64,000 nucleotides of DNA from Candidatus Competibacteraceae bacterium (lineage in GTDB: Bacteria; Pseudomonadota; Gammaproteobacteria; Competibacterales; Competibacteraceae), in contig RXIV01000005.1 of NCBI GenBank assembly GCA_003989085.1, positions 186,001 to 250,000 of the forward strand. The letters run 5' to 3'. The notes beneath the pieces are model-generated. The model was not told the origin of the DNA, searched no databases, and worked only from the letters and a program-made list of their open reading frames with translations. The translations under genes were made by a program, and so were the position numbers. Shown here one piece after another: positions 1 to 64,000 of this stretch; within the stretch, counting starts at the first letter, position 1, and the number at the start of each line of letters is the position of its first letter.

Positions 1-1593
1 GAAGAATTGCGTCGGGTCATGACGGAACTGGAGCAATCCCGCAACCAGTTTTCCCTGTTGTTCCACCAGGCTCCGATTGGCTACCTGGTACTCAATGATG
101 TCGGGCTGATTCAGGAAATTAACGAAACCTTTTGCCGGATGGTCAGCCGCACCCGCGATCAACTGATGGGCAGTCCATTTTCGGAGTGCATGGAAGGCGA
201 CGATCGCGGTGTGTTCTTGGCGCGCTACCGGGCATTTTTCATGGCGCCCGCTGGCAAGAGCCTGGAGGCGCTGATCCTGCGCTCGCAAGGGCCGGCGTTT
301 TTCGCGCACATGGAGGGCACAGTCATCCGCCTGACGCTGGGTCGGCAACCCGCGACCAATGCCCCGCTGTTGCTGCTCTCGGTGACGGACATCACCGAGC
401 GCAAGTGGGCGGAGGAAAAGCGTTTGCAGATGGAGCGCCAGATGCAGCAAACCCAGAAGCTGGAAAGCCTGGGGGTGCTGGCCGGCGGCATTGCGCATGA
501 TTTTAATAACCTGCTGACGATCATTCTCGGCAACGCCAGTCTGGCGCTGGATGAAATGCCGTCATTGTCTCCGGCCCGCGATAGCCTGAAGGCGATTGAA
601 GCCACTTCGCTGCGCGCCGCCGAACTGTGCCGGCAAATGCTGGCGTATTCAGGCAAGGGCCGCTTTGTCATCGAAAATATCCGGATGAACGATCTGATCG
701 GGGAGATGATCTCGTTACTTAAAGCCTCAATCTCGAAGAAAGCAATCCTGAATCTGAACCTAAAAGAACCGCTGCCGCCATTGCGCGGCGACCCGAGTCA
801 GATCCGCCAGGTACTGATGAACCTGGTGTTTAACGCATCGGAGGCGATTGGTGAACACGGAGGAGTGATCACGATCTCGACCGGCATGATGGAATGTTCG
901 AACGAAGACATTTCTGAAATCTACCTGGATGACAATCTGACCGAAGGGTTGTATGTGTGGCTGGAAGTGTCGGATACCGGCTGCGGGATGGATCACGAAA
1001 CCCAGCGCCGCATTTTCGAGCCGTTCTTCACCACCAAATTCACCGGGCGCGGCTTAGGCCTTTCTGCTGTACTGGGCATTGTCCGGGGTCATAAAGGCGC
1101 GCTGAAGGTCTACAGTGAGCCAGGGCGAGGCACCACCTTCAAGGTGCTATTCCCTGCCGCAGAGAGCGATAGACCTCTGGTTCCGCAGAGCAGCAGCAAT
1201 ACCCAACATAGCGACTGGAAAGGTGCAGGGACGGTTCTGCTGGTGGACGATGAAGAATCTGTCCGAAACCTGGGTAACCGGATGCTGGAACGCTTGGGCT
1301 TCAAGGTGCTGATTGCGGTGGACGGTCAGCAGGCGTTGGAGACCTTCCGCGAGTTGCACAACGAGATCGTGCTGGTGATTCTGGATTTGACCATGCCTTA
1401 TATGGATGGTGAAGAGACCTTCCGTGAATTGCGCCGGATCGATCAAAAAGTACGGGTCATCATGTCCAGCGGTTACACCGAAAGCGAAATCACCCCCCGC
1501 TTCGCCGGTAAACGGCTGTCAGGCTTTCTGCAAAAACCTTACACCCTGGACACCCTGACCCAACGTCTGCGTGATGTACTGGATCTGGAGTGA
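1..1593 (+). CDS. hybrid sensor histidine kinase (PAS, HisKA, HATPase, receiver), 5'-truncated by window edge
   Basis: Two-component hybrid kinase. The reading frame is open to the first base (E-E-L precede the first possible TTG start at 7), so the gene very likely begins upstream. Numbered from that TTG, a PAS sensor domain covers about residues 12-130. The HisKA H-box contains GGIAHDFNN with phospho-acceptor His164. The ATPase carries an N box (LMNLVFNASEA), a G1 box (DTGCGM) and a G2 box (GRGLGLSAV). A C-terminal receiver domain starts at about 405 (VLLVDDEES), with phospho-acceptor Asp460 in ILDLTMP and Lys in LQKPYT. No transmembrane segment is visible in the part present, so the ligand cannot be guessed. 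Likely role: PAS-sensed phosphorelay with an internal receiver. A hairpin follows the stop. Family assignment is firm; function is unknown. Confidence 0.92.
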   Translation, partial: EELRRVMTELEQSRNQFSLLFHQAPIGYLVLNDVGLIQEINETFCRMVSRTRDQLMGSPFSECMEGDDRGVFLARYRAFFMAPAGKSLEALILRSQGPAFFAHMEGTVIRLTLGRQPATNAPLLLLSVTDITERKWAEEKRLQMERQMQQTQKLESLGVLAGGIAHDFNNLLTIILGNASLALDEMPSLSPARDSLKAIEATSLRAAELCRQMLAYSGKGRFVIENIRMNDLIGEMISLLKASISKKAILNLNLKEPLPPLRGDPSQIRQVLMNLVFNASEAIGEHGGVITISTGMMECSNEDISEIYLDDNLTEGLYVWLEVSDTGCGMDHETQRRIFEPFFTTKFTGRGLGLSAVLGIVRGHKGALKVYSEPGRGTTFKVLFPAAESDRPLVPQSSSNTQHSDWKGAGTVLLVDDEESVRNLGNRMLERLGFKVLIAVDGQQALETFRELHNEIVLVILDLTMPYMDGEETFRELRRIDQKVRVIMSSGYTESEITPRFAGKRLSGFLQKPYTLDTLTQRLRDVLDLE

Positions 1594-1603
1594 ATTCAAA
1601 CCT

Positions 1604-1627
1604 GAAAGCCAAAATGTTCTGGCTTTC
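1604..1627 (+). terminator. stem-loop after the histidine kinase gene
   Basis: Perfect 8-bp stem GAAAGCCA / TGGCTTTC with an 8-nt loop, 11 nt after the kinase stop codon. A short T-rich stretch (AAATTTTTC) follows about 8 nt later. It is probably the transcription terminator of the kinase gene; the T tract is not immediately adjacent, so efficiency is uncertain. Confidence 0.5.
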
Positions 1628-1727
1628 GGCCCTAAATTTTTCAGTATTTTACAGTGGATCAACGGCTTAAAACCCGCTTGGCTATCTTCCGCCCTTCTTT
1701 CTTGTTTACCGCTTGGAACCCAACTTG

Positions 1728-3872
1728 ATGCCTGAACTTACGATCTACTTCCAGAAACCTGCCGACTGGGCAGATACTATCCATATCCATTATTGGGATG
1801 CGCAACCGGGTGGGCGTGCTTCTGCTTGGCCGGGTGTACCAATGATCGCGGAAAGCAATGACTGGTTCATCTACCGCTTTGAAAGTATTAGCGTGGTCCA
1901 TCTGCTATTTAACGATAACCAGGGCTGCCAAACCAGCGATTTGCAGAGGGATCGGGATGGGTTTTATCGGGACGGTCAATGGTACGACCAGCGCCCGGAC
2001 GCTTCGACTGTTATTGCCGTCCCGAACGCCGCGCCCCGCGCCCCGCGCCCCGCGCCTATCCCATCGGGCAAGGATTTTCGCGAAGAAACGATCTATTTTC
2101 TGCTGACCGCCCGTTTTTATGAAGGTGATCCGTCGATCAGCTTCTTTTGCCGCGACCGGATCAAGTTCAATCGCCAAACCGGCCAGCCAGAAGATCCGCA
2201 TTGGCGCGGCGATTTCAAGGGTCTGATTGAGCGCTTGGATTACATCCACGATCTGGGTTTTACTGCAATCTGGATCACGCCGCCAGTCGAGAATCGCAGC
2301 GGCCTTGATTACCACGGCTATCACGCCTATGACTGGACTCGTATTGATCCCCGCCTGGAATCGCCGGATGCGACCTATCAGGATTTGATCGATGCGGCGC
2401 ATCAACGCGGCATCAAGATTATTCAGGATGTGGTGGTCAACCATTCCTGCCAATACGGGATTCGCGGCAAGGTGCATATTGACCATCTGCCGATTAAATA
2501 CTATGTCCCGCAAGGCTCAGAACCAGGCCGGATTAATCATGGTCCCTATCAAGGCAATCTTGGTAATTACGCCTGGCCGAATCGGGATGACATTGATAAT
2601 CCAGTCGCGCCGGACTGGTATCAGGAACGGCATAACAGCGACCCGGATGGCAAACAACCATTGGTTGATCCAAAGACCGGTGAAACAGTCCCCAAAGCCG
2701 GCTATAACCCCGGACGCTTCTTCGGTATTGATGCTCAGACGCTCGATCCGGACTGGTATATGCAGCATGGCTTTATTTGCGGCGGCGACTGGGAAAGCGC
2801 GGCAGTGCAGCTCAAGCACATCGCCGGCGACTGTATTAACCTCGCCACTGATCGGCAGAATGTCAAGAATTATCTGATCGACGCGATTAATCACTATCTT
2901 GACATGGGCGTTGACGCAGTGCGGGTGGATACTGTCAAACACGTTCCCCGCGATAACCTGCTGGAGTATGTCAACGCCTGGAAAGCGCATAAACCCGGCC
3001 TGTTTGTTTTCGGAGAAAATCTGGTCAAGGGCTATGGCTGGGGCGATTTGGGCGGCGGAGATAACGGCCCGTCATTCATTCGCCCGTGGTGGTATACCCG
3101 GCTCGGTCATGATCCGCGCGATCCCAATTCTGGTGGCGATTCCGGGTTCCCGCAACTCGACTTTGGCCTGTTCTCCACTTTCCGCGACAACCTCAGCCGG
3201 GGTAGTTATGACGGGGTTGGGCGTGTGCTGGAAATGGACTGGATTTACGGAAATGCTACTGAGTTAGTGACTTTCCTACAAAACCACGATGTTGGCCCAG
3301 ACAATGATTTCCGCTTCCGTTTCAAGGGCGAGCAGTGGATGGCGGCGGCGGCTTATAATCTGCTGTGGACGGTGCGTGGCATTCCCTGCCTGTATTACGG
3401 CGAAGAAATCGAATTCATGAAAGGCGCGCCACAGGATGTAATCGGCAATGACGACACACTCGATCAAACCGGTCGTGCCTATTTCGGCGATCATTTAACC
3501 GACGAGCGGATCGGGCAGACCCAAAGTCATCCGCTGTATCAGCACCTCAAGCGGCTGAACCAGATTCGCCGCGCCATTCCCGCCTTGCAAAAGGCGCCAA
3601 TGGGGCAGGTCAGCGAATGGGGCAGCGGTCTGAGTTTTATTCGTCACCATGAAGACAGCGGCAGTTATGTGGTCGTCGGACTAGCGATGGGCGGCGATCA
3701 ACATATCAGCGTCGGCGGGGTCTGGAACGGGGTTTACCGCGATGCGGTAACCGGACGCGAAATTCACGTCGGCAACGGACACCTCTCCTTCCATGTCCAA
3801 GGCAATTCCGCCGGCATCTATGTTTTCGATGGCCCCGGCAAGATTGGCGAGGATGGGGTTTATCTGCGCTAA
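1728..3872 (+). CDS. GH13 alpha-amylase-family glycoside hydrolase with N-terminal starch-binding-like module
   Basis: Hydrolase or transglycosylase of alpha-1,4-glucans, 714 residues. The N-terminal ~95 residues (LTIYFQKP, HIHYWD, AWPGVPM) resemble the carbohydrate-binding modules attached to amylases, followed by an Ala-Pro-Arg linker. The GH13 barrel shows the four classic blocks: DVVVNH (region I), GVDAVRVD with the nucleophile at about Asp401, FGEN with the acid/base at about Glu430, and FLQNHD with the transition-state Asp at about 521. No convincing signal peptide is seen, so it may act on intracellular glycogen or maltodextrins. ATG 1728 was chosen because GGAA lies nine bases upstream; an in-frame TTG at 1713 is the alternative. 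Exact specificity (alpha-amylase, neopullulanase-like) cannot be read from sequence. Confidence 0.9.
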   Translation: MPELTIYFQKPADWADTIHIHYWDAQPGGRASAWPGVPMIAESNDWFIYRFESISVVHLLFNDNQGCQTSDLQRDRDGFYRDGQWYDQRPDASTVIAVPNAAPRAPRPAPIPSGKDFREETIYFLLTARFYEGDPSISFFCRDRIKFNRQTGQPEDPHWRGDFKGLIERLDYIHDLGFTAIWITPPVENRSGLDYHGYHAYDWTRIDPRLESPDATYQDLIDAAHQRGIKIIQDVVVNHSCQYGIRGKVHIDHLPIKYYVPQGSEPGRINHGPYQGNLGNYAWPNRDDIDNPVAPDWYQERHNSDPDGKQPLVDPKTGETVPKAGYNPGRFFGIDAQTLDPDWYMQHGFICGGDWESAAVQLKHIAGDCINLATDRQNVKNYLIDAINHYLDMGVDAVRVDTVKHVPRDNLLEYVNAWKAHKPGLFVFGENLVKGYGWGDLGGGDNGPSFIRPWWYTRLGHDPRDPNSGGDSGFPQLDFGLFSTFRDNLSRGSYDGVGRVLEMDWIYGNATELVTFLQNHDVGPDNDFRFRFKGEQWMAAAAYNLLWTVRGIPCLYYGEEIEFMKGAPQDVIGNDDTLDQTGRAYFGDHLTDERIGQTQSHPLYQHLKRLNQIRRAIPALQKAPMGQVSEWGSGLSFIRHHEDSGSYVVVGLAMGGDQHISVGGVWNGVYRDAVTGREIHVGNGHLSFHVQGNSAGIYVFDGPGKIGEDGVYLR

Positions 3873-3887
3873 AGAGGGGATTTGTAC

Positions 3888-3968
3888 AAGGACTTTCGTT
3901 TCACCTGTTCGCCCGGAGCTTGTCGAAGGGCGATTCAGCGATGAAAACCAGGGTTCGACGAAAGTCCT
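3888..3968. repeat. nested extragenic palindrome (REP-like)
   Basis: Outer arms AGGACTTTCGT (3889-3899) and ACGAAAGTCCT (3958-3968) are perfect inverted repeats. Between them sits a second palindrome, TCGCCC...GGGCGA (3909-3933), around GGAGCTTGTCGAA. The core GAGCTTGTCGAAGGG is a motif I know as a recurrent intergenic repeat in many proteobacterial genomes. It starts 15 bp after the amylase stop and may fold as a large hairpin that ends or protects that mRNA. Confidence 0.65.
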
Positions 3969-3990
3969 AGGAGAACCGCTGTTAAGTAAG

Positions 3991-4266
3991 TCAGGCAACC
4001 TGACGCATCACAGTGGGATGGGTCGCACTAAAATGATTTAGTACCTGCTGCCAGTGCGCCGCCTCTTGTGGATGACCGTGGCAGCGCGCCGCTTCGATGT
4101 CTTCAAGAATAATGCGTTTGATGGATGATTCGCCACCTAGCTGATGGATTAAACAACAGCCCAGCTCAGCGGCAACGATTTCTGGAATATGCTCGTGCTG
4201 CGAGATAGCCTCAATTTCCTCTTCTTCCAAATCAGTCAGTTCTACACAATCTTCATAAGTTAACAT
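3991..4266 (-). CDS. small conserved-looking acidic protein of unknown function (91 aa)
   Basis: I do not recognise this family. The start is well supported: GGAGGTG lies immediately upstream of ATG 4266, whereas a longer frame reaching 4371 has no such site. The product is acidic in the first third (a DLEEEEIEAI run) and predicted helical, with a Cys-Cys pair in AELGCCLIHQL and a His/Gln-rich tail (HPQEAAHWQQVLNHF). No signal peptide or membrane segment is seen. It is convergent with the amylase gene across the REP-like palindrome and has no operon partner. Coding status rests on the ribosome-binding site and amino-acid composition only. Confidence 0.65.
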   Translation of the reverse strand: MLTYEDCVELTDLEEEEIEAISQHEHIPEIVAAELGCCLIHQLGGESSIKRIILEDIEAARCHGHPQEAAHWQQVLNHFSATHPTVMRQVA

Positions 4267-4548
4267 GTCACACCTCCAACCTTGGAAACGGCTTTTTTGA
4301 TTCAGCTGCGCTCCCGATGCGGGATAATATGGCAGACTGAAACAATCCGTTCCTGGAATTGTGGTCCCCACCCCTTCGCCTCTCTGGAAAAACAGATAGC
4401 GGTGGTTGGTTCAACCTGGAAGCGCTGCTTATCACTGTTTTCCCCCTGCAATTTGGCACCGCTCCCGATTGAAAATCATATCATAGATAAACCATTTTTT
4501 CAATATGGTAATTAACGGTACAGCATATCTCACATCAGTTTCAGCCAT
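4267..4548. other. intergenic region with no supported gene
   Basis: About 280 bp upstream of the 91-residue gene. It must contain that gene's promoter on the minus strand, but I see no clear -35/-10 pair. Short reading frames here lack ribosome-binding sites and recognisable motifs. The right half is noticeably AT-rich (4460-4510). Confidence 0.4.
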
Positions 4549-4765
4549 GACTGGATTTTGCGGACGGGCGCGCCCTGGTGCGATTTCCCGCCGGACTATG
4601 GAGGGTGGAGCAACGCGCATCGCTGCTTTATCCAGTGGGTGATAAGGGGATTTGGGAAAAGCTCCTTGAACTCCTGATGGACGAGCCCGATCACGAATGA
4701 CTGATGACCGATGCCCGCCATGGCAAGGTTCATCCTCACGCGGCGGGGGTCAAGATATCTCGTGA
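4549..4765 (+). pseudogene. decayed IS5-type transposase fragment
   Basis: Conceptual translation from 4552 reads WILRTGAPWCDFPPDYGGW and then a segment with HRCFIQW. It continues after a frameshift near 4640-4660 as GIWEKLLELLMDEPDHE, then an in-frame TGA, then LMTDARHGKVHPHAAGVK. These blocks match the N-terminal half of IS5-family transposases as I know them (RTGAPWRDLPPDYGGW..., EWLMIDATHGKVHPHAAG). The TGA stands where the family has Trp. Neither gene end nor terminal inverted repeats can be found, so only an internal fragment remains. It lies between the 91-residue gene and the efflux operon. Confidence 0.85.
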
Positions 4766-4787
4766 CTACACCGCCTAAAAGATACTC

Positions 4788-4819
4788 AATGACTTACCGG
4801 CTTTAGCCGGTAAGTCATT
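4788..4819 (-). terminator. perfect 14-bp stem-loop overlapping the outer-membrane channel stop codon
   Basis: Arms AATGACTTACCGGC and GCCGGTAAGTCATT pair perfectly around TTTA. The hairpin includes the stop codon of the minus-strand outer-membrane channel gene and closes the efflux operon. On the minus strand the following bases contain TTTT only about 10 nt later, so it could be an intrinsic terminator or an mRNA 3'-end stabiliser. Confidence 0.6.
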
Positions 4820-6230
4820 GTTGGGTCCAACCGCCGCCCAGCGCCTTGATGAGGAGAACGCTGGCGGCCAGCCGATTATTCAGCAGGATAACAGCGTCCC
4901 GTTCGATGTTGAGCGCCGCCGCCTGCACCAGCGCGACGTTCAGGTAGCTCACTAATCCCGCCTTGTATTGGTTAGTGGTCAACGCAACGGATTGCTGGGC
5001 CGATTGCACCGCCGCCGTCTGCGGAATCGCTGCAGCTTCAAGGTAGCGCAGGGCAGCCAGGTTGTCCTCCACCTCCTGCAAGCCAGTCAATACCGCCTGG
5101 CGATACAGCGCGACCTGCTCGTCGTAGGCGGCCCGTGCTTCCTTGGTTTGGGCTTCACGCAGCCCGCCGTCAAAAATGACTTGAGCTAACGCCGGCCCGA
5201 CTGCCCAGAACAGATTGGGAGACGATAGCCACTGGGTGAAATTCGTGCTCTGAAAGCCGCCGGCCCCGGACAAGGTTAGTGTTGGGAAGAATGCTGCGAC
5301 TGCAACACCGATCCGGGCGTTGGCGGCGGCGACCCGGCGTTCTGCCGCCGCAATGTCCGGCCGGCGTTCGAGCAGATCAGAGGGCAACCCCGCCGGCGCG
5401 ACTGGCACGCTAGCCACCAATGGCGCAGGTGGGAGCGAAAACGCTTCAGGTGGTTGGCCGACCAGCAGGGCTATCGCGTGTTCCAACTGCGCCCGCTGGA
5501 CACGGATGGTAATAGCCTGTGCCTGGACGCTCTCGAGTTGGGTCTGAGCCTGGACCACATCCACTTTGGCGGCCACGCCGACTGCGTAGCGGTTTTTGGT
5601 CAGCTCCAGCGATTTCCGATAGGCGGCTACCGTGTCTTCGAGCAACTGTTTTTGCGCGTCAAGCGCCCGAAGCTGAAAGTAATTCTGAGCCAGCGTCGCG
5701 GTGAGGCTCAGGCGGATCGACGCCAAGTCCGCAGCGCTGGCTTGCGCGCTGGCTTCGCTGGCCTCCACGCTGCGCCGGACCTGGCCCCAGACATCCGCTT
5801 CCCAGCGGGCATCGAAATTCAGGACATACTGGTCTGATAGACGGTCGCCTGATGTGGAGTTCTTGTTGGCGCTGGTGGGCAGGCGGTTCCGGGTCGCAGT
5901 GGTATTGGCGGACAATGTAGGAAAATAGCCAGCGCGGGTGGCCTGCACTGCTGCCTGAGCCTGGCGATAACTGGCTTCCGCTGCGCGCAGATTCTGATTG
6001 GAAACAGTGACCTGTTGCTCAAGGGCGTTTAGTTCGGGGATGCCGAAGATTTCCCACCAGTTTCCCCGGTTGATCTGGTCTCTTGGTTCAGCAACTTTCC
6101 AGCCGGCGCTCTCTTTATACGAGACCGGCAACTCTACCGCTGGCCGCACATAGTTAGGGCCAACCGTGCAGGCAGTCAGAGCGAGTCCACCAACCGCAAT
6201 CAGCCACCATCTTGATCCGAGGCGCTTCAT
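4815..6230 (-). CDS. outer-membrane efflux lipoprotein (NodT/OprM family)
   Basis: TolC-like outer-membrane channel of a tripartite RND pump, 471 residues, the usual length. The N-terminus carries a lipoprotein signal with lipobox LTAC followed by TVGPNYVRP, the hallmark of the NodT/OprM group. The rest is the duplicated outer-membrane-efflux domain rich in long Ala/Gln coiled-coil helices (for example AAEASYRQAQAAVQATRAGY). Its ATG overlaps the stop of the upstream permease by one base (TGATG), so it is translationally coupled as the last gene of the four-gene efflux operon. This matches MuxABC-OpmB or MdtABC-plus-channel arrangements, in which the channel gene follows the two permeases. Confidence 0.93.
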   Translation of the reverse strand: MKRLGSRWWLIAVGGLALTACTVGPNYVRPAVELPVSYKESAGWKVAEPRDQINRGNWWEIFGIPELNALEQQVTVSNQNLRAAEASYRQAQAAVQATRAGYFPTLSANTTATRNRLPTSANKNSTSGDRLSDQYVLNFDARWEADVWGQVRRSVEASEASAQASAADLASIRLSLTATLAQNYFQLRALDAQKQLLEDTVAAYRKSLELTKNRYAVGVAAKVDVVQAQTQLESVQAQAITIRVQRAQLEHAIALLVGQPPEAFSLPPAPLVASVPVAPAGLPSDLLERRPDIAAAERRVAAANARIGVAVAAFFPTLTLSGAGGFQSTNFTQWLSSPNLFWAVGPALAQVIFDGGLREAQTKEARAAYDEQVALYRQAVLTGLQEVEDNLAALRYLEAAAIPQTAAVQSAQQSVALTTNQYKAGLVSYLNVALVQAAALNIERDAVILLNNRLAASVLLIKALGGGWTQQ

Positions 6231-9200
6231 CAGGTTTTCACCTCACGGTTATTGCTCGCGGCCTGCTGCCGCTGCGTCCGTCCCGGTTGACGCTCCCAGC
6301 GCAGTCGGTCCATGTACAAATACACGACTGGCGTGGTGTACAGGGTGAGTAACTGGCTCATGATTAAACCGCCAACGATGGCGATGCCCAGCGGTTGGCG
6401 CAATTCCGCCCCGTACCCGGTGCCGAGCGCGAGGGGAACAGCGCCCAGCAACGCCGCCATCGTGGTCATTAAAATCGGACGGAAACGGAGTAGCGCCGCC
6501 TGAAAAATTGCCTCCTCGGGGCGCTGACCTTCGCGGCGCTCGGCATCCAGCGCGAAGTCGATCATCAGGATGGCGTTCTTCTTGACGATGCCGATCAGCA
6601 AAATCACCCCGATCAGCGCGATGACGCTAAATTCAGTCCCGAACAGCAGCAACGCAAGCAATGCGCCCACCCCGGCGGAGGGCAGGGTGGAGAGAATCGT
6701 GATTGGATGGACCAAACTTTCGTACAGAATGCCCAGCACGATATACACCGCGATCAGCGCCGCCAGAATCAACCAGGGCTGATTCTGGAGCGACACTTGA
6801 AAGACCCGCGCCGTGCCCTGAAATCGGCCATGCACTGAAATGGGTACGCCCAGTCGGTCAAGCGCAGTATTAATCGCTTTCGTCGCCTGGCTCAACGACA
6901 CTCCAGGCAGCAGGTTGAAGGACAGGGTGGAGGCTGCAAACTGGCCGTCGTGATTGACGCTGAGGGGCGTACTGGTCGCTTCATAACGACTGAAGGCAGC
7001 CAGTGGAATCATGGCCCCGCTCGCCGCTTTCACCTGCACATCCTGGAGTGTTTCGGGACTTTGCCAGTACTGCGGCGCTGCTTCCATGACGACATGGTAT
7101 TGATTGAGCGGGTTATAGATAGTGGAGACCTGGCGTTGCCCAAAGGCGTCATTCAGTGTGGCATCGATCATTCGGGTAGTGACGCCTAGCCGGGCGGCAG
7201 CGTCCCGGTCGATGAGCAACGAAGTTTGCAAGCCTCGATCCTGCTGGTCGGTGTTCAGGTCGGCCAGCTCCGGCAGCTCGCTTAAGGCGTGTCGGATACG
7301 TGGCTCCCAGGCCCGCAATTCGTTGAGATCGTCCGCCTGCAAGGTGAACTGATACTGCGCGTTGCTCTGGCGGCCACCGACCCGAATGTCCTGAACCGGT
7401 TGAAGAAAGAGACTGACGCCCGGAACCTGGGCCAGCTTCCCGCGCAGCCGGGCGATAATCCGATCCGCCGTGAGCTTTCGCTCCGTCAGCGGCTTTAAAC
7501 CGACAAACATGAAACCGCCGTTACGCTGCCCGCCGCCGGTGAAGCCGACGACGCTGTCCACGGCGGGGTCTTGGCGCACGATGTCCATCAACTCGGCGAG
7601 TTTCTGCTGCATCGCCTGGAACGAGACACTTTGATCGCCCTGAATGCTGCCCATCAACCGCCCGATGTCCTGCTGCGGGAAAAAGCCTTTGGGGATAACG
7701 ATATAGAGATAGACATTGAAGCCAATGGTGATGAACAACAGCAGCAGCATGATCGGCCCGTGCGCCAGCGCCCAGCGCAGACTGCGTTGGTAGCCGCGCA
7801 ACAAGGCGCTGGAAAAGCGCTGGCCGAGCCGGTGAACGCGACTCCGTGTCGCTTCTGGCCGGCGCTGGAGCAGATAAGCGCACATCATCGGCGTCGTGGT
7901 CAGCGAAAGGACCAGGGATACTGCGATGGCGGTGGTCAGGGTAACGGCGAATTCGCGGAACAGGCGGCCCAGGATGCCGCCCATCAGCAGGATTGGGATG
8001 AACACCGCCACCAGCGATACGCTGATTGACAGCACGGTGAACCCAACCTCGCGGGAGCCGCGCAGTGCGGCGTGCAGCGGCGACAGGCCGGCTTCAATGT
8101 GGCGGGACACGTTTTCCAGCACTACGATGGCGTCATCCACCACGAAGCCGGTCGCGATGGTCAGCGCCATCAATGACAGATTATCGAGGCTGTAGCCAGC
8201 CAGATACATCACGCTGAACGTGCCAATCAGCGAGGCCGGCACGGCAACCGCCGGGATCAGCGTTGCTCGGGCGCTATGCAGGAACAGGAACACCACCAGG
8301 ATGACCAGAGCGACCGAAATGAGCAAGGTGCGCTCGACCTCACGCAGCGAGGCGCGGATCGTCGGGGTGCGGTCCATGACCACGGTCAGATCGATGGCGC
8401 GGGGAATTTCTGCCCGCAGATGCGGCAATAGCGCCCGAATCCGATCCACCGTCTCGATGATATTGGCCCCTGGTTGGCGGCGGATAATCAGCAGCACCGA
8501 AGGTTTGCCGTTAGCCAAGCCGGCGTTGCGCAGGTCCTCCACGGAGTCTTTCACCTCGGCCAGGTCGGCGAGGCAGACCGCGCTCCCATTGTAATAGGCC
8601 ACGATCAGCGGAAGATATTCGGCGGCCTGCTTGGCCTGATCATTAGCTGCGATCTGCCAGTGCCGGTCGCCGTCCTCGACCGCGCCCTTGGGCCGGTTGG
8701 CGTTGGTGGTGGCTAAGGCGGTGCGGACCTGCTCCAGCCCGATGCCATAATGGTTGAGCGCCTGGGGATTGAGTTCGACCCGCACCGCCGGCAGCGACGC
8801 GCCGCCGACATCCACTTGACCGACACCTTCCACCTGCGCCAGCTTCTGCGCCAGGATCGTCGAGGCCGCATCGTACATCTGGCCGCGACTGAGAGTCGCC
8901 GAGGTCAGGGCGAGGATCAGAATCGGTGCGTCCGCCGGGTTAACTTTGCGGTAGCTGGGGTTGCTCGGCAATCCGGTGGGCAACAGGCTGCGGGCGGCGT
9001 TGATCGCGGCCTGAACATCGCGGGCCGCGCCGTCGATGTTGCGATCCAGATCGAATTGCAAGGTGATCCGGGTCGCGCCGAGTGAACTCGACGAAGTCAT
9101 TTCGGTCACGCCGGCGATGCGGCCCAATGCCCGCTCCAGCGGGGTCGCCACCGTGGCGGCCATCGTTTCCGGGCTGGCGCCTGGCAACCGAGCCTGCACC

Positions 9201-9337
9201 GAGATCGTTGGAAAATCCACCTGAGGCAGCGGCGCGACCGGCAAGAGCCGGAAGGCCACCAGTCCGGCGAGGATCAGGCCAAGAGTCAGTAGCGTAGTGG
9301 CGACCGGTCGCAAAATGAACGGCGCGGAAAGATTCAT
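6230..9337 (-). CDS. mdtC: RND multidrug efflux permease, MdtC/MuxC type
   Basis: Inner-membrane proton-driven efflux permease of 1035 residues, full length for the HAE-1 RND family. It starts with the typical [17 protein letters not shown]. It contains the TM4 signature [19 protein letters not shown] with the proton-relay Asp pair and the C-terminal [17 protein letters not shown] block. The start codon overlaps the stop of the preceding permease by four bases (ATGA). Two adjacent, distinct RND permeases served by one fusion protein is the MdtABC/MuxABC architecture, in which MdtB and MdtC form a mixed trimer. Substrates (bile salts, novobiocin and similar compounds in known systems) cannot be deduced here. 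Confidence 0.92.
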
Positions 9338-12300
9338 GGCGCGACCTGCTCCGCCGCATCGACTGGCGTTGGGCCATGAAAGCGCCGGGCCAGCCGATCA
9401 AAAGCCAGGTAAATCACCGGGGTGGTGAACAGTGTCAGCGCCTGGCTGACGATGAGGCCGCCGACCATAGTCAGGCCCAGTGGTTGGCGCAGTTCAGACC
9501 CGACCCCGGAACCGAGCATCAGCGGCAATGCGCCGAGCAACGCCGCCAGTGTGGTCATCAGAATCGGTCGGAAGCGCAGCAGGCAGGCTTGATAGATCGC
9601 CTCTCGTGGTGTTTTACATTCCCGGCGTTCAGCGTCCAGAGCGAAATCGATCATCAGGATGGCGTTTTTCTTGACGATGCCGATCAGCAGGATGATGCCG
9701 ATGATGCCGATGATCCCCAGATCGACGCCCGACAACAGCAGCGCCAGCAATGCGCCGATGCCCGCCGAAGGCAGCGTCGAGAGAATCGTCAGGGGATGAA
9801 TGTAGCTCTCGTAAAGCACGCCCAGCACGATGTACATCGTGACCACAGCGGCGAGAATCAGCAGCAGCGTGTTGGACAGCGAGGCGCGAAACGCCAGCGC
9901 CGCACCCTGGAAGTTGGTCTGAACACTGGCGGGTAATCCGAGCTGTTGCTCAGCGGTTTCAATCGCGGCCACTGCATCGCCCAGTGACGCGCCCGGCGCT
10001 AGGTTGAACGAGATCGTCGCCGCCGGGAATTGACCGAGATGGTTGATCGCGAGCGGAGCATTTCGCTCGATCACCCGGGCGATGGCGCCGAGTGGAACCT
10101 GTTCGCCGGCGGCGGAGGCGACATAGAGACGATCCAGCGCCGCTGGCCCGCGCTGAAAATCAGGCTTCACTTCGAGCACGACCCGATACTGGTTCGACTG
10201 GGTAAAGATGGTCGAGACCAGACGTTGCCCGAAGGCGTTGTACAAGGCGTTATCAATCGCCGCCGGGGTAATGCCGAGCCGCCCGGCGGTGTCGCGGTCG
10301 ATCTGAACATAGGCTTGCAAACCCTGATTTTGCTGATCGCTGGCGACGTCTGCTAGTTGCGGCAACTGAGCAAGGCGCTCGACCAGACGGGGTGCCCAGA
10401 GTGCAAGTTCAGTGGGATTCGGATCTTCGACGGTGAATTGATACTGGGTGCGACTGACTCGATCTTCAATGGTCAGATCTTGTACCGGCTGAAGGAACAG
10501 GGCGATGCCGGGTACGTCCGCCAGCTTCGGTTGCAAGCGGCGAATGACGCCGACTGCGTCGGTGTCCCGTGCCGCCTTGGGTTTCAGGTTGATCAATAGC
10601 CGGCCACTGTTGAGCGTGGCGTTAACCCCATCGACGCCAATGAAAGACGAGAGACTGGCGACCGCGGGATCGGCCAGAACGACGCCGGCCAAGGCTTGCT
10701 GGCGCTCGGCCATAACTGCGAGGGAGGCCGTTTGCGGCCCTTCCGAAATGCCCAGGATCACGCCGGTATCCTGCACTGGAAAGAAGCCTTTAGGGACGAT
10801 GAGGTAGAGGGCGACGGTGAGCGCCAGGGTGGCGAACGCCACCAGCAGGGTCAAACCCTGCCGATCCAGCACCCAGCTCAGCAACCGGCCATAGCCGGCG
10901 ATCACCCGCTCAAAAAACCGACCGCTGGCTTGATAGAAGCGGCTTTGTTGCGTCTCCGGGGTATGGCGCAGCAGCCGGGCGCACATCATTGGCGTCAGGG
11001 TCAGCGAGACGACCGCCGAGATCAGAATCGCCACCGCCAAAGTGATCGCGAACTCCCGGAACAGCCGCCCCACTACATCACCCATGAACAGCAGCGGAAT
11101 CAGCACGGCGATGAGCGAAACGGTGAGTGAAATGATGGTGAAGCCGATCTGTTCAGCCCCTTTCAGCGCTGCCGCCAGCGGCGCTTCGCCGTCCTCGATG
11201 TAGCGGGCGATATTCTCAATGACCACAATCGCATCATCCACCACAAAGCCGGTGGCGATGGTGAGCGCCATCAAGGTCAGGTTGTTGATGCTAAAACCCG
11301 CCAGCACCATGACGCCAAAAGTGCCGACCAGTGACAGCGGTACAGCGACGCTGGGAATGAGGGTGGCCGGGACAGTGCGCAGGAACAGGAAGATCACCAT
11401 CACCACCAGCGCGATCGCGAGCAGCAGCTCAAACTGCACATCCTGCACCGAGGCCCGGATGGTGAAAGTGCGGTCAGTCAGCACCGTGACTTCGACCGAT
11501 GCCGGCAGGCTGGCAGTGAGCTGCGGCAGCAATTGACGGATCCGGTCCACCACATCAATGACGTTGGCTCCCGGCTGGCGCTGGATATTGACGATCAGCG
11601 CCGGCGATTGGTTAGCCCATGCCGCCAACCGGACATTCTCAGCGCCGTCCACGACATCGGCGACATCGGTGATCCGTACTGGTGCGCCGTTACGGTAGGC
11701 AATGATCAGCCGGCGGTAGTCGTCAGCGGACTTCAACTGATCGTTGGCGTCGATGGTCGAGGCGCGGGCGGGTCCATCGAAGCTGCCTTTGGCCTGATTG
11801 ACATTGCCATTGGCAATCGCGATGCGGACATCCTCCAGATTCAGGCCGTAAGCGGCGAGCGTGGTGGGATTAGCCTGCACCCGGACGGCAGGCCGCTGAC
11901 CGCCGCTGAGCGTCACCAGGCCAACGCCGGGCAGTTGCGAGATTTTCTGCGCCAGCCGGGTATCGACCAGATCCTGCACTTTCGGTAGCGATAGGGTTTG
12001 CGAGGTAACAGCGAGGGTGAGGATCGGCGCGTCGGCGGGATTGACCTTGCTGTAGATCGGTGGGGCGGGCAAATCTACGGGCAGGAAGCTGGTTGCGGCG
12101 TTGATCGCCGCCTGGACTTCCTGCTCGGCGATATCCAGGCTGAGATCAAGGCTGAATTGCAGGGTGATGACGGAAGCCCCGCCCGAACTGGTGGACGACA
12201 TCCGGTTCAGGCCCGGCATCTGGCCGAATTGCCGTTCGAGCGGCGCGGTGATGGACGAGGTGATGACGTCCGGGCTGGCCCCCGGATAGAAGGTGGCGAT

Positions 12301-12438
12301 CTGAATGGTGGGGTAGTCGACCTGCGGCAGCGCCGAAATGGGCAGAACCCGATAGGCCAGGATACCGGCCAACAGGATCGCCACCATGAGCAGCGAGGTC
12401 GCCACGGGTCGCAGGATGAAGGGGCGCGACGGGTTCAA
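9334..12438 (-). CDS. mdtB: RND multidrug efflux permease, MdtB/MuxB type (TTG start)
   Basis: First of two paralogous RND permeases, 1034 residues from the chosen start. It has the HAE-1 signatures [36 protein letters not shown] and [18 protein letters not shown]. The start is TTG at 12438, directly followed by AACCCGTCGCG and preceded by GGGGGAGAGAGGGGAC. This leaves a 43-nt gap to the fusion-protein gene and gives the same length as its paralogue. A longer frame reaching 12591 would overlap the upstream gene by 110 nt and add about 50 residues with no family counterpart. It is coupled to mdtC by a 4-nt overlap. Confidence 0.92.
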
Positions 12439-12481
12439 GTCCCCTCTCTCCCCCAACAGGTGGGGAAGTAAATCAGCGTTT

Positions 12482-13753
12482 TCACTCGGCGCTCCGCCGC
12501 TGGCGCGGGTTCTTGGCGCTGCCTTCGTGTGGCGGTGGTTGGCTTGGCTCGCCGGCAGCCGGCTGAGCCGTGGGCAGCTCGACTCGCGCACCTTCGCGCA
12601 GCTTGTCGGCTCCGTCCACCACCACCTGCTCGCCGGGCGTCAAGCCACTGTCCACTACCACCCGTTCGCCTTCCACTGCTCCCAGCTTGACCGGACGCAC
12701 GGTGACCGTCTGGTTGTCCTTCACCACATAGACGAAAGTCCCCGGCGTACCCCGCTGGATTGCTGCGCCGGGGATCACGGTTGCGCCCCGCACGGTATCT
12801 ACCCGCAGCCGGATATTGACAAACTGGTTTGGGAACAGCGTGTTATCGTCGTTGGCAAACCGGGCTTTCAGCTTAATCGTACCGGTGGCGACATCGATCA
12901 GGTTATCCACGGTCGTTAGCGTTCCCGAGGCCAGTCGGATGAGTCCTTCCCGGTCGTAAGCCTCGACCGCCAGCGGTTCTCCCACCCGCAGTCGCGCCAT
13001 GACGGCGGGCAGGTTGCTTTCGGGGATCGAGAAGATGACCGCAATCGGCTGCATTTGGGTGATGACGACGAGGCCATTCGTGTCGCTGGGATGGACGATG
13101 TTGCCTGGATCGATCTGGCGTAAGCCAAGGCGGCCACTGATCGGGGCAGTGATGCGGCTGTAGTCGAGCTGCAACTTCGCGCCCTCGATCTGCCCCTGAT
13201 CAGCCTTCACAGCGCCTTCGTACTGCCGAACCAGCGCTTCTTGGGTATCCAGTTGCTGTTTGGCGATGGAATCCTGGGCCAGCAGAGTGCGGTAGCGTTC
13301 GACATCAAGGCGGGCGTTCTTGAGCAGCGCCTGGTCACGCGCCATTTGTCCCTCGGCCTGGGTCAACTGCACCTGAAAGGGACGAGGATCGATCTCAGCC
13401 AGTAGTTCTCCGGCCTTGACGCTTTGCCCTTCGCTGAACTGCACACGCAGTAATTGGCCGTCGACCCGTGATTTCACTGTGACCGTGTTGAGCGAGGTCA
13501 CAGCGCCCAGACCGTTCAGATAGACGTTGATGTCTTCGGTGGTGACCGGCGCGGCAGCGACCGGAGTCGCACGGGTGGACGGGTTCGCGCCGCGCCGACC
13601 GTCGTTACGGGCCGGAGGATCGCGGCGGGCCAGGATTTTCCCGCCGAATTCCTGAAACAGATAGAATCCGCCCACCCCGATAAGGGCCAGCAAGACGATC
13701 CAAAAGACGAAGCGGCGAATAATTCCTCCTATCCCCTGCATTGATTCCGACAT
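12482..13753 (-). CDS. mdtA: RND efflux periplasmic adaptor (membrane fusion protein), MdtA type
   Basis: Adaptor that links the RND permeases to the outer-membrane channel, 423 residues. There is one N-terminal membrane anchor (about residues 12-30). A low-complexity Arg/Pro/Ala linker follows. Next come a biotinyl-lipoyl half-motif ([23 protein letters not shown]), an alpha-hairpin (about 120-190), the second lipoyl half ([19 protein letters not shown]), a beta-barrel domain and a C-terminal MP domain ending in a Pro/Ser-rich basic tail. It is the first gene of the operon; 34 bp separate its start from the ABC ATPase gene upstream on the same strand, so co-transcription from further upstream is possible. 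Confidence 0.92.
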
Positions 13754-13787
13754 GTTCTACTCGCTTTTGTGGCTTTTTACCGCTTCG

Positions 13788-15074
13788 TTACTCGCCTGGA
13801 TTCTCGGCGCTGAACACACCAGTGTCGTAATCGTAGGCGAATAGCTCAGCGTAACGGCCCCAGTCGATGATGACCTGCAACACCCGTTCGGCCTCGTCTT
13901 CACTGAGCTGATCCTCCAGCTCGCCTAGAAAGCGGTTTTCCGGGGCGCGCTGGTTGGGTCGTTCGTCGATCACCCGGCAGATATGTCCGGCCAGCGGCAC
14001 GCGTCGCAATAGATGCTCGCCAAAAATCATCTTGCGCCGCTGAATATCGGCATCCAAAAAAGCCTGGCCGTGCAGACTCAGGCGAATATCACCGCCCGCA
14101 ACTTGGGCGAAATCCAGTAATTGCAGCGCCTCGATCAGTGGTAACAGATCGTTTACCGCCAATTCCAGCGCATCGGCCAGCGCAGGCAGATCGGCGCGGC
14201 CCTGATGAGTCGGATGGTTGATCTCATCCAGTACGCCCAACAGCTGGGCGACGTGTGCTGACGGCAGCCGGTGACTGATGCCGCTGGCCTGCGGTTCGCC
14301 TGCCGTAGCGGTCATGATTTCGTAGATACGCTCCACCAGCCGTCGGAACCCTGGCGCGGTGTGATCGCGGGGGTGCTTCAGGGTAATCGGTAATTCCGCC
14401 TTCACCCGGCCCGGATTATTGTCCAGGATCACGATCCGGTCGGCGATCATCAGCACCTCTTCGATGCTATGCGACACCATCAGAATGGCGCGGGTCGGAA
14501 TTTGTCGCTCCAGCCACAAATCCAGCAGGTCGCCGCGCAAGGTTTCCGAAGTCGGCACATCCAGGGCGGAAAACGCTTCGTCCATCAGCAGCACATCAGG
14601 ATTGACCACCAAGGCGCGGGCGAAACCGACCCGCTGGCGCATTCCGCCGGACAGTTCCTTGGGATAGGCCGACTCAAAGCCGTCCAGCCCAATCAGATCG
14701 ATCACCGCCAGCGCCCGCTTGCGCCGCTCCGCCATCAGGATACCCTGCGCCTCCAGTCCCAGTTCTACGTTTTCCAGCACGGTCAGCCACGGAAACAGGC
14801 CGAAGGTCTGGAACACCATGCTGACGCCCGCCACTGGCCTGGTCACTGGCTGGCCCCGGTACAGGACCTGGCCGGTGCTGGCCGGAGTCAGGCCGCAGAT
14901 GATCCGCAGCAGCGTGGATTTGCCGCAGCCGGAGCGGCCCAGCATCGCGACGATTTCGCCGGGACGCAAGCTGAAGTTGATGTCGTCGAGCACCACGATA
15001 TCCTCATGGTGGTCGGTCGAGACAAAATGTTTGCTGACCCGGCGCAGCTCGATTAAGGCTTCAGCGTCGCTCAT
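13788..15074 (-). CDS. NitT/TauT-type ABC transporter ATPase with C-terminal AAA-associated domain
   Basis: ATP-binding subunit for a nitrate/sulfonate/bicarbonate-like importer. It has Walker A GRSGCGKST, a Q-loop in VFQTFGLFP, signature LSGGMRQR, Walker B VLLMDEAFSALD and an H-loop in MVSHSIEE. At 428 residues it is about 170 longer than a plain ATPase. The extra part (from about residue 265) contains the region found in AAA-associated ABC ATPases of this subfamily, which may sense a ligand or state. GAGGAGA lies nine bases upstream of ATG 15074. It is 12 bp downstream of the double permease gene with which it surely works. No periplasmic binding protein is encoded nearby, so the substrate is unknown. 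Confidence 0.9.
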   Translation of the reverse strand: MSDAEALIELRRVSKHFVSTDHHEDIVVLDDINFSLRPGEIVAMLGRSGCGKSTLLRIICGLTPASTGQVLYRGQPVTRPVAGVSMVFQTFGLFPWLTVLENVELGLEAQGILMAERRKRALAVIDLIGLDGFESAYPKELSGGMRQRVGFARALVVNPDVLLMDEAFSALDVPTSETLRGDLLDLWLERQIPTRAILMVSHSIEEVLMIADRIVILDNNPGRVKAELPITLKHPRDHTAPGFRRLVERIYEIMTATAGEPQASGISHRLPSAHVAQLLGVLDEINHPTHQGRADLPALADALELAVNDLLPLIEALQLLDFAQVAGGDIRLSLHGQAFLDADIQRRKMIFGEHLLRRVPLAGHICRVIDERPNQRAPENRFLGELEDQLSEDEAERVLQVIIDWGRYAELFAYDYDTGVFSAENPGE

Positions 15075-15086
15075 TGCGGACTCTCC

Positions 15087-16829
15087 TCAATCCAATGCCA
15101 AGCGCCGCTGGGCAAAGGCGTACAGACGTTTCCAGAACAGACGATTAAACAGCACCACATACAGGCTCATTACTGCGATGCCCAACGCTACCCGGGGATG
15201 ATCGCCTTGAATGGTCTGCTGGGCGATGTAGGCGCCGATGCCGCTGGCGACCAGGGTGGTCGAACCCCAATTGGCGACTTCAGCCACCACACTGGCGTTC
15301 CAGGCGCCGCCAGAAGCGGTCAGACCACCGGTGAGATAGGATGGGAATACCGCTGGCAATAGCACCCGCCGCCACCGCAGCCAGCCCTGCAAACCCAGAT
15401 TGGCGGCAGCTTCCTTGAGATCGCTGGGCAGAGCGGCCGCCCCGGCGATGACATTGAACAGGATGTACCATTGCGTACCCAGGATCATCAGCGGGCTGAG
15501 CCAGATTTCCGGGTTGAGCTGGTGGAGGGCGATGAACGATACCACCACCGGAAACAGCAGATTGGCCGGGAACGCCGACAGGAACAGCGCCAGTGGCTGA
15601 ACCCGCTGCGCCAGCCGTGGCCGTAGGCCGATCCAGATGCCGATGGGAATCCAGATCAGGCTGGCCAGCGCGGTCAGGATTACAACTCGCACCAGCGTGT
15701 ACAACCCCAGCAGAAAGACATGGGCGACTTCGGCGTCATCAGCTTCGGTCAGCACGAAACGGGTGAGCGAGACGATGCTGGCGACCGCCGCGCCGCTTAA
15801 CAGCACCATCCATAAATAGTCAAGCCACGGGTCCACCCGCCGCCAGTCCCGCAGCTTGGGCAAGGGCAGGCGAAAGGTCGGTCGCCGGGGTGCGAACGGC
15901 CGCAGCCGTTCCCACAGCCAAACCGGCAGCGCCAGCACCATTCTTGGCAATCTGGCCCGCCGCAGCAGCTCCAGAAACCACGATTGCGGTGGCTCCTGGC
16001 TTTCGGCGAACTCGAACTTGAATTTGTCAGCCCAGGCGACCAGTGGCCGGAATAGCAGTTGATCGGTGATCAGAATCACGGCCAGCATGGCGAGAATGGC
16101 GTAGCCGACCGCTGTCAGATCGCGGTGGTCAATGGCGACGGCGATGTAGGAGCCAATGCCTGGCAACAGCACCGTTTGGTCCGAAATCGTAATCGCTTCC
16201 GAGGCGACTACGAAGAACCAGCCGCCGGAGACCGACATCATGGTGTTCCAGACCAGCCCCGGCATGGCGTAGGGCAGTTCCAGCTTCCAGAACCGCTGCC
16301 AGGCCGAGAGTTGGAACAGGTTGGCAACCTGGTATAGCTCCTTGGGCAGCATCCGTAGCGAATAATAAAAGCTGAACGCCATATTCCAGGCTTGCGAGGT
16401 GAAGATGGCGAAGATAGCCGCACATTCCGGTCCCAGCAGGCTGCCCGGAAACAGGTGGACGAACCAGAGTACGGTGATCGACAGAAAACCTAGAACCGGC
16501 ACCGATTGCAGGATATCCAGCAAGGGGATCAGGATTTGTTCCGCCCGGCGACTGCTGACGGCGAGCTTGGCGTAGATGAAGGTAAACAGCAGGGAACACA
16601 GCAGCGCGATCCCCATCCGCAGGGTGGTGCGCAGGGCGTATTCCGGTAGCACGGATGGATCGAGCGAAATCGGGAGTTGTTCACCGAATGCATAAGGTAC
16701 GGCCATGCGATGACCGCCCCAAGCCAGCAGGAACAAACCACCGAACACCAGCGGCAGCAGCAGGATGTCCCAACGGTTGGGCAGGCGCAATCCGGCTAAA
16801 ATGGCTGGCGAGGGGAATGGATTACGCAT
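15087..16829 (-). CDS. double ABC transporter permease (two fused NitT/TauT permease modules)
   Basis: Inner-membrane permease of 580 residues containing two complete BPD_transp_1 modules, in effect a fused permease dimer. Each half has the coupling-helix EAA-type segment: ELYQVANLFQLSAWQRFWKL with PYAMPGL in the first half, and DLKEAAANLGLQGWLRWRRV with LPAVFPSYL in the second. The halves are joined by a basic, Pro-rich cytoplasmic linker (about residues 290-325). It pairs with the ATPase gene 12 bp downstream. In this subfamily the fused permease and extended ATPase often occur without a dedicated binding protein, as here. ATG 16829 has only a weak upstream site. Confidence 0.9.
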   Translation of the reverse strand: MRNPFPSPAILAGLRLPNRWDILLLPLVFGGLFLLAWGGHRMAVPYAFGEQLPISLDPSVLPEYALRTTLRMGIALLCSLLFTFIYAKLAVSSRRAEQILIPLLDILQSVPVLGFLSITVLWFVHLFPGSLLGPECAAIFAIFTSQAWNMAFSFYYSLRMLPKELYQVANLFQLSAWQRFWKLELPYAMPGLVWNTMMSVSGGWFFVVASEAITISDQTVLLPGIGSYIAVAIDHRDLTAVGYAILAMLAVILITDQLLFRPLVAWADKFKFEFAESQEPPQSWFLELLRRARLPRMVLALPVWLWERLRPFAPRRPTFRLPLPKLRDWRRVDPWLDYLWMVLLSGAAVASIVSLTRFVLTEADDAEVAHVFLLGLYTLVRVVILTALASLIWIPIGIWIGLRPRLAQRVQPLALFLSAFPANLLFPVVVSFIALHQLNPEIWLSPLMILGTQWYILFNVIAGAAALPSDLKEAAANLGLQGWLRWRRVLLPAVFPSYLTGGLTASGGAWNASVVAEVANWGSTTLVASGIGAYIAQQTIQGDHPRVALGIAVMSLYVVLFNRLFWKRLYAFAQRRLALD

Positions 16830-16954
16830 TGGGGATCAGGCGGGCGATGGAGGGGGGCGGTTGCAAGAGTGATCGTTGTCGGCTTCCCCCATTTTGAGCC
16901 TCCAGCGGCAAGAGTTTGAAACTGGTGGAATGTCCGATTTCACCCGCGCATTAT

Positions 16955-16990
16955 AAAACGGCGGGCCGTTATAATGGCCCGCCATTTTCC
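16955..16990 (-). terminator. bidirectional intrinsic terminator between the permease and yfdX genes
   Basis: Stem GGCGGGCC (16960-16967) pairs perfectly with GGCCCGCC (16976-16983) around an 8-nt AT-rich loop. The minus-strand read-out is followed by GTTTTATA and the plus-strand read-out by ATTTTCC. On the minus strand it lies about 50 nt after the yfdX stop and insulates the transporter genes from it. Confidence 0.75.
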
Positions 16991-17030
16991 TCCATTCATA
17001 TATCAGGTTTCATCGACTGGACGCTACCGC

Positions 17031-17681
17031 CTACTTCTCCGGTTTGGGTGTATTCACCGGTTTTTCCTGCTTCGGCGAAGCTACCGCGTCATTCATGAAA
17101 CTCTGCGATTCGAGCACCCAACTATCCTCAGCTTTCTTCAGCGTCAGGTTGGCTTCGTAGTACTTGCCGCCGCTCAACAACTTCGCGGCTTCATCAACCG
17201 CCTTGGATGTTGCTTCAAGCGGCATGAAGACTGTCGTTAATGTCAGGCTCTCATCAGCCGGTACTAGCGCTGCGATAGCTTGTCGGGTTTCACCCTGTTT
17301 AAGATGCTTGTTGATCTCGTCGATATGCGACTTTTTCTCCGGGCTAAGGGTGAAATCGTCAGCGATGGTCAGGCGGGCGTCAATGGGGATCATTGGACCC
17401 GCATCACTTTTCTGCGACTTGATCGCCAGGTTGTCCACATCCTTGACCGTGGCGGCAAGAGAGACTTTCGCCTGATCGACCAGTTTCACCGCTTCCTCGG
17501 TGTGCCCATCGAAAATGGCAACCCGTGCTAGCAAAAGGCTATGAGCAGCTTTGGAACCCTCTTCCGACAGCCGGATCAGCAGTTTCTCGTGGGCGTTATG
17601 ATCTGCCGCTGCTAATACGGCCAGCGATAAGGAAACAAAAGTGGTGGCCATGATGGCCAGTAGCGTTTTGCGAATATTCAT
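17031..17681 (-). CDS. YfdX family periplasmic protein
   Basis: 216-residue exported protein of the YfdX family. The start at ATG 17681 has GGAGG six bases upstream. A cleavable signal peptide covers about residues 1-25 (KTLLAIMATTFVSLSLAVLAAAD). The mature part is a helical YfdX domain (HEKLLIRLSEEGSKAAHSLL, GHTEEAVKLVDQAK, KGETRQAIAAL-type repeats), ending in a Lys/Pro tail (QEKPVNTPKPEK). In E. coli yfdX belongs to an acid/EvgA-controlled locus, but its molecular role is unsettled and no such partners occur here. The gene stands alone: terminator downstream, 0.5 kb gap upstream. Confidence 0.85.
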   Translation of the reverse strand: MNIRKTLLAIMATTFVSLSLAVLAAADHNAHEKLLIRLSEEGSKAAHSLLLARVAIFDGHTEEAVKLVDQAKVSLAATVKDVDNLAIKSQKSDAGPMIPIDARLTIADDFTLSPEKKSHIDEINKHLKQGETRQAIAALVPADESLTLTTVFMPLEATSKAVDEAAKLLSGGKYYEANLTLKKAEDSWVLESQSFMNDAVASPKQEKPVNTPKPEK

Positions 17682-18185
17682 GCAACCTCCAGTGCATTGA
17701 ACGACGTGGGTCTTTAATTTATCCCACAAGATTATGAAATAGCAGGTACACTCCACCGCAACGGTGGAGTCAATGGCCGGCCAAGCCAAATTCAAGGCTT
17801 ATCCTCCTTAGTTATGCGTGTCATTTAGGTTACTGTAAGTGGTAGTACACTGAATTTTGGATACAACAACGACTAATTAACTGAATAATCAGTTAATTGA
17901 GGTGCGTCATATCCACGATAAAAGGACACTGCCCGCTTTACTTTGGTTCGGTGGTAGTTTTGGGCGACGTGGGCATAACATCCCTGATTGGCTTTGATGT
18001 CGCGTGACTGTGTTGAACCTCCTCAAACTAGAAGTTGAAGGATTGACAGCGAACCCGATTGGAAAATCCGTGGTAAAACCAATCCCTGGCGCTGGTCGTC
18101 TGTCAAGGCTTCACCAAAAACAGTGAAGCCGACCCGGATAGCAGTAGACCCGCCATATCCCTTCAGATTCCGATATGCTAACGCG
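17682..18185. promoter_or_regulatory. 504-bp divergent gap with two perfect palindromes
   Basis: No gene is supported between yfdX (minus) and the ECF-type permease (plus). Two perfect inverted repeats stand out. One is ACTCCACCG-CAA-CGGTGGAGT at 17750-17770, 69 bp upstream of yfdX. The other has arms AATTAACTGA and TCAGTTAATT around ATAA at 17875-17898. The second looks like an operator for a dimeric regulator; the first could be a hairpin in the yfdX leader. I could not assign -35/-10 elements with confidence. Confidence 0.5.
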
Positions 18186-18848
18186 ATGAACCTCACCGAT
18201 ACTCTGTTCGATAACGATCTGCTGTCGTTTGCCTACTTTCTCTGGGTGCTGATTGGGCTGAAAGCTTTGCGATTTGCGCCTTGGCGGTTGCTCTTGGCCA
18301 GTTCCCGGATCCAGCAGGTCTGGTTTGGGGCATCGCTGGCGCTATTTTTGCTGTGGAATTTTGAGGTCGGTGTTCGTCCGGCGCTCGGCTTTCATTTCCT
18401 GGGCGCGACCGTGTACGTTTTGATGTTCGGTTGGTCGCTGGCCGTGATTGGAGTCAGCTTAATCAGCGTAGCGGTGACCTTCATTCATGGCGATTGGGCG
18501 GCGCTGGCGATGAATGCGCTAATTTTGGGAATCGTGCCGGTTTCGACCAGTTACGGCGTCTACTGGCTGGTCCATCGTTACCTGCCTCGTCACTTGTTCA
18601 TCTACATTTTTCTATGCGCCTTCTTCAACGCTATGCTGGCCGCTGGTGCGGCGGTGCTGACGATGGCTGTGCTGCTGATTATGACCGAGACCTATACCGC
18701 TACCCGCATCAGTAACGAGTACTTGCCCTTTGCGCCACTCTACCTGTTCCCGGAAGGTCTGCTGAACGGCATGATCACCACGGCGTTGATTGGGGTGCGG
18801 CCCGACTGGCTGAAAACTTACGACGACGAGCTGTATCTGAAATCCTGA
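18186..18848 (+). CDS. energy-coupling-factor type permease (CbiM-like, COG3235-like)
   Basis: Integral membrane protein of 220 residues with about six hydrophobic helices. The N-terminus MNLTDTLFDNDLLSFAYFLW and the inner region HFLGATVYVLMFGWSLAVIG resemble the CbiM-related ECF permease family annotated in many Proteobacteria. The C-terminal FPEGLLNGMITTALIGVRPDWLKTYDDELYL is characteristic of that family. Such proteins are thought to form the substrate-specific part of uptake systems (cobalt/nickel-like in CbiM), but no ECF ATPase or T component is near. ATG 18186 is preferred over an in-frame ATG at 18123 because homologous proteins start with MN-x-T-D. Substrate is unknown; nickel would suit the hydrogenase genes 14 kb away but that is speculation. 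Confidence 0.8.
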   Translation: MNLTDTLFDNDLLSFAYFLWVLIGLKALRFAPWRLLLASSRIQQVWFGASLALFLLWNFEVGVRPALGFHFLGATVYVLMFGWSLAVIGVSLISVAVTFIHGDWAALAMNALILGIVPVSTSYGVYWLVHRYLPRHLFIYIFLCAFFNAMLAAGAAVLTMAVLLIMTETYTATRISNEYLPFAPLYLFPEGLLNGMITTALIGVRPDWLKTYDDELYLKS

Positions 18849-18908
18849 CGAGCGCCAAATCCAGTTTGGCACTGGCGACTTCGCGCTCATTAAAGACCAG
18901 AGGTAGGC

Positions 18909-19739
18909 GTGCTGGGAAAACTATTTGGCGCAGCATTTGGCTTCATGACGGGTGGGCCACTGGGCGCAGTGATGGGTGCGGCAGTTGGCCATGCTATTGA
19001 TCAGAACCGGCAGCCCTCGGCGACGGTGGACACGGGCAGTCGCGAAGCGGCGCAGCACGCTTTCAACGCGGCCGCTTTTCGGTTGATGGGTTATCTCGCC
19101 AAGGCCGGCGGCCGGGTTTCAGAACGGCATATTGCGGCGGCCCGCGCTATCATGGATCACCTGCATCTGAATGCCGCACAACGCCGTGCTGCCATCGACG
19201 GATTCACGGAAGGCAAACAGCCGGGATTCATGATGGATGCGGCTATTGACGCCTTTCATCGCGGCTGTCGCCAGCATCCCGCATTGTTGCAACAACTGCT
19301 GGAATTGCTGCTGAATGTCGCCTATGCCGATGGCGATCCGTCGCCATCCAGTTACGCCCGACTGGTCGCCATTGCGGAACGACTCGGCGTCGTCCGTTTG
19401 CAGTTTGAAGCCCTGCATACCCTGTTTCGCGCCCAACGCTGGGTGCAGCAATCGGGCACTGGCCCTGCCGGACCCCATGAACGGCATGAGTGGGAAGATC
19501 CCCGCCGGCGACCAGCTACGGCGGTTAATTCACTGAGTGAGGCGTACCGGGTGCTAGGTTTATCGAGCGACGCCAGCCCGGATCAAATCAAGCTGGCGTA
19601 TCGCCGATTGATCGGCAAGCACCACCCGGACAAGCTGAGCGCCAAGGGTCTTTCGCCGACCGAACTGGCGCAAGCCACCGAGAAAACCCGCGAACTGACT
19701 GCGGCTTACGAGCGAATCCGGGCGGCGCGAGGGCTTTGA
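18909..19739 (+). CDS. djlA: co-chaperone DjlA
   Basis: Membrane-anchored DnaJ-like co-chaperone, 276 residues, the expected size. The N-terminal glycine-rich membrane segment (KLFGAAFGFMTGGPLGAVMG) is followed by a TerB/DjlA domain (about 55-170, with RHIAAARAIMDHLHL and LLNVAYADGDPS). The C-terminal J domain (about 205-276) has YRVLGLSSDASPDQIK and the HPD triad in KHHPDKL. The start is GTG 18909 with AGAGG upstream. Its 3' end overlaps the convergent fnr gene by 34 nt. It stimulates DnaK at the inner membrane in known cases. Confidence 0.93.
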   Translation: MLGKLFGAAFGFMTGGPLGAVMGAAVGHAIDQNRQPSATVDTGSREAAQHAFNAAAFRLMGYLAKAGGRVSERHIAAARAIMDHLHLNAAQRRAAIDGFTEGKQPGFMMDAAIDAFHRGCRQHPALLQQLLELLLNVAYADGDPSPSSYARLVAIAERLGVVRLQFEALHTLFRAQRWVQQSGTGPAGPHERHEWEDPRRRPATAVNSLSEAYRVLGLSSDASPDQIKLAYRRLIGKHHPDKLSAKGLSPTELAQATEKTRELTAAYERIRAARGL

Positions 19740-20476
19740 TCTGCGCCGGTGATCCAGCCGGACGCCCGGCTCAGGCCCGCCCGTTCCTGTAGCGTGTCCA
19801 GTTGTTTGATTGCTACCCGCTTGCCGCATAACGCGATCAGGCCCTGCTGCTGAAACCGGCTGAATAGCCGACTAACCGTTTCCAACGCCAGCCCCAAATA
19901 GCTGCCCATGTCGTGGCGCGACAGCGTCAACACGAATTCCCGATCCGGAAATCCTCGCTCTCGCAATCGCAGCGCCAGACTGCACAAAAACGCTGCCAGC
20001 CGTTGTTCGGCAGTGTTCCGGGCCAGTTGGGTGAGCAGTTCAGCCTCAGCACCCATGCTGTGGCTCATGATCCGCATCAACCGGCGTCCCAGGGTTGGGG
20101 TCGTAGCGATCAGATCCTCCAGATGTCCAAACGGGATTTCGCAAGTGCTGGTTGATTCCAAAGCTAGCGCGTGACTGGCGTGGCGGCCCGCGTGAATAGC
20201 ATCAAGTCCGACCAAGTCGCCGGGCAAATAAAAGCCCGTTACCGATTCGTCGCCTTCCTCGGACAGAACGCCGGTTTTAACCGATCCGGTGTGGATGGCA
20301 AGCAACGCCCGGAACGGATCACCAGCCCGGAACAGGTGCTTGCCGCGTGGCGTGGGTGGAGGGCGGGTGATGATGCTGTCCAATTGTTCGAGGGCGACCT
20401 GGTCCAAGCCGGAAGGCAGGCACAGGGGGTGCAGGGCGCAGCCGCCGCACGTCAATCGTTCCGGCATGGGCAACAT
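19706..20476 (-). CDS. fnr: FNR/Anr-type oxygen-sensing transcriptional regulator
   Basis: CRP/FNR-family regulator of 256 residues. Iron-sulfur ligands are visible: C10, C13 and C19 in LTCGGCALHPLC, and C112 in STCEIPF, matching the four FNR cysteines. A cyclic-nucleotide-binding-like fold follows (about 20-140), with a long dimer helix. The C-terminal helix-turn-helix carries ETVSRLFSRF, whose E-x-x-S-R is the FNR recognition pattern for TTGAT-N4-ATCAA. ATG 20476 is chosen because GGAGG lies six bases upstream; the ATG at 20491 precedes that site. It presumably controls the anaerobic switch, possibly including the nickel/hydrogenase genes, though I found no clear FNR box upstream of hupE. 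Confidence 0.93.
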   Translation of the reverse strand: MLPMPERLTCGGCALHPLCLPSGLDQVALEQLDSIITRPPPTPRGKHLFRAGDPFRALLAIHTGSVKTGVLSEEGDESVTGFYLPGDLVGLDAIHAGRHASHALALESTSTCEIPFGHLEDLIATTPTLGRRLMRIMSHSMGAEAELLTQLARNTAEQRLAAFLCSLALRLRERGFPDREFVLTLSRHDMGSYLGLALETVSRLFSRFQQQGLIALCGKRVAIKQLDTLQERAGLSRASGWITGADQSPRAARIRS

Positions 20477-20566
20477 TGCAGACCTCCGCATGTGAAAAAT
20501 TGGTTAATGCTACGCTGTAGCTTGTCTGGCCGGCAAAAAATCGGTAACGACTCAGGGGTGTCCACC

Positions 20567-22240
20567 ATGAAATCCATGCTGCAATCGCTACGAATAATCT
20601 CGTTAATGCTGAGCCTCGGTGGGGCGTCGCTGGGTCATGCGGCTTTCGCCGACCCGGATGCGATGGCGGAACATTGTCAATCCATGCCCGATATGCCGGG
20701 CTGTGAGCGTTACCGTCCAACACGCTCAACTACCCCGCCCGCCGCCAGCAATACATCGCCGAAGCGGGTGTTGCCCGGCGAAGGGCAGGGGGCGCTGCCG
20801 CCGGCGGTGGCGACTCCGGTAGTCGAACTGAAAGACGGTGATCATTATCTGTTGCGTGCGGGATTAGTGACTAGGACCATCGCCGGGGTGCCACTGCGGC
20901 TGTACGCTTACAACGGATCAGTGCCTGGTCCTCTGCTGAAGGTGCAACAGGGCGCAACGGTCACGATTGAGTTTGAAAACGCCATCGATCAGGACACCAC
21001 GGTTCATTGGCACGGACTGCGGGTGGATGCCCGGCAAGATGGGACGCCGGGCATCAGCCAAGCGCCGGTGCCGCCGGGCGGGAAATACCGTTATACGCTG
21101 CACTTCCCGGATGACGGCATGTACTGGTATCACCCCCATGTTCGGGAGGATTTTCAACAGGATGCCGGTCTCTACGGCAACCTTTGGGTGCTCCCCCGCG
21201 ATCCGAAGGCCTATGCGCCGGTTGATCGGGAAGTCGCCCTGATTGTGGACGACATCCTGATCGAGAACGGCCAGCAAACACCGTATGGCAAGGAGGCCGC
21301 CACTTATGCGCTGATGGGACGGTTCGGCAATGTTCTGCTGGTGAATGGCGAGGACCATTATCAGTTATCAGTGCGCGCCGGGGAAACCGTGCGCTTTTAT
21401 CTGACCAACGCCGCCAACGCCCGCACCTTTAACCTAAGTTTGCCCGGTGTGCGGCTGAAACGGGTCGGTGGCGATAGCGGGCGCTATGAACACGAAACGG
21501 AGGTGGACAGTGTGGTGCTGGCGCCCAGCGAACGCGTGATCGTCGAAGCGACCTTTGCCCAGCCGGGTCATGTGGTCTTGACCCACACCACGCCTGATCG
21601 AAGTTATGCCCTTGGCCAGATCACCGTTGCCGCCGGCGAGCACAAGGAAATATCCGGGTCGCTGCGCGACAGTCCAGCGGTGCAGGCTGAAGTCGCCACT
21701 TTTGCGCCCTATCGGCAAGCGCCGCCCGACTATACCCTGACCGTCGGGCTGGACATGCCTGGTATGGGTGGCGCGGGTAGCGAACATGGCGGACACGGCG
21801 GGCATGGGCAACTAACAGCAGAGCCGCCGCCGATTGAGTGGGAGGATGACATGGGCGCGATGAACGCCGCCGCCACTTCGGCTGCCTTGCGCTGGGTGCT
21901 TCGTGATCAGGCGACCGGCGCGGAAAACATGGCGATCCACTACCGTTTTGAGCGCGGCAAACCAGTCAAGATTCGCCTGATCAATCCAGTTACCGGGATG
22001 CATCCGATGCAGCACCCGATTCACTTCCACGGTCAGCGCTTCCTGGTGCTCGCCATCAACGGCCAGCCGGTGGAAAACCAAGTTTGGAAAGACACTGTGC
22101 TGGTTCCGACGGGGGCAACGGTCGACATCGTGCTCGATCCATCCAACCCCGGCGACTGGATGGCGCACTGCCATATCGCCGAACATCTGACGGCCGGGAT
22201 GATGTTCGGCTTTCAGGTGGTGGAGCCGGGCGGTCGTTGA
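20567..22240 (+). CDS. multicopper oxidase family protein (copper efflux/laccase-like)
   Basis: 557-residue exported oxidase. A Sec-type signal peptide covers about residues 1-28 (ISLMLSLGGASLGHAAFA). All four copper-ligand motifs are present: HWHG, WYHPH, HPIHFHG and HCHIAEH. The last has HCH-x3-H and then Met in TAGMMFG as a type 1 copper ligand. A Met/His-rich loop (DMPGMGGAGSEHGGHGGHG, about residues 398-416) resembles the copper-binding insert of CueO-like cuprous oxidases. ATG 20567 has AGGGG nearby; the open frame runs further upstream but overlaps fnr on the other strand and has no signal sequence at its start. It is divergent from fnr; 90 bp separate the two. Confidence 0.92.
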   Translation: MKSMLQSLRIISLMLSLGGASLGHAAFADPDAMAEHCQSMPDMPGCERYRPTRSTTPPAASNTSPKRVLPGEGQGALPPAVATPVVELKDGDHYLLRAGLVTRTIAGVPLRLYAYNGSVPGPLLKVQQGATVTIEFENAIDQDTTVHWHGLRVDARQDGTPGISQAPVPPGGKYRYTLHFPDDGMYWYHPHVREDFQQDAGLYGNLWVLPRDPKAYAPVDREVALIVDDILIENGQQTPYGKEAATYALMGRFGNVLLVNGEDHYQLSVRAGETVRFYLTNAANARTFNLSLPGVRLKRVGGDSGRYEHETEVDSVVLAPSERVIVEATFAQPGHVVLTHTTPDRSYALGQITVAAGEHKEISGSLRDSPAVQAEVATFAPYRQAPPDYTLTVGLDMPGMGGAGSEHGGHGGHGQLTAEPPPIEWEDDMGAMNAAATSAALRWVLRDQATGAENMAIHYRFERGKPVKIRLINPVTGMHPMQHPIHFHGQRFLVLAINGQPVENQVWKDTVLVPTGATVDIVLDPSNPGDWMAHCHIAEHLTAGMMFGFQVVEPGGR

Positions 22241-22312
22241 GAGTGGACATCTCAAACATTCGATGACCACGCACTAGACTTGAAAAATCGGAACTTTAAC
22301 GAGGAGAATTTC

Positions 22313-23290
22313 ATGTCCAAAGCCATTCGCATTCATCAATACGGCGGTCCCGAAATGATGCGTTGGGAAGAGGTTGTCGTGGATGATCCCGGTCCCGGCC
22401 AGCTCCGCATCCGGCAGAGCGCGGTGGGGCTTAATTACATCGACGTCTATCACCGTACGGGTCTGTATCCATTGCCATCGTTGCCCTGGACGCTGGGTAT
22501 GGAAGGCGCAGGCCGGGTAGAAGCGGTCGGTGCAGGCGTAACAGGGTTCCAGGTCGGTGACCGGGTGGCCTACGCCAGCCCGCCGGTGGGCGCTTACGCT
22601 GAAGTCCGGTTGATCGCCGCTGACCGGGTGGTGGCGTTGCCTGAGGCGATTGATGACCGTATCGCTGCGGCCATGATGCTGCAAGGCATGACCGCTCAGT
22701 ATCTGCTGCGGCGCACCTATCAGGTGCAGCCTGGTGACGTTATTCTGCTCCATGCCGCTGCTGGTGGGGTCGGGTTGATTGTCAGCCAATGGGCGCGGCA
22801 TCTCGGTGCAACGGTCATCGGTACGGTTGGCAGCGACGACAAAGCCGAGTTGGCCCGCGCCCACGGTTGCCAGCACGTCATCGTTTATACCCGCGAGAAT
22901 TTCGTGGAGCGGGTGCGCGAACTGACTGACGGTCAGGGTGTGGCGGTGGCTTACGACTCGGTCGGGCAAGCCACCTTCATGGGATCGCTGGACTGCTTGC
23001 GCCCGCTGGGCATGATGGTCAGCTTCGGCAATGCGTCCGGGCCGGTGTCGTCCTTTGATCCAGGCTTGTTGGCCGCAAAAGGTTCGTTGTTCCTGACCCG
23101 GCCCACCCTGATGACTTACACCGCCCAACGCGCCGATCTGCTGGCCAGCGCGGCTGAACTGTTTCAGGTCGTCAGCAGCGGCGCAGTCAAGATCGAAGTG
23201 CATCAGACCTATCCGCTGGCCGAAGCCGCCCAGGCGCACCGCGATCTGGAAGCCCGGAAAACCACCGGTTCGACGGTGCTGTTGCCCTGA
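22313..23290 (+). CDS. NADPH:quinone oxidoreductase (zinc-free MDR family, Qor-like)
   Basis: 325-residue quinone reductase of the medium-chain dehydrogenase superfamily. It begins MSKAIRIHQYGGPEMMRWEE, with GAGGAG eight bases before the ATG. The nucleotide-binding fold shows LLHAAAGGVGLIVSQWARHLGA, the Qor pattern. QGMTAQYLLRRTY upstream of it is also typical. The catalytic zinc ligands of alcohol dehydrogenases are missing, as expected for zeta-crystallin-type enzymes. It probably reduces quinones with NADPH by one electron. The gene follows the multicopper oxidase by 72 bp on the same strand and could share its transcript. Confidence 0.9.
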   Translation: MSKAIRIHQYGGPEMMRWEEVVVDDPGPGQLRIRQSAVGLNYIDVYHRTGLYPLPSLPWTLGMEGAGRVEAVGAGVTGFQVGDRVAYASPPVGAYAEVRLIAADRVVALPEAIDDRIAAAMMLQGMTAQYLLRRTYQVQPGDVILLHAAAGGVGLIVSQWARHLGATVIGTVGSDDKAELARAHGCQHVIVYTRENFVERVRELTDGQGVAVAYDSVGQATFMGSLDCLRPLGMMVSFGNASGPVSSFDPGLLAAKGSLFLTRPTLMTYTAQRADLLASAAELFQVVSSGAVKIEVHQTYPLAEAAQAHRDLEARKTTGSTVLLP

Positions 23291-23326
23291 TGCAATGCGG
23301 CGTAATCTCTGGCGAAAGCGGCTGGT

Positions 23327-24328
23327 TCAGGAACTGGCCGCGTTTCTTTTAGCTTTCTGCCGCTCCAGAATGCGCTTGACCAGCGACCGCTGCACTATCC
23401 GGGGCGCTTCCATCAGCGCCTTGACATGCGCCGCGACGCTGGCTGCCAGCGCCGGCAGGTTGTAACCGCCTTCCAGCAGCGACACTACCCGCCCTTCACA
23501 CTCGTCCGCCGCCACCGCCAGAATCTGCTCGGTTAGCCAGCGGTAATCATCTTCATTGAAGTTCAGTTCAGCCAGTGGGTCCAGGTAATGCGCGTCAAAG
23601 CCGGCGGAAATCAGGATCAGTTGCGGTTGAAACTCACGCAGCGCTGGCTCAATGTCCTGCTGCCAGACGTGGCGCAGATCGGCTGAACCGCTATTGGCTA
23701 GCAGCGGCAGGTTGACGATATTGCCCACTCCGCGCTCATCGCGGCGACCGGTGCCGGGGTAGATATAGGCCTGATGAGTGGAAATATAGAGATAGCCGGC
23801 GTCTTGCTCGAATGCTGCCTGGGTGCCGTTGCCATGATGCACATCAAAATCAATGATCGCTACCCGCTCCAGCCCGTGAGCAGCGCGGGCGTGGGCCGCG
23901 CCAATCGCAACATTGCCGAATAGGCAAAAACCCATCGCTTGTCTCGGTTCTGCATGATGACCGGGCGGACGAATCGCGCAAAAAGCGTTGTTAGCCTCGC
24001 CTTTCAATACCGCATCCACTGCCGCGCAGACCGCGCCTGCCGCCCGCAACGCCGCCTCCCCTGACTGAGGCGACAAGATGGTGTCACCGTCAATCGCGTA
24101 ATGCCCGTGTCGGGGAATACGCGCCAGAAGCTGCTCGACATGGGCCAAGGGATGAATCCGGGTTAACTGGGCGATCTCCGCTTTTGGCGCATCGCGCCAT
24201 TCCAGCGCGGCAAATGGCGAGGTGCGCAGCATATTAAGGATCGCAGTCAGTCGGGCCGAGCATTCCGGGTGACCGAAGCCGGTGTCATGGTCCAGACAGG
24301 CCGGGTGGGTATAAAGCAGGGTCGTCAT
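23327..24328 (-). CDS. histone-deacetylase-family amidohydrolase (acetoin utilisation / HdaH type)
   Basis: Zinc-dependent deacetylase-like enzyme of 333 residues. Active-site blocks are intact: RPPGHHAEP with the paired catalytic His, VAIIDFDVHHGNGTQ with the Asp and His zinc ligands, YISTHQ, and ISAGFDAH with the second Asp ligand. Bacterial members deacetylate polyamines or other acetylamides; the substrate here is not determined. It starts only 2 bp after the stop of the upstream CBS-domain gene, so the two form an operon. Confidence 0.92.
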   Translation of the reverse strand: MTTLLYTHPACLDHDTGFGHPECSARLTAILNMLRTSPFAALEWRDAPKAEIAQLTRIHPLAHVEQLLARIPRHGHYAIDGDTILSPQSGEAALRAAGAVCAAVDAVLKGEANNAFCAIRPPGHHAEPRQAMGFCLFGNVAIGAAHARAAHGLERVAIIDFDVHHGNGTQAAFEQDAGYLYISTHQAYIYPGTGRRDERGVGNIVNLPLLANSGSADLRHVWQQDIEPALREFQPQLILISAGFDAHYLDPLAELNFNEDDYRWLTEQILAVAADECEGRVVSLLEGGYNLPALAASVAAHVKALMEAPRIVQRSLVKRILERQKAKRNAASS

Positions 24329-24330
24329 GG

Positions 24331-24783
24331 CTATGGCTCCTCGTGAACCGGGAGTTCATGTCGGATCGTGGCCCGGCGCAGAGCCTTCAAAAGATCTTCG
24401 CGGGCGACGATGCCGACTAGCCGACCATTTTCGACCACTGGCAGGCTTTTGACGCGCATTTCCACCATTTTTTGCAGCAGCCGGCTGAGTGGCAATTGCG
24501 GGGCGACACTGACCGGATCGCGGCTCATCACCGCCTCGGCGGGTTGCTCCATAATTTCATCGTAGTGCGGAACGAGCGCGTGGGCATCAAAGCTGAACGC
24601 TTTGAGCAGATCAAACTTGGTGACGACGCCAAGCAACCGGCGCTGCGCATCCACCACCGGTACGCCGTTAAAATCGTGGTTCTCGAACAGCTCTTCGACT
24701 TCGCGGAGTTTGGACGCGGGGCTGATGGCGATGGGGTCGGCGGTCATGGCGTCGCAGACCTGGTATTGCAGAAATTCGTACAT
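24331..24783 (-). CDS. tandem CBS-domain protein
   Basis: 150-residue cytoplasmic protein consisting of two CBS motifs (about 8-65 and 85-142). Typical strands are VCDAMTADPIAISP, FNGVPVVDAQRRLLGVVTKFDLLKA, VMSRDPVSVAPQLPLSRLLQKM and SLPVVENGRLVGIVAREDLLKAL. Such modules bind adenine nucleotides and regulate partners. ATG 24783 begins at MYEFLQYQVCDAM; a longer frame to 25002 lacks family resemblance and would overlap dusA. Tight linkage (2 bp) to the deacetylase gene suggests co-expression. Its regulatory target cannot be named. Confidence 0.88.
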   Translation of the reverse strand: MYEFLQYQVCDAMTADPIAISPASKLREVEELFENHDFNGVPVVDAQRRLLGVVTKFDLLKAFSFDAHALVPHYDEIMEQPAEAVMSRDPVSVAPQLPLSRLLQKMVEMRVKSLPVVENGRLVGIVAREDLLKALRRATIRHELPVHEEP

Positions 24784-24860
24784 GGCGGGGCGATCCTCGA
24801 TAGTCAGAACGCGCCATGATAAGCCTAGCTTCCAGCAGAAGCGTGTTGTATCTGGTTGAT

Positions 24861-25826
24861 TTATTCCGCTACCCGCTGCAACGCTGCTTCCAGCACGTCC
24901 ACGCCCGCCCCACGCCGGCAGGCTTGTTCGCTGAGATAGCGCCGCCAGGCCCGTGCGCCCGGCACGCCTTGAAACAGGCCCAGAATGTGCCGGGTCAGGC
25001 AATGCAGCGGCGTTCCTTGTTGCCGTTGCGTCTCCACATAAGGCAGCAACGTCCGAATCACTTGATGGCGACTCAGCGGCGGATCGACCGATCCGAAAAA
25101 GCGCTGATCCGCTTCCGCCAGCAGATAGGGATTCTCGTAAACCGCTCGGCCTATCATCGCTCCATCGACTTGGCGCAACTGATCGTCAACCTGATCCAGA
25201 CTGGTCAACCCGCCATTGATGATCAGGGTCAAGGCCGGAAAATCTGCTTTGAGGCGATAAACCAGGTCGTAACGCAGCGGTGGAATCTCCCGGTTTTCCT
25301 TCGGACTCAAGCCTTTCAGCCATGCTTTGCGGGCGTGAAGGATAAAGATCTCGCATCCGCCGGCAGCAACCTTTTCAGTAAAATCAGCTAGTTCCGCATA
25401 AGAATCCCGCGCATCAATCCCGATCCGCGTTTTCACTGTGATCGGCAGCGTCGTCGCTGCCCGCATCGCCGCCACGCACTCGGCTACCAGATTGGGTTCG
25501 GCCATCAGACAGGCTCCAAACCGGCCGGATTGCACCCGGTCGCTGGGACAGCCGACGTTGAGATTAACCTCGTCGTAGCCGGCTTCAGCGGCGATCCGGG
25601 CGCACCGGGCAAGATCAGACGGATCGCTGCCACCCAGTTGCAGCGCCAAGGGCCGTTCCGCCGGATCGTAAGCCAGCAGCCGTTCCCGGTCGCCGCGCAA
25701 CACCGCGCCGGTGGTGACCATCTCGGTGTACAGCACGGTCTGTCGGGTCAGCCGCCGCAAAAAGTACCGGCAATGCCGATCCGTTAAATCCAGCATCGGC
25801 GCGACCGATAACCGTCTGTCCAGCAT
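24861..25826 (-). CDS. dusA: tRNA-dihydrouridine(20/20a) synthase DusA
   Basis: Flavin enzyme that reduces U20/U20a of tRNA to dihydrouridine, 321 residues. It starts RRLSVAPMLDLTDRHCRYFLR, distinctive of DusA. It contains the catalytic Cys in NLNVGCPSDRVQSG, substrate residues in ITVKTRIGID and FILHARKAWLKGLSPKENRE, and the FMN phosphate site in LIINGG. ATG 25826 gives the normal family length; the open frame extends to 26060 without family resemblance and would overlap a small gene. Confidence 0.94.
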   Translation of the reverse strand: MLDRRLSVAPMLDLTDRHCRYFLRRLTRQTVLYTEMVTTGAVLRGDRERLLAYDPAERPLALQLGGSDPSDLARCARIAAEAGYDEVNLNVGCPSDRVQSGRFGACLMAEPNLVAECVAAMRAATTLPITVKTRIGIDARDSYAELADFTEKVAAGGCEIFILHARKAWLKGLSPKENREIPPLRYDLVYRLKADFPALTLIINGGLTSLDQVDDQLRQVDGAMIGRAVYENPYLLAEADQRFFGSVDPPLSRHQVIRTLLPYVETQRQQGTPLHCLTRHILGLFQGVPGARAWRRYLSEQACRRGAGVDVLEAALQRVAE

Positions 25827-25968
25827 TTTTGTTTTCAGGACGTTTATTCCATCGTTATGCTCTGCACAATGAGCTTGTAAACCGAGGGGGATGATGGCGG
25901 GCGGCGGCTCGCTAAAACAAAGCCTGACTGTTGCGCCACTGGTCTCATTAACCCCAGGACGCTGGCGC

Positions 25969-26109
25969 TTATTTGTGGTAAATCCCTCGCGCCGTTCCCG
26001 GTGGGCTTTTGGCCTCACTGGCGCTAAACAGGCTCCAGCCTCGGTATTGCGCGGTAGCAAACAACGCCAGGATCAGCAGGCCGCTGATCAGATAGCTCCG
26101 ATATAGCAT
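25969..26109 (-). CDS. 46-residue membrane protein downstream of the DUF4178 gene
   Basis: Short gene in a different frame from the neighbouring long ORFs. It starts at ATG 26109 and ends at TAA 25969-25971, 27 bp after the DUF4178 stop on the same strand. GAGG is found 12 bases upstream. The product begins MLYRSYLISGLLILALFATA, a single hydrophobic helix, followed by QYRGWSLF and a Ser/Pro/Gly-rich tail ending in ARGIYHK. I recall similar tiny proteins next to DUF4178 genes, so it is probably a membrane subunit of the same complex, but that is memory and inference. No function is assigned. Confidence 0.65.
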   Translation of the reverse strand: MLYRSYLISGLLILALFATAQYRGWSLFSASEAKSPPGTARGIYHK

Positions 26110-26136
26110 CAGCGTGGCGTCCTCGCAGGCTGTGGT

Positions 26137-28071
26137 TCATTCATCATCATTACTTTCGCCTTGGCTGGAGGAATGGTGATCGCTCTCCGCCCACCGGCTG
26201 CGCTCGAACGCCCAGGCCCGCCAGCGGACAAGCATCGGGAATAGCAACAATCCCAGGAGCGCCAGAAAGAAATTGCTCCAACTGGGCACATCGCGGAAAA
26301 CCATGAAGGTGCAGACCACGGCTTGGGCGGTGGGTGGCCATTCACCCTCAACGCTCAGGTAGTAAAGGCCAGCGGGAATTGCCGACAGGACTGCCTCATC
26401 GCTGGCGCTGCCTTCCGACCAGCGTTCTCCCTCGTCTACCCCTTGGTAATAGCCCAGTTCACGGTTGATGGCGACACTGGCTCCGGTGTTGCGCTCAATC
26501 AGCGCCAGTTCCAGATAAATCCACTGGTTGTTGAGATTGGTCGTTATTTCAATCGTTACATTCGAGGCTCTGCCACGGAGGGCGAATGGCTTGGAAGTCA
26601 ACGTTTTATCTTTGGTTTCGGCGTTGAACACCAGCGTTTGTTGATGAATCCGCTCATTCGAGGAGAGCGCCGCCGTCACGATCTGTCCACCGATTAACAG
26701 CGCCAGAAACAACCAGAGCAACCCCCGGAACTTAGGCCACTGGGCGTCATAAGGTGAGGGCTGATTAGCCCCGATCCCTATCCGCACCGGCAAGGGCGAT
26801 TCCAATGGGAAAGCGGTTTTGATCGCGTCCGGTTCGATATAGTCCGCCTGTGACCAAACGATTTCCTGCTCGGTGCGCTCTACGCTGAGTTGGAGCGGCG
26901 GGGCAATATAGTCAACCACTTCGCAGCGTTCACCCACACCCACCCGCCAGTAAAACTCGCCCAGCACATAGCTGACTTCGGCTGTGGCCGCCTGGAAGGA
27001 TCGGTAGCTTCGCCCCTGATAGATCGCCATCGCCATTGTCCCATAACCGGTGACCAGCGGTGGCTCGGCAAGGGTGTGAACCAGACTCCAGTGGCCGTTA
27101 TATTCCACCAGCCAGCGGAAACCCTGCTCGCGGTGAAACAGCAAATATTCGCTCCATTCATCGTCGATCCCGTCTACCGTCACCCGCCGCCGCAGGTAGC
27201 CGATGGCTGTGTAGTCGGCGCCCTCAAACGTGCCGTGTGCGCCCAACGGAATCAGCGGTTGATGAAGAATCTGCGCATTGAATTTAGAGAGGATGCGGAA
27301 ATTTGGATCGGCAATATCAATGATTGAACCGCAGGTCCCGCAGGCCAGAGTATCGGTATGACCCTGGGCGCGAATGGTCAGCGCACTGCCGCAACCCGGA
27401 CACTGGAAGGATTGGGCCTGGATGCCAACGTCGGGGTTCCAGCCAACCGGCATAACCTCGCGCAGTTGGGTCAGCTTGAGATCGTCGAAGCGGCGCGGCT
27501 CGCCGATAAAAACCAGCGGCGGGTTCTCGCTGTAATCCAGTGTGGCGAATACCCCACCGCTGGCCTGCAAATCCACCACCGGCGCTTCGTAACCGGGGCC
27601 AACCCGAATCGGTAATTCACCCTCGCCGGCGATGCAGCGAGCGTTCTCGATGTTAGTGACCTGAAAGTCGCGGCCCTGGAGCGTTATACGGTGACCGGCC
27701 CGCAGTTCGGAGAAGGGCGGTAGCGGTTCCAGTGGTTGGACGATGAACGTAACCACATAATTGCCCAGCATTTCGCCCAGCCAGCCGCTGCGCTGGTTTT
27801 CAAACAGCAGATACCATTCGTTCCACAGGCCTTGGCGGTAGCGCAATTGAATCCGTCCGACCACGCTGAACCGGGTATTGCGGTAGACCCCTGCGGTTCC
27901 TAGCTGGATCGGCGAGGAATCGGGCAGCAGCTCGGCCATCACGCCGAGATTTTCCAAGTCCAGATCGTGGCGAATCAACGTGCTTTTGCAGTAGGCGCAA
28001 ACCGTCAGAATCGAAATCGCCGACTGAAAGGTGATGGCGGCGCCACAGGAAGGGCAATTGGCGGTTTTCAT
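26137..28071 (-). CDS. DUF4178 zinc-ribbon membrane protein (two DUF4178 repeats)
   Basis: 644-residue protein with two consecutive units, each a zinc ribbon plus a DUF4178 beta domain. Unit one has CPSC...CAYC at residues 6-30, then a domain with GLWNEWYLLFENQRSGWLGEM. Unit two has CPGC...CGTC at about 227-252, then DDEWSEYLLFHREQGFRWLVEYNGHW. The C-terminal third has two hydrophobic helices (about 450-470 and 600-620) flanking an extracytoplasmic domain. DUF4178 proteins often neighbour DUF350 and polyamine genes; here only a 46-residue membrane protein follows. Function is unknown; it is likely a membrane-bound assembly or sensing factor. Confidence 0.88.
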   Translation of the reverse strand: MKTANCPSCGAAITFQSAISILTVCAYCKSTLIRHDLDLENLGVMAELLPDSSPIQLGTAGVYRNTRFSVVGRIQLRYRQGLWNEWYLLFENQRSGWLGEMLGNYVVTFIVQPLEPLPPFSELRAGHRITLQGRDFQVTNIENARCIAGEGELPIRVGPGYEAPVVDLQASGGVFATLDYSENPPLVFIGEPRRFDDLKLTQLREVMPVGWNPDVGIQAQSFQCPGCGSALTIRAQGHTDTLACGTCGSIIDIADPNFRILSKFNAQILHQPLIPLGAHGTFEGADYTAIGYLRRRVTVDGIDDEWSEYLLFHREQGFRWLVEYNGHWSLVHTLAEPPLVTGYGTMAMAIYQGRSYRSFQAATAEVSYVLGEFYWRVGVGERCEVVDYIAPPLQLSVERTEQEIVWSQADYIEPDAIKTAFPLESPLPVRIGIGANQPSPYDAQWPKFRGLLWLFLALLIGGQIVTAALSSNERIHQQTLVFNAETKDKTLTSKPFALRGRASNVTIEITTNLNNQWIYLELALIERNTGASVAINRELGYYQGVDEGERWSEGSASDEAVLSAIPAGLYYLSVEGEWPPTAQAVVCTFMVFRDVPSWSNFFLALLGLLLFPMLVRWRAWAFERSRWAESDHHSSSQGESNDDE

Positions 28072-28220
28072 AGCGTTTTGGAATCGGGTTGATCATCATA
28101 GGCAACCGCCGCTTCTTTTTGTGAGGCTGTGCCTGTCAGCAGCGCGATGAACGGTTGAAGTCGTTCATAGGTCAACAGACCTACGATGCAATGTAAAGAC
28201 TGTTTTCAGGAGATTCCCGC

Positions 28221-29279
28221 ATGATTAAAACTTTTGGATATGTCGCCCAGCACGCCACCGCGCTGTTGGACGCCTTCGCTTTTGAACGGCGCGAGCCGGG
28301 TCCAGGTGATGTGCAAATCGAAATTCTCTACTGCGGTGTGTGTCACTCTGATCTGCATACTGTCCGCAATGAATGGAAGAATACAGTGTATCCGGTGGTG
28401 CCCGGCCATGAGATTGTCGGTCGGGTGACGCAGGTTGGCAGCGCCGTCACAGCGTTCCAATCGGGCGATCTCGTTGGGGTTGGCTGTATGGTGGATTCCT
28501 GCGGCGTCTGTCCCGACTGCCAAGAAGGTCTGGAACAGTATTGCCCGACTTTCACCCTGACCTACAATAGCCTCGATCCCCATACCGGTCAGATGACCTA
28601 TGGCGGCTATTCCAACCGAATTGTAGTTGATCAGCGCTTTGTGCTGCGGGCGCCAAAGACGCTCGATCTGGCGGCGGTCGCGCCCCTGCTGTGCGCGGGC
28701 ATCACTACCTACTCACCGCTGCGGCATTGGAAGGTTGGGCCGGGCGACAGGGTGGGGGTTGTTGGGCTGGGTGGGCTAGGACACATGGCAGTACAGTTCG
28801 CCCATGCATTTGGCGCTCAGGTGGTGCTGTTCACCACCTCTCCGGGCAAGACCGCCGACGCCCGGCGCTTGGGCGCCGATGAGGTCGTGATCTCGAAGTC
28901 TCCTGACGAAATGGCGCCCTACGCTAACCAGTTTGATTTCATCCTCGACACAGTAGCTGCGCCGCATAATCTGGACGACTACCTGCAACTGCTCAAGCGC
29001 GATGGCACGCTGTGCCTGGTGGGCGCGCCGCAGGAGCCACACCCCGCACCGGAAGTCTTCAATCTGATATTCAAACGTCGCCAGCTAGCCGGTTCACTGA
29101 TCGGCGGCATCCGCGAAACCCAGGAGATGCTCGATTTCTGCGCCGAACACGGTATCGTCTCGGATATTGAATTGATCCCGATCCAGCAGATCAACGAAGC
29201 CTACGAACGAATGCTGCGCAGCGATGTGAAATACCGATTTGTTATTGATATGGCGTCGCTGGGCGCGGAACCCACCTGA
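28221..29279 (+). CDS. yahK: zinc-dependent NADP alcohol/aldehyde reductase (YahK-like)
   Basis: 352-residue medium-chain alcohol dehydrogenase, closely resembling E. coli YahK. The catalytic zinc site is CGVCHSDLHTVRNEW with GHEIVG; the structural zinc site is DSCGVCPDCQEGLEQYC. The cofactor fold shows GVVGLGGLGHMAVQFAH. The C-terminal GSLIGGIRETQEMLDFCAEH and NEAYERMLRSDVKYRFVID are near-signature for YahK/cinnamyl-alcohol-type aldehyde reductases. It likely reduces aromatic and aliphatic aldehydes with NADPH. AGGAG lies about nine bases upstream of the ATG. It stands alone between two minus-strand genes. Confidence 0.92.
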   Translation: MIKTFGYVAQHATALLDAFAFERREPGPGDVQIEILYCGVCHSDLHTVRNEWKNTVYPVVPGHEIVGRVTQVGSAVTAFQSGDLVGVGCMVDSCGVCPDCQEGLEQYCPTFTLTYNSLDPHTGQMTYGGYSNRIVVDQRFVLRAPKTLDLAAVAPLLCAGITTYSPLRHWKVGPGDRVGVVGLGGLGHMAVQFAHAFGAQVVLFTTSPGKTADARRLGADEVVISKSPDEMAPYANQFDFILDTVAAPHNLDDYLQLLKRDGTLCLVGAPQEPHPAPEVFNLIFKRRQLAGSLIGGIRETQEMLDFCAEHGIVSDIELIPIQQINEAYERMLRSDVKYRFVIDMASLGAEPT

Positions 29280-29445
29280 GCGTTGGGATGCCTGTCGCCG
29301 AGGTTTGATAGGCAACGGAGCGGACCTCGCGGAAATTGCTGTATCGCGTCGCCGTTGCCAATCGGCTTTCAGTGCTGAGCAAGCCTTCCCCGGAAATCAG
29401 CCAAGCTCGTTGAACTATAGAAGGCTGAGAATCCGGGGGACCGGT

Positions 29446-30297
29446 CTAGGCCATTTCCAGCAACGCTTCTGCATGGCGCGCCGCCGCTTCTGCCCGAGCA
29501 TCCTCGATGACCTTCATCAACTCCTCGACATCAGCCGCCACGGCGCTGCGATCACAGTGTCCTGTCAGTTCACTGTCGGGGGAGAGGTTGCCGTGCTGAT
29601 AAAGCGCCCAGATTTCCCGACCGTAGTCGGTCGTTAGCAACGCGGGAGCGAAGCGGCCGAAATAAGCTGTCATGTTGGCGACATCCCGCTCTAGCATCTC
29701 GCGAGCACTGTTGTTGGCGGCGGCATTCACCGCTTGGGGCAAGTCGATAATCACCGGGCCATCCGCGTCCACCAAGACGTTGAACTCGGACAAATCGCCG
29801 TGGATCAGCCCGGCGCAGAGCATCCGCACCACCTCCGCGAGGAGACGGCGGTGGTACTCCCGGGCCTGCGCGCTGGTCAGGATGAGGTCATGGAGCCGGG
29901 GCGCAGGATAGCCTTCCGCGTCTACAACCAATTCCATGAGCAGGACCCCCTCTACAAATCCCACCGGCGCGGGCACCCGCACCCCGGCAGCGGCGAGTTG
30001 ATATAGCGCGTCTACTTCTGCGTGGAGCCAGGCGGCTTCCTGTTCCTTCTGCCCATAGTGGGTGCGCCGAGACATAGCGCGCGCGCGACGGCTGCTGCGA
30101 ACCTTCCGGCCTTCCTGATACTGAACCGCTTGCTTAAAGCTGCGCTGGTCAGCCTCCTTGTAGACTTTGGCGCACCGAATCACATCGCCACAGCGCACCA
30201 CATAGACCTGTGCTTCCTTACCGCTTTTCAATTGACTGATGATCTCGTCCACCAGACCTTCGTCAACCAATGGCTTCATTCTTCGAGGTATTTTCAT
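29446..30297 (-). CDS. bacterial RIO1-type atypical serine/threonine kinase
   Basis: 283-residue protein with a RIO kinase fold. The N-terminus MKIPRRMKPLVDEGLVDEII precedes a P-loop-like SGKEAQVYVVRCGDVIRCAKVYKE with the catalytic Lys. The catalytic loop is LIHGDLSEFNVLV (Asp) and the metal-binding loop is VIIDLPQAV (Asp). The basic RKVRSSRRARAMSRRTHYG segment is typical of bacterial RIO1 relatives. Archaeal and eukaryotic RIO1 act in small-subunit ribosome maturation; the bacterial role is poorly known. A His/Ala-rich tail ends the protein. Confidence 0.9.
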   Translation of the reverse strand: MKIPRRMKPLVDEGLVDEIISQLKSGKEAQVYVVRCGDVIRCAKVYKEADQRSFKQAVQYQEGRKVRSSRRARAMSRRTHYGQKEQEAAWLHAEVDALYQLAAAGVRVPAPVGFVEGVLLMELVVDAEGYPAPRLHDLILTSAQAREYHRRLLAEVVRMLCAGLIHGDLSEFNVLVDADGPVIIDLPQAVNAAANNSAREMLERDVANMTAYFGRFAPALLTTDYGREIWALYQHGNLSPDSELTGHCDRSAVAADVEELMKVIEDARAEAAARHAEALLEMA

Positions 30298-30349
30298 AAG
30301 CGTCCTTATACGCGGATCAGAGGGCGTTGTCGCGCAGATAGCATTTGCA

Positions 30350-31342
30350 TCACCTGTTCACCAACTGCATCATCTCCTCTGGGTAACGCAGGCCAGCGGC
30401 GACGTCGGGCGGAAAGACGACATCCAGTTCCGCTTTCTCGGTGGCAGTCAGCGTTACTTCGACGGCGGCCACGTTTTCCTCCAGATAACGCCGCCGCTTG
30501 GTCCCCGGAATGGGGATGATGTCCTCGCCCTGCGCCATGACCCAGGCCAGCGCGAGCTGGGAGGCGGTGCATCCTTTCTGCTGAGCCAGGATTTTAATCT
30601 TGGCGACTAGATTCAGATTGTGAGTGAAATTTTCGCCTTGAAAGCGAGGACTGGCACGGCGATAGTCGTCCTCAGCAAAATCAGAAGGCTGCTGGATAGC
30701 GCCGGTCAGAAAACCGCGTCCGAGTGGGCTGTAGGCGACCAGGCCAACGCCCAGTCGGCGACAGGCGGCCAGTACGCCAGTAGTTTCCAGATCGCGGCTC
30801 CACAGCGAGTATTCGGATTGCACGGCGGTGATTGGGTGTACGGCGCAGGCGCGTTCGAGGGTGGCGGCTGAAACTTCCGACAAACCGAGAGTGCGCACTT
30901 TGCCGACCCGCACCAAATCCGCCATTGCACCGACGGTATCTTCAATCGGTGTGTTGGGGTCAAGCCGGTGCTGGTAGTACAGGTCAATCGTCTCTACGCC
31001 CAGCCGCCGCAGACTGCCATCGCACGCCGACCGGACATAGTCGGGGCGACCATTGAGGCCACGTCGACCGGGATCGTGGGGGTCACGCACGATCCCGAAC
31101 TTGGTAGCCAGAAACACCCGGTCACGCTGACCCCGGATCGCCCGACCCACCAGTTCTTCATTGATGTACGGGCCATACATGTCGGCGGTATCGATCAAGG
31201 TGACGCCCAGCTCCAGCGCCCGGTGCAACGTGGCGAGAGATTCTTCGTCGTCACGCCCACTGTAGAAATCACTCATGCCCATACAGCCCAGACCAATGGC
31301 CGATACGACTGGCCCGTGGCGACCTAAACAACGAGTTTTCAT
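30350..31342 (-). CDS. aldo/keto reductase (AKR13-like)
   Basis: 330-residue NADPH-dependent aldo/keto reductase. It starts at ATG 31342 with GGAG eight bases upstream, giving [25 protein letters not shown]. The catalytic tetrad is visible: Asp and Tyr in [10 protein letters not shown], Lys in FLATKFG, His in YYQHRLD. The phosphate-binding end has [15 protein letters not shown]. This resembles YakC/AKR13 enzymes that reduce small aldehydes such as methylglyoxal. The gene lies 52 bp upstream of the RIO kinase gene on the same strand, so a shared transcript is possible but functional linkage is not evident. Confidence 0.91.
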
Positions 31343-31539
31343 AGTAAAGCTCCATATCAACAGGGTTAAGGATTCGATGAATAAGGGAACAATGGATCGT
31401 ACTGTGGAGCCTGATGCTTCAGCAGTAGTTCCTCATGATCCTTGGAACGTCGAGCCATCATCCGCCGGGGTGTTCACTCCGGCCCTTAACAGAGTACGGG
31501 GCGCAAAGGCAGCGGCAGCCCGCACGTTTTCACCGCTCG

Positions 31540-31752
31540 TCAGGACCGTGCCTGCCAAGCCAAGTGATTCAGATACGCCAAGCGGGCTTCTTCATCCGGT
31601 AATACCTCGCGCAGCACCTCCCCGAACGATGGATCGATCTCCAGATCATGCAGGAGGAGCCGGGCTTGTGCCGCTCGTGGAATTCGGGTGATACCGTTCG
31701 TCAAATCGCGAGACTCGCCGGGCTGACGTTCGGTGGACAAGGGAGTGCTCAT
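31540..31752 (-). CDS. small hypothetical protein (70 aa)
   Basis: Unrecognised short gene starting at ATG 31752 with GGAG ten bases upstream. The product begins with a disordered Ser/Glu/Arg segment (STPLSTERQPGESRD). It ends in a helical part with ARLLLHDLEIDPSFGEVLRE and DEEARLAYLNHLAWQAR. The hydrophobic spacing of that helix looks like a real small cytoplasmic protein. It is divergent from hupE. A plus-strand frame covers the same DNA but reads as Pro/Ser/Arg junk. Confidence 0.5.
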   Translation of the reverse strand: MSTPLSTERQPGESRDLTNGITRIPRAAQARLLLHDLEIDPSFGEVLREVLPDEEARLAYLNHLAWQARS

Positions 31753-31938
31753 GGTGTGGGTCTCCAGTTGCGATTCTGGCAATTAATGGGTTCAACGGTA
31801 GGAGTAGCTATCACAACAAGGCGTTTCGGCGTTGCCAATGGATCATTAAATTTACTGGTTTTTAAGCTATATCTTAAATTGAATAGATAAAGTCGAGTGT
31901 CTTTCGCCACACTTCAACCCTTTATTGGAGATCGCACC

Positions 31939-32529
31939 ATGCAAAAAACCTTGACTGGCCATCGTTGGTTGATCGCTTTCGTTCTATTGGGCATGGGCGG
32001 CGTCACTCATGCCCATACCAATGGGTTACCACACATGGATTTCGCGGCTGGACTGGGCCACCCCTTTAGCGGTCTGGATCACATTCTGGCGATGGTGGCG
32101 GTCGGTCTGTGGGCCACACAACTGGGTGGCCGCGCTCTGTGGCAGGTTCCGCTCACCTTCGTACTGACTATGGCCGCCGGCGGAGCACTCGGTTTCATGG
32201 GGACACCGCTGCCCCATGTAGAGCTGGGCATTGCTGGATCAGTGCTGGTGCTCGGTGGGCTGGTTGCGTTCAACTCGCGGTTGCCGCTTGCCGCCAGTAT
32301 GGGACTGGTAGGGGTGTTCGCCATTTTCCACGGTTATGCCCACGGTGCGGAAATGGCAGCTGAGACCAGCGCCTTCTGGTACAGCCTGGGCTTCATGCTA
32401 GCTACGTTAACCTTGCATGGTATCGGCATCGGCGCGGGGCTGGCGGCGGGACGGGGCGTCCCGGCGCGGCTGGTCCGATTCAGTGGCGCGGCCATTGCCG
32501 CGAGCGGTCTGGTGATGTTGACGGTCTAA
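31939..32529 (+). CDS. hupE: HupE/UreJ family nickel permease
   Basis: 196-residue membrane protein. A cleavable signal-like segment (residues 1-24) ends in THAHTNG, followed by about six helices. Family marks are the His-containing motif HPFSGLDHILAMVAVGLWA and HGYAHGAEM in the middle. HupE/UreJ proteins import nickel for [NiFe]-hydrogenase or urease. Here hypA, hypB and hypF follow on the same strand, pointing to hydrogenase. GGAG precedes ATG 31939 by eight bases; an earlier TTG-type start at 31897 is not needed. Confidence 0.9.
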   Translation: MQKTLTGHRWLIAFVLLGMGGVTHAHTNGLPHMDFAAGLGHPFSGLDHILAMVAVGLWATQLGGRALWQVPLTFVLTMAAGGALGFMGTPLPHVELGIAGSVLVLGGLVAFNSRLPLAASMGLVGVFAIFHGYAHGAEMAAETSAFWYSLGFMLATLTLHGIGIGAGLAAGRGVPARLVRFSGAAIAASGLVMLTV

Positions 32530-32550
32530 TTTCCGATCTTTCCCCTCCCA

Positions 32551-32576
32551 CCTTCCCCGTTATCCTGCGGGGAAGG
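32551..32576 (+). terminator. stem-loop between hupE and hypA
   Basis: Nine-base perfect stem CCTTCCCCG / CGGGGAAGG with an 8-nt loop in the 75-bp gap after hupE. No T tract follows, so it is more likely an mRNA processing or stabilising element, or a weak terminator, than a strict operon boundary. Confidence 0.4.
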
Positions 32577-32604
32577 TCTCCGCTGATTCTCACCAATTTC
32601 CGCC

Positions 32605-32946
32605 ATGCACGAATTTTCGCTTTGCGAAGGCATTATCGATACTGTCACCACTCAGGCCCGCCAACAGGGCTTCAGCCGTGTGCGGCGGGTATGGCTGGAA
32701 ATCGGCGAACTGGCTAACGTCGAACTGGACGCCCTGCGCTTCGCTTTCGAGATCGTGCGCCAGGACACGGCGGCGGCGGCGGCGGAGCTGGACATCATCA
32801 CTCTGCCAGGCCGTGCTCACTGTCTGGATTGCGGGCAATCGGTTGCGGTCAGTCAGCACTTCGATCCCTGCCCAGTGTGCGGCAGTTATCAATGGCGGTT
32901 GTTAAGCGGGACTGAACTGCGTATCAAGGAACTAGAGGTTGATTAA
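32605..32946 (+). CDS. hypA: hydrogenase nickel incorporation protein HypA
   Basis: 113-residue nickel metallochaperone for [NiFe]-hydrogenase. The N-terminal M-H-E-F-S-L supplies the nickel-binding His2 and Glu3. The zinc site is two CxxC pairs in HCLDCGQSV and CPVCGSY. Overall length and the ELDIITLPG linker fit HypA. It is the first of three maturation genes in the order hypA-hypB-hypF and passes nickel on with HypB. Confidence 0.95.
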   Translation: MHEFSLCEGIIDTVTTQARQQGFSRVRRVWLEIGELANVELDALRFAFEIVRQDTAAAAAELDIITLPGRAHCLDCGQSVAVSQHFDPCPVCGSYQWRLLSGTELRIKELEVD

Positions 32947-33017
32947 AAGGCAAAGGCAAAAATTCCTTGCCAAAATGCGGTTGTAACGGCTAATCCAACA
33001 CAACAAGGGTTGAAACG

Positions 33018-33863
33018 ATGTGCGTCACTTGCGGTTGCGGCGTCGATGAAGCCGGTATTCACGATCATTCCCACAGCCATGAACATGGCCCCTCTCACGT
33101 ACATGGTCCCGGCATTGCGCCTCATAGCCACGCTCCATCGGGTCGGCTAATCGCCATTGAGCAGGATATTCTGGCGAAAAACGCTGGATTCGCTGCTGAA
33201 AACCGACAGTTATTCGCCTTGCGCGGAGTATTTGCGCTGAATCTGGTCTCCAGCCCCGGATCGGGCAAGACCACGCTGTTAGGCAAAACGGTGCAGGCGC
33301 TGGGCGATGAGTTTCCGGTAGCGGTGATTGGCGGCGATCAGCAGACCGCCCATGACGCCGAGCGGATTCGCGCTGCCGGAGCGCCCGCAGTGCAAATCAA
33401 CACCGGCAAAGGTTGCCACCTGGATGCTCACGGCGTTGGTCATGCTCTGGATCAGTTGCCGTTGCCGGAAGGTGGGATTCTGTTCATTGAGAATGTCGGC
33501 AATCTGGTCTGCCCGGCGGATTTCGATCTCGGTGAGGCGCACAAGGTGGTTGTGCTGTCGGTGACAGAGGGCGAGGACAAGCCGCTGAAATACGCCAATA
33601 TGTTCGCCGCCGCTGACCTGATGTTGCTCAACAAGATTGACCTGCTGCCGTACGTGGATTTCGATGTCGCCCAATGTCTGGACTACGCCCGGCGGGTCAA
33701 CCCGGCCCTTCAGATTCTGCAACTGTCAGCCCGCACTGGCGAAGGCATGACAATCTGGCTGGACTGGCTGCGGCAAGGACAACAAACGGCGCTGGCGCAA
33801 CAGGCCGTCCGGCTCGAAGCCGAGCTGGCGGCAGTCCGGGCGCGGCTGCGAACGGCTGGTTAA
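33018..33863 (+). CDS. hypB: hydrogenase nickel incorporation GTPase HypB
   Basis: 281-residue GTPase for nickel insertion. It begins [11 protein letters not shown], whose CxxCGC is the high-affinity nickel site of HypB. A histidine-rich stretch with repeated HSH, HEH and HVHGPG follows (about 14-38) and can store nickel. GTPase motifs: P-loop [27 protein letters not shown] with the metal-site Cys, and LLNKIDLL for guanine. It acts with HypA upstream. Confidence 0.95.
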
Positions 33864-33897
33864 AGCGAGGCCTTGGAATAGCGGTGCGAGGCGAACC

Positions 33898-36231
33898 ATG
33901 CGGCAACAGCGCCAGGCGATCCAAATTCGCGGCCAGGTACAAGGTGTTGGTTTCCGTCCGTTCGTTTACCGGTTGGCGACCCAGCACGGTTTGAGTGGTT
34001 CAGTCCGCAACGATAGTGCGGGGGTGGACATCGAAGTTCAGGGCGATATGGCGGCGCTGGGCAATTTTCTCGCTGCCTTGCGCCAACCACCGCCATTGGC
34101 CCGGATTGATTCCTTTAGTATCGGTGAGTTGCCTGAGCTGACCGAAGAATCCGCTTTCGTCATTGCTGCCAGCGGCAGCGGTTTGGTCACGGCGGACATC
34201 ACCCCAGACACCGCAATTTGTAGCCGCTGTCTGGCGGAGATGCTGGATTCCGCCGATCGTCGCTACCGCTACCCCTTTATCAACTGTACTGACTGCGGCC
34301 CCCGCTACACGATCACCGCTGCGTTGCCCTACGACCGGCTCAACACCAGCATGGCCGGTTTCCCGCTGTGTTCCGCCTGTGATCGGGAGTACCACGATCC
34401 CGGCAACCGTCGCTTTCACGCCCAGCCAAATGCCTGTCCAGTTTGTGGCCCGCGCCTGAGTTGGCGCGATGCTCAAGGCCATTTACTCGCAGTGGACGAT
34501 GTGATCGCCGCCGCCCTCGAAAGGCTGCGAACCGGCGGGATTCTGGCGATTAAGGGTCTCGGTGGTTTTCACCTGGTCTGCGATGCCCAGAACACGGCTG
34601 CCGTAGAACGCCTGCGTCAGCGCAAACAGCGCGACGCCAAGCCCTTTGCGGTCATGGCGGCCAATCCGGCTTCACTGAGGCCTTGGGTCGTCGGCGATGC
34701 TGAAGAATGGCGACGGCTGGAAGCGCCGCAACGCCCCATCGTGCTGCTGCGTCGGCGTTACGACTTTCCGGGAACGGTCGCAGAACCATTACCTGGCGTT
34801 GCACCGCATCTGGCTCATCTGGGTGTCCTGTTGCCTTACACTCCGCTGCATTACCTGCTGTTCCACCAAGCAGCGGGCCAACCGGAGGGAACCCCTTGGC
34901 TGGAGCAACCGCAACCGCTATTGCTGGTGATGACCAGCGCTAATCCCGGCGGCGAACCTTTGGTGATCGACGATGAGGAAGCGGTGCGACGGCTGGCGGG
35001 AATCGCGGATGGTTTTGTCACCCATGATCGAGCCATTCTGGCCCGCTGCGACGATAGTGTGATAGCGGGTGAAGTCTTTATCCGTCGCGCCCGTGGCTAC
35101 ACTCCGCAAGCGATCCGGCTGCCAGCTGCTGGACCTTCAGTGCTGGCGCTGGGCGGTTATCTCAAAAACACGATCTGCCTAACCCGCGATGACAGGGCTT
35201 ATCTCTCGCCACATATCGGCAGCCTCGACAACGCCGAAAGTTGCCGAGTGCTTGAAGAAGCGGTCGAGCATCTGCAACAGATTCTGCGAATCACGCCGGA
35301 ACGGATCGCCTGCGACCTGCACCCTGATTTCCCCAGTAGCCGACTGGCGGCGATTTACGCGGCGGAGCGTGGTTTGTCGTGCATCGCCGTCCAGCATCAT
35401 CACGCCCATATTGCCGCTATCATGGCCGAACACGGTTTGCGGGAACCGGTGCTGGGGCTGGCGCTGGATGGCGTCGGCTTGGGCGCAGACGGTGGTCTTT
35501 GGGGCGGGGAACTGCTGCGGGTGGAGGGCGCAAATTTTGCGCGGCTTGGCCATTTGCGGCCAATGCCGTTACCCGGCGGCGACCGCGCTGCTCGTGAACC
35601 GTGGCGACTGGCGGCGGCAGCCCTGCATCAGTTGGGGCGCGGTGCGGAGATTTCCGAACGCTTTGGGCCGAAGGCGACTTTGATCCAGCAGATGCTTGAA
35701 CGGCGGCTGCATACCCCGGAAACCAGCAGCGCCGGGCGGTTGTTCGATGCCGCCGCCGGTCTGTTGAAGCTGCGCGAGGTCTGCGCCTACGAAGGACAGG
35801 CTGCGATGGAGCTGGAGGCGCTGGCGCATCAATACGGGCCAGCACCGGCGCTGAAGGAGGGTTTCCACCGGCATGACGACGGAGTGCTGGACCTGTTACC
35901 TACTCTGGCTTGGCTGGCGGATGGGGTGGATGCGGGCATCGGCGCGGCAGTGTTTCATGCAACGCTGGCGGAAGCGCTGAGCGCCTGGCTGGACTGGGCG
36001 GGAGAACAGTCGGGCCTTCGATGTGTGGCGCTTGGCGGCGGCTGTTTTCTCAACCGCTGGTTGGCTGGTCTATTGCGCACGCGGTTGGACGCGATGGGTT
36101 GGCGGGTGTTCACTGCCCGGCTGGCCCCGCCCAATGACGGTGGCCTGAGCTTGGGGCAAGCGTGGGTCGCCGCAGAATCTCCTGCATCTGCATTTTCGTT
36201 ACAGCAGGAAACCCCGTCTAACAGCCGCTAA
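33898..36231 (+). CDS. hypF: carbamoyltransferase HypF
   Basis: 777-residue enzyme that makes the thiocarboxamide used for the cyanide ligands of [NiFe]-hydrogenase. Domains in order: acylphosphatase (1-90; RGQVQGVGFRPFVYRL); two zinc fingers (CSRCLAEM...CTDCGPRYT and CSACDREY...CPVCGPRL); a YrdC-like ATP/carbamoyl domain (GILAIKGLGGFHLVCDA, KQRDAKPFAVM); and a Kae1-like carbamoyltransferase domain (VQHHHAHIAAIMAEH, ALDGVGLGADGGLWGGEL, ALGGGCFLNRWL). Its partners HypC, HypD and HypE are not in this window. GCGAGG lies just upstream of the ATG. Confidence 0.95.
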   Translation: MRQQRQAIQIRGQVQGVGFRPFVYRLATQHGLSGSVRNDSAGVDIEVQGDMAALGNFLAALRQPPPLARIDSFSIGELPELTEESAFVIAASGSGLVTADITPDTAICSRCLAEMLDSADRRYRYPFINCTDCGPRYTITAALPYDRLNTSMAGFPLCSACDREYHDPGNRRFHAQPNACPVCGPRLSWRDAQGHLLAVDDVIAAALERLRTGGILAIKGLGGFHLVCDAQNTAAVERLRQRKQRDAKPFAVMAANPASLRPWVVGDAEEWRRLEAPQRPIVLLRRRYDFPGTVAEPLPGVAPHLAHLGVLLPYTPLHYLLFHQAAGQPEGTPWLEQPQPLLLVMTSANPGGEPLVIDDEEAVRRLAGIADGFVTHDRAILARCDDSVIAGEVFIRRARGYTPQAIRLPAAGPSVLALGGYLKNTICLTRDDRAYLSPHIGSLDNAESCRVLEEAVEHLQQILRITPERIACDLHPDFPSSRLAAIYAAERGLSCIAVQHHHAHIAAIMAEHGLREPVLGLALDGVGLGADGGLWGGELLRVEGANFARLGHLRPMPLPGGDRAAREPWRLAAAALHQLGRGAEISERFGPKATLIQQMLERRLHTPETSSAGRLFDAAAGLLKLREVCAYEGQAAMELEALAHQYGPAPALKEGFHRHDDGVLDLLPTLAWLADGVDAGIGAAVFHATLAEALSAWLDWAGEQSGLRCVALGGGCFLNRWLAGLLRTRLDAMGWRVFTARLAPPNDGGLSLGQAWVAAESPASAFSLQQETPSNSR

Positions 36232-36383
36232 CAACCACCGGTTGCGGAGGGCGACACGGATTCGGAATCGGCCGCCATCAGCATGCTAGCTTCTACAATA
36301 GCAACGGGATCGCCCGATGGTTGGACCCATTCAGCCGTTGACATCTCCCTGTTCTGAAGAATGGAACACCCCACGAGGTTTAG

Positions 36384-38690
36384 ATGACTGAAAAGGTTCA
36401 CCTGTTCGGCGTTCGCCACCACGGCCCCGGTTGCGCCCGGAGTCTGCTTCGCGCCCTCGAAGCATTGCAACCGGATTGCGTCCTGATTGAAGGCCCGCCT
36501 GAAGCGGACGCCCTGCTGACGCTGGCGACGGCGGACGGTATGGAGCCGCCCGTTGCCTTGTTGCTCTACGCCCCGGAGGAACCGCAGCGGGCTGCGTTCT
36601 ACCCGTTTGCCGAGTTCTCCCCGGAATGGCAGGCAATGCGTCATGCGCTGCAAGCGGGCGTTCCGGCGCGATTTATGGACTTGCCGCAAGCCCACGCCCT
36701 GGCGCTGGATAAGGAACGCGAGGGAGTGGAGCCGAAGGTCGTGGATCGGATTCCACCCGATAGCACGGAGGCGGTGATTGACGCCGTGGCTGAGCGGGAA
36801 GACGAGCCAGCCTTGCGCCACGACCCACTAGGCTGGCTGGGACAAGCCGCTGGGTATGGTGGTGGCGAGGAATGGTGGGAGCACACCGTCGAACAACGCC
36901 AGGATGGGGCAGAGCTATTTACAGCGATTGCCGAGGCGATGAGCGCGGTGCGGGCGGAAACCCCGCCGTTGACGGATCCGTTCCAGGCGCGACGCGAGGC
37001 ATTGCGCGAAGCATCGATGCGGAAAACCATCCGGGCAGCGCAAAAGGAAGGTCGGGAGCGAATCGCGGTGGTGTGCGGCGCATGGCATGTCCCGGCGCTG
37101 GCCCAAATGCCGGCAGTGGGCGCGGATAACGAGCTGCTCAAAGGTTTGCCGAAACTGAAAGTGGCGGCCACCTGGATTCCGTGGACTTACGACCGGCTGG
37201 CGGCGGAAAGCGGCTACGGGGCAGGAGTCGATTCGCCGGCCTGGTATGAGCATTTGTGGCGACGCGGTGGGCGAGCCGAGCCGGCGGCCTGGTTTTCCCG
37301 GGTTGCCCGGTTGTTGCGCGAGGCTGAGATGGACTGTTCATCGGCGCACCTCATCGAATGCGTGCGACTGGCGGAAACTCTGGCGGCGGTACGCGACCGG
37401 CCGGGACCGGGATTGGCCGAGTTGCTGGAGGCGGCCAGCACCGTGCTGACAACCGGCGAAGAGGCGCCATTGCGGTTGATCCGCCGTGAACTGATCATCG
37501 GTCGCCGGCTGGGTCAGGTAGCGTCCGGAGCGCCGACCGTGCCGTTGCAGCGTGATCTGGAGCGACGTTGCAAAACGCTCCGCCTGGCCCTTAGCCCGAC
37601 TCGTGAACCCCTTGAGCTGGACTTGCGGAAGGATAACGATCTGGCCCGCAGCCAGCTCCTGCACCGAGTGCGGCTGCTGCGGATTTCCTGGGGTGAAGTG
37701 ACCCAGGCGCGAGGCGGCAAAGGCACCTTCCGCGAAAGCTGGACACTGCAATGGCAACCGGAATTTGCGCTGGCGATGATTGAAGCCGCTCCTTACGGCA
37801 ACACGGTGGCGGAAGCGGCAGCGGCGCTGGCCCGGCGCACGGCGCAGGACGCCCGTGATCTGCCGACCCTCACCGAACTGGTCAGCCAACTGCTGCTGGC
37901 CGACCTGCCCGCCGCACTGGTCGAGGTGATGCGGGATCTGGAAAACCGCGCTGCCCTGACCGGCGATCTCCCGCAGCTAATGGCGGCAATTCCGCCACTG
38001 GCCCAGGTTTCGCGTTATGGCGATGTCCGCCAGACCGACGTTGCCCAAGTGCTGCATGTTCTCGATGGGTTGATCGTGCGGGTGTGCATTGGGCTGGGGG
38101 TTGCCTGCCAGGCGCTGGACGATGAGGCCGCTGCCAGCATGGCCGGGCGGATTAACCGCCTTCATGCCGCGCTCAAGCTGGTGGATCGGTCTGATCATCT
38201 TGATGCTTGGTTAATCGCGCTGCGGCAGATCGCCGACGCCAGTGGCGTGCATCATCAGGTGCAGGGGCGCGCCGCCCGACTGCTGTTTGACGAAGGCCAC
38301 GGGGATACCGGAGACACTGCCGACCGGATGAGCCGGGCCCTGAGCCGGGCCGTTGTGCCGGACGCCGCCGCCGCCTGGCTGGAAGGCTTTCTCAGCGACG
38401 GCGGGATGATTCTGGCCCACGATGATGCGCTGTTTCGGTTGCTGGATCAGTGGGTCATCAGCCTGAGCGCCGACCATTTTATCCAGGCGTTGCCGTTGGT
38501 GCGCCGCACCTTCGCAACCTTCCCGTGGCCGGCTCGCCGCCAGATTGGCGAACGGGTTCAGCGTGATGCGGACCGGGAACCGACGGCTGGAACCGAGGTG
38601 GCACCGAGCGATCAGTGGCATCAGGCCCGCGCTGAGGCGCTGATGCCGATCTTGAGTCTGATTTTGGGTGTTGGAGCCGAATCCCAATGA
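36384..38690 (+). CDS. DUF5682 family protein
   Basis: 768-residue protein starting MTEKVHLFGVRHHGPGCARS, the DUF5682 signature. Other family marks are CVLIEGPPEADALL, AVVCGAWHVPAL and the Trp-rich TWIPWTYDRLA. The first part resembles the TraB/GTP-like fold with R-H-H-G-P-G. No signal or membrane segment is visible. As I know the family, these genes sit beside a MoxR AAA+ ATPase, DUF5691 and SWIM zinc-finger genes and a VWA protein. Here only the VWA partner follows, overlapping by four bases (ATGA). Biochemical function is unknown. GAGG lies five bases before ATG. Confidence 0.88.
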   Translation: MTEKVHLFGVRHHGPGCARSLLRALEALQPDCVLIEGPPEADALLTLATADGMEPPVALLLYAPEEPQRAAFYPFAEFSPEWQAMRHALQAGVPARFMDLPQAHALALDKEREGVEPKVVDRIPPDSTEAVIDAVAEREDEPALRHDPLGWLGQAAGYGGGEEWWEHTVEQRQDGAELFTAIAEAMSAVRAETPPLTDPFQARREALREASMRKTIRAAQKEGRERIAVVCGAWHVPALAQMPAVGADNELLKGLPKLKVAATWIPWTYDRLAAESGYGAGVDSPAWYEHLWRRGGRAEPAAWFSRVARLLREAEMDCSSAHLIECVRLAETLAAVRDRPGPGLAELLEAASTVLTTGEEAPLRLIRRELIIGRRLGQVASGAPTVPLQRDLERRCKTLRLALSPTREPLELDLRKDNDLARSQLLHRVRLLRISWGEVTQARGGKGTFRESWTLQWQPEFALAMIEAAPYGNTVAEAAAALARRTAQDARDLPTLTELVSQLLLADLPAALVEVMRDLENRAALTGDLPQLMAAIPPLAQVSRYGDVRQTDVAQVLHVLDGLIVRVCIGLGVACQALDDEAAASMAGRINRLHAALKLVDRSDHLDAWLIALRQIADASGVHHQVQGRAARLLFDEGHGDTGDTADRMSRALSRAVVPDAAAAWLEGFLSDGGMILAHDDALFRLLDQWVISLSADHFIQALPLVRRTFATFPWPARRQIGERVQRDADREPTAGTEVAPSDQWHQARAEALMPILSLILGVGAESQ

Positions 38691-39889
38691 ATCCAGTCCA
38701 TTCCCTTTCCTCAGCAGAACGACTCCGTCGCTGGCGGTTACTGCTTGGTGGCAGTGCAGCAGACAGCGTTGGTTGTGCGCTCACTGGCGCTGATATTGAG
38801 ATTGATCGGGCGCTGGCTTCGCTCTATGGCGCCGGTCCGGAAGGCGGCAACGATCTGATGAAATCCGACCAGCGCAAAGGCGGTTCCGGAGCCTCGCAAC
38901 CCGGCGTGGCCCGCTGGCTAGGCGACATCCGTAAGTATTTTCCCAGTAGTGTAGTGCGGGTGCTGCAAAAAGACGCGCTGGAACGGCTGAAACTGAATCA
39001 GTTGTTGCTGGAGCCGGAACTGCTGGAAGCGGTTGAACCGGATGTGCATCTAGTAGCCAATCTGCTCGCCCTGCGCGGCGTCATCCCGGCTTCTACCCGT
39101 GAAACGGCGCGGATTGTGGTGCGAAAGGTGGTCGATGAATTGATGCGTCGCTTGCAGGAACCTCTACGCTCGGCCATTGGCGGGGCATTGAACCGGGCGG
39201 AACGCAATCGGCGTCCACGTTTCGCCGAAATGGATTGGCCGCGCACCATTCGCGCCAACCTGCGCCATTACCAGGCTGAGTATCAGTCGATTGTGCCGGA
39301 GACGCGAATTGGCTTTGGCCGGAAACGACAGCACACCCAGCGGCAAGTCATCCTCTGCATTGACCAGAGCGGATCCATGGCGGCGTCAGTCGTCTATTCA
39401 AGTATTTGCGGCGCGGTGATGGCTTCACTGCCGGCGGTCAAAACGCATTTGGTGGTGTTCGATACGGCGGTGGTTGATCTGACCGAACACCTAGATGATC
39501 CGGTGGAGCTGCTGTTTGGAACCCAGCTGGGTGGCGGCACTGATATCAATCGGGCGGTTGGCTATTGCCAGAGTTTGATTCAGGACCCGGCCAATACCAT
39601 TCTGGTGTTGATTTCCGACCTGTTTGAAGGCGGCGTAGCGGAAAATTTGCTGCGTCGTGCCAACGATCTGGTGCAAAGCGGTGTCCAGTTCATTGCCTTG
39701 CTGGCGCTGGCCGACAGCGGCGCGGCGAGCTATGACCGTGGTCTCGCGGCCCAACTGGCGTTGCTGGATGTCCCCAGCTTCGCCTGCACCCCCGATTTGT
39801 TTCCCGACCTGATGGCCGCCGCGATCAAGCGGGAGAATATTGCCCAGTGGGCGGCGCGGCATGAACTGGTGACTGCTCGGCCAGGTTGA
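38687..39889 (+). CDS. VWA domain-containing protein (CoxE/MoxR-partner type)
   Basis: 400-residue cytoplasmic protein. The N-terminal helical part is rich in Leu/Arg. The C-terminal von Willebrand A domain (about 215-390) has the metal-ion-dependent adhesion site: DQSGSM (D-x-S-x-S), the Thr in GGGTDINRAV and the Asp in LISDLFEGG. It is translationally coupled to the DUF5682 gene upstream, so the proteins probably form a complex. In related operons such VWA proteins work with a MoxR ATPase to insert metals or remodel partners; that ATPase is not nearby here. Confidence 0.88.
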   Translation: MNPVHSLSSAERLRRWRLLLGGSAADSVGCALTGADIEIDRALASLYGAGPEGGNDLMKSDQRKGGSGASQPGVARWLGDIRKYFPSSVVRVLQKDALERLKLNQLLLEPELLEAVEPDVHLVANLLALRGVIPASTRETARIVVRKVVDELMRRLQEPLRSAIGGALNRAERNRRPRFAEMDWPRTIRANLRHYQAEYQSIVPETRIGFGRKRQHTQRQVILCIDQSGSMAASVVYSSICGAVMASLPAVKTHLVVFDTAVVDLTEHLDDPVELLFGTQLGGGTDINRAVGYCQSLIQDPANTILVLISDLFEGGVAENLLRRANDLVQSGVQFIALLALADSGAASYDRGLAAQLALLDVPSFACTPDLFPDLMAAAIKRENIAQWAARHELVTARPG

Positions 39890-39924
39890 TGAAGTGATGC
39901 TACATGACCTGTTTAGGGTGAAGT

Positions 39925-39940
39925 TATGCCACGTGGCATA
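39925..39940. other. perfect 16-bp palindrome between convergent genes
   Basis: TATGCCACGTGGCATA reads identically on both strands and sits in the 104-bp gap between the stops of the VWA gene and the minus-strand yfaP-like gene. With no loop and no T tract it is a poor terminator. It could be a protein-binding site or a small cruciform-prone element. Confidence 0.4.
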
Positions 39941-39993
39941 TTTCGCACGAAGTCCGAATGGATTGGCCCGTTTTGCCCGGTCAACGTCTGAGC

Positions 39994-40782
39994 TTACGGG
40001 TAAACAAAGCTATGGGCCAGCACCAGTTCGCCGGGATTTCGCAGAGGGACACTGAATGATTGCTGCTTTTCATCCACGGTATTTTCGTTGGTGATGATCG
40101 TAACCCGCGCCACGGTAAGGTCATCGCCGCCCGCTCCACCGTAGTAATTCAGGTAGATCTGGTAAGTCCCCTTGATCGGCGCGGGCATGGCAAAAATTTC
40201 CGGGCCATAACCGGTGGTCACGTCCACGTCCAGCGCCCCGCCATTTTCCAGCACCCGGTTGCCGTAGTAGCAATGCTGACCATCCGGGGTCACGACATGC
40301 AAATCCAAATCAGTACCGTCACTATCCCAGGCTAGCACAACCCGGATTTTGGGCTGGTTCTTCCCGGCATAGGCTTCATAGAACTGCACTCGGGCGACCG
40401 ATTCACCATCGGGACTGCGAACTTCAACGCTGTTAGACCCGGCGCCAAAGGAATAGGGGCGGGAGAACGCGCCGTCTTCCACCCGCAAGGGCATGGGGAT
40501 GCCATTAACGATCAGTTTGAAGGGCTGATCCTGCGCTTTGACGCTGGCGGCGATGCGCCCCTTGATAGACGCCAGTTCGCTTTGATTATCCTGAGTGTTA
40601 ACCGAAGCGGCGGGATAGTGGACTTCCTGGGTGTAGAGAATCCGTTCACCTTGGGCGTTGCGCCAGCCGCTTAGCGGTGTGTCAATCACGATAGGATCGG
40701 TCACAGTGGGATCAGCGGCGATGGCCGGGGCGGCAGCCAGCAGGCCGGGCAGGGCCAGCAGTAGGACGTTATATAGGTTCAT
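39994..40782 (-). CDS. yfaP: YfaP-like DUF2135 secreted protein
   Basis: 262-residue exported protein with a signal peptide (residues 1-22, LLLALPGLLAAAPAIAAD). A predicted beta-rich middle region contains PFKLIVNGIPMPLRVEDGAFSRP split over two strands. The DUF2135 domain is marked by LAWDSDGTDLDLHVVTPDGQ, HCYYGNR, GPEIFAMP and YQIYLNYYGG. It is the last gene of the yfa operon; its ATG overlaps the upstream stop by four bases. In E. coli the homologue sits with yfaQ, yfaS, yfaT and yfaA exactly as here; roles are unproven but thought to support the macroglobulin-like protein. Confidence 0.88.
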   Translation of the reverse strand: MNLYNVLLLALPGLLAAAPAIAADPTVTDPIVIDTPLSGWRNAQGERILYTQEVHYPAASVNTQDNQSELASIKGRIAASVKAQDQPFKLIVNGIPMPLRVEDGAFSRPYSFGAGSNSVEVRSPDGESVARVQFYEAYAGKNQPKIRVVLAWDSDGTDLDLHVVTPDGQHCYYGNRVLENGGALDVDVTTGYGPEIFAMPAPIKGTYQIYLNYYGGAGGDDLTVARVTIITNENTVDEKQQSFSVPLRNPGELVLAHSFVYP

Positions 40783-41195
40783 GGCGGCGACTCGACAGAA
40801 GAAGGGCTTAACAGTTGTCTGGCGGTGTGTTCGATAAACCGCTCATCGCGGGCCAGTGGATGATGCTTAAACGCTAGGTGCAGGTATTCATGCGCCAGCG
40901 ACAGGGCGTCTTCCTCGGCGCTGATACTGCGCAGATAAATCCGATCCCGATCGTAATCAGCGTAGGGCTGACCCTTAGTCAGGTGACAGACGCTAAAAGT
41001 CTCTGGCCGCTCGTAGCCGGTCTGGAGCATCAAGACCCGATGCCAGCGTTCAGCTTGCGCGTGCAACCAAGCTTCCCTCTGGGGTTGGCGGCGGCAGTCC
41101 GGGTCCGGTTTGAAGCCCGCCGGCGTCCCGGCAACCACATCACCGCTGGCCAACGGCAAGGCCAGCAGCAGCGCAACAACCGGCCTAGCGGACAT
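40779..41195 (-). CDS. yfaQ: short YfaQ-like DUF2300 protein
   Basis: 138-residue secreted protein starting at ATG 41195, which overlaps the yfaS-like stop by 11 bases. A signal peptide covers about residues 1-25 (PVVALLLALPLASGDVVAG). The C-terminal part has SLAHEYLHLAFKHHPLARDE, an HExxH-like His-Glu-x-x-His motif plus nearby His-His, suggesting a metal site. As I recall, the E. coli homologue is around 550 residues; this one keeps only the C-terminal portion. It sits in the expected slot between yfaS and yfaP, so a shortened member is the best reading. Confidence 0.75.
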   Translation of the reverse strand: MSARPVVALLLALPLASGDVVAGTPAGFKPDPDCRRQPQREAWLHAQAERWHRVLMLQTGYERPETFSVCHLTKGQPYADYDRDRIYLRSISAEEDALSLAHEYLHLAFKHHPLARDERFIEHTARQLLSPSSVESPP

Positions 41196-44100
41196 CAATC
41201 CGCCGGAGCGCTGGGCCGGCTTCAAGGCCCTTGTCGTTGGGTTGGTACATACGGAAATAACGTACCGGAGGCAGGCCAAAATTGCCGCGCTGCGCGAAAC
41301 GGATCAGGAAGCGGTAAACCTGGGGCGTCGCCAATTCATCAACCGGGATCGAATAAGAGCGCCGCCCGGTGGTGAATACCGGTTCCGGTAAGCTCAGTGG
41401 TTCCTGATTGGCATCCAGACCAGCGATGTTGAGTCCCCAGGTGGTCGGCTCAACCTCCGCGCCCGGCGGCAAGGGAATCTCCAGCACTCCGTAATGGTAG
41501 GCAATGCCCGCAGCGGCGGGGGCAATCCTGATCTCATCCACATAAAGATCGGAAGTCATCAGCGGCTCTTCCGACTCGACGCGGATCGCATGAAACACTG
41601 GCTGATCCGGCTCTGCTGATGTTTCCTCTTCGTCTTCGCCTCCGCTGGCATCGTCCTGAGCAGCGGCGGTCTCAGTTTCTGATTCGTCCGTGGCTTGCTT
41701 GGTATCCGGCGCCGTTTCAGTTTCTGCTGTTGTCGGAGTTTCTTCAGCGGCAGACCCGGCCTTTTCTGCTTGTGCCGTCGTGGCGGCGGCTTCGGTTCCA
41801 GGCCGCTGCAACCGGTAAAAGCGGCGTTCAATCGTGACCGGTAGCCGAGCCTGATCCAGTCCGTACTCGTCGTAAGTCAGGTAGGCCCGCAGCGGCGACA
41901 TGGGTGGCTCTTTCAAAGCGATGCGAACGCTGTCACCCGGTTTGCCCTGCCAGAACCATTGTGCCTCGCCCAGTTTGGATTCGCGCCTCGCCCAGTTTTT
42001 ACCGGGATCGAAGCCGGTCACGGCGGGTTGATTCCACCCACCCAGCGCTGCGTGGATAAAGATCAAGCTCAGCGCCCGATCCACGGTGGCGATCTCCGGG
42101 CCGAGCGCGGACAGAATCTCCGCTGCTTTGGCCGGGTCTGCGCCGGTCTTGGCCCGCGTCAGCAAGGTCAGCGCCTGGGCCAACGGCTGGCGACTCGCAG
42201 CCAGCCGGGTCCGCGCCTGAAGCAGGCGGGATTGCAACGCGACGTCGATCTGACCGGCTTCGGCCAGTTCGCCCACCAGCGTCAAGGCCAGATCGGCAGA
42301 CAGGGCAGTGGCTGGAGCGCCGAAAATCCGGCTGGCTTCCGGGGTTAGCGGCGACTGAGCCGGGGACGGGGGATTTTGCCGGGCTGCCATGATCAGACCC
42401 TCAGTCAGCGTCCGGGTGGGCAGGCCCATCTGGCGCATCAACCAAACCATCAGCGTCCGCCGCAACAAGGGTTCCTGTTCCGCGCCTTTCTGGTAGACCG
42501 CCAGCAGTTTTTGCCAATGACTGGCCGGGGCGGCAATACCAAGCGCCCGCAGCGCGTTCCAGTCAGCATAGTAGGCATAGGCGGTCAGGAAGGGGTCTTC
42601 CTGGCTGATGTCGCCCCACCAGCCGAACGCGGAGTCCGGGCCGGCCATTCGCGCCAGGCGTAAGCGGTGGTTGCTGAGTTGTTGGCGCAGCCGACCCAAA
42701 GTCCGATCCGGCAACCCGGCAGTTTTCAGCGGCGGATAAATCAGCGCCAGCGGGATCAACCGGCTGGCGGTCTGCTCCACGCAACCGAAGGGATAATCCA
42801 CCAGGGCATCGGCGACCCGCAGAAACAGGTCGGTCGTGTTACCGGCCAGACTCAGCCGGAGGTTGGCCGCGTCTGTCGGAACCTTGATCTCATTGACGGC
42901 TTGATCAAGGGTGATCGGCAAAGCGCGGGTATCCGGCCAGCCGCTGGGTACGACCGTTACCCACTTTTGCACTTGATCTACCGGCTGATCGGCCAGGGCC
43001 AGGCGAGCATTAACCAGTCCGCCCCAACCGGTCGCCTGGAGCGCGACCTCCACATCGTTGGCTCCCGGTTGCAGCGTCAATGACCGACGCACTGCCGCGC
43101 CCATGCCTTCCGCGTTGAACTCTGCGGTAACCGGCGCTGTGCCTTGATTGAAGGCCACCACGTCAATGCGTGGTTCATCACCACTGCGAAACACGGTTGG
43201 ACCTGTCCATTTCAGATAATAGTCCTGGGTCGAAATCAGCCAGGCGGTGTTTTGCCCGACCTGACCGGCCCCACTGATCGCCCGCCCGGTCAGCCGCCAG
43301 CGGGCGATCGAATCGGGTAGGGTAAAGCTGAAGCGGGTTTTGCCGGTGGCGTCAGTCTCAAGATTCGGCAGCCAGGCTGCGGTGTCGATGTTTTCCCGGC
43401 GAGGTCGATCCGGCACCTTCAGTGCCCGCTGGCTATAAGCGGTCGGCGTAGCCTCATCAGTCACCGCCGGTAGCGCCAGGTCATAACTGTGAAAATTTAG
43501 CGAGGACGCGGTGCGGACCTGATTGCGCCGGGTGTGGTGGAAAAATTCATGAATCGGCGGTGCGATTTCCGGTTGCAGCACATACACCATTTCGTCCACT
43601 ACGCTGACCGCCAGATGCGTGGCGACCGGTTGCCCGTCCAGCGTGGTTTCAACCTCGACGTTGACTGTCTCGCCCGGTCTGTACTCGGTCTTGTCGGGAA
43701 CGAGGGTGATCCGGATACGCGGCACAGCCACTTTCAGCCCCTTGTTCTGGAACACATAAGCGCCGTTCTGCACATACAGCAGCGAAAAGGTGATGTTGGG
43801 CGAGTCGTCGGCTTGCACCGGAATATCGGCCCGCCATTGCCGATCCGTTTGCCGGGTCAGCCGAATCCCCCGGGGCGGCTTCAACAAGAAGCCATGCGCC
43901 TCGACCTGGTCGCGCTCCAAAGTGACCAGCGCCTGATCGACCGGGGCCGGGAAGGTGATCAGCGCATGAGCGGTGTCGCCGATCCGGTATTCGTCCTGAT
44001 CCAGCACGATGGCGATGCTGCCGGGTTGAGTCGTCAGTTCCGGGCCGGCGACCCAGTGTTCAAGGCTACCGGCGATCCGACCCTCGCTATCTTTGAGATT

Positions 44101-45945
44101 GACCGTGTAGGAACCTGAGCGATCAAAGCGCACAGTGAAACCCGAACCCGTCGCTACACCGGTGAACTGGCTCTGATCTTCCAGCCGAATCGCTTCCCAA
44201 CTGGCCGGAGTTCCGGTAAAGATGCCGAGCGGGGTGGCGGTAAAAGCGACCGCTTCGCCGATCCGGCTGAGCCGGTTGGCCGCCGTCAGCGCGTAAGCCG
44301 GAGCGCCGGGTTGAATACGGATTTCCTGACTCGCCGTCACCCGATAAGCCGCGCCATCGGTGCTGATGACGGTGAGAACGTAACGACTGGGTGCCTGGGC
44401 CGGCGGCAAGCTAAAGTCAACACTGCCATTCTCAGCCACCGTGAGGGTATCTTGCAGGAGCTTGACCGGGAACCGGCCCTGATAGCGTGGTTCATCCTCG
44501 ACCATGGTCAGTGGCTGGGCGCGGACCGCCAGTTCCAGTTGTGCTCCCCGCACCGGTTGCCCACCGGGATAAGTCAGCTTGATCTGACCGGTGATCGGCT
44601 CGCCGGTCTTGAATTCTTTCTGATTGAAGCGGATCGCCAGTTCGTAATGTGGCTTAACGTATTCAGCGACCCGAAACGCTGCGGTGTAGGCTGCACCCTG
44701 ATAACCGAGCTGCAAAGTATAGCCGCCGGCGGCGGTCGATTCCGGCAGGGTAAAACAGGTGTCGCCGCCAGCATCCGGGGCAACGCTGAAATCGCCGGTT
44801 GTTACCGGCGTCCCATTTGGGTCCAGCACTGCCAGTCGCACTCCGCCCGCTGTCAGCTGGGTCGAATGCCGGGAATTCTGAAACACCCGCCCAACCAGCT
44901 TCAGACACACCGTGTCGCCAGGCCGGTATAACGGCCGATCGGTGAAGGCGTAGAGCTTGGTCGCGTAGATTTCACTGTCGTAGTAGAAATTTTCCGAGAC
45001 AAAGACTCCGCCAGCGGGATCAGCGCCGATGACGTAACTGCGCTCCGGGCTGGGCTTGTTGATGATCAGCACCCCGTCGCTGTCAGTGACTCCGCTTTGC
45101 AGCACGCCAGCGCCATCGGTAAGCAGAATAGTGGCTGCCGGACGGGGCGCGCCGGTATTGCGGTCAGCCGTCCAGACCAGCAGTTGATCATGGGCGGTTT
45201 TAGTGACGGCCACCGTGTCCGTCACGAACACCAAGGTCGTGGCGTGATACTGGCCGATCAGGGCTTCAACCAGATACAGGCCAGGCTTGAGCCGGCCCAG
45301 TGGAATTAGAATGTTGCCTGGTTCGGGGGTGATGAACGCGCTGCTGCTGCCGGCCAGTTCTACCCCTTGCGGCGGTGCAATGGGCTTGGCCGCCCAAAGG
45401 GGATAGCGAAACCGAGCCACCTGATCAAAGCCGCTGAGGGGTTTGAACTGCGGCGGATGTTCGAACTGGGTTCGGTAGCTGCCGGGTGGGGTCTGCTTGA
45501 GAACTGGCGCTTCGGCCACCACTCGGGCGCGGATTGTTTCGGAAAAAATCCGCTGCCAGGCCAGCCGGGATTTTTTGTAGGCGCTATCCCAGACATAGCG
45601 CAGGGCATTGCTCAACCCCTCGCCGCGATAATCGCCTTTGACCTGGATACGGTGCAGGTTCTTCTGGGTTTTCAGGAAGCCGAGCGGGTCGGGAATGCGG
45701 TAAACGATCAGATCGGCTTCAGGATATTCGGTCAGCGGCCCCGAACGCTCCGGTGCTTCCAGCCGCACTGTAGCGATTTCGCCCGAACCGAAGCTGGATT
45801 CGCTCAGCAGAAAAAACCGGTCGCCAGCCAGCGGCTGATAACCGCTGGGTTCAATATCCGCTGCGTGCGCTGTCAGACTCAGCGCGATAAGAACGAGAAG
45901 CGGAACAGACCAATAAAGTTGGGATTGTCGAGCTTGGGTTGCCAC
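41185..45945 (-). CDS. yfaS: alpha-2-macroglobulin-like protein (YfaS type) with intact thioester motif
   Basis: 1586-residue exported macroglobulin-like protein, a presumed periplasmic protease trap. The Sec signal (about 1-29) ends in LTAHAAD with no lipobox. MG domains follow (for example [19 protein letters not shown] and [16 protein letters not shown]). The A2M domain has [20 protein letters not shown]. The thioester domain contains [18 protein letters not shown] with C-x-E-Q (Cys at about 1055). A long Glu/Thr/Ala-rich acidic insert lies at about 1375-1440, before the receptor-like C-terminal domain. The start is GTG 45945 with GAAGGA upstream, overlapping yfaT by 67 nt. Confidence 0.93.
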
Positions 45946-46529
45946 CGCGTATCCTTCCAGTTCAGCAGTTGGTTGACGCTTACCGCCCGCAGGCCGTTGT
46001 CGGTTTTGCTGGCCGATCCCCGATGGTAGGCAATGTAGCCGCCCATCCAGATCATCAGATGTTGATCCTCGCCTTGGTCGAAAAATAGCAGATCGCCGGG
46101 ACTGGCCTGGTTGAGGTCTTTCGCTACGAAAACGCTGTTGTCCTGAATCAGGCCGATCGCGGTCACAAACGGGCCGCTACCGCCCTGCCACTGTTTCCAG
46201 CGATTGCGCAAGCCCTGTTGTTCCGGGGTGAGATGCAGTTCCGGCGGGAGGTAGCGGTTTGAGAGGCCATTGGCCTTGAGCCAGCCGTGATCGTGGGTCC
46301 GCAATGCCTCGTTAACTGCAAACCGGACCAGACCAGCGCAATCCTGATGAGTCCAGCGCGGCGAAGGGCCCTGCCGGAGTTGCTCGCCGACGATCCGCAC
46401 GAACCAGGCGCGAAAAGCCGCCGATTGCGCTGAGTCCAGCATCGTCCCGGCCACGGCAGGAAACCCGCCCGCCAGCAATAATGCCAGAGCTAGGGCGCGG
46501 CCAGCGGCGACCATTGGATCGGGACCCAT
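45879..46529 (-). CDS. yfaT: YfaT-like DUF1175 protein (NlpC/P60-like hydrolase fold)
   Basis: 216-residue exported protein. A signal peptide ([16 protein letters not shown]) is near the N-terminus. The DUF1175 body shows [18 protein letters not shown] with a candidate catalytic Cys, [20 protein letters not shown] with a candidate His, and YIAYHRGS. These are the positions used by NlpC/P60 amidases, so a cell-wall hydrolase-like activity is possible but not shown. ATG 46529 overlaps the yfaA-like stop; ATG 46514 is an alternative start. Third position in the E. coli-like operon order yfaA-yfaT-yfaS-yfaQ-yfaP. Confidence 0.85.
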
Positions 46530-48226
46530 CCGGTTGAGCCAGAAGGTAAATCCAAAGCGTAGGGTGGAAATTGCTTGCTCTTTTCCAGTTGCGGCAGCAG
46601 GTAACGGGCTACGCTCGCCCGGAACACCGGTTCCTGCGCCTGGGGCAGGCTATCCTGCAATTCCTTTTCCAATAGTTCAGCCAGCGCCTGGGGGAAAATC
46701 ACTGCCACTGGGTCAAGACCGGACGGCAGCGCATCCGCCAGCGCCGGATACTGTTTGTCCAGCACCGCCACGGCCTGCTGAACCAGGGTGTCATCAGGCG
46801 AGAAGATGAGTGTGTCCCCACAGTAGGCCAGGGTGACGGCGAAAAATCGGGACGAACGCATCAATTCAGCATTGGAGCTAGTTTTCGCCGGGTATGGGCC
46901 ATAGCGGGAGCTGACTTCGCGCCGCCAGACCGCCCCGCCGGTGCAGGGCTGTTCGGACACGGCAAACGGTGGATGGTAGCGCTTGCGCGGTGGCACGGGA
47001 GGCACAGCGACTGGGGTGGGTATTGAAACAGCGGAGGTTTCCACTGCGCCGGGTGGCGATGGGGGAGCCGCGCTGGAGGGCGGCGCAGGAATAGCCGCCT
47101 CCGGATTGCCTACCGCCTGCTCAAACAATACCCGGATTGGAGAAGCTAGTTCGGATTGGTGGGTTTTGATCAGCACCAAGGGCATGTACAGCCGCGAACG
47201 GCGATACCAGCAAATCGCCGCCGGCGCATCGAGTGCTTGTAATAGCTGTTGCCCATCCGCGTCAGGGAGGGTCTCACTGACCAGCTTTGCCAGGGTGGCA
47301 GGATGCACCGGCGCGGCGATACACAGCGCCGCGCCGGTCGGAATCGTCCGCCACACTGCGTCCGCCGGAGAAAGCGCCGCTGTCAACCACACTGCGCTGC
47401 TCCAGCCCGCCGAGCCAAAGTCGAAGCGCAATGCCTCCAGTGCAGGGAAGAACCGTTGATAGCCGAACGACAGATATTCAGCAGAGAACGCTAAGCGATG
47501 GGTTGGCGGAGCGCCGTCCAGCTTGAAGCGCTCGGTCAGCAATCCGCCAAGCCGAGGTTGGTCAAGGAACTGTTCCACCACTGCTTTTTGTTCGGGCGCG
47601 GTGGGCAACAACAAGCCAGCATCCGAAAACACCAACAGCGAACCGTGATGATCGGCAAAGAACAGGCTATGCCGGTAACCGTATTGCAGTTCATATATGG
47701 TGAGCTTGGTGCCATCGCTAAGCGTGATTGCATCGCGCAGTTTGAGTTGCTTGTCGTCCAGAACGATTTTGGAAAGCGTTTCTAGCGCCTGGATCAGCCC
47801 GCTGCGGTCAATCAGCAGCAAATAATGCTGCAACGACCCGTCGGTGCCTTTCCACAGCGCCAGATGGGCTGGCGTATCGAATGCGTAAGCCAGCAGTTCA
47901 TCACCGAAATTCAGGTCATGCTCATAAGCAATCCGGCGCAGCGTTCCAGCTAGTCGGAGCCGGGTCAGACTGTGTTCGTAGTGGAATACGAAATCCTCAT
48001 CGAGCAGTTCTTTTAGCAATGGCGCTTTCAGGACGTCACGCGGGAGTTGGGAGAGGCTTTGGGTGACGATGAGGGCGTCGGGACGAGCCAGATTCAGGGG
48101 AAGATAGGCCGGGGCCGGACTCGGCGGCGGCGCGGTAAATCGATGGAGCCGATACCAGGCGAAGGCGCTAACCAGCAGCAGGATCAGCAGAATCCCGATC
48201 AGACCGCGCTTGATGATGCTTTTCAT
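46490..48226 (-). CDS. yfaA: YfaA-like DUF2138 membrane-anchored protein
   Basis: 578-residue protein, first gene of the yfa operon. The start is ATG 48226 with GGAGG seven bases upstream; an in-frame TTG further upstream precedes that site. One N-terminal helix (residues 5-25, [21 protein letters not shown]) anchors a large periplasmic part. DUF2138 features include [29 protein letters not shown] split across two segments, and [10 protein letters not shown] Pro/Ser/Ala-rich linker lies at about 365-405 ([17 protein letters not shown]). The molecular role is unknown. Confidence 0.87.
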
Positions 48227-48419
48227 ACAACCGCCTCCGGTATGCGGATCGCCACCGATCCACCCAGACTCCAAGTATAGCCACGAATTTTACTGGATTT
48301 AAGCCTAAGGCTTCTCTCTGACGGAGTCATAACCTGGTTATGAAGCCCTGTTAGAGACTGCATAGTAACTCTGCGTAGTCTACTATTTAGGTGGTCCAGC
48401 TGGGAATCGAAGGATTCCT
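48227..48419. other. divergent intergenic region upstream of the yfa operon
   Basis: About 190 bp with the promoter for the minus-strand yfa operon somewhere inside. No clear promoter or palindrome could be assigned. Base composition drops towards AT from about 48290 onward, marking the left border of the accessory stretch. Confidence 0.35.
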
Positions 48420-48786
48420 ATGATCTATCATGCGCGTAATCTCCACTCTGGATACTATCCTTTCACGATAAATTTGCTACGCTATTGGTGTGACAGACAT
48501 GAATGCGATGATCAGCTGCCTAAAAGTGATGAGATAGCTTTGCCCCTGAACCGGCCCAAGGGAGTTAGCAAAAGAAGCAAGGATATGGCTAATGCGCTAG
48601 CCGCAAAATTGCAAAGCTCCACTTTCATTACTACAACTTTCAGAAGGCGCTGCGTTATCGGAAACACAGAGTATTCTTGATGATGTAGTTAGTAGCGAGT
48701 TTCGGGGTGAATGGTTGGCGGATGGCTTAGTCACTCATGACCGGTTGATGGATAGAGTGTCTGATGAGGCGTTAGATTCGATGTAA
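48420..48786 (+). pseudogene. possible frameshifted small gene
   Basis: Two reading frames look coding but are out of phase. The first, from ATG 48420, runs as an 86-codon ORF whose end (after about 48610) becomes unlike protein. The second covers about 48620-48786 and reads PLSLLQLSEGAALSETQS, then ILDDVVSSEFRGEWLAD, GLVTHDRLMDRVSDEALDSM and TAA. The acidic, helical second part looks genuine but has a TAG upstream in frame and no start. A single frameshift near 48610-48625 would join them. I do not recognise the family. Its 3' end lies just before the cysteine-rich gene. Confidence 0.35.
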
Positions 48787-48843
48787 ATGGGTATTATGAC
48801 CTTTAATTTGTTCGTTTGCCGTGTGCAAACCGGGGGAAAAGTG

Positions 48844-50328
48844 ATGCGGAAGATAGAAATGACAATGGTTAGCATGAGAAATACTGCTGTGCCGCTCTTA
48901 TGCTTGCGCTTACCGCTAATGCGTCGTCTTGCTCTCTGGTTGAGTCTTTCTTTGTCTATGCTGTTTATGTCCGGCAATCATCTATATGCCAGCGATATTG
49001 GAGGCATTAAAGAGTTTTTTCCAAGCATACAGAGCAGCATTTATAGTTGGCAATATAGCAGTTCAATCTTGCGTGGGGTGAAACTCAGCGATGTTTACAC
49101 CTTTAATAATACAAAAACTACGTTTTTTGGGCCTGCCTATGCGAATGTTTGGACGAGTCCAGCTAACTTTCTGCAGTGTATGCCACCAACTGGCAGGAAG
49201 TTTTCTTATGCGCTTTGCTATTATTCTGGACCGAATGGCTCGACAGGAAATAATCCAGATAATCCTTCCTTGCCATGCAAGCTTTCTCCTGACGGTATAG
49301 TAGCCAATTGCACCTGTTACGAAATATCAACGGATGACGTATCTCCTAAGATACCCTACTATGTTGATATTCATGCTATTTCAAATCTGGGTATATATCA
49401 GGAAACCGTCGAAACATGCGGAAATGAAGGAGAAAAATGTGCTGCTACTGATAGGGATCCGCCGGTATGTGATGCAATTAATACTAACTTGCTGGTTCCC
49501 GGCGCTGACTTAATATCTGTCTTTTCACCGATTTATATACGCAATTATTTTAACCAAGGTGGAGGGAACTCGACGGATTGTCGTGATAAAGATGCCGGCG
49601 TCTATGCTGGCTGTATGACAGCGCCTTGCTACCGCACAGGGGAAAAGGATGCCCAAGGTCGTAACCTTGTGGAGTGCAAATGTCCTGTTTTTGATGGGCC
49701 TTACCAGATTGGTCAAGCGAAGCAAAGCTGCAATGCCAATGAATCTCCTCCCGGTATCACGGCTTTGAGTAGCGAACAGAGCGCTATTCGAGGCAACAAC
49801 GTATGGTCGGCAGCGTTTAATCCTGCGGGTAGTCCTATTGAAATTCCCGCCGGTGCGTGTGTGCCTGATCTGCCGGGAGACAAGGGTTGTGGTCTTTTTG
49901 ATCCTAGTAAGGACTACGGAAAAATTGTTGATCCTGCTGGGGCGCTTTGTACAAATGTTTGCACTGCTTATGGGGCAAGCAGTGTGAACAATAATGACAT
50001 TCAAGTGGGGTATAGTTGTGATGCAACGCTTTGCACAACATTGGGTATTGGGCAGGAAAGCAACCCTAACTTTCCGCCGCCCAGGAGCGATCAGGTCCAG
50101 TTATTGGGTAAGGCGTGCAGCGGTATCCAAGACATTAATGGAATGAAAGCGATCCTATTGGTCGAAGCGTTGGCAGAATGCAGTTGCTGCGCTAGTCAGG
50201 TATGTGGGTGCAATAATATCAACCAACCGACTAATCAAGCGATCTTGGGCCTGAATCAGCAACAGCGAGCTGTTAGCATTCAACCCCAGTGTGATATTAA
50301 CAACACGCTTTGCGGGAGTAATCCATAA
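48844..50328 (+). CDS. cysteine-rich secreted protein of unknown function
   Basis: 494-residue protein, unrecognised. The start is ATG 48844 with GGGGGA about seven bases upstream. The N-terminal region is long, with a hydrophobic core (LALWLSLSLSMLFMSG) and a likely signal-peptidase site near LYASD. The mature part has 28 cysteines by my count, an even number spread as C-x-C and CC pairs (NCTCYE, ECKCP, ECSCCASQVCGC). This suggests many disulfides in an extracellular or outer-surface protein. It is Asn/Ser/Gly-rich with no transmembrane helix after the signal. Codon use is much AT-richer than the flanking genes, consistent with recent acquisition. A strong terminator follows. Confidence 0.8.
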   Translation: MRKIEMTMVSMRNTAVPLLCLRLPLMRRLALWLSLSLSMLFMSGNHLYASDIGGIKEFFPSIQSSIYSWQYSSSILRGVKLSDVYTFNNTKTTFFGPAYANVWTSPANFLQCMPPTGRKFSYALCYYSGPNGSTGNNPDNPSLPCKLSPDGIVANCTCYEISTDDVSPKIPYYVDIHAISNLGIYQETVETCGNEGEKCAATDRDPPVCDAINTNLLVPGADLISVFSPIYIRNYFNQGGGNSTDCRDKDAGVYAGCMTAPCYRTGEKDAQGRNLVECKCPVFDGPYQIGQAKQSCNANESPPGITALSSEQSAIRGNNVWSAAFNPAGSPIEIPAGACVPDLPGDKGCGLFDPSKDYGKIVDPAGALCTNVCTAYGASSVNNNDIQVGYSCDATLCTTLGIGQESNPNFPPPRSDQVQLLGKACSGIQDINGMKAILLVEALAECSCCASQVCGCNNINQPTNQAILGLNQQQRAVSIQPQCDINNTLCGSNP

Positions 50329-50382
50329 CATGCGGATCAACAAATAAGAGTGCAACTGGATTAGGCGAGTGCAGTCCGACCG

Positions 50383-50411
50383 CCCGCGCCGCATTACTCA
50401 TGCGGCGCGGG
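50383..50411 (+). terminator. strong stem-loop after the cysteine-rich protein gene
   Basis: Perfect 12-bp GC-rich stem CCCGCGCCGCAT / ATGCGGCGCGGG around TACTC, about 55 nt after the stop codon. It is followed by a G/T-rich stretch (TAGTGTGTTTGG) rather than a clean T run. Probable transcription terminator of the cysteine-rich gene. Confidence 0.6.
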
Positions 50412-50587
50412 TAGTGTGTTTGGTCAAATCAGATATTCAGTGCGAGGGTTGTCCATGTTGTGAGCTTGAACTACGAGTCTGACGTATTCATCCGCTGGGG
50501 TTGCGCCAACTTGTTCAACCGCAAATCAACCCATAGCGCAAGGAAGTCAAATACACCGACTGCAAGCAATTATTGGTAACGGCGTGC

Positions 50588-51166
50588 TTAAGTGAATAAC
50601 CATCGCTGGATGAGATTCGTATAGCGGGGCATGACGACATAAACCATCAGAAAAATCACTGTTCCCGTAACGAAAAATGTTGTTAGGAAATGATTGTTAG
50701 GAACGCCTAGGTGACGCAGCACAGGTGCAACAATCAGTGGCGCCCCAAGCACTAACGGATAGATGGCGGACCACGTCACTAGGCACTGTTTCCAACGGAC
50801 TGGCACTTTTGCCTTGGCTCCCCCTGGAGTAAACCAGAAATCCAACCCGCTACTGATGAAAAAATCGTCACCAGTAACAAATAGCGGTTGAACCTTCTCG
50901 ATCAGACGGGCGCGAGCTGGCGACTCCATCCATTCCTGCAAATGCGCTCTAGTATCGAATCGGATAATGACTGTATAGGTCTCGGTCAGTCCGGGGATCG
51001 GACGGACGATATGCCAATCCAGATGACCAGGCGAGCCTTTGCAAAGCGGGGCAATCTCATTAAGCCAACTTTCGTAATCCGCAAGCCTTCCCTCACGCAC
51101 CCTATGCGTAATGACTGCTGTCGCGCCTTGGTCATCAGAATTCTTGGAAGCGGAATCTATAGTCAT
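50588..51166 (-). CDS. ABM-domain protein with C-terminal membrane helices
   Basis: 192-residue protein with two parts. Residues 1-105 form an antibiotic-biosynthesis-monooxygenase (dimeric alpha/beta barrel) domain: TAVITHRVREGRLADYESWLNE split over two segments, HLDWHIVRP, YTVIIRFDTRAHLQEWM. Residues 125-185 hold two hydrophobic helices (CLVTWSAIYPLVLGAPLIVA and FLTTFFVTGTVIFLMVYVV). This architecture is found in many proteobacterial ABM proteins of unknown role. ATG 51166 has AGGA seven bases upstream; a start at 51199 would add 11 residues. No linked enzyme suggests a substrate. Confidence 0.85.
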   Translation of the reverse strand: MTIDSASKNSDDQGATAVITHRVREGRLADYESWLNEIAPLCKGSPGHLDWHIVRPIPGLTETYTVIIRFDTRAHLQEWMESPARARLIEKVQPLFVTGDDFFISSGLDFWFTPGGAKAKVPVRWKQCLVTWSAIYPLVLGAPLIVAPVLRHLGVPNNHFLTTFFVTGTVIFLMVYVVMPRYTNLIQRWLFT

Positions 51167-51302
51167 CTTGGCGTCCTTAAAATGCTCAGTTAAGCGCATG
51201 ATCCAACTCTAATCCGTTACGATGCGCTTGCAGATATTGACGAAGTAGCATGGTGAAGCAGTTACCTTTCCTTCAGAAGGCGAAAAGGCGTATTTCATGC
51301 TA

Positions 51303-51884
51303 CTAGGGTTCAATCTTCGTCCCCAATAGGTGTAAAAATTTAGCAAGCCAATCGGGATGTGCAGGCCAAGCCGGTGCTGTGACTAACTTACCGTCTACAT
51401 ATGCTTGATCTACCGGAATATCAACATACCGACCACCAGCGAGGGTAACATCTGGCCCTACTGCCGGATAAGCAGAGCAGGCTTTGCCCGTAATCACTCC
51501 CGCCGCAGCCAATACTTGCGCGCCATGACAGATTGAGGCAATCGGTTTGTTAGCTTGCGAAAAGTGCTGCACCATCTTTAGCACGGCTTGATTCAAACGA
51601 ATGTATTCGGGAGCACGGCCGCCAGGAATGACTAGAGCATCATACTCTTCCACTTTGACCTCGGTAAAAGTCGCATTCAACGTGAAATTATGGCCGGGCT
51701 TTTCACTGTAAGTCTGGTCGCCCTCGAAGTCGTGAACCGCCGTGCGTACTTTCTCGCCGGTTTTTTTGTCGGGACAGACTGCATGAACGACATGTCCTAC
51801 CATCAGAAGGGCTTGAAAAGGCACCATAACTTCGTAGTCTTCAACATAGTCGCCAACCAGCATCAAAATCTTCTTTACACTCAT
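51303..51884 (-). CDS. DJ-1/PfpI family protein (glutamine amidotransferase-like)
   Basis: 193-residue cytoplasmic protein starting at ATG 51884 ([20 protein letters not shown]) with GGAG ten bases upstream. It has the DJ-1/PfpI nucleophile elbow [14 protein letters not shown] with the reactive Cys and a Glu in [23 protein letters not shown] and the C-terminal [18 protein letters not shown] are typical. Members act as glyoxalase III/deglycase-like or chaperone enzymes under carbonyl or oxidative stress; the exact activity is not determinable. It follows the gene at 51952-52599 by 67 bp on the same strand and may be co-transcribed. Confidence 0.9.
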
Positions 51885-51951
51885 CAGGACGTACTCCAGT
51901 GGGTCTTGCGTTTTACAGCTAAAGGTCGGGGAATTGATCTCACTACCCCGG

Positions 51952-52599
51952 TTAAAAAGGTTTAATCCAGGTTTTAGAAAGTTGAACCGTAAAATCAACC
52001 GGAAGCATACTGGCGCCCACCCCCAGTGCGAAGCTAATCCCGATAAGTGCAGCTGGACTAGTTGAAAAGATTAGATAAGCACCGCCAGTGATCACTTTTC
52101 CGCCAACATCAACGCCAACTACCAGTGATGTCCCCGCTAGACAAGCCGGCGCTGAACCAAAGTAATAGGTTGCTTGGCCTACAATGGAAACGCCTACATT
52201 AGTAACGCTGACTACTGAAATGGAGCCAAATAAGCCGATTTCGCCGGTGGGTGGTTTATTCCAGAAGTAGAGGCCGCCACTTGCTGCGCCTCCACCACCC
52301 GCCGCTGCTGAAACGGAAGGGCCTAGAGCTACTGTCCAGTCCCGGTGTGGGCGCACAGGCGCTTTTCGAATGCTCCCGATAAAGGTCAGTGGAACATGCG
52401 GATTGTGCGAGAAACGGAGGCATTCCTTGAGAATGGGCGTACCGGTCATCCCCAGCCCACAGTAAGCGCCCAGCACCGTTTCCAATGCCGTTTCGGAACC
52501 GAAGGTAGGGTGCTGATAGGGTGAAAGAGTGGCGGGACGCCCGATTTGCAGTGGGTCGATGTCCGCTACTGCGGACAGATCAATCAGGACACGGTCCAT
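51952..52599 (-). CDS. hypothetical protein, glycine-rich beta-type C-terminus (215 aa)
   Basis: Not recognised. ATG 52599 has GGAG eight bases upstream. The first 80 residues are polar, with Cys in [10 protein letters not shown] and [11 protein letters not shown] Gly/Ala/Ser-rich turn ([16 protein letters not shown]) then leads into an alternating hydrophobic beta-strand region ([40 protein letters not shown], cited as two segments). No signal peptide is seen. The pattern suggests a beta-sandwich or barrel. It is upstream of the DJ-1/PfpI gene on the same strand. Coding status is likely from the ribosome-binding site and composition. Confidence 0.6.
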
Positions 52600-52872
52600 A
52601 AACTATGCTCCACAAGGGTTGAGATATTGGAACAGGCGCATTTTTTCAGAGGCGCGGCCGCCAAAGCGTAGCGACACATAATAAGAGCAGAATAGTCGGA
52701 TATGGTGGCGGTTTCCATGCACTGCCCCGCCCTCAATTCGTACGGAGTTGCCTCAACTGCCGATCAAAACCAGCTGAGGTTATTCGTACCTGGCCAAGGC
52801 TCCGCCTTTCTTTCCCTTCATCGACCACATCATTGGGACGCCGCAGCACACGATCCACATCCCCAAGGTAAA
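52600..52872. other. intergenic region with no supported gene
   Basis: Promoter region for the minus-strand gene ending at 52599, then about 200 bp with only short frames that lack ribosome-binding sites or recognisable motifs. A 65-codon plus-strand frame here is Gln/His/Pro-rich and looks non-coding. Confidence 0.35.
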
Positions 52873-53046
52873 TCACTGAACCGCCTCAGCAACGGTTAAC
52901 GCAGCCGCAGGTTCCAAATCTGGTAACCAGCGGGCAAAGGGGGTGAGGTCGCGACCTGCCGGAACGCGCCACTGCCGGCGTTCCGCATATCGATACGCAC
53001 CTAAGCGCTTAACTTCATCATCTTTTGTGCGGAACTGAACCCGCAG
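52873..53046 (-). pseudogene. DUF5710-like C-terminal fragment
   Basis: Minus-strand frame whose translation contains LRVQFRTKDDEVKRLGAYRY followed by RRQWRVPAGRDLTPFARWLP. This matches the short DUF5710 domain as I know it (V-P-F-x-x-K-D-E-A-K-x-L-G-A-x-W-D ... W-Y-V-P-A-G-x-D-L-x-P-F), which usually caps DNA-processing or mobile-element proteins. The open frame extends to 53199, but that upstream part resembles nothing and overlaps the cas1 promoter region, so I treat this as the remnant of a larger gene. The first conserved aromatic is a Tyr instead of the usual Trp. Confidence 0.6.
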
Positions 53047-53150
53047 AGAGGTTGGAGGTATACGGTTATTGAACCGTTCCGGTGAATCATTGGGTAAGTG
53101 TGCTGATGCAGTCCGAAATGTAAAAATTATGAGATACACTGTTTTTGGTA

Positions 53151-53247
53151 TGGAACAATGACAAGACTGGCAGTCGCGTGAAGCCAGATTAAAGGACAAA
53201 TGTTTTATATTGAAACATCATGAAACCGGATTGTTCCAAAATGGAAC
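53151..53247 (+). promoter_or_regulatory. putative cas1 operator and promoter region
   Basis: TGGAACAAT (53151-53159) reappears inverted as ATTGTTCCA (53230-53238). The second copy is part of the perfect 15-bp palindrome GTTCCAAAATGGAAC (53233-53247). A -10-like TATATT lies at 53206-53211 between them, without a good -35. The arrangement of a half-site plus a full palindrome around a promoter looks like a repressor/activator site for cas1-cas2-3. Confidence 0.45.
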
Positions 53248-53285
53248 TGATTATCAGACCCAACAGGAGCCGGATACTGTACCTC

Positions 53286-54263
53286 ATGGATAATTTTTCT
53301 CCTTCAGATCTGAAAACCATCCTGCATTCCAAGCGGGCCAACCTCTATTACCTTGAGCATTGTCGTGTACTGGTTAACGGCGGGCGTGTGGAGTACGTCA
53401 CCGATGAGGGGAAACGCTCTTTTTACTGGAATATTCCCATCGCCAACACCACGTCTTTGCTACTAGGTACCGGTACTTCCATCACCCAAGCGGCGATACG
53501 CGAATTGGCAAAGGCTGGTGTGATGGTCGGGTTCTGCGGTGGCGGCGGTACACCGCTTTACAGTGTGAACGAGATGAATGTTGAAGTCGCCTGGTTCGCC
53601 CCGCAGAGCGAATATCGCCCGACAGAATACCTGCAAAGCTGGGTGCGCTTCTGGTTCGATGACGGCCTGCGCCTAGAAGCCGCCAAGGCATTCCAACGCG
53701 CCCGTTTGGAGCGCATCGCTGAGCATTGGTGCGACAACCGACTGCTGGCCGACAATGGCTTTCAGGTTCCTCGCGAATCTTTGCTGTTTGCCTTGGAAGG
53801 ATCGCGACGTCTGCTCGATGCGGTCGAGGATGGCATGGCCCTACTGGCGGAAGAAGCGCGCCTCACCAAGAAACTATTCAAGTTTGCCGTCAATGCGGTG
53901 GACTACGGTAATTTCGTCCGCGCCAAGAACGGCGGCGGCGCCGATCCGGCCAATCGTTTTCTGGATCATGGCAACTATTTGGCCTACGGGTTGGGCGCTA
54001 CGGCCACCTGGGTGCTCGGCCTGCCGCACGGACTCGCCGTCTTGCACGGCAAGACCCGCCGGGGTGGCTTGGTGTTCGACGTGGCGGATTTGATCAAGGA
54101 TGCGGTGATCCTTCCTCAAGCTTTCATTTCCGCCATGCGGGGCGATGACGAGCAAACCTTCCGCCACGCCTGCATCGAGAGCTTGTCCCGTACCGAATCG
54201 CTGGATTTCATGATCGACACTGTGAAGGCGGTCGCGTCCGAGATGGGGAATCGCGCACGATGA
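53286..54263 (+). CDS. cas1: CRISPR integrase Cas1, type I-F
   Basis: 325-residue metal-dependent integrase for spacer acquisition. The N-terminus FSPSDLKTILHSKRANLYYL matches I-F Cas1 proteins, so ATG 53286 is chosen; the frame stays open upstream to ATG 53220, which would add 22 residues (AGGAG lies ~20 bases before 53286, too far to decide). Family motifs include WNIPIANTTSLLLGTG, GVMVGFCGGGGTPL, QSEYRPTEYLQSW and the metal-site HGLAVLHGKTRRGGLVFDVADL region (read as two segments). The stop overlaps the cas2-3 start by four bases, so adaptation genes are coupled. Confidence 0.96.
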   Translation: MDNFSPSDLKTILHSKRANLYYLEHCRVLVNGGRVEYVTDEGKRSFYWNIPIANTTSLLLGTGTSITQAAIRELAKAGVMVGFCGGGGTPLYSVNEMNVEVAWFAPQSEYRPTEYLQSWVRFWFDDGLRLEAAKAFQRARLERIAEHWCDNRLLADNGFQVPRESLLFALEGSRRLLDAVEDGMALLAEEARLTKKLFKFAVNAVDYGNFVRAKNGGGADPANRFLDHGNYLAYGLGATATWVLGLPHGLAVLHGKTRRGGLVFDVADLIKDAVILPQAFISAMRGDDEQTFRHACIESLSRTESLDFMIDTVKAVASEMGNRAR

Positions 54264-57200
54264 ACGTGCTGCTGATCTCCCAGTGCAGCAAGAACGCCCT
54301 TACCGAAACTCGCCGCATTCTCGACCAGTTCGCCGAACGGCGCGGCGACCGGACTTGGCAGACCGCCATCACCCAGCAGGGGTTGGGGACTTTGCACCGT
54401 TTGCTTCGGCAAACCGCCCGCAAAAATACCGCCGTCGCCTGTCATTGGATTCGTAGTAAGGATCATAGCGAATTGTTATGGATCGTGGGCGATGCCCGAC
54501 AGTTCAATGCGCAGGGTGCAACGCCGACCAACTTAACCGAACGCGATGTGCTGCGGGCGGACGATGAGAACGATTGGCGCACCGCTGAAGACATTCGCCT
54601 TCTCGCTCGTCTTGCTGCGCTGTTCCATGACTTCGGCAAAGCGAATAACGCTTTTCAGAAGAAACTCACCAGCAAAACACCGATAGCGGATGCCTACCGG
54701 CATGAATGGGTGTCGCTGCGCGTGTTTGAAGCCTTTGTTGGGCAGAGCAGCGATCAGGATTGGCTGAACCGATTGACCCAATTAGCGGATGATGCGGGCG
54801 CGGCGTGTCTGGAAAAGCTCAAGTCGCTCAGCGATGGCGTGGGCAACCGGAGAATTGACAGCCCCTTCAAAAAGCTACCCCCACTGGCGCAAGTGGTGGG
54901 CTGGCTGATTGTCAGTCATCACCGCGTGCCGACGCCGCTACCAGGTGCCCAACTGAACCAGGGTCTGCTGAAGAAACTACAGGAGCAGATTGCACACGAT
55001 TGGTGCGGCAGCCGTCCCGATGAAGCCAGCGCCCTTGCCTGCTGGCAATTCAAAAATGGCCTGCCATTCAATAGCCAACATTGGCGGAAACATACCGCCA
55101 AGGTAGCGCAAGCCATTCTGCAACGCCCGCGCCTAGTTGGCGACGGTGAAACGGCCAAGCTGCTGGACAGCCCGTTCATTCTGCATATTTCACGCATGAC
55201 CTTGATGCTGGCCGACCATCACTATTCGGCGCAGCCCAGCCATGCCATGTACGGCGATAAACCCGGCAAAAAAGGCACGGTGCTGTACGCGAATACGCAT
55301 ATCAAGGACGGTAAGCGGGTGCTCAAGCAGCGGTTGGACGAACACTTGATCGGGGTAGAAGTCAGCGCCAGCCGCATTATGCGGACGTTGCCGCGCTTGG
55401 CCGGAGCCTTGCCGCGCATTGCCCGACATAAAGGCTTTCGCGAACGGAGCAAAGGGTTTTTTCGTTGGCAGAACCAGGCGTTCGATCTGGCCGAGAGTTT
55501 GCGGGCGCGATCCAGCCGCCAAGGCTTTTTCGGCGTCAATATGGCGTCCACGGGTTGCGGCAAGACGTTAGCCAATGGGCGCATTCTCTACGCGCTGGCC
55601 GATCCGCAACTCGGGGCGCGCTTCACCGTGGCGTTGGGCTTGCGCACGCTGACCTTACAAACCGGCGACGCCTATCGCCGACGTTTGCATCTCGGCCAGG
55701 AAGATTTGGCGGTGTTGGTGGGCGGTGTGGCGACTCGCGCCTTGCATGAGTACCCGCTCGGCAAACAGGAGCAGGAGCATCTGGAAAACGGCTCCGAATC
55801 CAGCGCGGATCTGTTGCCCGATCACAACCATGTTCATTACGAAGGCAGCCTGGAAAGCGGGCCGCTGAAAGAATGGTTAGGCAAGAACAGCGATGCCTTG
55901 CGCCTGCTGGATGCCCCCGTACTGGCTTGCACGATTGATCATCTGATGCCGGCGACCGAAGGCGTCCGTGGCGGCCATCAAATCGCGCCCATGTTGCGGC
56001 TGATGACCTCTGATTTGATTCTGGACGAGCCGGATGATTTTGGCATTGAAGACTTGCCCGCGTTGACTCGGCTGGTGCATTGGGCTGGCCTATTGGGGAG
56101 CCGCGTCCTGCTGTCGTCGGCCACGTTGCCGCCCGCGCTGGTGCAAGGCTTGTTTTTAGCGTATCTGGCCGGGCGGGCGGAGTACCAGTGTCATCGGGGC
56201 AGGCCGGGCGAGCCTTTAGCGGTGTGCTGCGCCTGGTTCGATGAGTTTGCCGTGCAATCCAGTGAGCACCATGAAGGCGCTGCCTATCTTGTCGCCCATC
56301 GCCAATTTGTTGACCGGCGATTGACGCAACTGGCTAAGGCTGAAATACGCCGCCGGGCGCTGATCGTCGCGTTGCCGATTGCGACCAAACAACCGCGTGA
56401 AGTCATTTGTACCGAATTGGCTGGGTCGCTGCGCCAGCATGTGCATTCTTTACATCGCCAGCACCACAGCATTGATCTGAAAACCGGCAAACACGCCAGT
56501 TTCGGGCTGATCCGCATGGCGAATATCGATCCGTTGTTCGATGTAGCGCGAGAGCTATTTCGGCAAGGCGCAGAAGAAGGCTGCCGCATCCATCTGTGCG
56601 TGTACCACTCGCGTCATCCCCTGTTGGTGCGGGCGGCTATCGAGCGGACTTTGGACGCCGTGCTCCAGCGCGGCAAGCCCGATGAGGTGTTCAAGCTCGA
56701 CAGTGTGCGCCAGCGGTTGGAAGCCACACCCGAGCAAGAACATATCTTTGTCGTGCTGGCGACTGCCGTGGCCGAAGTGGGGCGTGATCACGACTATGAC
56801 TGGGCGATTGTCGAGCCGTCGTCCATGCGCTCGATTATTCAACTGGCGGGGCGGGTTCGTCGTCATCGCGCCGGGATATGCCAAGCAGATCAACCGAATT
56901 TGTACCTGCTCAATACCAATGTGGTTCATCTGGTTGAGGGCGGTAGCAAGCCGGCTTTTCTGCGTCCGGGGTTTGAGGACAAGAGTTTTCTGCTGGCCAG
57001 CCACCGCTTGCCTGAAATTCTCACCCCTGAACAGTGGCAAATCATCAATGCCGCTGCCCGCATCAAGGAACGTGATCCGCTGTTGCCGAAGAACAACCTG
57101 GCTGATCTGGAACACGACCGCCTGAGAGACTTGATGCTCGGCGCGGACACTGGACAAGTGCAGGTGGATGATCCCGTTCATCGCTGGTGGACCACTCGCG

Positions 57201-57568
57201 CTTATTTGAGCGGCCACCTTCAGCGCCGCAAACCGTTTCGTCAGGATTCACAAGGGCGGTCGCACTATGCCTTGCTGCCCGAAGACGATGAAGCGATCAA
57301 CTTCTATTACTTGCCTGAAAAAAGTGAACCACAGGCGTCGCGCCATCTTTGGCGGGAAATGCAGGACAGTGATGTGCCGCATGGGCCACGGATCGAGGCA
57401 TGGGCCGCGCCGCGCTATCTGGATGCGTTGCAAGAATTGGCTGACGCCAAAGGGATGGATCTGCGGGATTGCGCGTTGAAATACGGGACGCTGGATTTGC
57501 CTGGTTGGGAGCCGAAACAAATTTGGCGTTACCACTGGGCTTTAGGATTCAGTCGGTATCGCGGGTAG
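54260..57568 (+). CDS. cas3: Cas2-Cas3 fusion helicase-nuclease, type I-F
   Basis: 1102-residue fusion unique to type I-F, acting in both adaptation and target destruction. Residues 1-~95 are a Cas2 domain (MNVLLISQCSKNALTETRRI). The HD nuclease has LFHDFGKANNAFQ with His123-Asp124. The SF2 helicase has Walker A STGCGKT with Lys435 and a DExD-type box ILDEPDDF with Asp589-Glu590. Motif III-like LLSSATLP and a late QLAGRVRRH arginine-finger motif are intact. The C-terminal accessory domain ends at 57568. Nothing suggests inactivation. A 465-bp regulatory gap separates it from csy1. Confidence 0.97.
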   Translation: MNVLLISQCSKNALTETRRILDQFAERRGDRTWQTAITQQGLGTLHRLLRQTARKNTAVACHWIRSKDHSELLWIVGDARQFNAQGATPTNLTERDVLRADDENDWRTAEDIRLLARLAALFHDFGKANNAFQKKLTSKTPIADAYRHEWVSLRVFEAFVGQSSDQDWLNRLTQLADDAGAACLEKLKSLSDGVGNRRIDSPFKKLPPLAQVVGWLIVSHHRVPTPLPGAQLNQGLLKKLQEQIAHDWCGSRPDEASALACWQFKNGLPFNSQHWRKHTAKVAQAILQRPRLVGDGETAKLLDSPFILHISRMTLMLADHHYSAQPSHAMYGDKPGKKGTVLYANTHIKDGKRVLKQRLDEHLIGVEVSASRIMRTLPRLAGALPRIARHKGFRERSKGFFRWQNQAFDLAESLRARSSRQGFFGVNMASTGCGKTLANGRILYALADPQLGARFTVALGLRTLTLQTGDAYRRRLHLGQEDLAVLVGGVATRALHEYPLGKQEQEHLENGSESSADLLPDHNHVHYEGSLESGPLKEWLGKNSDALRLLDAPVLACTIDHLMPATEGVRGGHQIAPMLRLMTSDLILDEPDDFGIEDLPALTRLVHWAGLLGSRVLLSSATLPPALVQGLFLAYLAGRAEYQCHRGRPGEPLAVCCAWFDEFAVQSSEHHEGAAYLVAHRQFVDRRLTQLAKAEIRRRALIVALPIATKQPREVICTELAGSLRQHVHSLHRQHHSIDLKTGKHASFGLIRMANIDPLFDVARELFRQGAEEGCRIHLCVYHSRHPLLVRAAIERTLDAVLQRGKPDEVFKLDSVRQRLEATPEQEHIFVVLATAVAEVGRDHDYDWAIVEPSSMRSIIQLAGRVRRHRAGICQADQPNLYLLNTNVVHLVEGGSKPAFLRPGFEDKSFLLASHRLPEILTPEQWQIINAAARIKERDPLLPKNNLADLEHDRLRDLMLGADTGQVQVDDPVHRWWTTRAYLSGHLQRRKPFRQDSQGRSHYALLPEDDEAINFYYLPEKSEPQASRHLWREMQDSDVPHGPRIEAWAAPRYLDALQELADAKGMDLRDCALKYGTLDLPGWEPKQIWRYHWALGFSRYRG

Positions 57569-57576
57569 GAAAGATG

Positions 57577-57595
57577 CCGGGACGAAGTGTCCCGG
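57577..57595 (-). terminator. terminator-like hairpin for the minus-strand mini-array RNA
   Basis: Perfect 7-bp stem CCGGGAC / GTCCCGG with loop GAAGT, just after the cas2-3 stop. On the minus strand it comes directly after the second pseudo-repeat and is followed by CATCTTTCC, so it fits as the end of a short minus-strand RNA. On the plus strand it is followed by TTGGGG and is a poor terminator for cas2-3. Confidence 0.55.
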
Positions 57596-57623
57596 TTGGG
57601 GCGCTGCCTATCCGGCAGTGAGT
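57596..57623 (-). repeat. degenerate CRISPR repeat 2 (hairpin only)
   Basis: 20 of 28 positions match the array repeat, with a perfect central block ACTGCCGGATAGGCAGC; the 3' handle is replaced by GCCCCAA. It would form the 3' hairpin of the mature guide RNA but could not serve as the 5' handle of another. It starts 24 nt after pseudo-repeat 1 instead of the 32 nt seen in the array. Confidence 0.85.
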
Positions 57624-57647
57624 TTAGCTGCATGCTACCAGTTGCTA

Positions 57648-57675
57648 TTTCTAAGCTGCTTATTCAGCAGTTTTT
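57648..57675 (-). repeat. degenerate CRISPR repeat 1 (intact handle, covarying stem)
   Basis: 28-nt pseudo-repeat: stem CTGCT-GAATA-AGCAG and 3' end CTTAGAAA. Differences from the array repeat are the first four bases (AAAA for CTTT), one loop base and the paired C-to-T / G-to-A change that keeps the stem. It should still be recognised and cut by Cas6f. Confidence 0.85.
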
Positions 57676-57677
57676 CA

Positions 57678-57707
57678 ATTATCGCACTAAGCCCGTGAGG
57701 GTGCGAT
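57678..57707 (-). promoter_or_regulatory. promoter and inverted repeat for the mini-CRISPR RNA
   Basis: On the minus strand TGCGATAAT gives an extended -10 (TG-n-GATAAT, five of six matching TATAAT) at 57683-57678. This would start transcription at about 57671, right at the first pseudo-repeat. No good -35 is present, as allowed for extended -10 promoters. An inverted repeat with arms ATCGCAC (57681-57687) and GTGCGAT (57701-57707) overlaps the promoter and may be a regulator site. Confidence 0.55.
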
Positions 57708-57762
57708 GAGCCTGCCGCTATTTTTCGGTGCTTGCATCTATGTGAAAAGTTGGGTAGGCTAA

Positions 57763-57813
57763 TTGCCGTTATCAATAAATAGGTACATTCTAACAGTTGC
57801 TAGGAATTAAAAT
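57763..57813 (+). promoter_or_regulatory. putative csy operon promoter containing the mini-CRISPR target
   Basis: Best -10 candidate is TAAAAT at 57808-57813 (five of six). A weaker upstream pair is TTGCCG (57763-57768) with TACATT (57784-57789). The sequence complementary to the mini-CRISPR spacer occupies 57779-57802, with the I-F PAM (CC on the minus strand, GG on the plus) at 57803-57804. A bound Csy complex would cover the -35/-10 interval. A near-IHF site (12 of 13 to WATCAANNNNTTR) lies at 57770-57782. Confidence 0.6.
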
Positions 57814-57825
57814 TTTGCCAAAATC

Positions 57826-57855
57826 AACGCCGAGGTGCGGGGGCACCTCGGCGTT
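57826..57855 (+). terminator. 13-bp stem-loop at the 5' end of the csy leader
   Basis: Arms AACGCCGAGGTGC and GCACCTCGGCGTT pair perfectly around GGGG. The hairpin begins about 10 nt after the expected transcription start and is followed by only TTTGAA. It may therefore be a 5' stabilising structure or attenuator rather than a simple terminator. Confidence 0.55.
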
Positions 57856-57926
57856 TGAAGCAAATCACTTCTCGTGCAGTCGAGAACTCAGCCGCAGAGT
57901 CCGTTGCGAGCAAGGAGGGTACATAG

Positions 57927-57959
57927 TTGCTTGGCCAGCACCTCACCTTATTAGCCTAA
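57927..57959 (+). CDS. 10-codon leader ORF with strong Shine-Dalgarno (candidate leader peptide or CreT-like toxin)
   Basis: AAGGAGGG at 57912-57919 stands seven bases before TTG 57927, which opens a 10-codon frame (M-L-G-Q-H-L-T-L-L-A) ending at TAA 57957-57959, directly before a terminator. A good ribosome-binding site in front of such a short frame is unlikely to be there by chance, but the TTG start is weak evidence. Position between a guide-targeted promoter and a terminator is what a CreT-like toxin or an attenuating leader peptide would show. No toxicity can be inferred from sequence. Confidence 0.3.
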   Translation: MLGQHLTLLA

Positions 57960-57961
57960 GC

Positions 57962-57994
57962 GGCCCCGGAGCAAAATCCCCGGGGCCATTTTAT
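57962..57994 (+). terminator. intrinsic terminator/attenuator immediately upstream of csy1
   Basis: Stem GGCCCCGG (57962-57969) pairs with CCGGGGCC (57980-57987) and is followed by ATTTTAT. It lies only 39 bp before the csy1 start, leaving too little room for another promoter, so csy1 must be transcribed through it. This suggests attenuation control of the csy operon or a separate short RNA ending here. Confidence 0.6.
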
Positions 57995-58033
57995 ACAAGC
58001 CGACCTTCAACGTCACTTAAGGAGATAGCATCC

Positions 58034-59344
58034 GTGGCTCCTTCAACTCATGCCATCGGCGATACAGAACAGATTCGGCAAGCCATAGCTGCATTTCTGC
58101 AAGATCGCCTCAAACCCAAGCTGGACAAACTCAAGGAAGAGGATCATGACGCACGGCAAAAGCTGCTGGCCGCGCATGATCCGCAGACCTGGATTGCTGA
58201 TGCGGCGAAGCGGGTCAGTCAAATTCAGCAAGTTACGCACGCGATCAAGTTCAGCCACCCCGACGCCAAAGGGTCCAGCTTGAGCAGTGCCGGCAACCAA
58301 AAGGCTGGTGATTTTACTGTCGGTTCTCACACTCTGACGGATATGCTGCCACCAGATGTAGTAGGCAGCGCGGCAGCGCTCGGCGTGTACAAGTTCCTGC
58401 GCCTTGAAGTGAACGGTCAATCATTGCTGGATCGCGCTATCGCACAAGACCCCGCGCTGGCTGCCGCCCTTTCTGATGATGCTAATTTGGCCTGCGAATG
58501 GATGGCGGCCTTCGCTACCTTGCCTGAACCGAACGGCCCGCCAGCGACCCATAAACTGGCGAAACAACTCTATTGGCCGCTGGGCGACGGGCGTTATCAC
58601 CTGCTGGCTCCACTGTTTCCGACCGCGCTGGCTCATACGGTATGGGCGGGCATCCGAGAGGATCGCTTTTCCGACGAGGCCAAGGCCGCACGGGAAGCCA
58701 AGCGGGAGAATCGCGCCCATCCGCAGGGCTATCGTGAATATCCCAATCTGGCGATCCAGAAGTTTGGCAGCACCCAACCGCAGAACATTAGCCAACTCAA
58801 TACTGAACGTCGCGGCGAAAACTGGCTGTTGCCCTCTTTGCCGCCGACGTGGCAATCCGACTCGATCCGCCCGCCGTTTTTTACCGAGAGTGTCTTTGCC
58901 CGCCGTTTTCCCAAGCGTTTTGAGGTAAAGCGCCTCACTCAAGCACTGAGTGAATTCCTCAAGCGTGTGGCGAAGGTGGACAACAACATCCACATCAAAA
59001 GCGCACAGGCTAAACTGGTGAGCGACATCTTTGCTGAGTTGTTTCAATTTGCCGCCGAACTGCATGAACTCGACGCGGGCTGGAGTCAGGACGAAAGATG
59101 CCGTCTCAACGCGGCGGAACAATGCTGGCTCGATCCCAAACGCGCTGTGATGGACGAGGAATTTGCTGGCCGTTGGCTGAGTGGCAAGTGGCAAGATGAA
59201 ATCTGCCTGTACTTTGGTAATTGGTTGAATGCGGCAATCAGCACCGAGCAAACACCAATGGGACAAGCCGAATCCGAGGCGTGGCAAACGAAGTTGCGCG
59301 ATGAGTTGAGCATGATTCGCTTGGAGCTTGCCGACCATGACTAG
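58034..59344 (+). CDS. csy1: type I-F Csy complex large subunit Csy1 (Cas8f)
   Basis: 436-residue Cas8f subunit that helps recognise the PAM and crRNA handle. The start is GTG 58034 with AAGGAG nine bases upstream; the frame is open to 57797, but that part covers leader hairpins. Recognisable family segments include IRQAIAAFLQDRLKPKLDKL, FSHPDAKGSS, TDMLPPDVVGSAAALGVYKF and NWLLPSLPPTW. First gene of the csy1-csy2-csy3-cas6f operon; it overlaps csy2 by eight bases. Confidence 0.95.
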   Translation: MAPSTHAIGDTEQIRQAIAAFLQDRLKPKLDKLKEEDHDARQKLLAAHDPQTWIADAAKRVSQIQQVTHAIKFSHPDAKGSSLSSAGNQKAGDFTVGSHTLTDMLPPDVVGSAAALGVYKFLRLEVNGQSLLDRAIAQDPALAAALSDDANLACEWMAAFATLPEPNGPPATHKLAKQLYWPLGDGRYHLLAPLFPTALAHTVWAGIREDRFSDEAKAAREAKRENRAHPQGYREYPNLAIQKFGSTQPQNISQLNTERRGENWLLPSLPPTWQSDSIRPPFFTESVFARRFPKRFEVKRLTQALSEFLKRVAKVDNNIHIKSAQAKLVSDIFAELFQFAAELHELDAGWSQDERCRLNAAEQCWLDPKRAVMDEEFAGRWLSGKWQDEICLYFGNWLNAAISTEQTPMGQAESEAWQTKLRDELSMIRLELADHD

Positions 59345-60335
59345 CGTACTGATTGAAGCAGGGGGGCTGCTGATCCTGCCGCGCTTACAAATCCAAAACG
59401 CCAATGCCATTTCCGGCCCACTGACTTGGGGCTTTCCCTCGCCAACCGCGTTTACCGGCTTTGCCCATGCTTTGGAACGCCGGTTGCGAACTGATTCAGG
59501 CGACTTGAAACAAGGCTTTGGTGGAGTTGGCATCATCTGCCACCGCTTTGAACCTCAAGTGTCACGACCTGCTGGACGACGCACCCAAGTCTTTCGCCTG
59601 ACGCGCAACCCGGTCGGCAAGGACGGCGCACCGACGGCGCTGGTGGAGGAAGGCCGCGCTCATCTGGAAATCAGTTTGGTCATCGTGGTGAAGGATGGGT
59701 TTGATGACTTCGATGGCAACGAGTGGGCGAAAACCGCTCACCACATTGCCCAAGGGATGCGGCTGGCGGGCGGTAGCGTCCTGCCTGCTGGCAAAGGCGA
59801 ACGCTATGAAGCCCGGTGGCAGATTTTGCCCGACTCTCTCAACTCGCAAAAAGAAGTCTTCGGCAAATTGCGCCGTCGTTTGCTGCCCGGTTTTGCGTTG
59901 GTGCAGCGGGAAGACCTGCTGGCTGAACGACTGGCCGAAATTCGCGCTCAGCAATCCAACGCAATCGCTCTGGACGCCTTGCTCGACCTTTCGCGGCTGA
60001 ATATCGAACCGACCGCGCTCAATCCTGATAAGCCGGAAGAAGTCACTTGGCAGGTGCGCAAGCGTCCGGGCTGGCTGGTTCCGCTGCCGATTGGCTATGC
60101 CGGCATTTCGCCTCTCTACGGACCGGGCGAAGTTGAGAACGCCCGAGATAACGTCACCCCATTCCGGTTCGTCGAAAGTCTGTATTCCTTGGGCGAGTGG
60201 GTGAGTCCGCATCGACTGGAGAACCTGCAACAACTGCTTTGGCACACCGAAGCGGACACCGAAAACGGCGTTTACCGCTGCACCAACCACTATTCCGAAA
60301 CAACAACCCCTATCGCCGTTGGCGGCATCGCATAA
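59337..60335 (+). CDS. csy2: type I-F Csy complex subunit Csy2 (Cas5f)
   Basis: 332-residue Cas5f that forms the tail of the Csy complex with Csy1 and holds the crRNA 5' handle. It begins TSVLIEAGGLLILPRLQIQN and continues ISGPLTWGFPSPTAFTGFAH, the standard Csy2 opening. ATG 59337 is preferred over an in-frame TTG nine bases upstream, with GGAG ten bases before it. The end contains GYAGISPLYGPGEVENARD. Overlap with csy1 indicates translational coupling. Confidence 0.95.
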   Translation: MTSVLIEAGGLLILPRLQIQNANAISGPLTWGFPSPTAFTGFAHALERRLRTDSGDLKQGFGGVGIICHRFEPQVSRPAGRRTQVFRLTRNPVGKDGAPTALVEEGRAHLEISLVIVVKDGFDDFDGNEWAKTAHHIAQGMRLAGGSVLPAGKGERYEARWQILPDSLNSQKEVFGKLRRRLLPGFALVQREDLLAERLAEIRAQQSNAIALDALLDLSRLNIEPTALNPDKPEEVTWQVRKRPGWLVPLPIGYAGISPLYGPGEVENARDNVTPFRFVESLYSLGEWVSPHRLENLQQLLWHTEADTENGVYRCTNHYSETTTPIAVGGIA

Positions 60336-60347
60336 GGAAGCAATGAC

Positions 60348-61391
60348 ATGGCTAAAACTGACCTGAAAACCGCCTCCGTATTGGCGTTTGAACGTAAGCT
60401 AGACCCGTCCGATGCGCTGTTTAGCGCCGGATGCTGGGACGAACGGACGAACGGCCCACAGTGGGTTGCAGTGGGTGTCAGAGAAAAGTCGGTGCGCGGT
60501 ACTATTTCCAACAGACTGTCCACCAAGGATCAGGATCCAGCAAAGCTGGATGCCTCGATCCAGTCGCCCAACCTGCAAACCGTTGATGTCGCGACGCTCC
60601 CCAACGACGCCGATACCTTGCGCGTCCGTTTCACCCTGCGCGTTCTTGGTGGGGCCGGCACGCCATCAGCCTGTAATAATGCGGACTATCAGAAAAAGTT
60701 GCAGATCACGGTCAAGCAATACGTGGATCAAATAGGCCTTGCCGAGTTGGCCCGGCGCTACGCCTTCAACTTAGCGAACGGCCGCTTTCTGTGGCGCAAT
60801 CGAATGGGCGCGGAACAGATCGAGGTACAGGTTTGCCACTTGATCCAAGGCGAAACCAGCCAAGCCTGGACCTTCAACGCGCACGATTTTTCCCTGCGAA
60901 ATTTCGATGCGCCCGCTCATGCCCAAGCGGATTTGCACTCTTTGGCAGCCGCCATCGAACAGGGTCTGGCGGGCAAAGTCTATGCGCTGCTGGACGTGGT
61001 CGCTTATGCCAGAGTGGGTGGCGGGCAGGAAGTTTATCCGTCCCAGGAACTGATACTCGATCGAGGCGATAAGAAAGGCCAGAAGAGCAAGACGCTTTAC
61101 ACCGTGGGCAATATCGCCGCCATCCACAGTCAGAAGATCGGTAACACCCTGCGAACCATTGATACCTGGTATCCCAACGAAGAAGAAGGCATCGCAATCG
61201 GCCCAATCGCCGTCGAGCCTTATGGTTCGGTCACCTCGCAAGGAAAAGCCTATCGTCAGCCCAAGGATAAAGCCGACTTCTATAACCTGCTGGACAACTG
61301 GGTGCTCGCAGATAAGACGCCAGATGCTGGCAATCAGCATTATGTGATGGCGACGTTGATCCGGGGTGGCGTCTTCGGCGAGAAGGACTGA
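60348..61391 (+). CDS. csy3: type I-F Csy complex backbone subunit Csy3 (Cas7f)
   Basis: 347-residue Cas7f; six copies form the crRNA-binding backbone in known complexes. Family segments include [40 protein letters not shown] and [11 protein letters not shown]. The length is typical. AAGGA lies eight bases before ATG 60348, and the gene is 12 bp after csy2 and 3 bp before cas6f. Confidence 0.96.
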
Positions 61392-61394
61392 CAG

Positions 61395-61958
61395 ATGGAT
61401 GCCTATCTTGAAATCCGGCTGTTGCCCGATCCGGAGTTCATGCCGACACTACTGATGAATGCCCTGTTCAACAAGTTGCACCGTGGGTTAGTGGAGCAGG
61501 GTGGGAACAATATTGGCGTGAGTTTCCCCGATGTTGGGAAGAAGAGCCGGTCTCTTGGCGAACGGTTGCGCCTTCACGGCAGTAGAACAAACTTGGCGGA
61601 GCTGATGGCCTTGAACTGGATGATGGGGATGCGAGATCACTCTGTGGTGGGCACAGTTATGGAAGTTCCCGCTCATGCCAAGCCGAGAGTGGTCCGGCGA
61701 GTTCAGGCCAAAAGCAACCCGGAACGGCAACGGCGTCGGTTGATCGCCAGAAAGGGCGTCAGCCTTGAGCAAGCAATACAGGCGATCCCGGACGACGCGA
61801 TGGAGCTGTTAAAACTGCCCTACCTGATTTTAACTAGCCAAAGTACGGGCCAGCAGTTTCGCCTGTTTGTGGATCATCTGGCGATTCAAGAACAAACAGT
61901 AGTTGGCGCGTTCAGTGCTTACGGTCTGAGTCCAACGGCTACGGTTCCTTGGTTCTGA
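61395..61958 (+). CDS. cas6f: CRISPR RNA endoribonuclease Cas6f (Csy4)
   Basis: 187-residue ribonuclease that cuts pre-crRNA at the base of the repeat hairpin and stays bound to the 3' end. It starts MDAYLEIRLLPDPEF. His29 in LFNKLHRGL is at the position of the catalytic His of characterised Csy4. The arginine-rich helix for RNA major-groove binding is visible in VVRRVQAKSNPERQRRRL. It should process both the main array and the degenerate mini-array, since both keep the 5-bp hairpin. Last gene of the csy operon. Confidence 0.96.
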   Translation: MDAYLEIRLLPDPEFMPTLLMNALFNKLHRGLVEQGGNNIGVSFPDVGKKSRSLGERLRLHGSRTNLAELMALNWMMGMRDHSVVGTVMEVPAHAKPRVVRRVQAKSNPERQRRRLIARKGVSLEQAIQAIPDDAMELLKLPYLILTSQSTGQQFRLFVDHLAIQEQTVVGAFSAYGLSPTATVPWF

Positions 61959-61993
61959 CCCTTTAATTTTTAGCCCCTTAGATAGGTGTTAAT

Positions 61994-62006
61994 AATCAAA
62001 TAGTTA
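61994..62006 (+). promoter_or_regulatory. perfect IHF consensus in the CRISPR leader
   Basis: AATCAAATAGTTA fits WATCAANNNNTTR at every position and lies 84 bp before the first repeat. IHF bending of the leader directs Cas1-Cas2-3 integration at the first repeat in type I-F systems. A 12-bp palindrome TAGTTATAACTA (62001-62012) overlaps it. Confidence 0.75.
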
Positions 62007-62032
62007 TAACTAGCTCCGTTATTTTGGTTTTA

Positions 62033-62057
62033 GGGCGCGATTGCGCCCTTTTTCTTT
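62033..62057 (+). terminator. intrinsic terminator of the csy operon within the leader
   Basis: GGGCGC-GATT-GCGCCC hairpin followed by TTTTTCTTT, 75 bp after the cas6f stop. It ends the csy transcript inside the leader, so the array likely has its own promoter between here and 62089. Confidence 0.85.
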
Positions 62058-62089
62058 AAAAATTCGGCTATTATCAGAATTGACTTCTC

Positions 62090-64000
62090 CTTTACTGCCG
62101 GATAGGCAGCTTAGAAAATTCACCACCGCTTGCGATTCCAGCGTGGCTACTTTACTGCCGGATAGGCAGCTTAGAAACTGGACTTATCGCCTTGCAACTC
62201 TGCGAGTTGCTTTACTGCCGGATAGGCAGCTTAGAAAAGCACTGCCAGCCAAGCCAGCGGATCGGTCACCTTTACTGCCGGATAGGCAGCTTAGAAAAGT
62301 CCCTTCCTGACTCACTGCCGGGAAATCGATCTTTACTGCCGGATAGGCAGCTTAGAAAAAACCCGGCAACCGTCAAGCCGAACAGACCCGCTTTACTGCC
62401 GGATAGGCAGCTTAGAAATGTTGCGGGACTTGGATGCGGGAAAGGAAACACTTTACTGCCGGATAGGCAGCTTAGAAAGTGATGGTTTGCGCTGGCGAAC
62501 CGCTCGTCACCTTTACTGCCGGATAGGCAGCTTAGAAAAACAAGGAATACCCGTCTGCCGCACTAGGGAACTTTACTGCCGGATAGGCAGCTTAGAAACG
62601 ATAGAAATATCGGTAAAGCCAGTAGCGTAATCTTTACTGCCGGATAGGCAGCTTAGAAAAGCTCCCGACGTAACTGCGCGAGGTCATCCTCCTTTACTGC
62701 CGGATAGGCAGCTTAGAAAGTAACCCGGAGACGGTTCCGAAGTATCGGGTCCTTTACTGCCGGATAGGCAGCTTAGAAATTACCGAGTTCCTGCTGTGTG
62801 CGCCGGTGCTGTCTTTACTGCCGGATAGGCAGCTTAGAAATGGTGACCTCGATCAGCTCCACCTCACACCCACTTTACTGCCGGATAGGCAGCTTAGAAA
62901 AATCACTGCAAACCGAATTTCGCCTGGTGACCCTTTACTGCCGGATAGGCAGCTTAGAAAAGAACCGCGGCTTTCTTGTGTGGCACTTTAGCCTTTACTG
63001 CCGGATAGGCAGCTTAGAAAGGGCGCATGTCGCCGCACTCGCATTCAGTACCCTTTACTGCCGGATAGGCAGCTTAGAAAGGTCACTTGGCCGCGTATCG
63101 CCACCAAAGTCCCTTTACTGCCGGATAGGCAGCTTAGAAAAACGCCATCCCCGTCCGGCTGCTGGCCCAGTCCTTTACTGCCGGATAGGCAGCTTAGAAA
63201 AACTTCTCACGCCCGCCGCTGTGCTCGATAGCCTTTACTGCCGGATAGGCAGCTTAGAAAGCTGATACCAGCGCGATAATCTGTTTTCCGTCCTTTACTG
63301 CCGGATAGGCAGCTTAGAAATCACTGGACGGTGCCCCAGCTAGTGGTGTTTTCTTTACTGCCGGATAGGCAGCTTAGAAAAAGGAAACTGACGAAGGAAC
63401 GCGACGAGCGGCCTTTACTGCCGGATAGGCAGCTTAGAAAAAATGAGGTGTCTTTGCAGACGGAAGCTATTTCTTTACTGCCGGATAGGCAGCTTAGAAA
63501 AATCAGGGTGAGGATCTGGCGCTGAGTTTCTTCTTTACTGCCGGATAGGCAGCTTAGAAAACCAGTGGCGCGGTGCTAACCGCCAACAATCTCTTTACTG
63601 CCGGATAGGCAGCTTAGAAATGACTGGCGAGCACGGTAGGCGTCGCCAGATACTTTACTGCCGGATAGGCAGCTTAGAAATGTAGCCGTCCGCAAGAACG
63701 TCGGTGCCGACGCTTTACTGCCGGATAGGCAGCTTAGAAAATGCGTCATTTGCGGCAATCTGCTTATCACTGCTTTACTGCCGGATAGGCAGCTTAGAAA
63801 TGCTGGCATCATCGTCGACGTGGACAGCTTGGCTTTACTGCCGGATAGGCAGCTTAGAAAGTTGCCGGAATCATGGCGACGTACAGCCGATGCTTTACTG
63901 CCGGATAGGCAGCTTAGAAATCGCGTTTTTGTCAGCCTGCTTGCAGCGATTGCTTTACTGCCGGATAGGCAGCTTAGAAAAGACGAGTATGTCGAATGGT
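62090..64000 (+). CRISPR. type I-F CRISPR array, 32 repeats visible, truncated by window end
   Basis: Thirty-two copies of an identical 28-nt repeat, from 62090-62117 to 63953-63980. The repeat begins CTTTACTGCC and ends GCTTAGAAA, with hairpin CTGCC-GGATA-GGCAG; it is a close variant of the canonical I-F repeat (GTTCACTGCC...AAGAAA). There are 31 complete spacers: 28 of 32 nt and three of 33 nt (after repeats 4, 9 and 12), plus 20 nt of another at the edge. Orientation follows the csy operon, with the leader on the left. No degenerate terminal repeat is seen, so the array continues. All spacers look unique by eye. Confidence 0.98.

Follow-up and report, generated by a model that had tools for sequence, protein, structure and literature searches.

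Strictly conserved cysteine frameworks are usually the mark of well-studied folds. A cysteine-rich protein that is exported is also known from methanotrophs in the form of the copper-storage protein Csp1, and the family described here has export, cysteine richness and occurrence in methanotrophs in common with it. The framework of this family is conserved across several phyla and gives a high-confidence structural model; the family has neither a name nor a relative of solved structure. We describe the family from one of its genes, located in a 64,000-nt stretch (the window) of a 3.5-Mb gammaproteobacterial genome that has Candidatus Competibacteraceae as its nearest named relatives.

Gene and predicted export

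An initial annotation of the window had pointed to an AT-rich gene for a secreted protein with 28 cysteines arranged in CxC and CC pairs (Table 1). The open reading frame starts with a clear, hydrophobic export signal and encodes 29 cysteines, of which 28 belong to the mature protein because C20, the 29th, sits in the signal region ahead of the likely cleavage site. Both CxC and CCxxxxCxC motifs were found, and cysteine makes up 5.8% of residues against a mean of 1.3% in the ORFs of the window. Comparison with a 73%-identical homologue gave 89, 65 and 262 differences at codon positions 1, 2 and 3, respectively; as these fall mainly at third positions, the frame is under protein-level selection and represents a genuine coding sequence. 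An in-frame ATG at 48787 is a possible alternative start, and the stem downstream of the gene is consistent with a single-gene transcript.

Table 1. Positions of the gene, its parts and related features. Coordinates are those of the window unless a locus in another genome (L and a number) is named.
Feature	Position	Strand	Basis or remark
Gene for 494-aa cysteine-rich exported protein, stop included	48844..50328	+	ORF, homologues, codon-position bias
Shine-Dalgarno-like GGGGGA, 6 nt 5' of ATG 48844	48832..48837	+	Sequence reading
Predicted Sec signal region, residues 1-49, likely cut between LYA and SD, holds C20	48844..48990	+	Sequence inspection
N-terminal core domain, ~residues 92-328, 14 Cys invariant in 72/72	49117..49827	+	Alignment; AF2 pTM 0.90
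C-terminal domain, ~residues 336-494, 14 Cys near-invariant in long members	49849..50325	+	Alignment
Terminator-like 13-bp stem 3' of gene	50382..50412	+	Stem long and GC-rich; stem count not above shuffle expectation
Low-GC variable region containing the gene	48250..53200	.	GC3, end of sister-species synteny
C-type lectin domain fused ahead of cysteine-rich core, methanotroph proteins	L067 7491-8693; L074 7494-8663		
~2190-aa repeat-rich protein beside homologue	L009 4264-10830; L010 10859-17449		WGR-like gene close by in L009

Family members and distribution

When 84,980 species genomes were scanned with a profile, 72 loci came up; as short motifs underlie the scan, this count is a lower bound. 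With this number of relatives, an orphan gene was rejected. The earlier statement that the protein belongs to no recognised family holds for Pfam and NCBIfam, neither of which gave a match, but overlooks a large undescribed family. The core of the window protein likewise matched nothing in PHROGs, PADLOC or PDB sequence models, 70 of the 72 members match no Pfam entry at E <= 0.1, and the literature library searched held nothing on the family. Gammaproteobacterial members come from Competibacteraceae, methanotrophs, Microbulbifer, Francisellaceae and others, and alphaproteobacterial ones from Methylocella, Roseibium, Maricaulis and others; the remainder are from Dadabacteria, Binatota, Myxococcota-labelled MAGs, Acidobacteriota and single others.

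Of 35 genomes tested, 31 carry one copy of the gene. Its occurrence was patchy in the three groups considered: 3 of 39 genomes of the window's own family (one of the three a frame-broken copy), 11 of 17 Francisella-like species and 5 of 19 Maricaulis-like genomes. Within the genus, 1 of 4 genomes has it. A conserved operon was rejected, since no neighbouring gene recurred beyond close relatives. In the phylogenetic tree, the window protein shares a cluster (100/94) with the other two copies from Competibacteraceae, a Methyloprofundus MAG and a short Nitrospira-binned contig. The cluster is part of a gammaproteobacterial group to which Francisellaceae and Thiotrichales belong as well. Two alphaproteobacterial lineages, Methylocella and Acetobacteraceae, are placed beside Microbulbifer, among Gammaproteobacteria (starred support), which suggests transfer between classes.

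Composition and genomic site

The AT-rich character of the gene and its departure from the codon use of its GC-rich neighbours were borne out by third-position composition: GC3 is 0.422, compared with 0.666 +/- 0.062 for the 30 window ORFs of at least 250 aa, a deviation of 4 sd. The low-GC3 patch (0.42-0.52) runs on to ~53.2 kb and takes in the next genes too; the anomaly is therefore that of a segment, not of a single gene. Upstream lies a block encoding alpha-2-macroglobulin, DUF1175 and DUF2138 proteins, syntenic with a sister species at ~80% DNA identity. This synteny stops at ~48226, just upstream of the gene, and the sister species is without the segment. At this junction its genome has, behind DUF2138, a different low-GC gene (L097 10593-11768, GC 0.47), suggesting that the site is prone to insertion.

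The low-GC genes downstream (50588-53199) encode an ABM-domain membrane protein, a DJ-1/PfpI protein, a protein with no Pfam match and a DUF5710 protein. They are followed at 53220-63980 by a complete type I-F CRISPR-Cas system (cas1, cas2/3, cas8f, cas5f, cas7f, cas6f), with at least 32 repeats reaching to the window end. This system looks ordinary, and a link to it was rejected.

Horizontal acquisition of the gene within this low-GC segment is likely, because the 4-sd deviation coincides with patchiness in genus and family, a synteny break immediately upstream and a neighbourhood that differs from that in two other Competibacteraceae genera. In both of those genera the homologue adjoins a repeat-rich protein with a WD/HEAT-like start (Table 1), which does not occur in the window. 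One of these homologues, from Candidatus Competibacter phosphatis (L010 9000-10430), is split by frame changes, its pieces lying in different frames and one containing a TGA; this could be decay or sequencing error.

The converse history, in which the gene has long resided in the family, has disappeared from most relatives and owes its low GC to its own constraint, we consider unlikely. Two other Competibacteraceae genera do carry the gene, there too with a GC3 below that of the neighbours (L027, -0.28; L021, -0.09). Against it, the mean GC3 offset from neighbours across the family is zero, so that low GC is not intrinsic to the family; moreover, the genomic sites differ, the neighbouring genes are low in GC too and the segment is missing from the sister species. 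A housekeeping homologue at this site throughout the genus, which would have spoken against the initial annotation, was not found.

The initial annotation had called the transfer recent. Transfer itself is well accommodated by these observations, but they do not establish that it was recent: the closest relatives are 72-80% identical and all within the same family, and no donor was found. A proposed check for a flanking integrase or att site was equally negative: there was no integrase among the scanned neighbour genes, no tRNA in the 64,000-nt window, and the flanking att-like repeats were weak and chance-like, so none of these signs of mobile-element cargo accompanies the gene. Plasmid or phage cargo was rejected after tblastn matched no plasmid and gave nothing credible among phages, as were relatives in IMG/VR, where two protein scans and a degenerate motif scan gave motif-sized chance matches only.

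Two-domain cysteine framework

The 72-row alignment divides the family into ~40 long members, which have a C-terminal domain, and ~30 short members consisting of the N-terminal domain only. The window protein is a long form: it has the 14 invariant cysteines of the N-domain together with its YALCYYSGP, AGCMTAPC and CxCP...GPYQ blocks, and a C-domain with 14 more, which together are exactly the 28 cysteines of the mature protein. Profile comparison revealed no relationship between the N- and C-domains, and an internal duplication of the N-domain was rejected because the comparison of its halves was not significant (probability 3%). The C-domain is best explained as an optional second module that has been gained or lost across the tree.

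Cysteines are also lost and gained together. C446 and C449 are jointly missing in two Accumulibacter rows, and extra cysteines occur in sets, such as position 231 with 415 in 23 of 23 rows. The even number per domain and this joint loss and gain suggest disulfide pairing, which would predict such co-occurrence, although the rows are related and the events few.

In the N-domain, no Asp, Glu, His, Lys or Arg is conserved above 75%; the invariant polar residues are Ser, Thr, Asn, Gln and Tyr, and the strongest conservation apart from cysteine is in Gly, Pro, Ala, Ser, Thr, Asn, Gln, Tyr, Trp and Met. This speaks against catalysis of the ordinary acid-base or metal kind in the common domain, and binding is therefore favoured over catalysis. 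The C-domain has a different set of residues, with Y376, D393, T398, E441, S447, S451, Q452, T463, Q474 and Q482 100% conserved in the long forms; given D393 and E441, an enzymatic or metal role of this domain is possible from its sequence. These residues and the high overall conservation across phyla could be read as those of a secreted enzyme, hydrolase or inhibitor-like, with a C-domain active site formed from D393, E441 and polar neighbours and an N-domain that positions the substrate. We regard this as doubtful: the ~30 members entirely without the C-domain make it dispensable for the common function of the family, there is no conserved His, and no enzyme family or fold was matched.

Proposed location and function

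In two members from Methylococcaceae methanotrophs, one of them Methylovulum, the core is preceded by a Pfam C-type lectin domain (E 8e-13 and 4e-14); in the one whose sequence was read, this domain has EPN and WND sugar-site motifs. As only 2 of 72 members are fused and the two are close relatives, they may represent one event. Members start with signal-like sequences, and in about a dozen, judged by eye, the signal ends in a lipobox-like sequence such as LAVAGC or LLAAC. Both the lectin fusions and the lipoprotein forms speak for an extracytoplasmic location. Together with the signal peptide and the two 14-cysteine sets, they also lend weight to the initial view of a disulfide-rich exported protein.

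Lipoprotein and secreted versions, a stand-alone gene and a composition rich in Ser, Thr, Asn, Gln, Tyr, Gly and Pro would equally suit a structural protein of the extracellular matrix or envelope that has no specific ligand and uses disulfides for mechanical and protease stability. That explanation seems improbable to us, since the gene is usually present in one copy per genome and residue conservation is very strict, which suggests a specific surface.

The reading we favour, to which we give about an even chance, is that the window protein belongs to a widespread, undescribed family of exported, disulfide-locked proteins that act as extracytoplasmic, protease-resistant binding or adhesion modules and are encoded by a horizontally spreading accessory gene. 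The protein would be exported by Sec and then oxidised and proofread by periplasmic Dsb enzymes; a DsbC-type isomerase (DsbC_N) is encoded in the source genome. It would act outside the cytoplasm, either free or, in some relatives, lipid-anchored. The N-domain, with presumably seven disulfides, would be the constant part and the C-domain the optional module of this protease-resistant binding or adhesion protein. Its stand-alone, usually single-copy gene would spread horizontally and would have entered the source genome in the low-GC segment.

Comparison with known proteins

A described likeness by domain association is the C-type lectin domain (PF00059), a domain of extracellular recognition that is fused to the family core in two members. 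It differs in being a separate domain; neither the core itself nor the window protein gave a PF00059 match. Within the family, the short Francisella proteins (272-277 aa) are 31-34% identical to the window protein and share a signal peptide and a homologous N-domain with 14 cysteines; they differ in having no C-domain, extra cysteine pairs and a neighbourhood of their own, beside murF-like and asd-like genes in several species.

The structure prediction that the initial annotation had called for gave a confident model. For the mature protein, AlphaFold2, run with the 72-row alignment, reached a mean pLDDT of 88.8 and pTM of 0.83; the N-domain modelled by itself scored 93.1 and 0.90. Both models were used in fold searches against the PDB, and viral models (BFVD) were searched as well. 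In the PDB, Foldseek found no match with E < 0.7 and VIA-align none with Z >= 2; a lack of PDB matches is by itself no proof of a new fold.

These results also bear on a cysteine-rich metal (copper) or redox protein with a role comparable to that of the methanotroph copper-storage proteins. Several members are from methanotrophs and the C-domain is helical and rich in cysteine. However, most C-domain cysteines lie in loops as CxC or CC and do not line helices, their even number per domain and joint loss and gain suggest disulfides, no PDB protein was matched by Foldseek or by sequence, and most members are not from methanotrophs. No PDB match connects the window protein with the Csp fold, a four-helix bundle lined with cysteines, and we hold a copper or redox role to be very improbable.

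The sole significant fold matches were the BFVD models of two uncharacterised viral proteins: A0A481YSG1 of Marseillevirus LCMAC101 (200 aa; E 1.9e-10, 26% identity, target TM 0.65), a virus known as a metagenome assembly (PMC6401483), and A0A6J5QU59 of Caudovirales (179 aa; E 8e-4). Both are unlike the window protein in being short and viral. We raise only tentatively, with low expectation, that the family has a new fold, a disulfide-armoured extracellular recognition domain common to several bacterial phyla and to viruses of protists and bacteria, for recognising or attaching to other cells. A single solved structure would put a name to the family in dozens of genomes at once, from methanotrophs, wastewater bacteria and marine bacteria to Francisella relatives, and would test for an extracellular domain common to bacteria and viruses.
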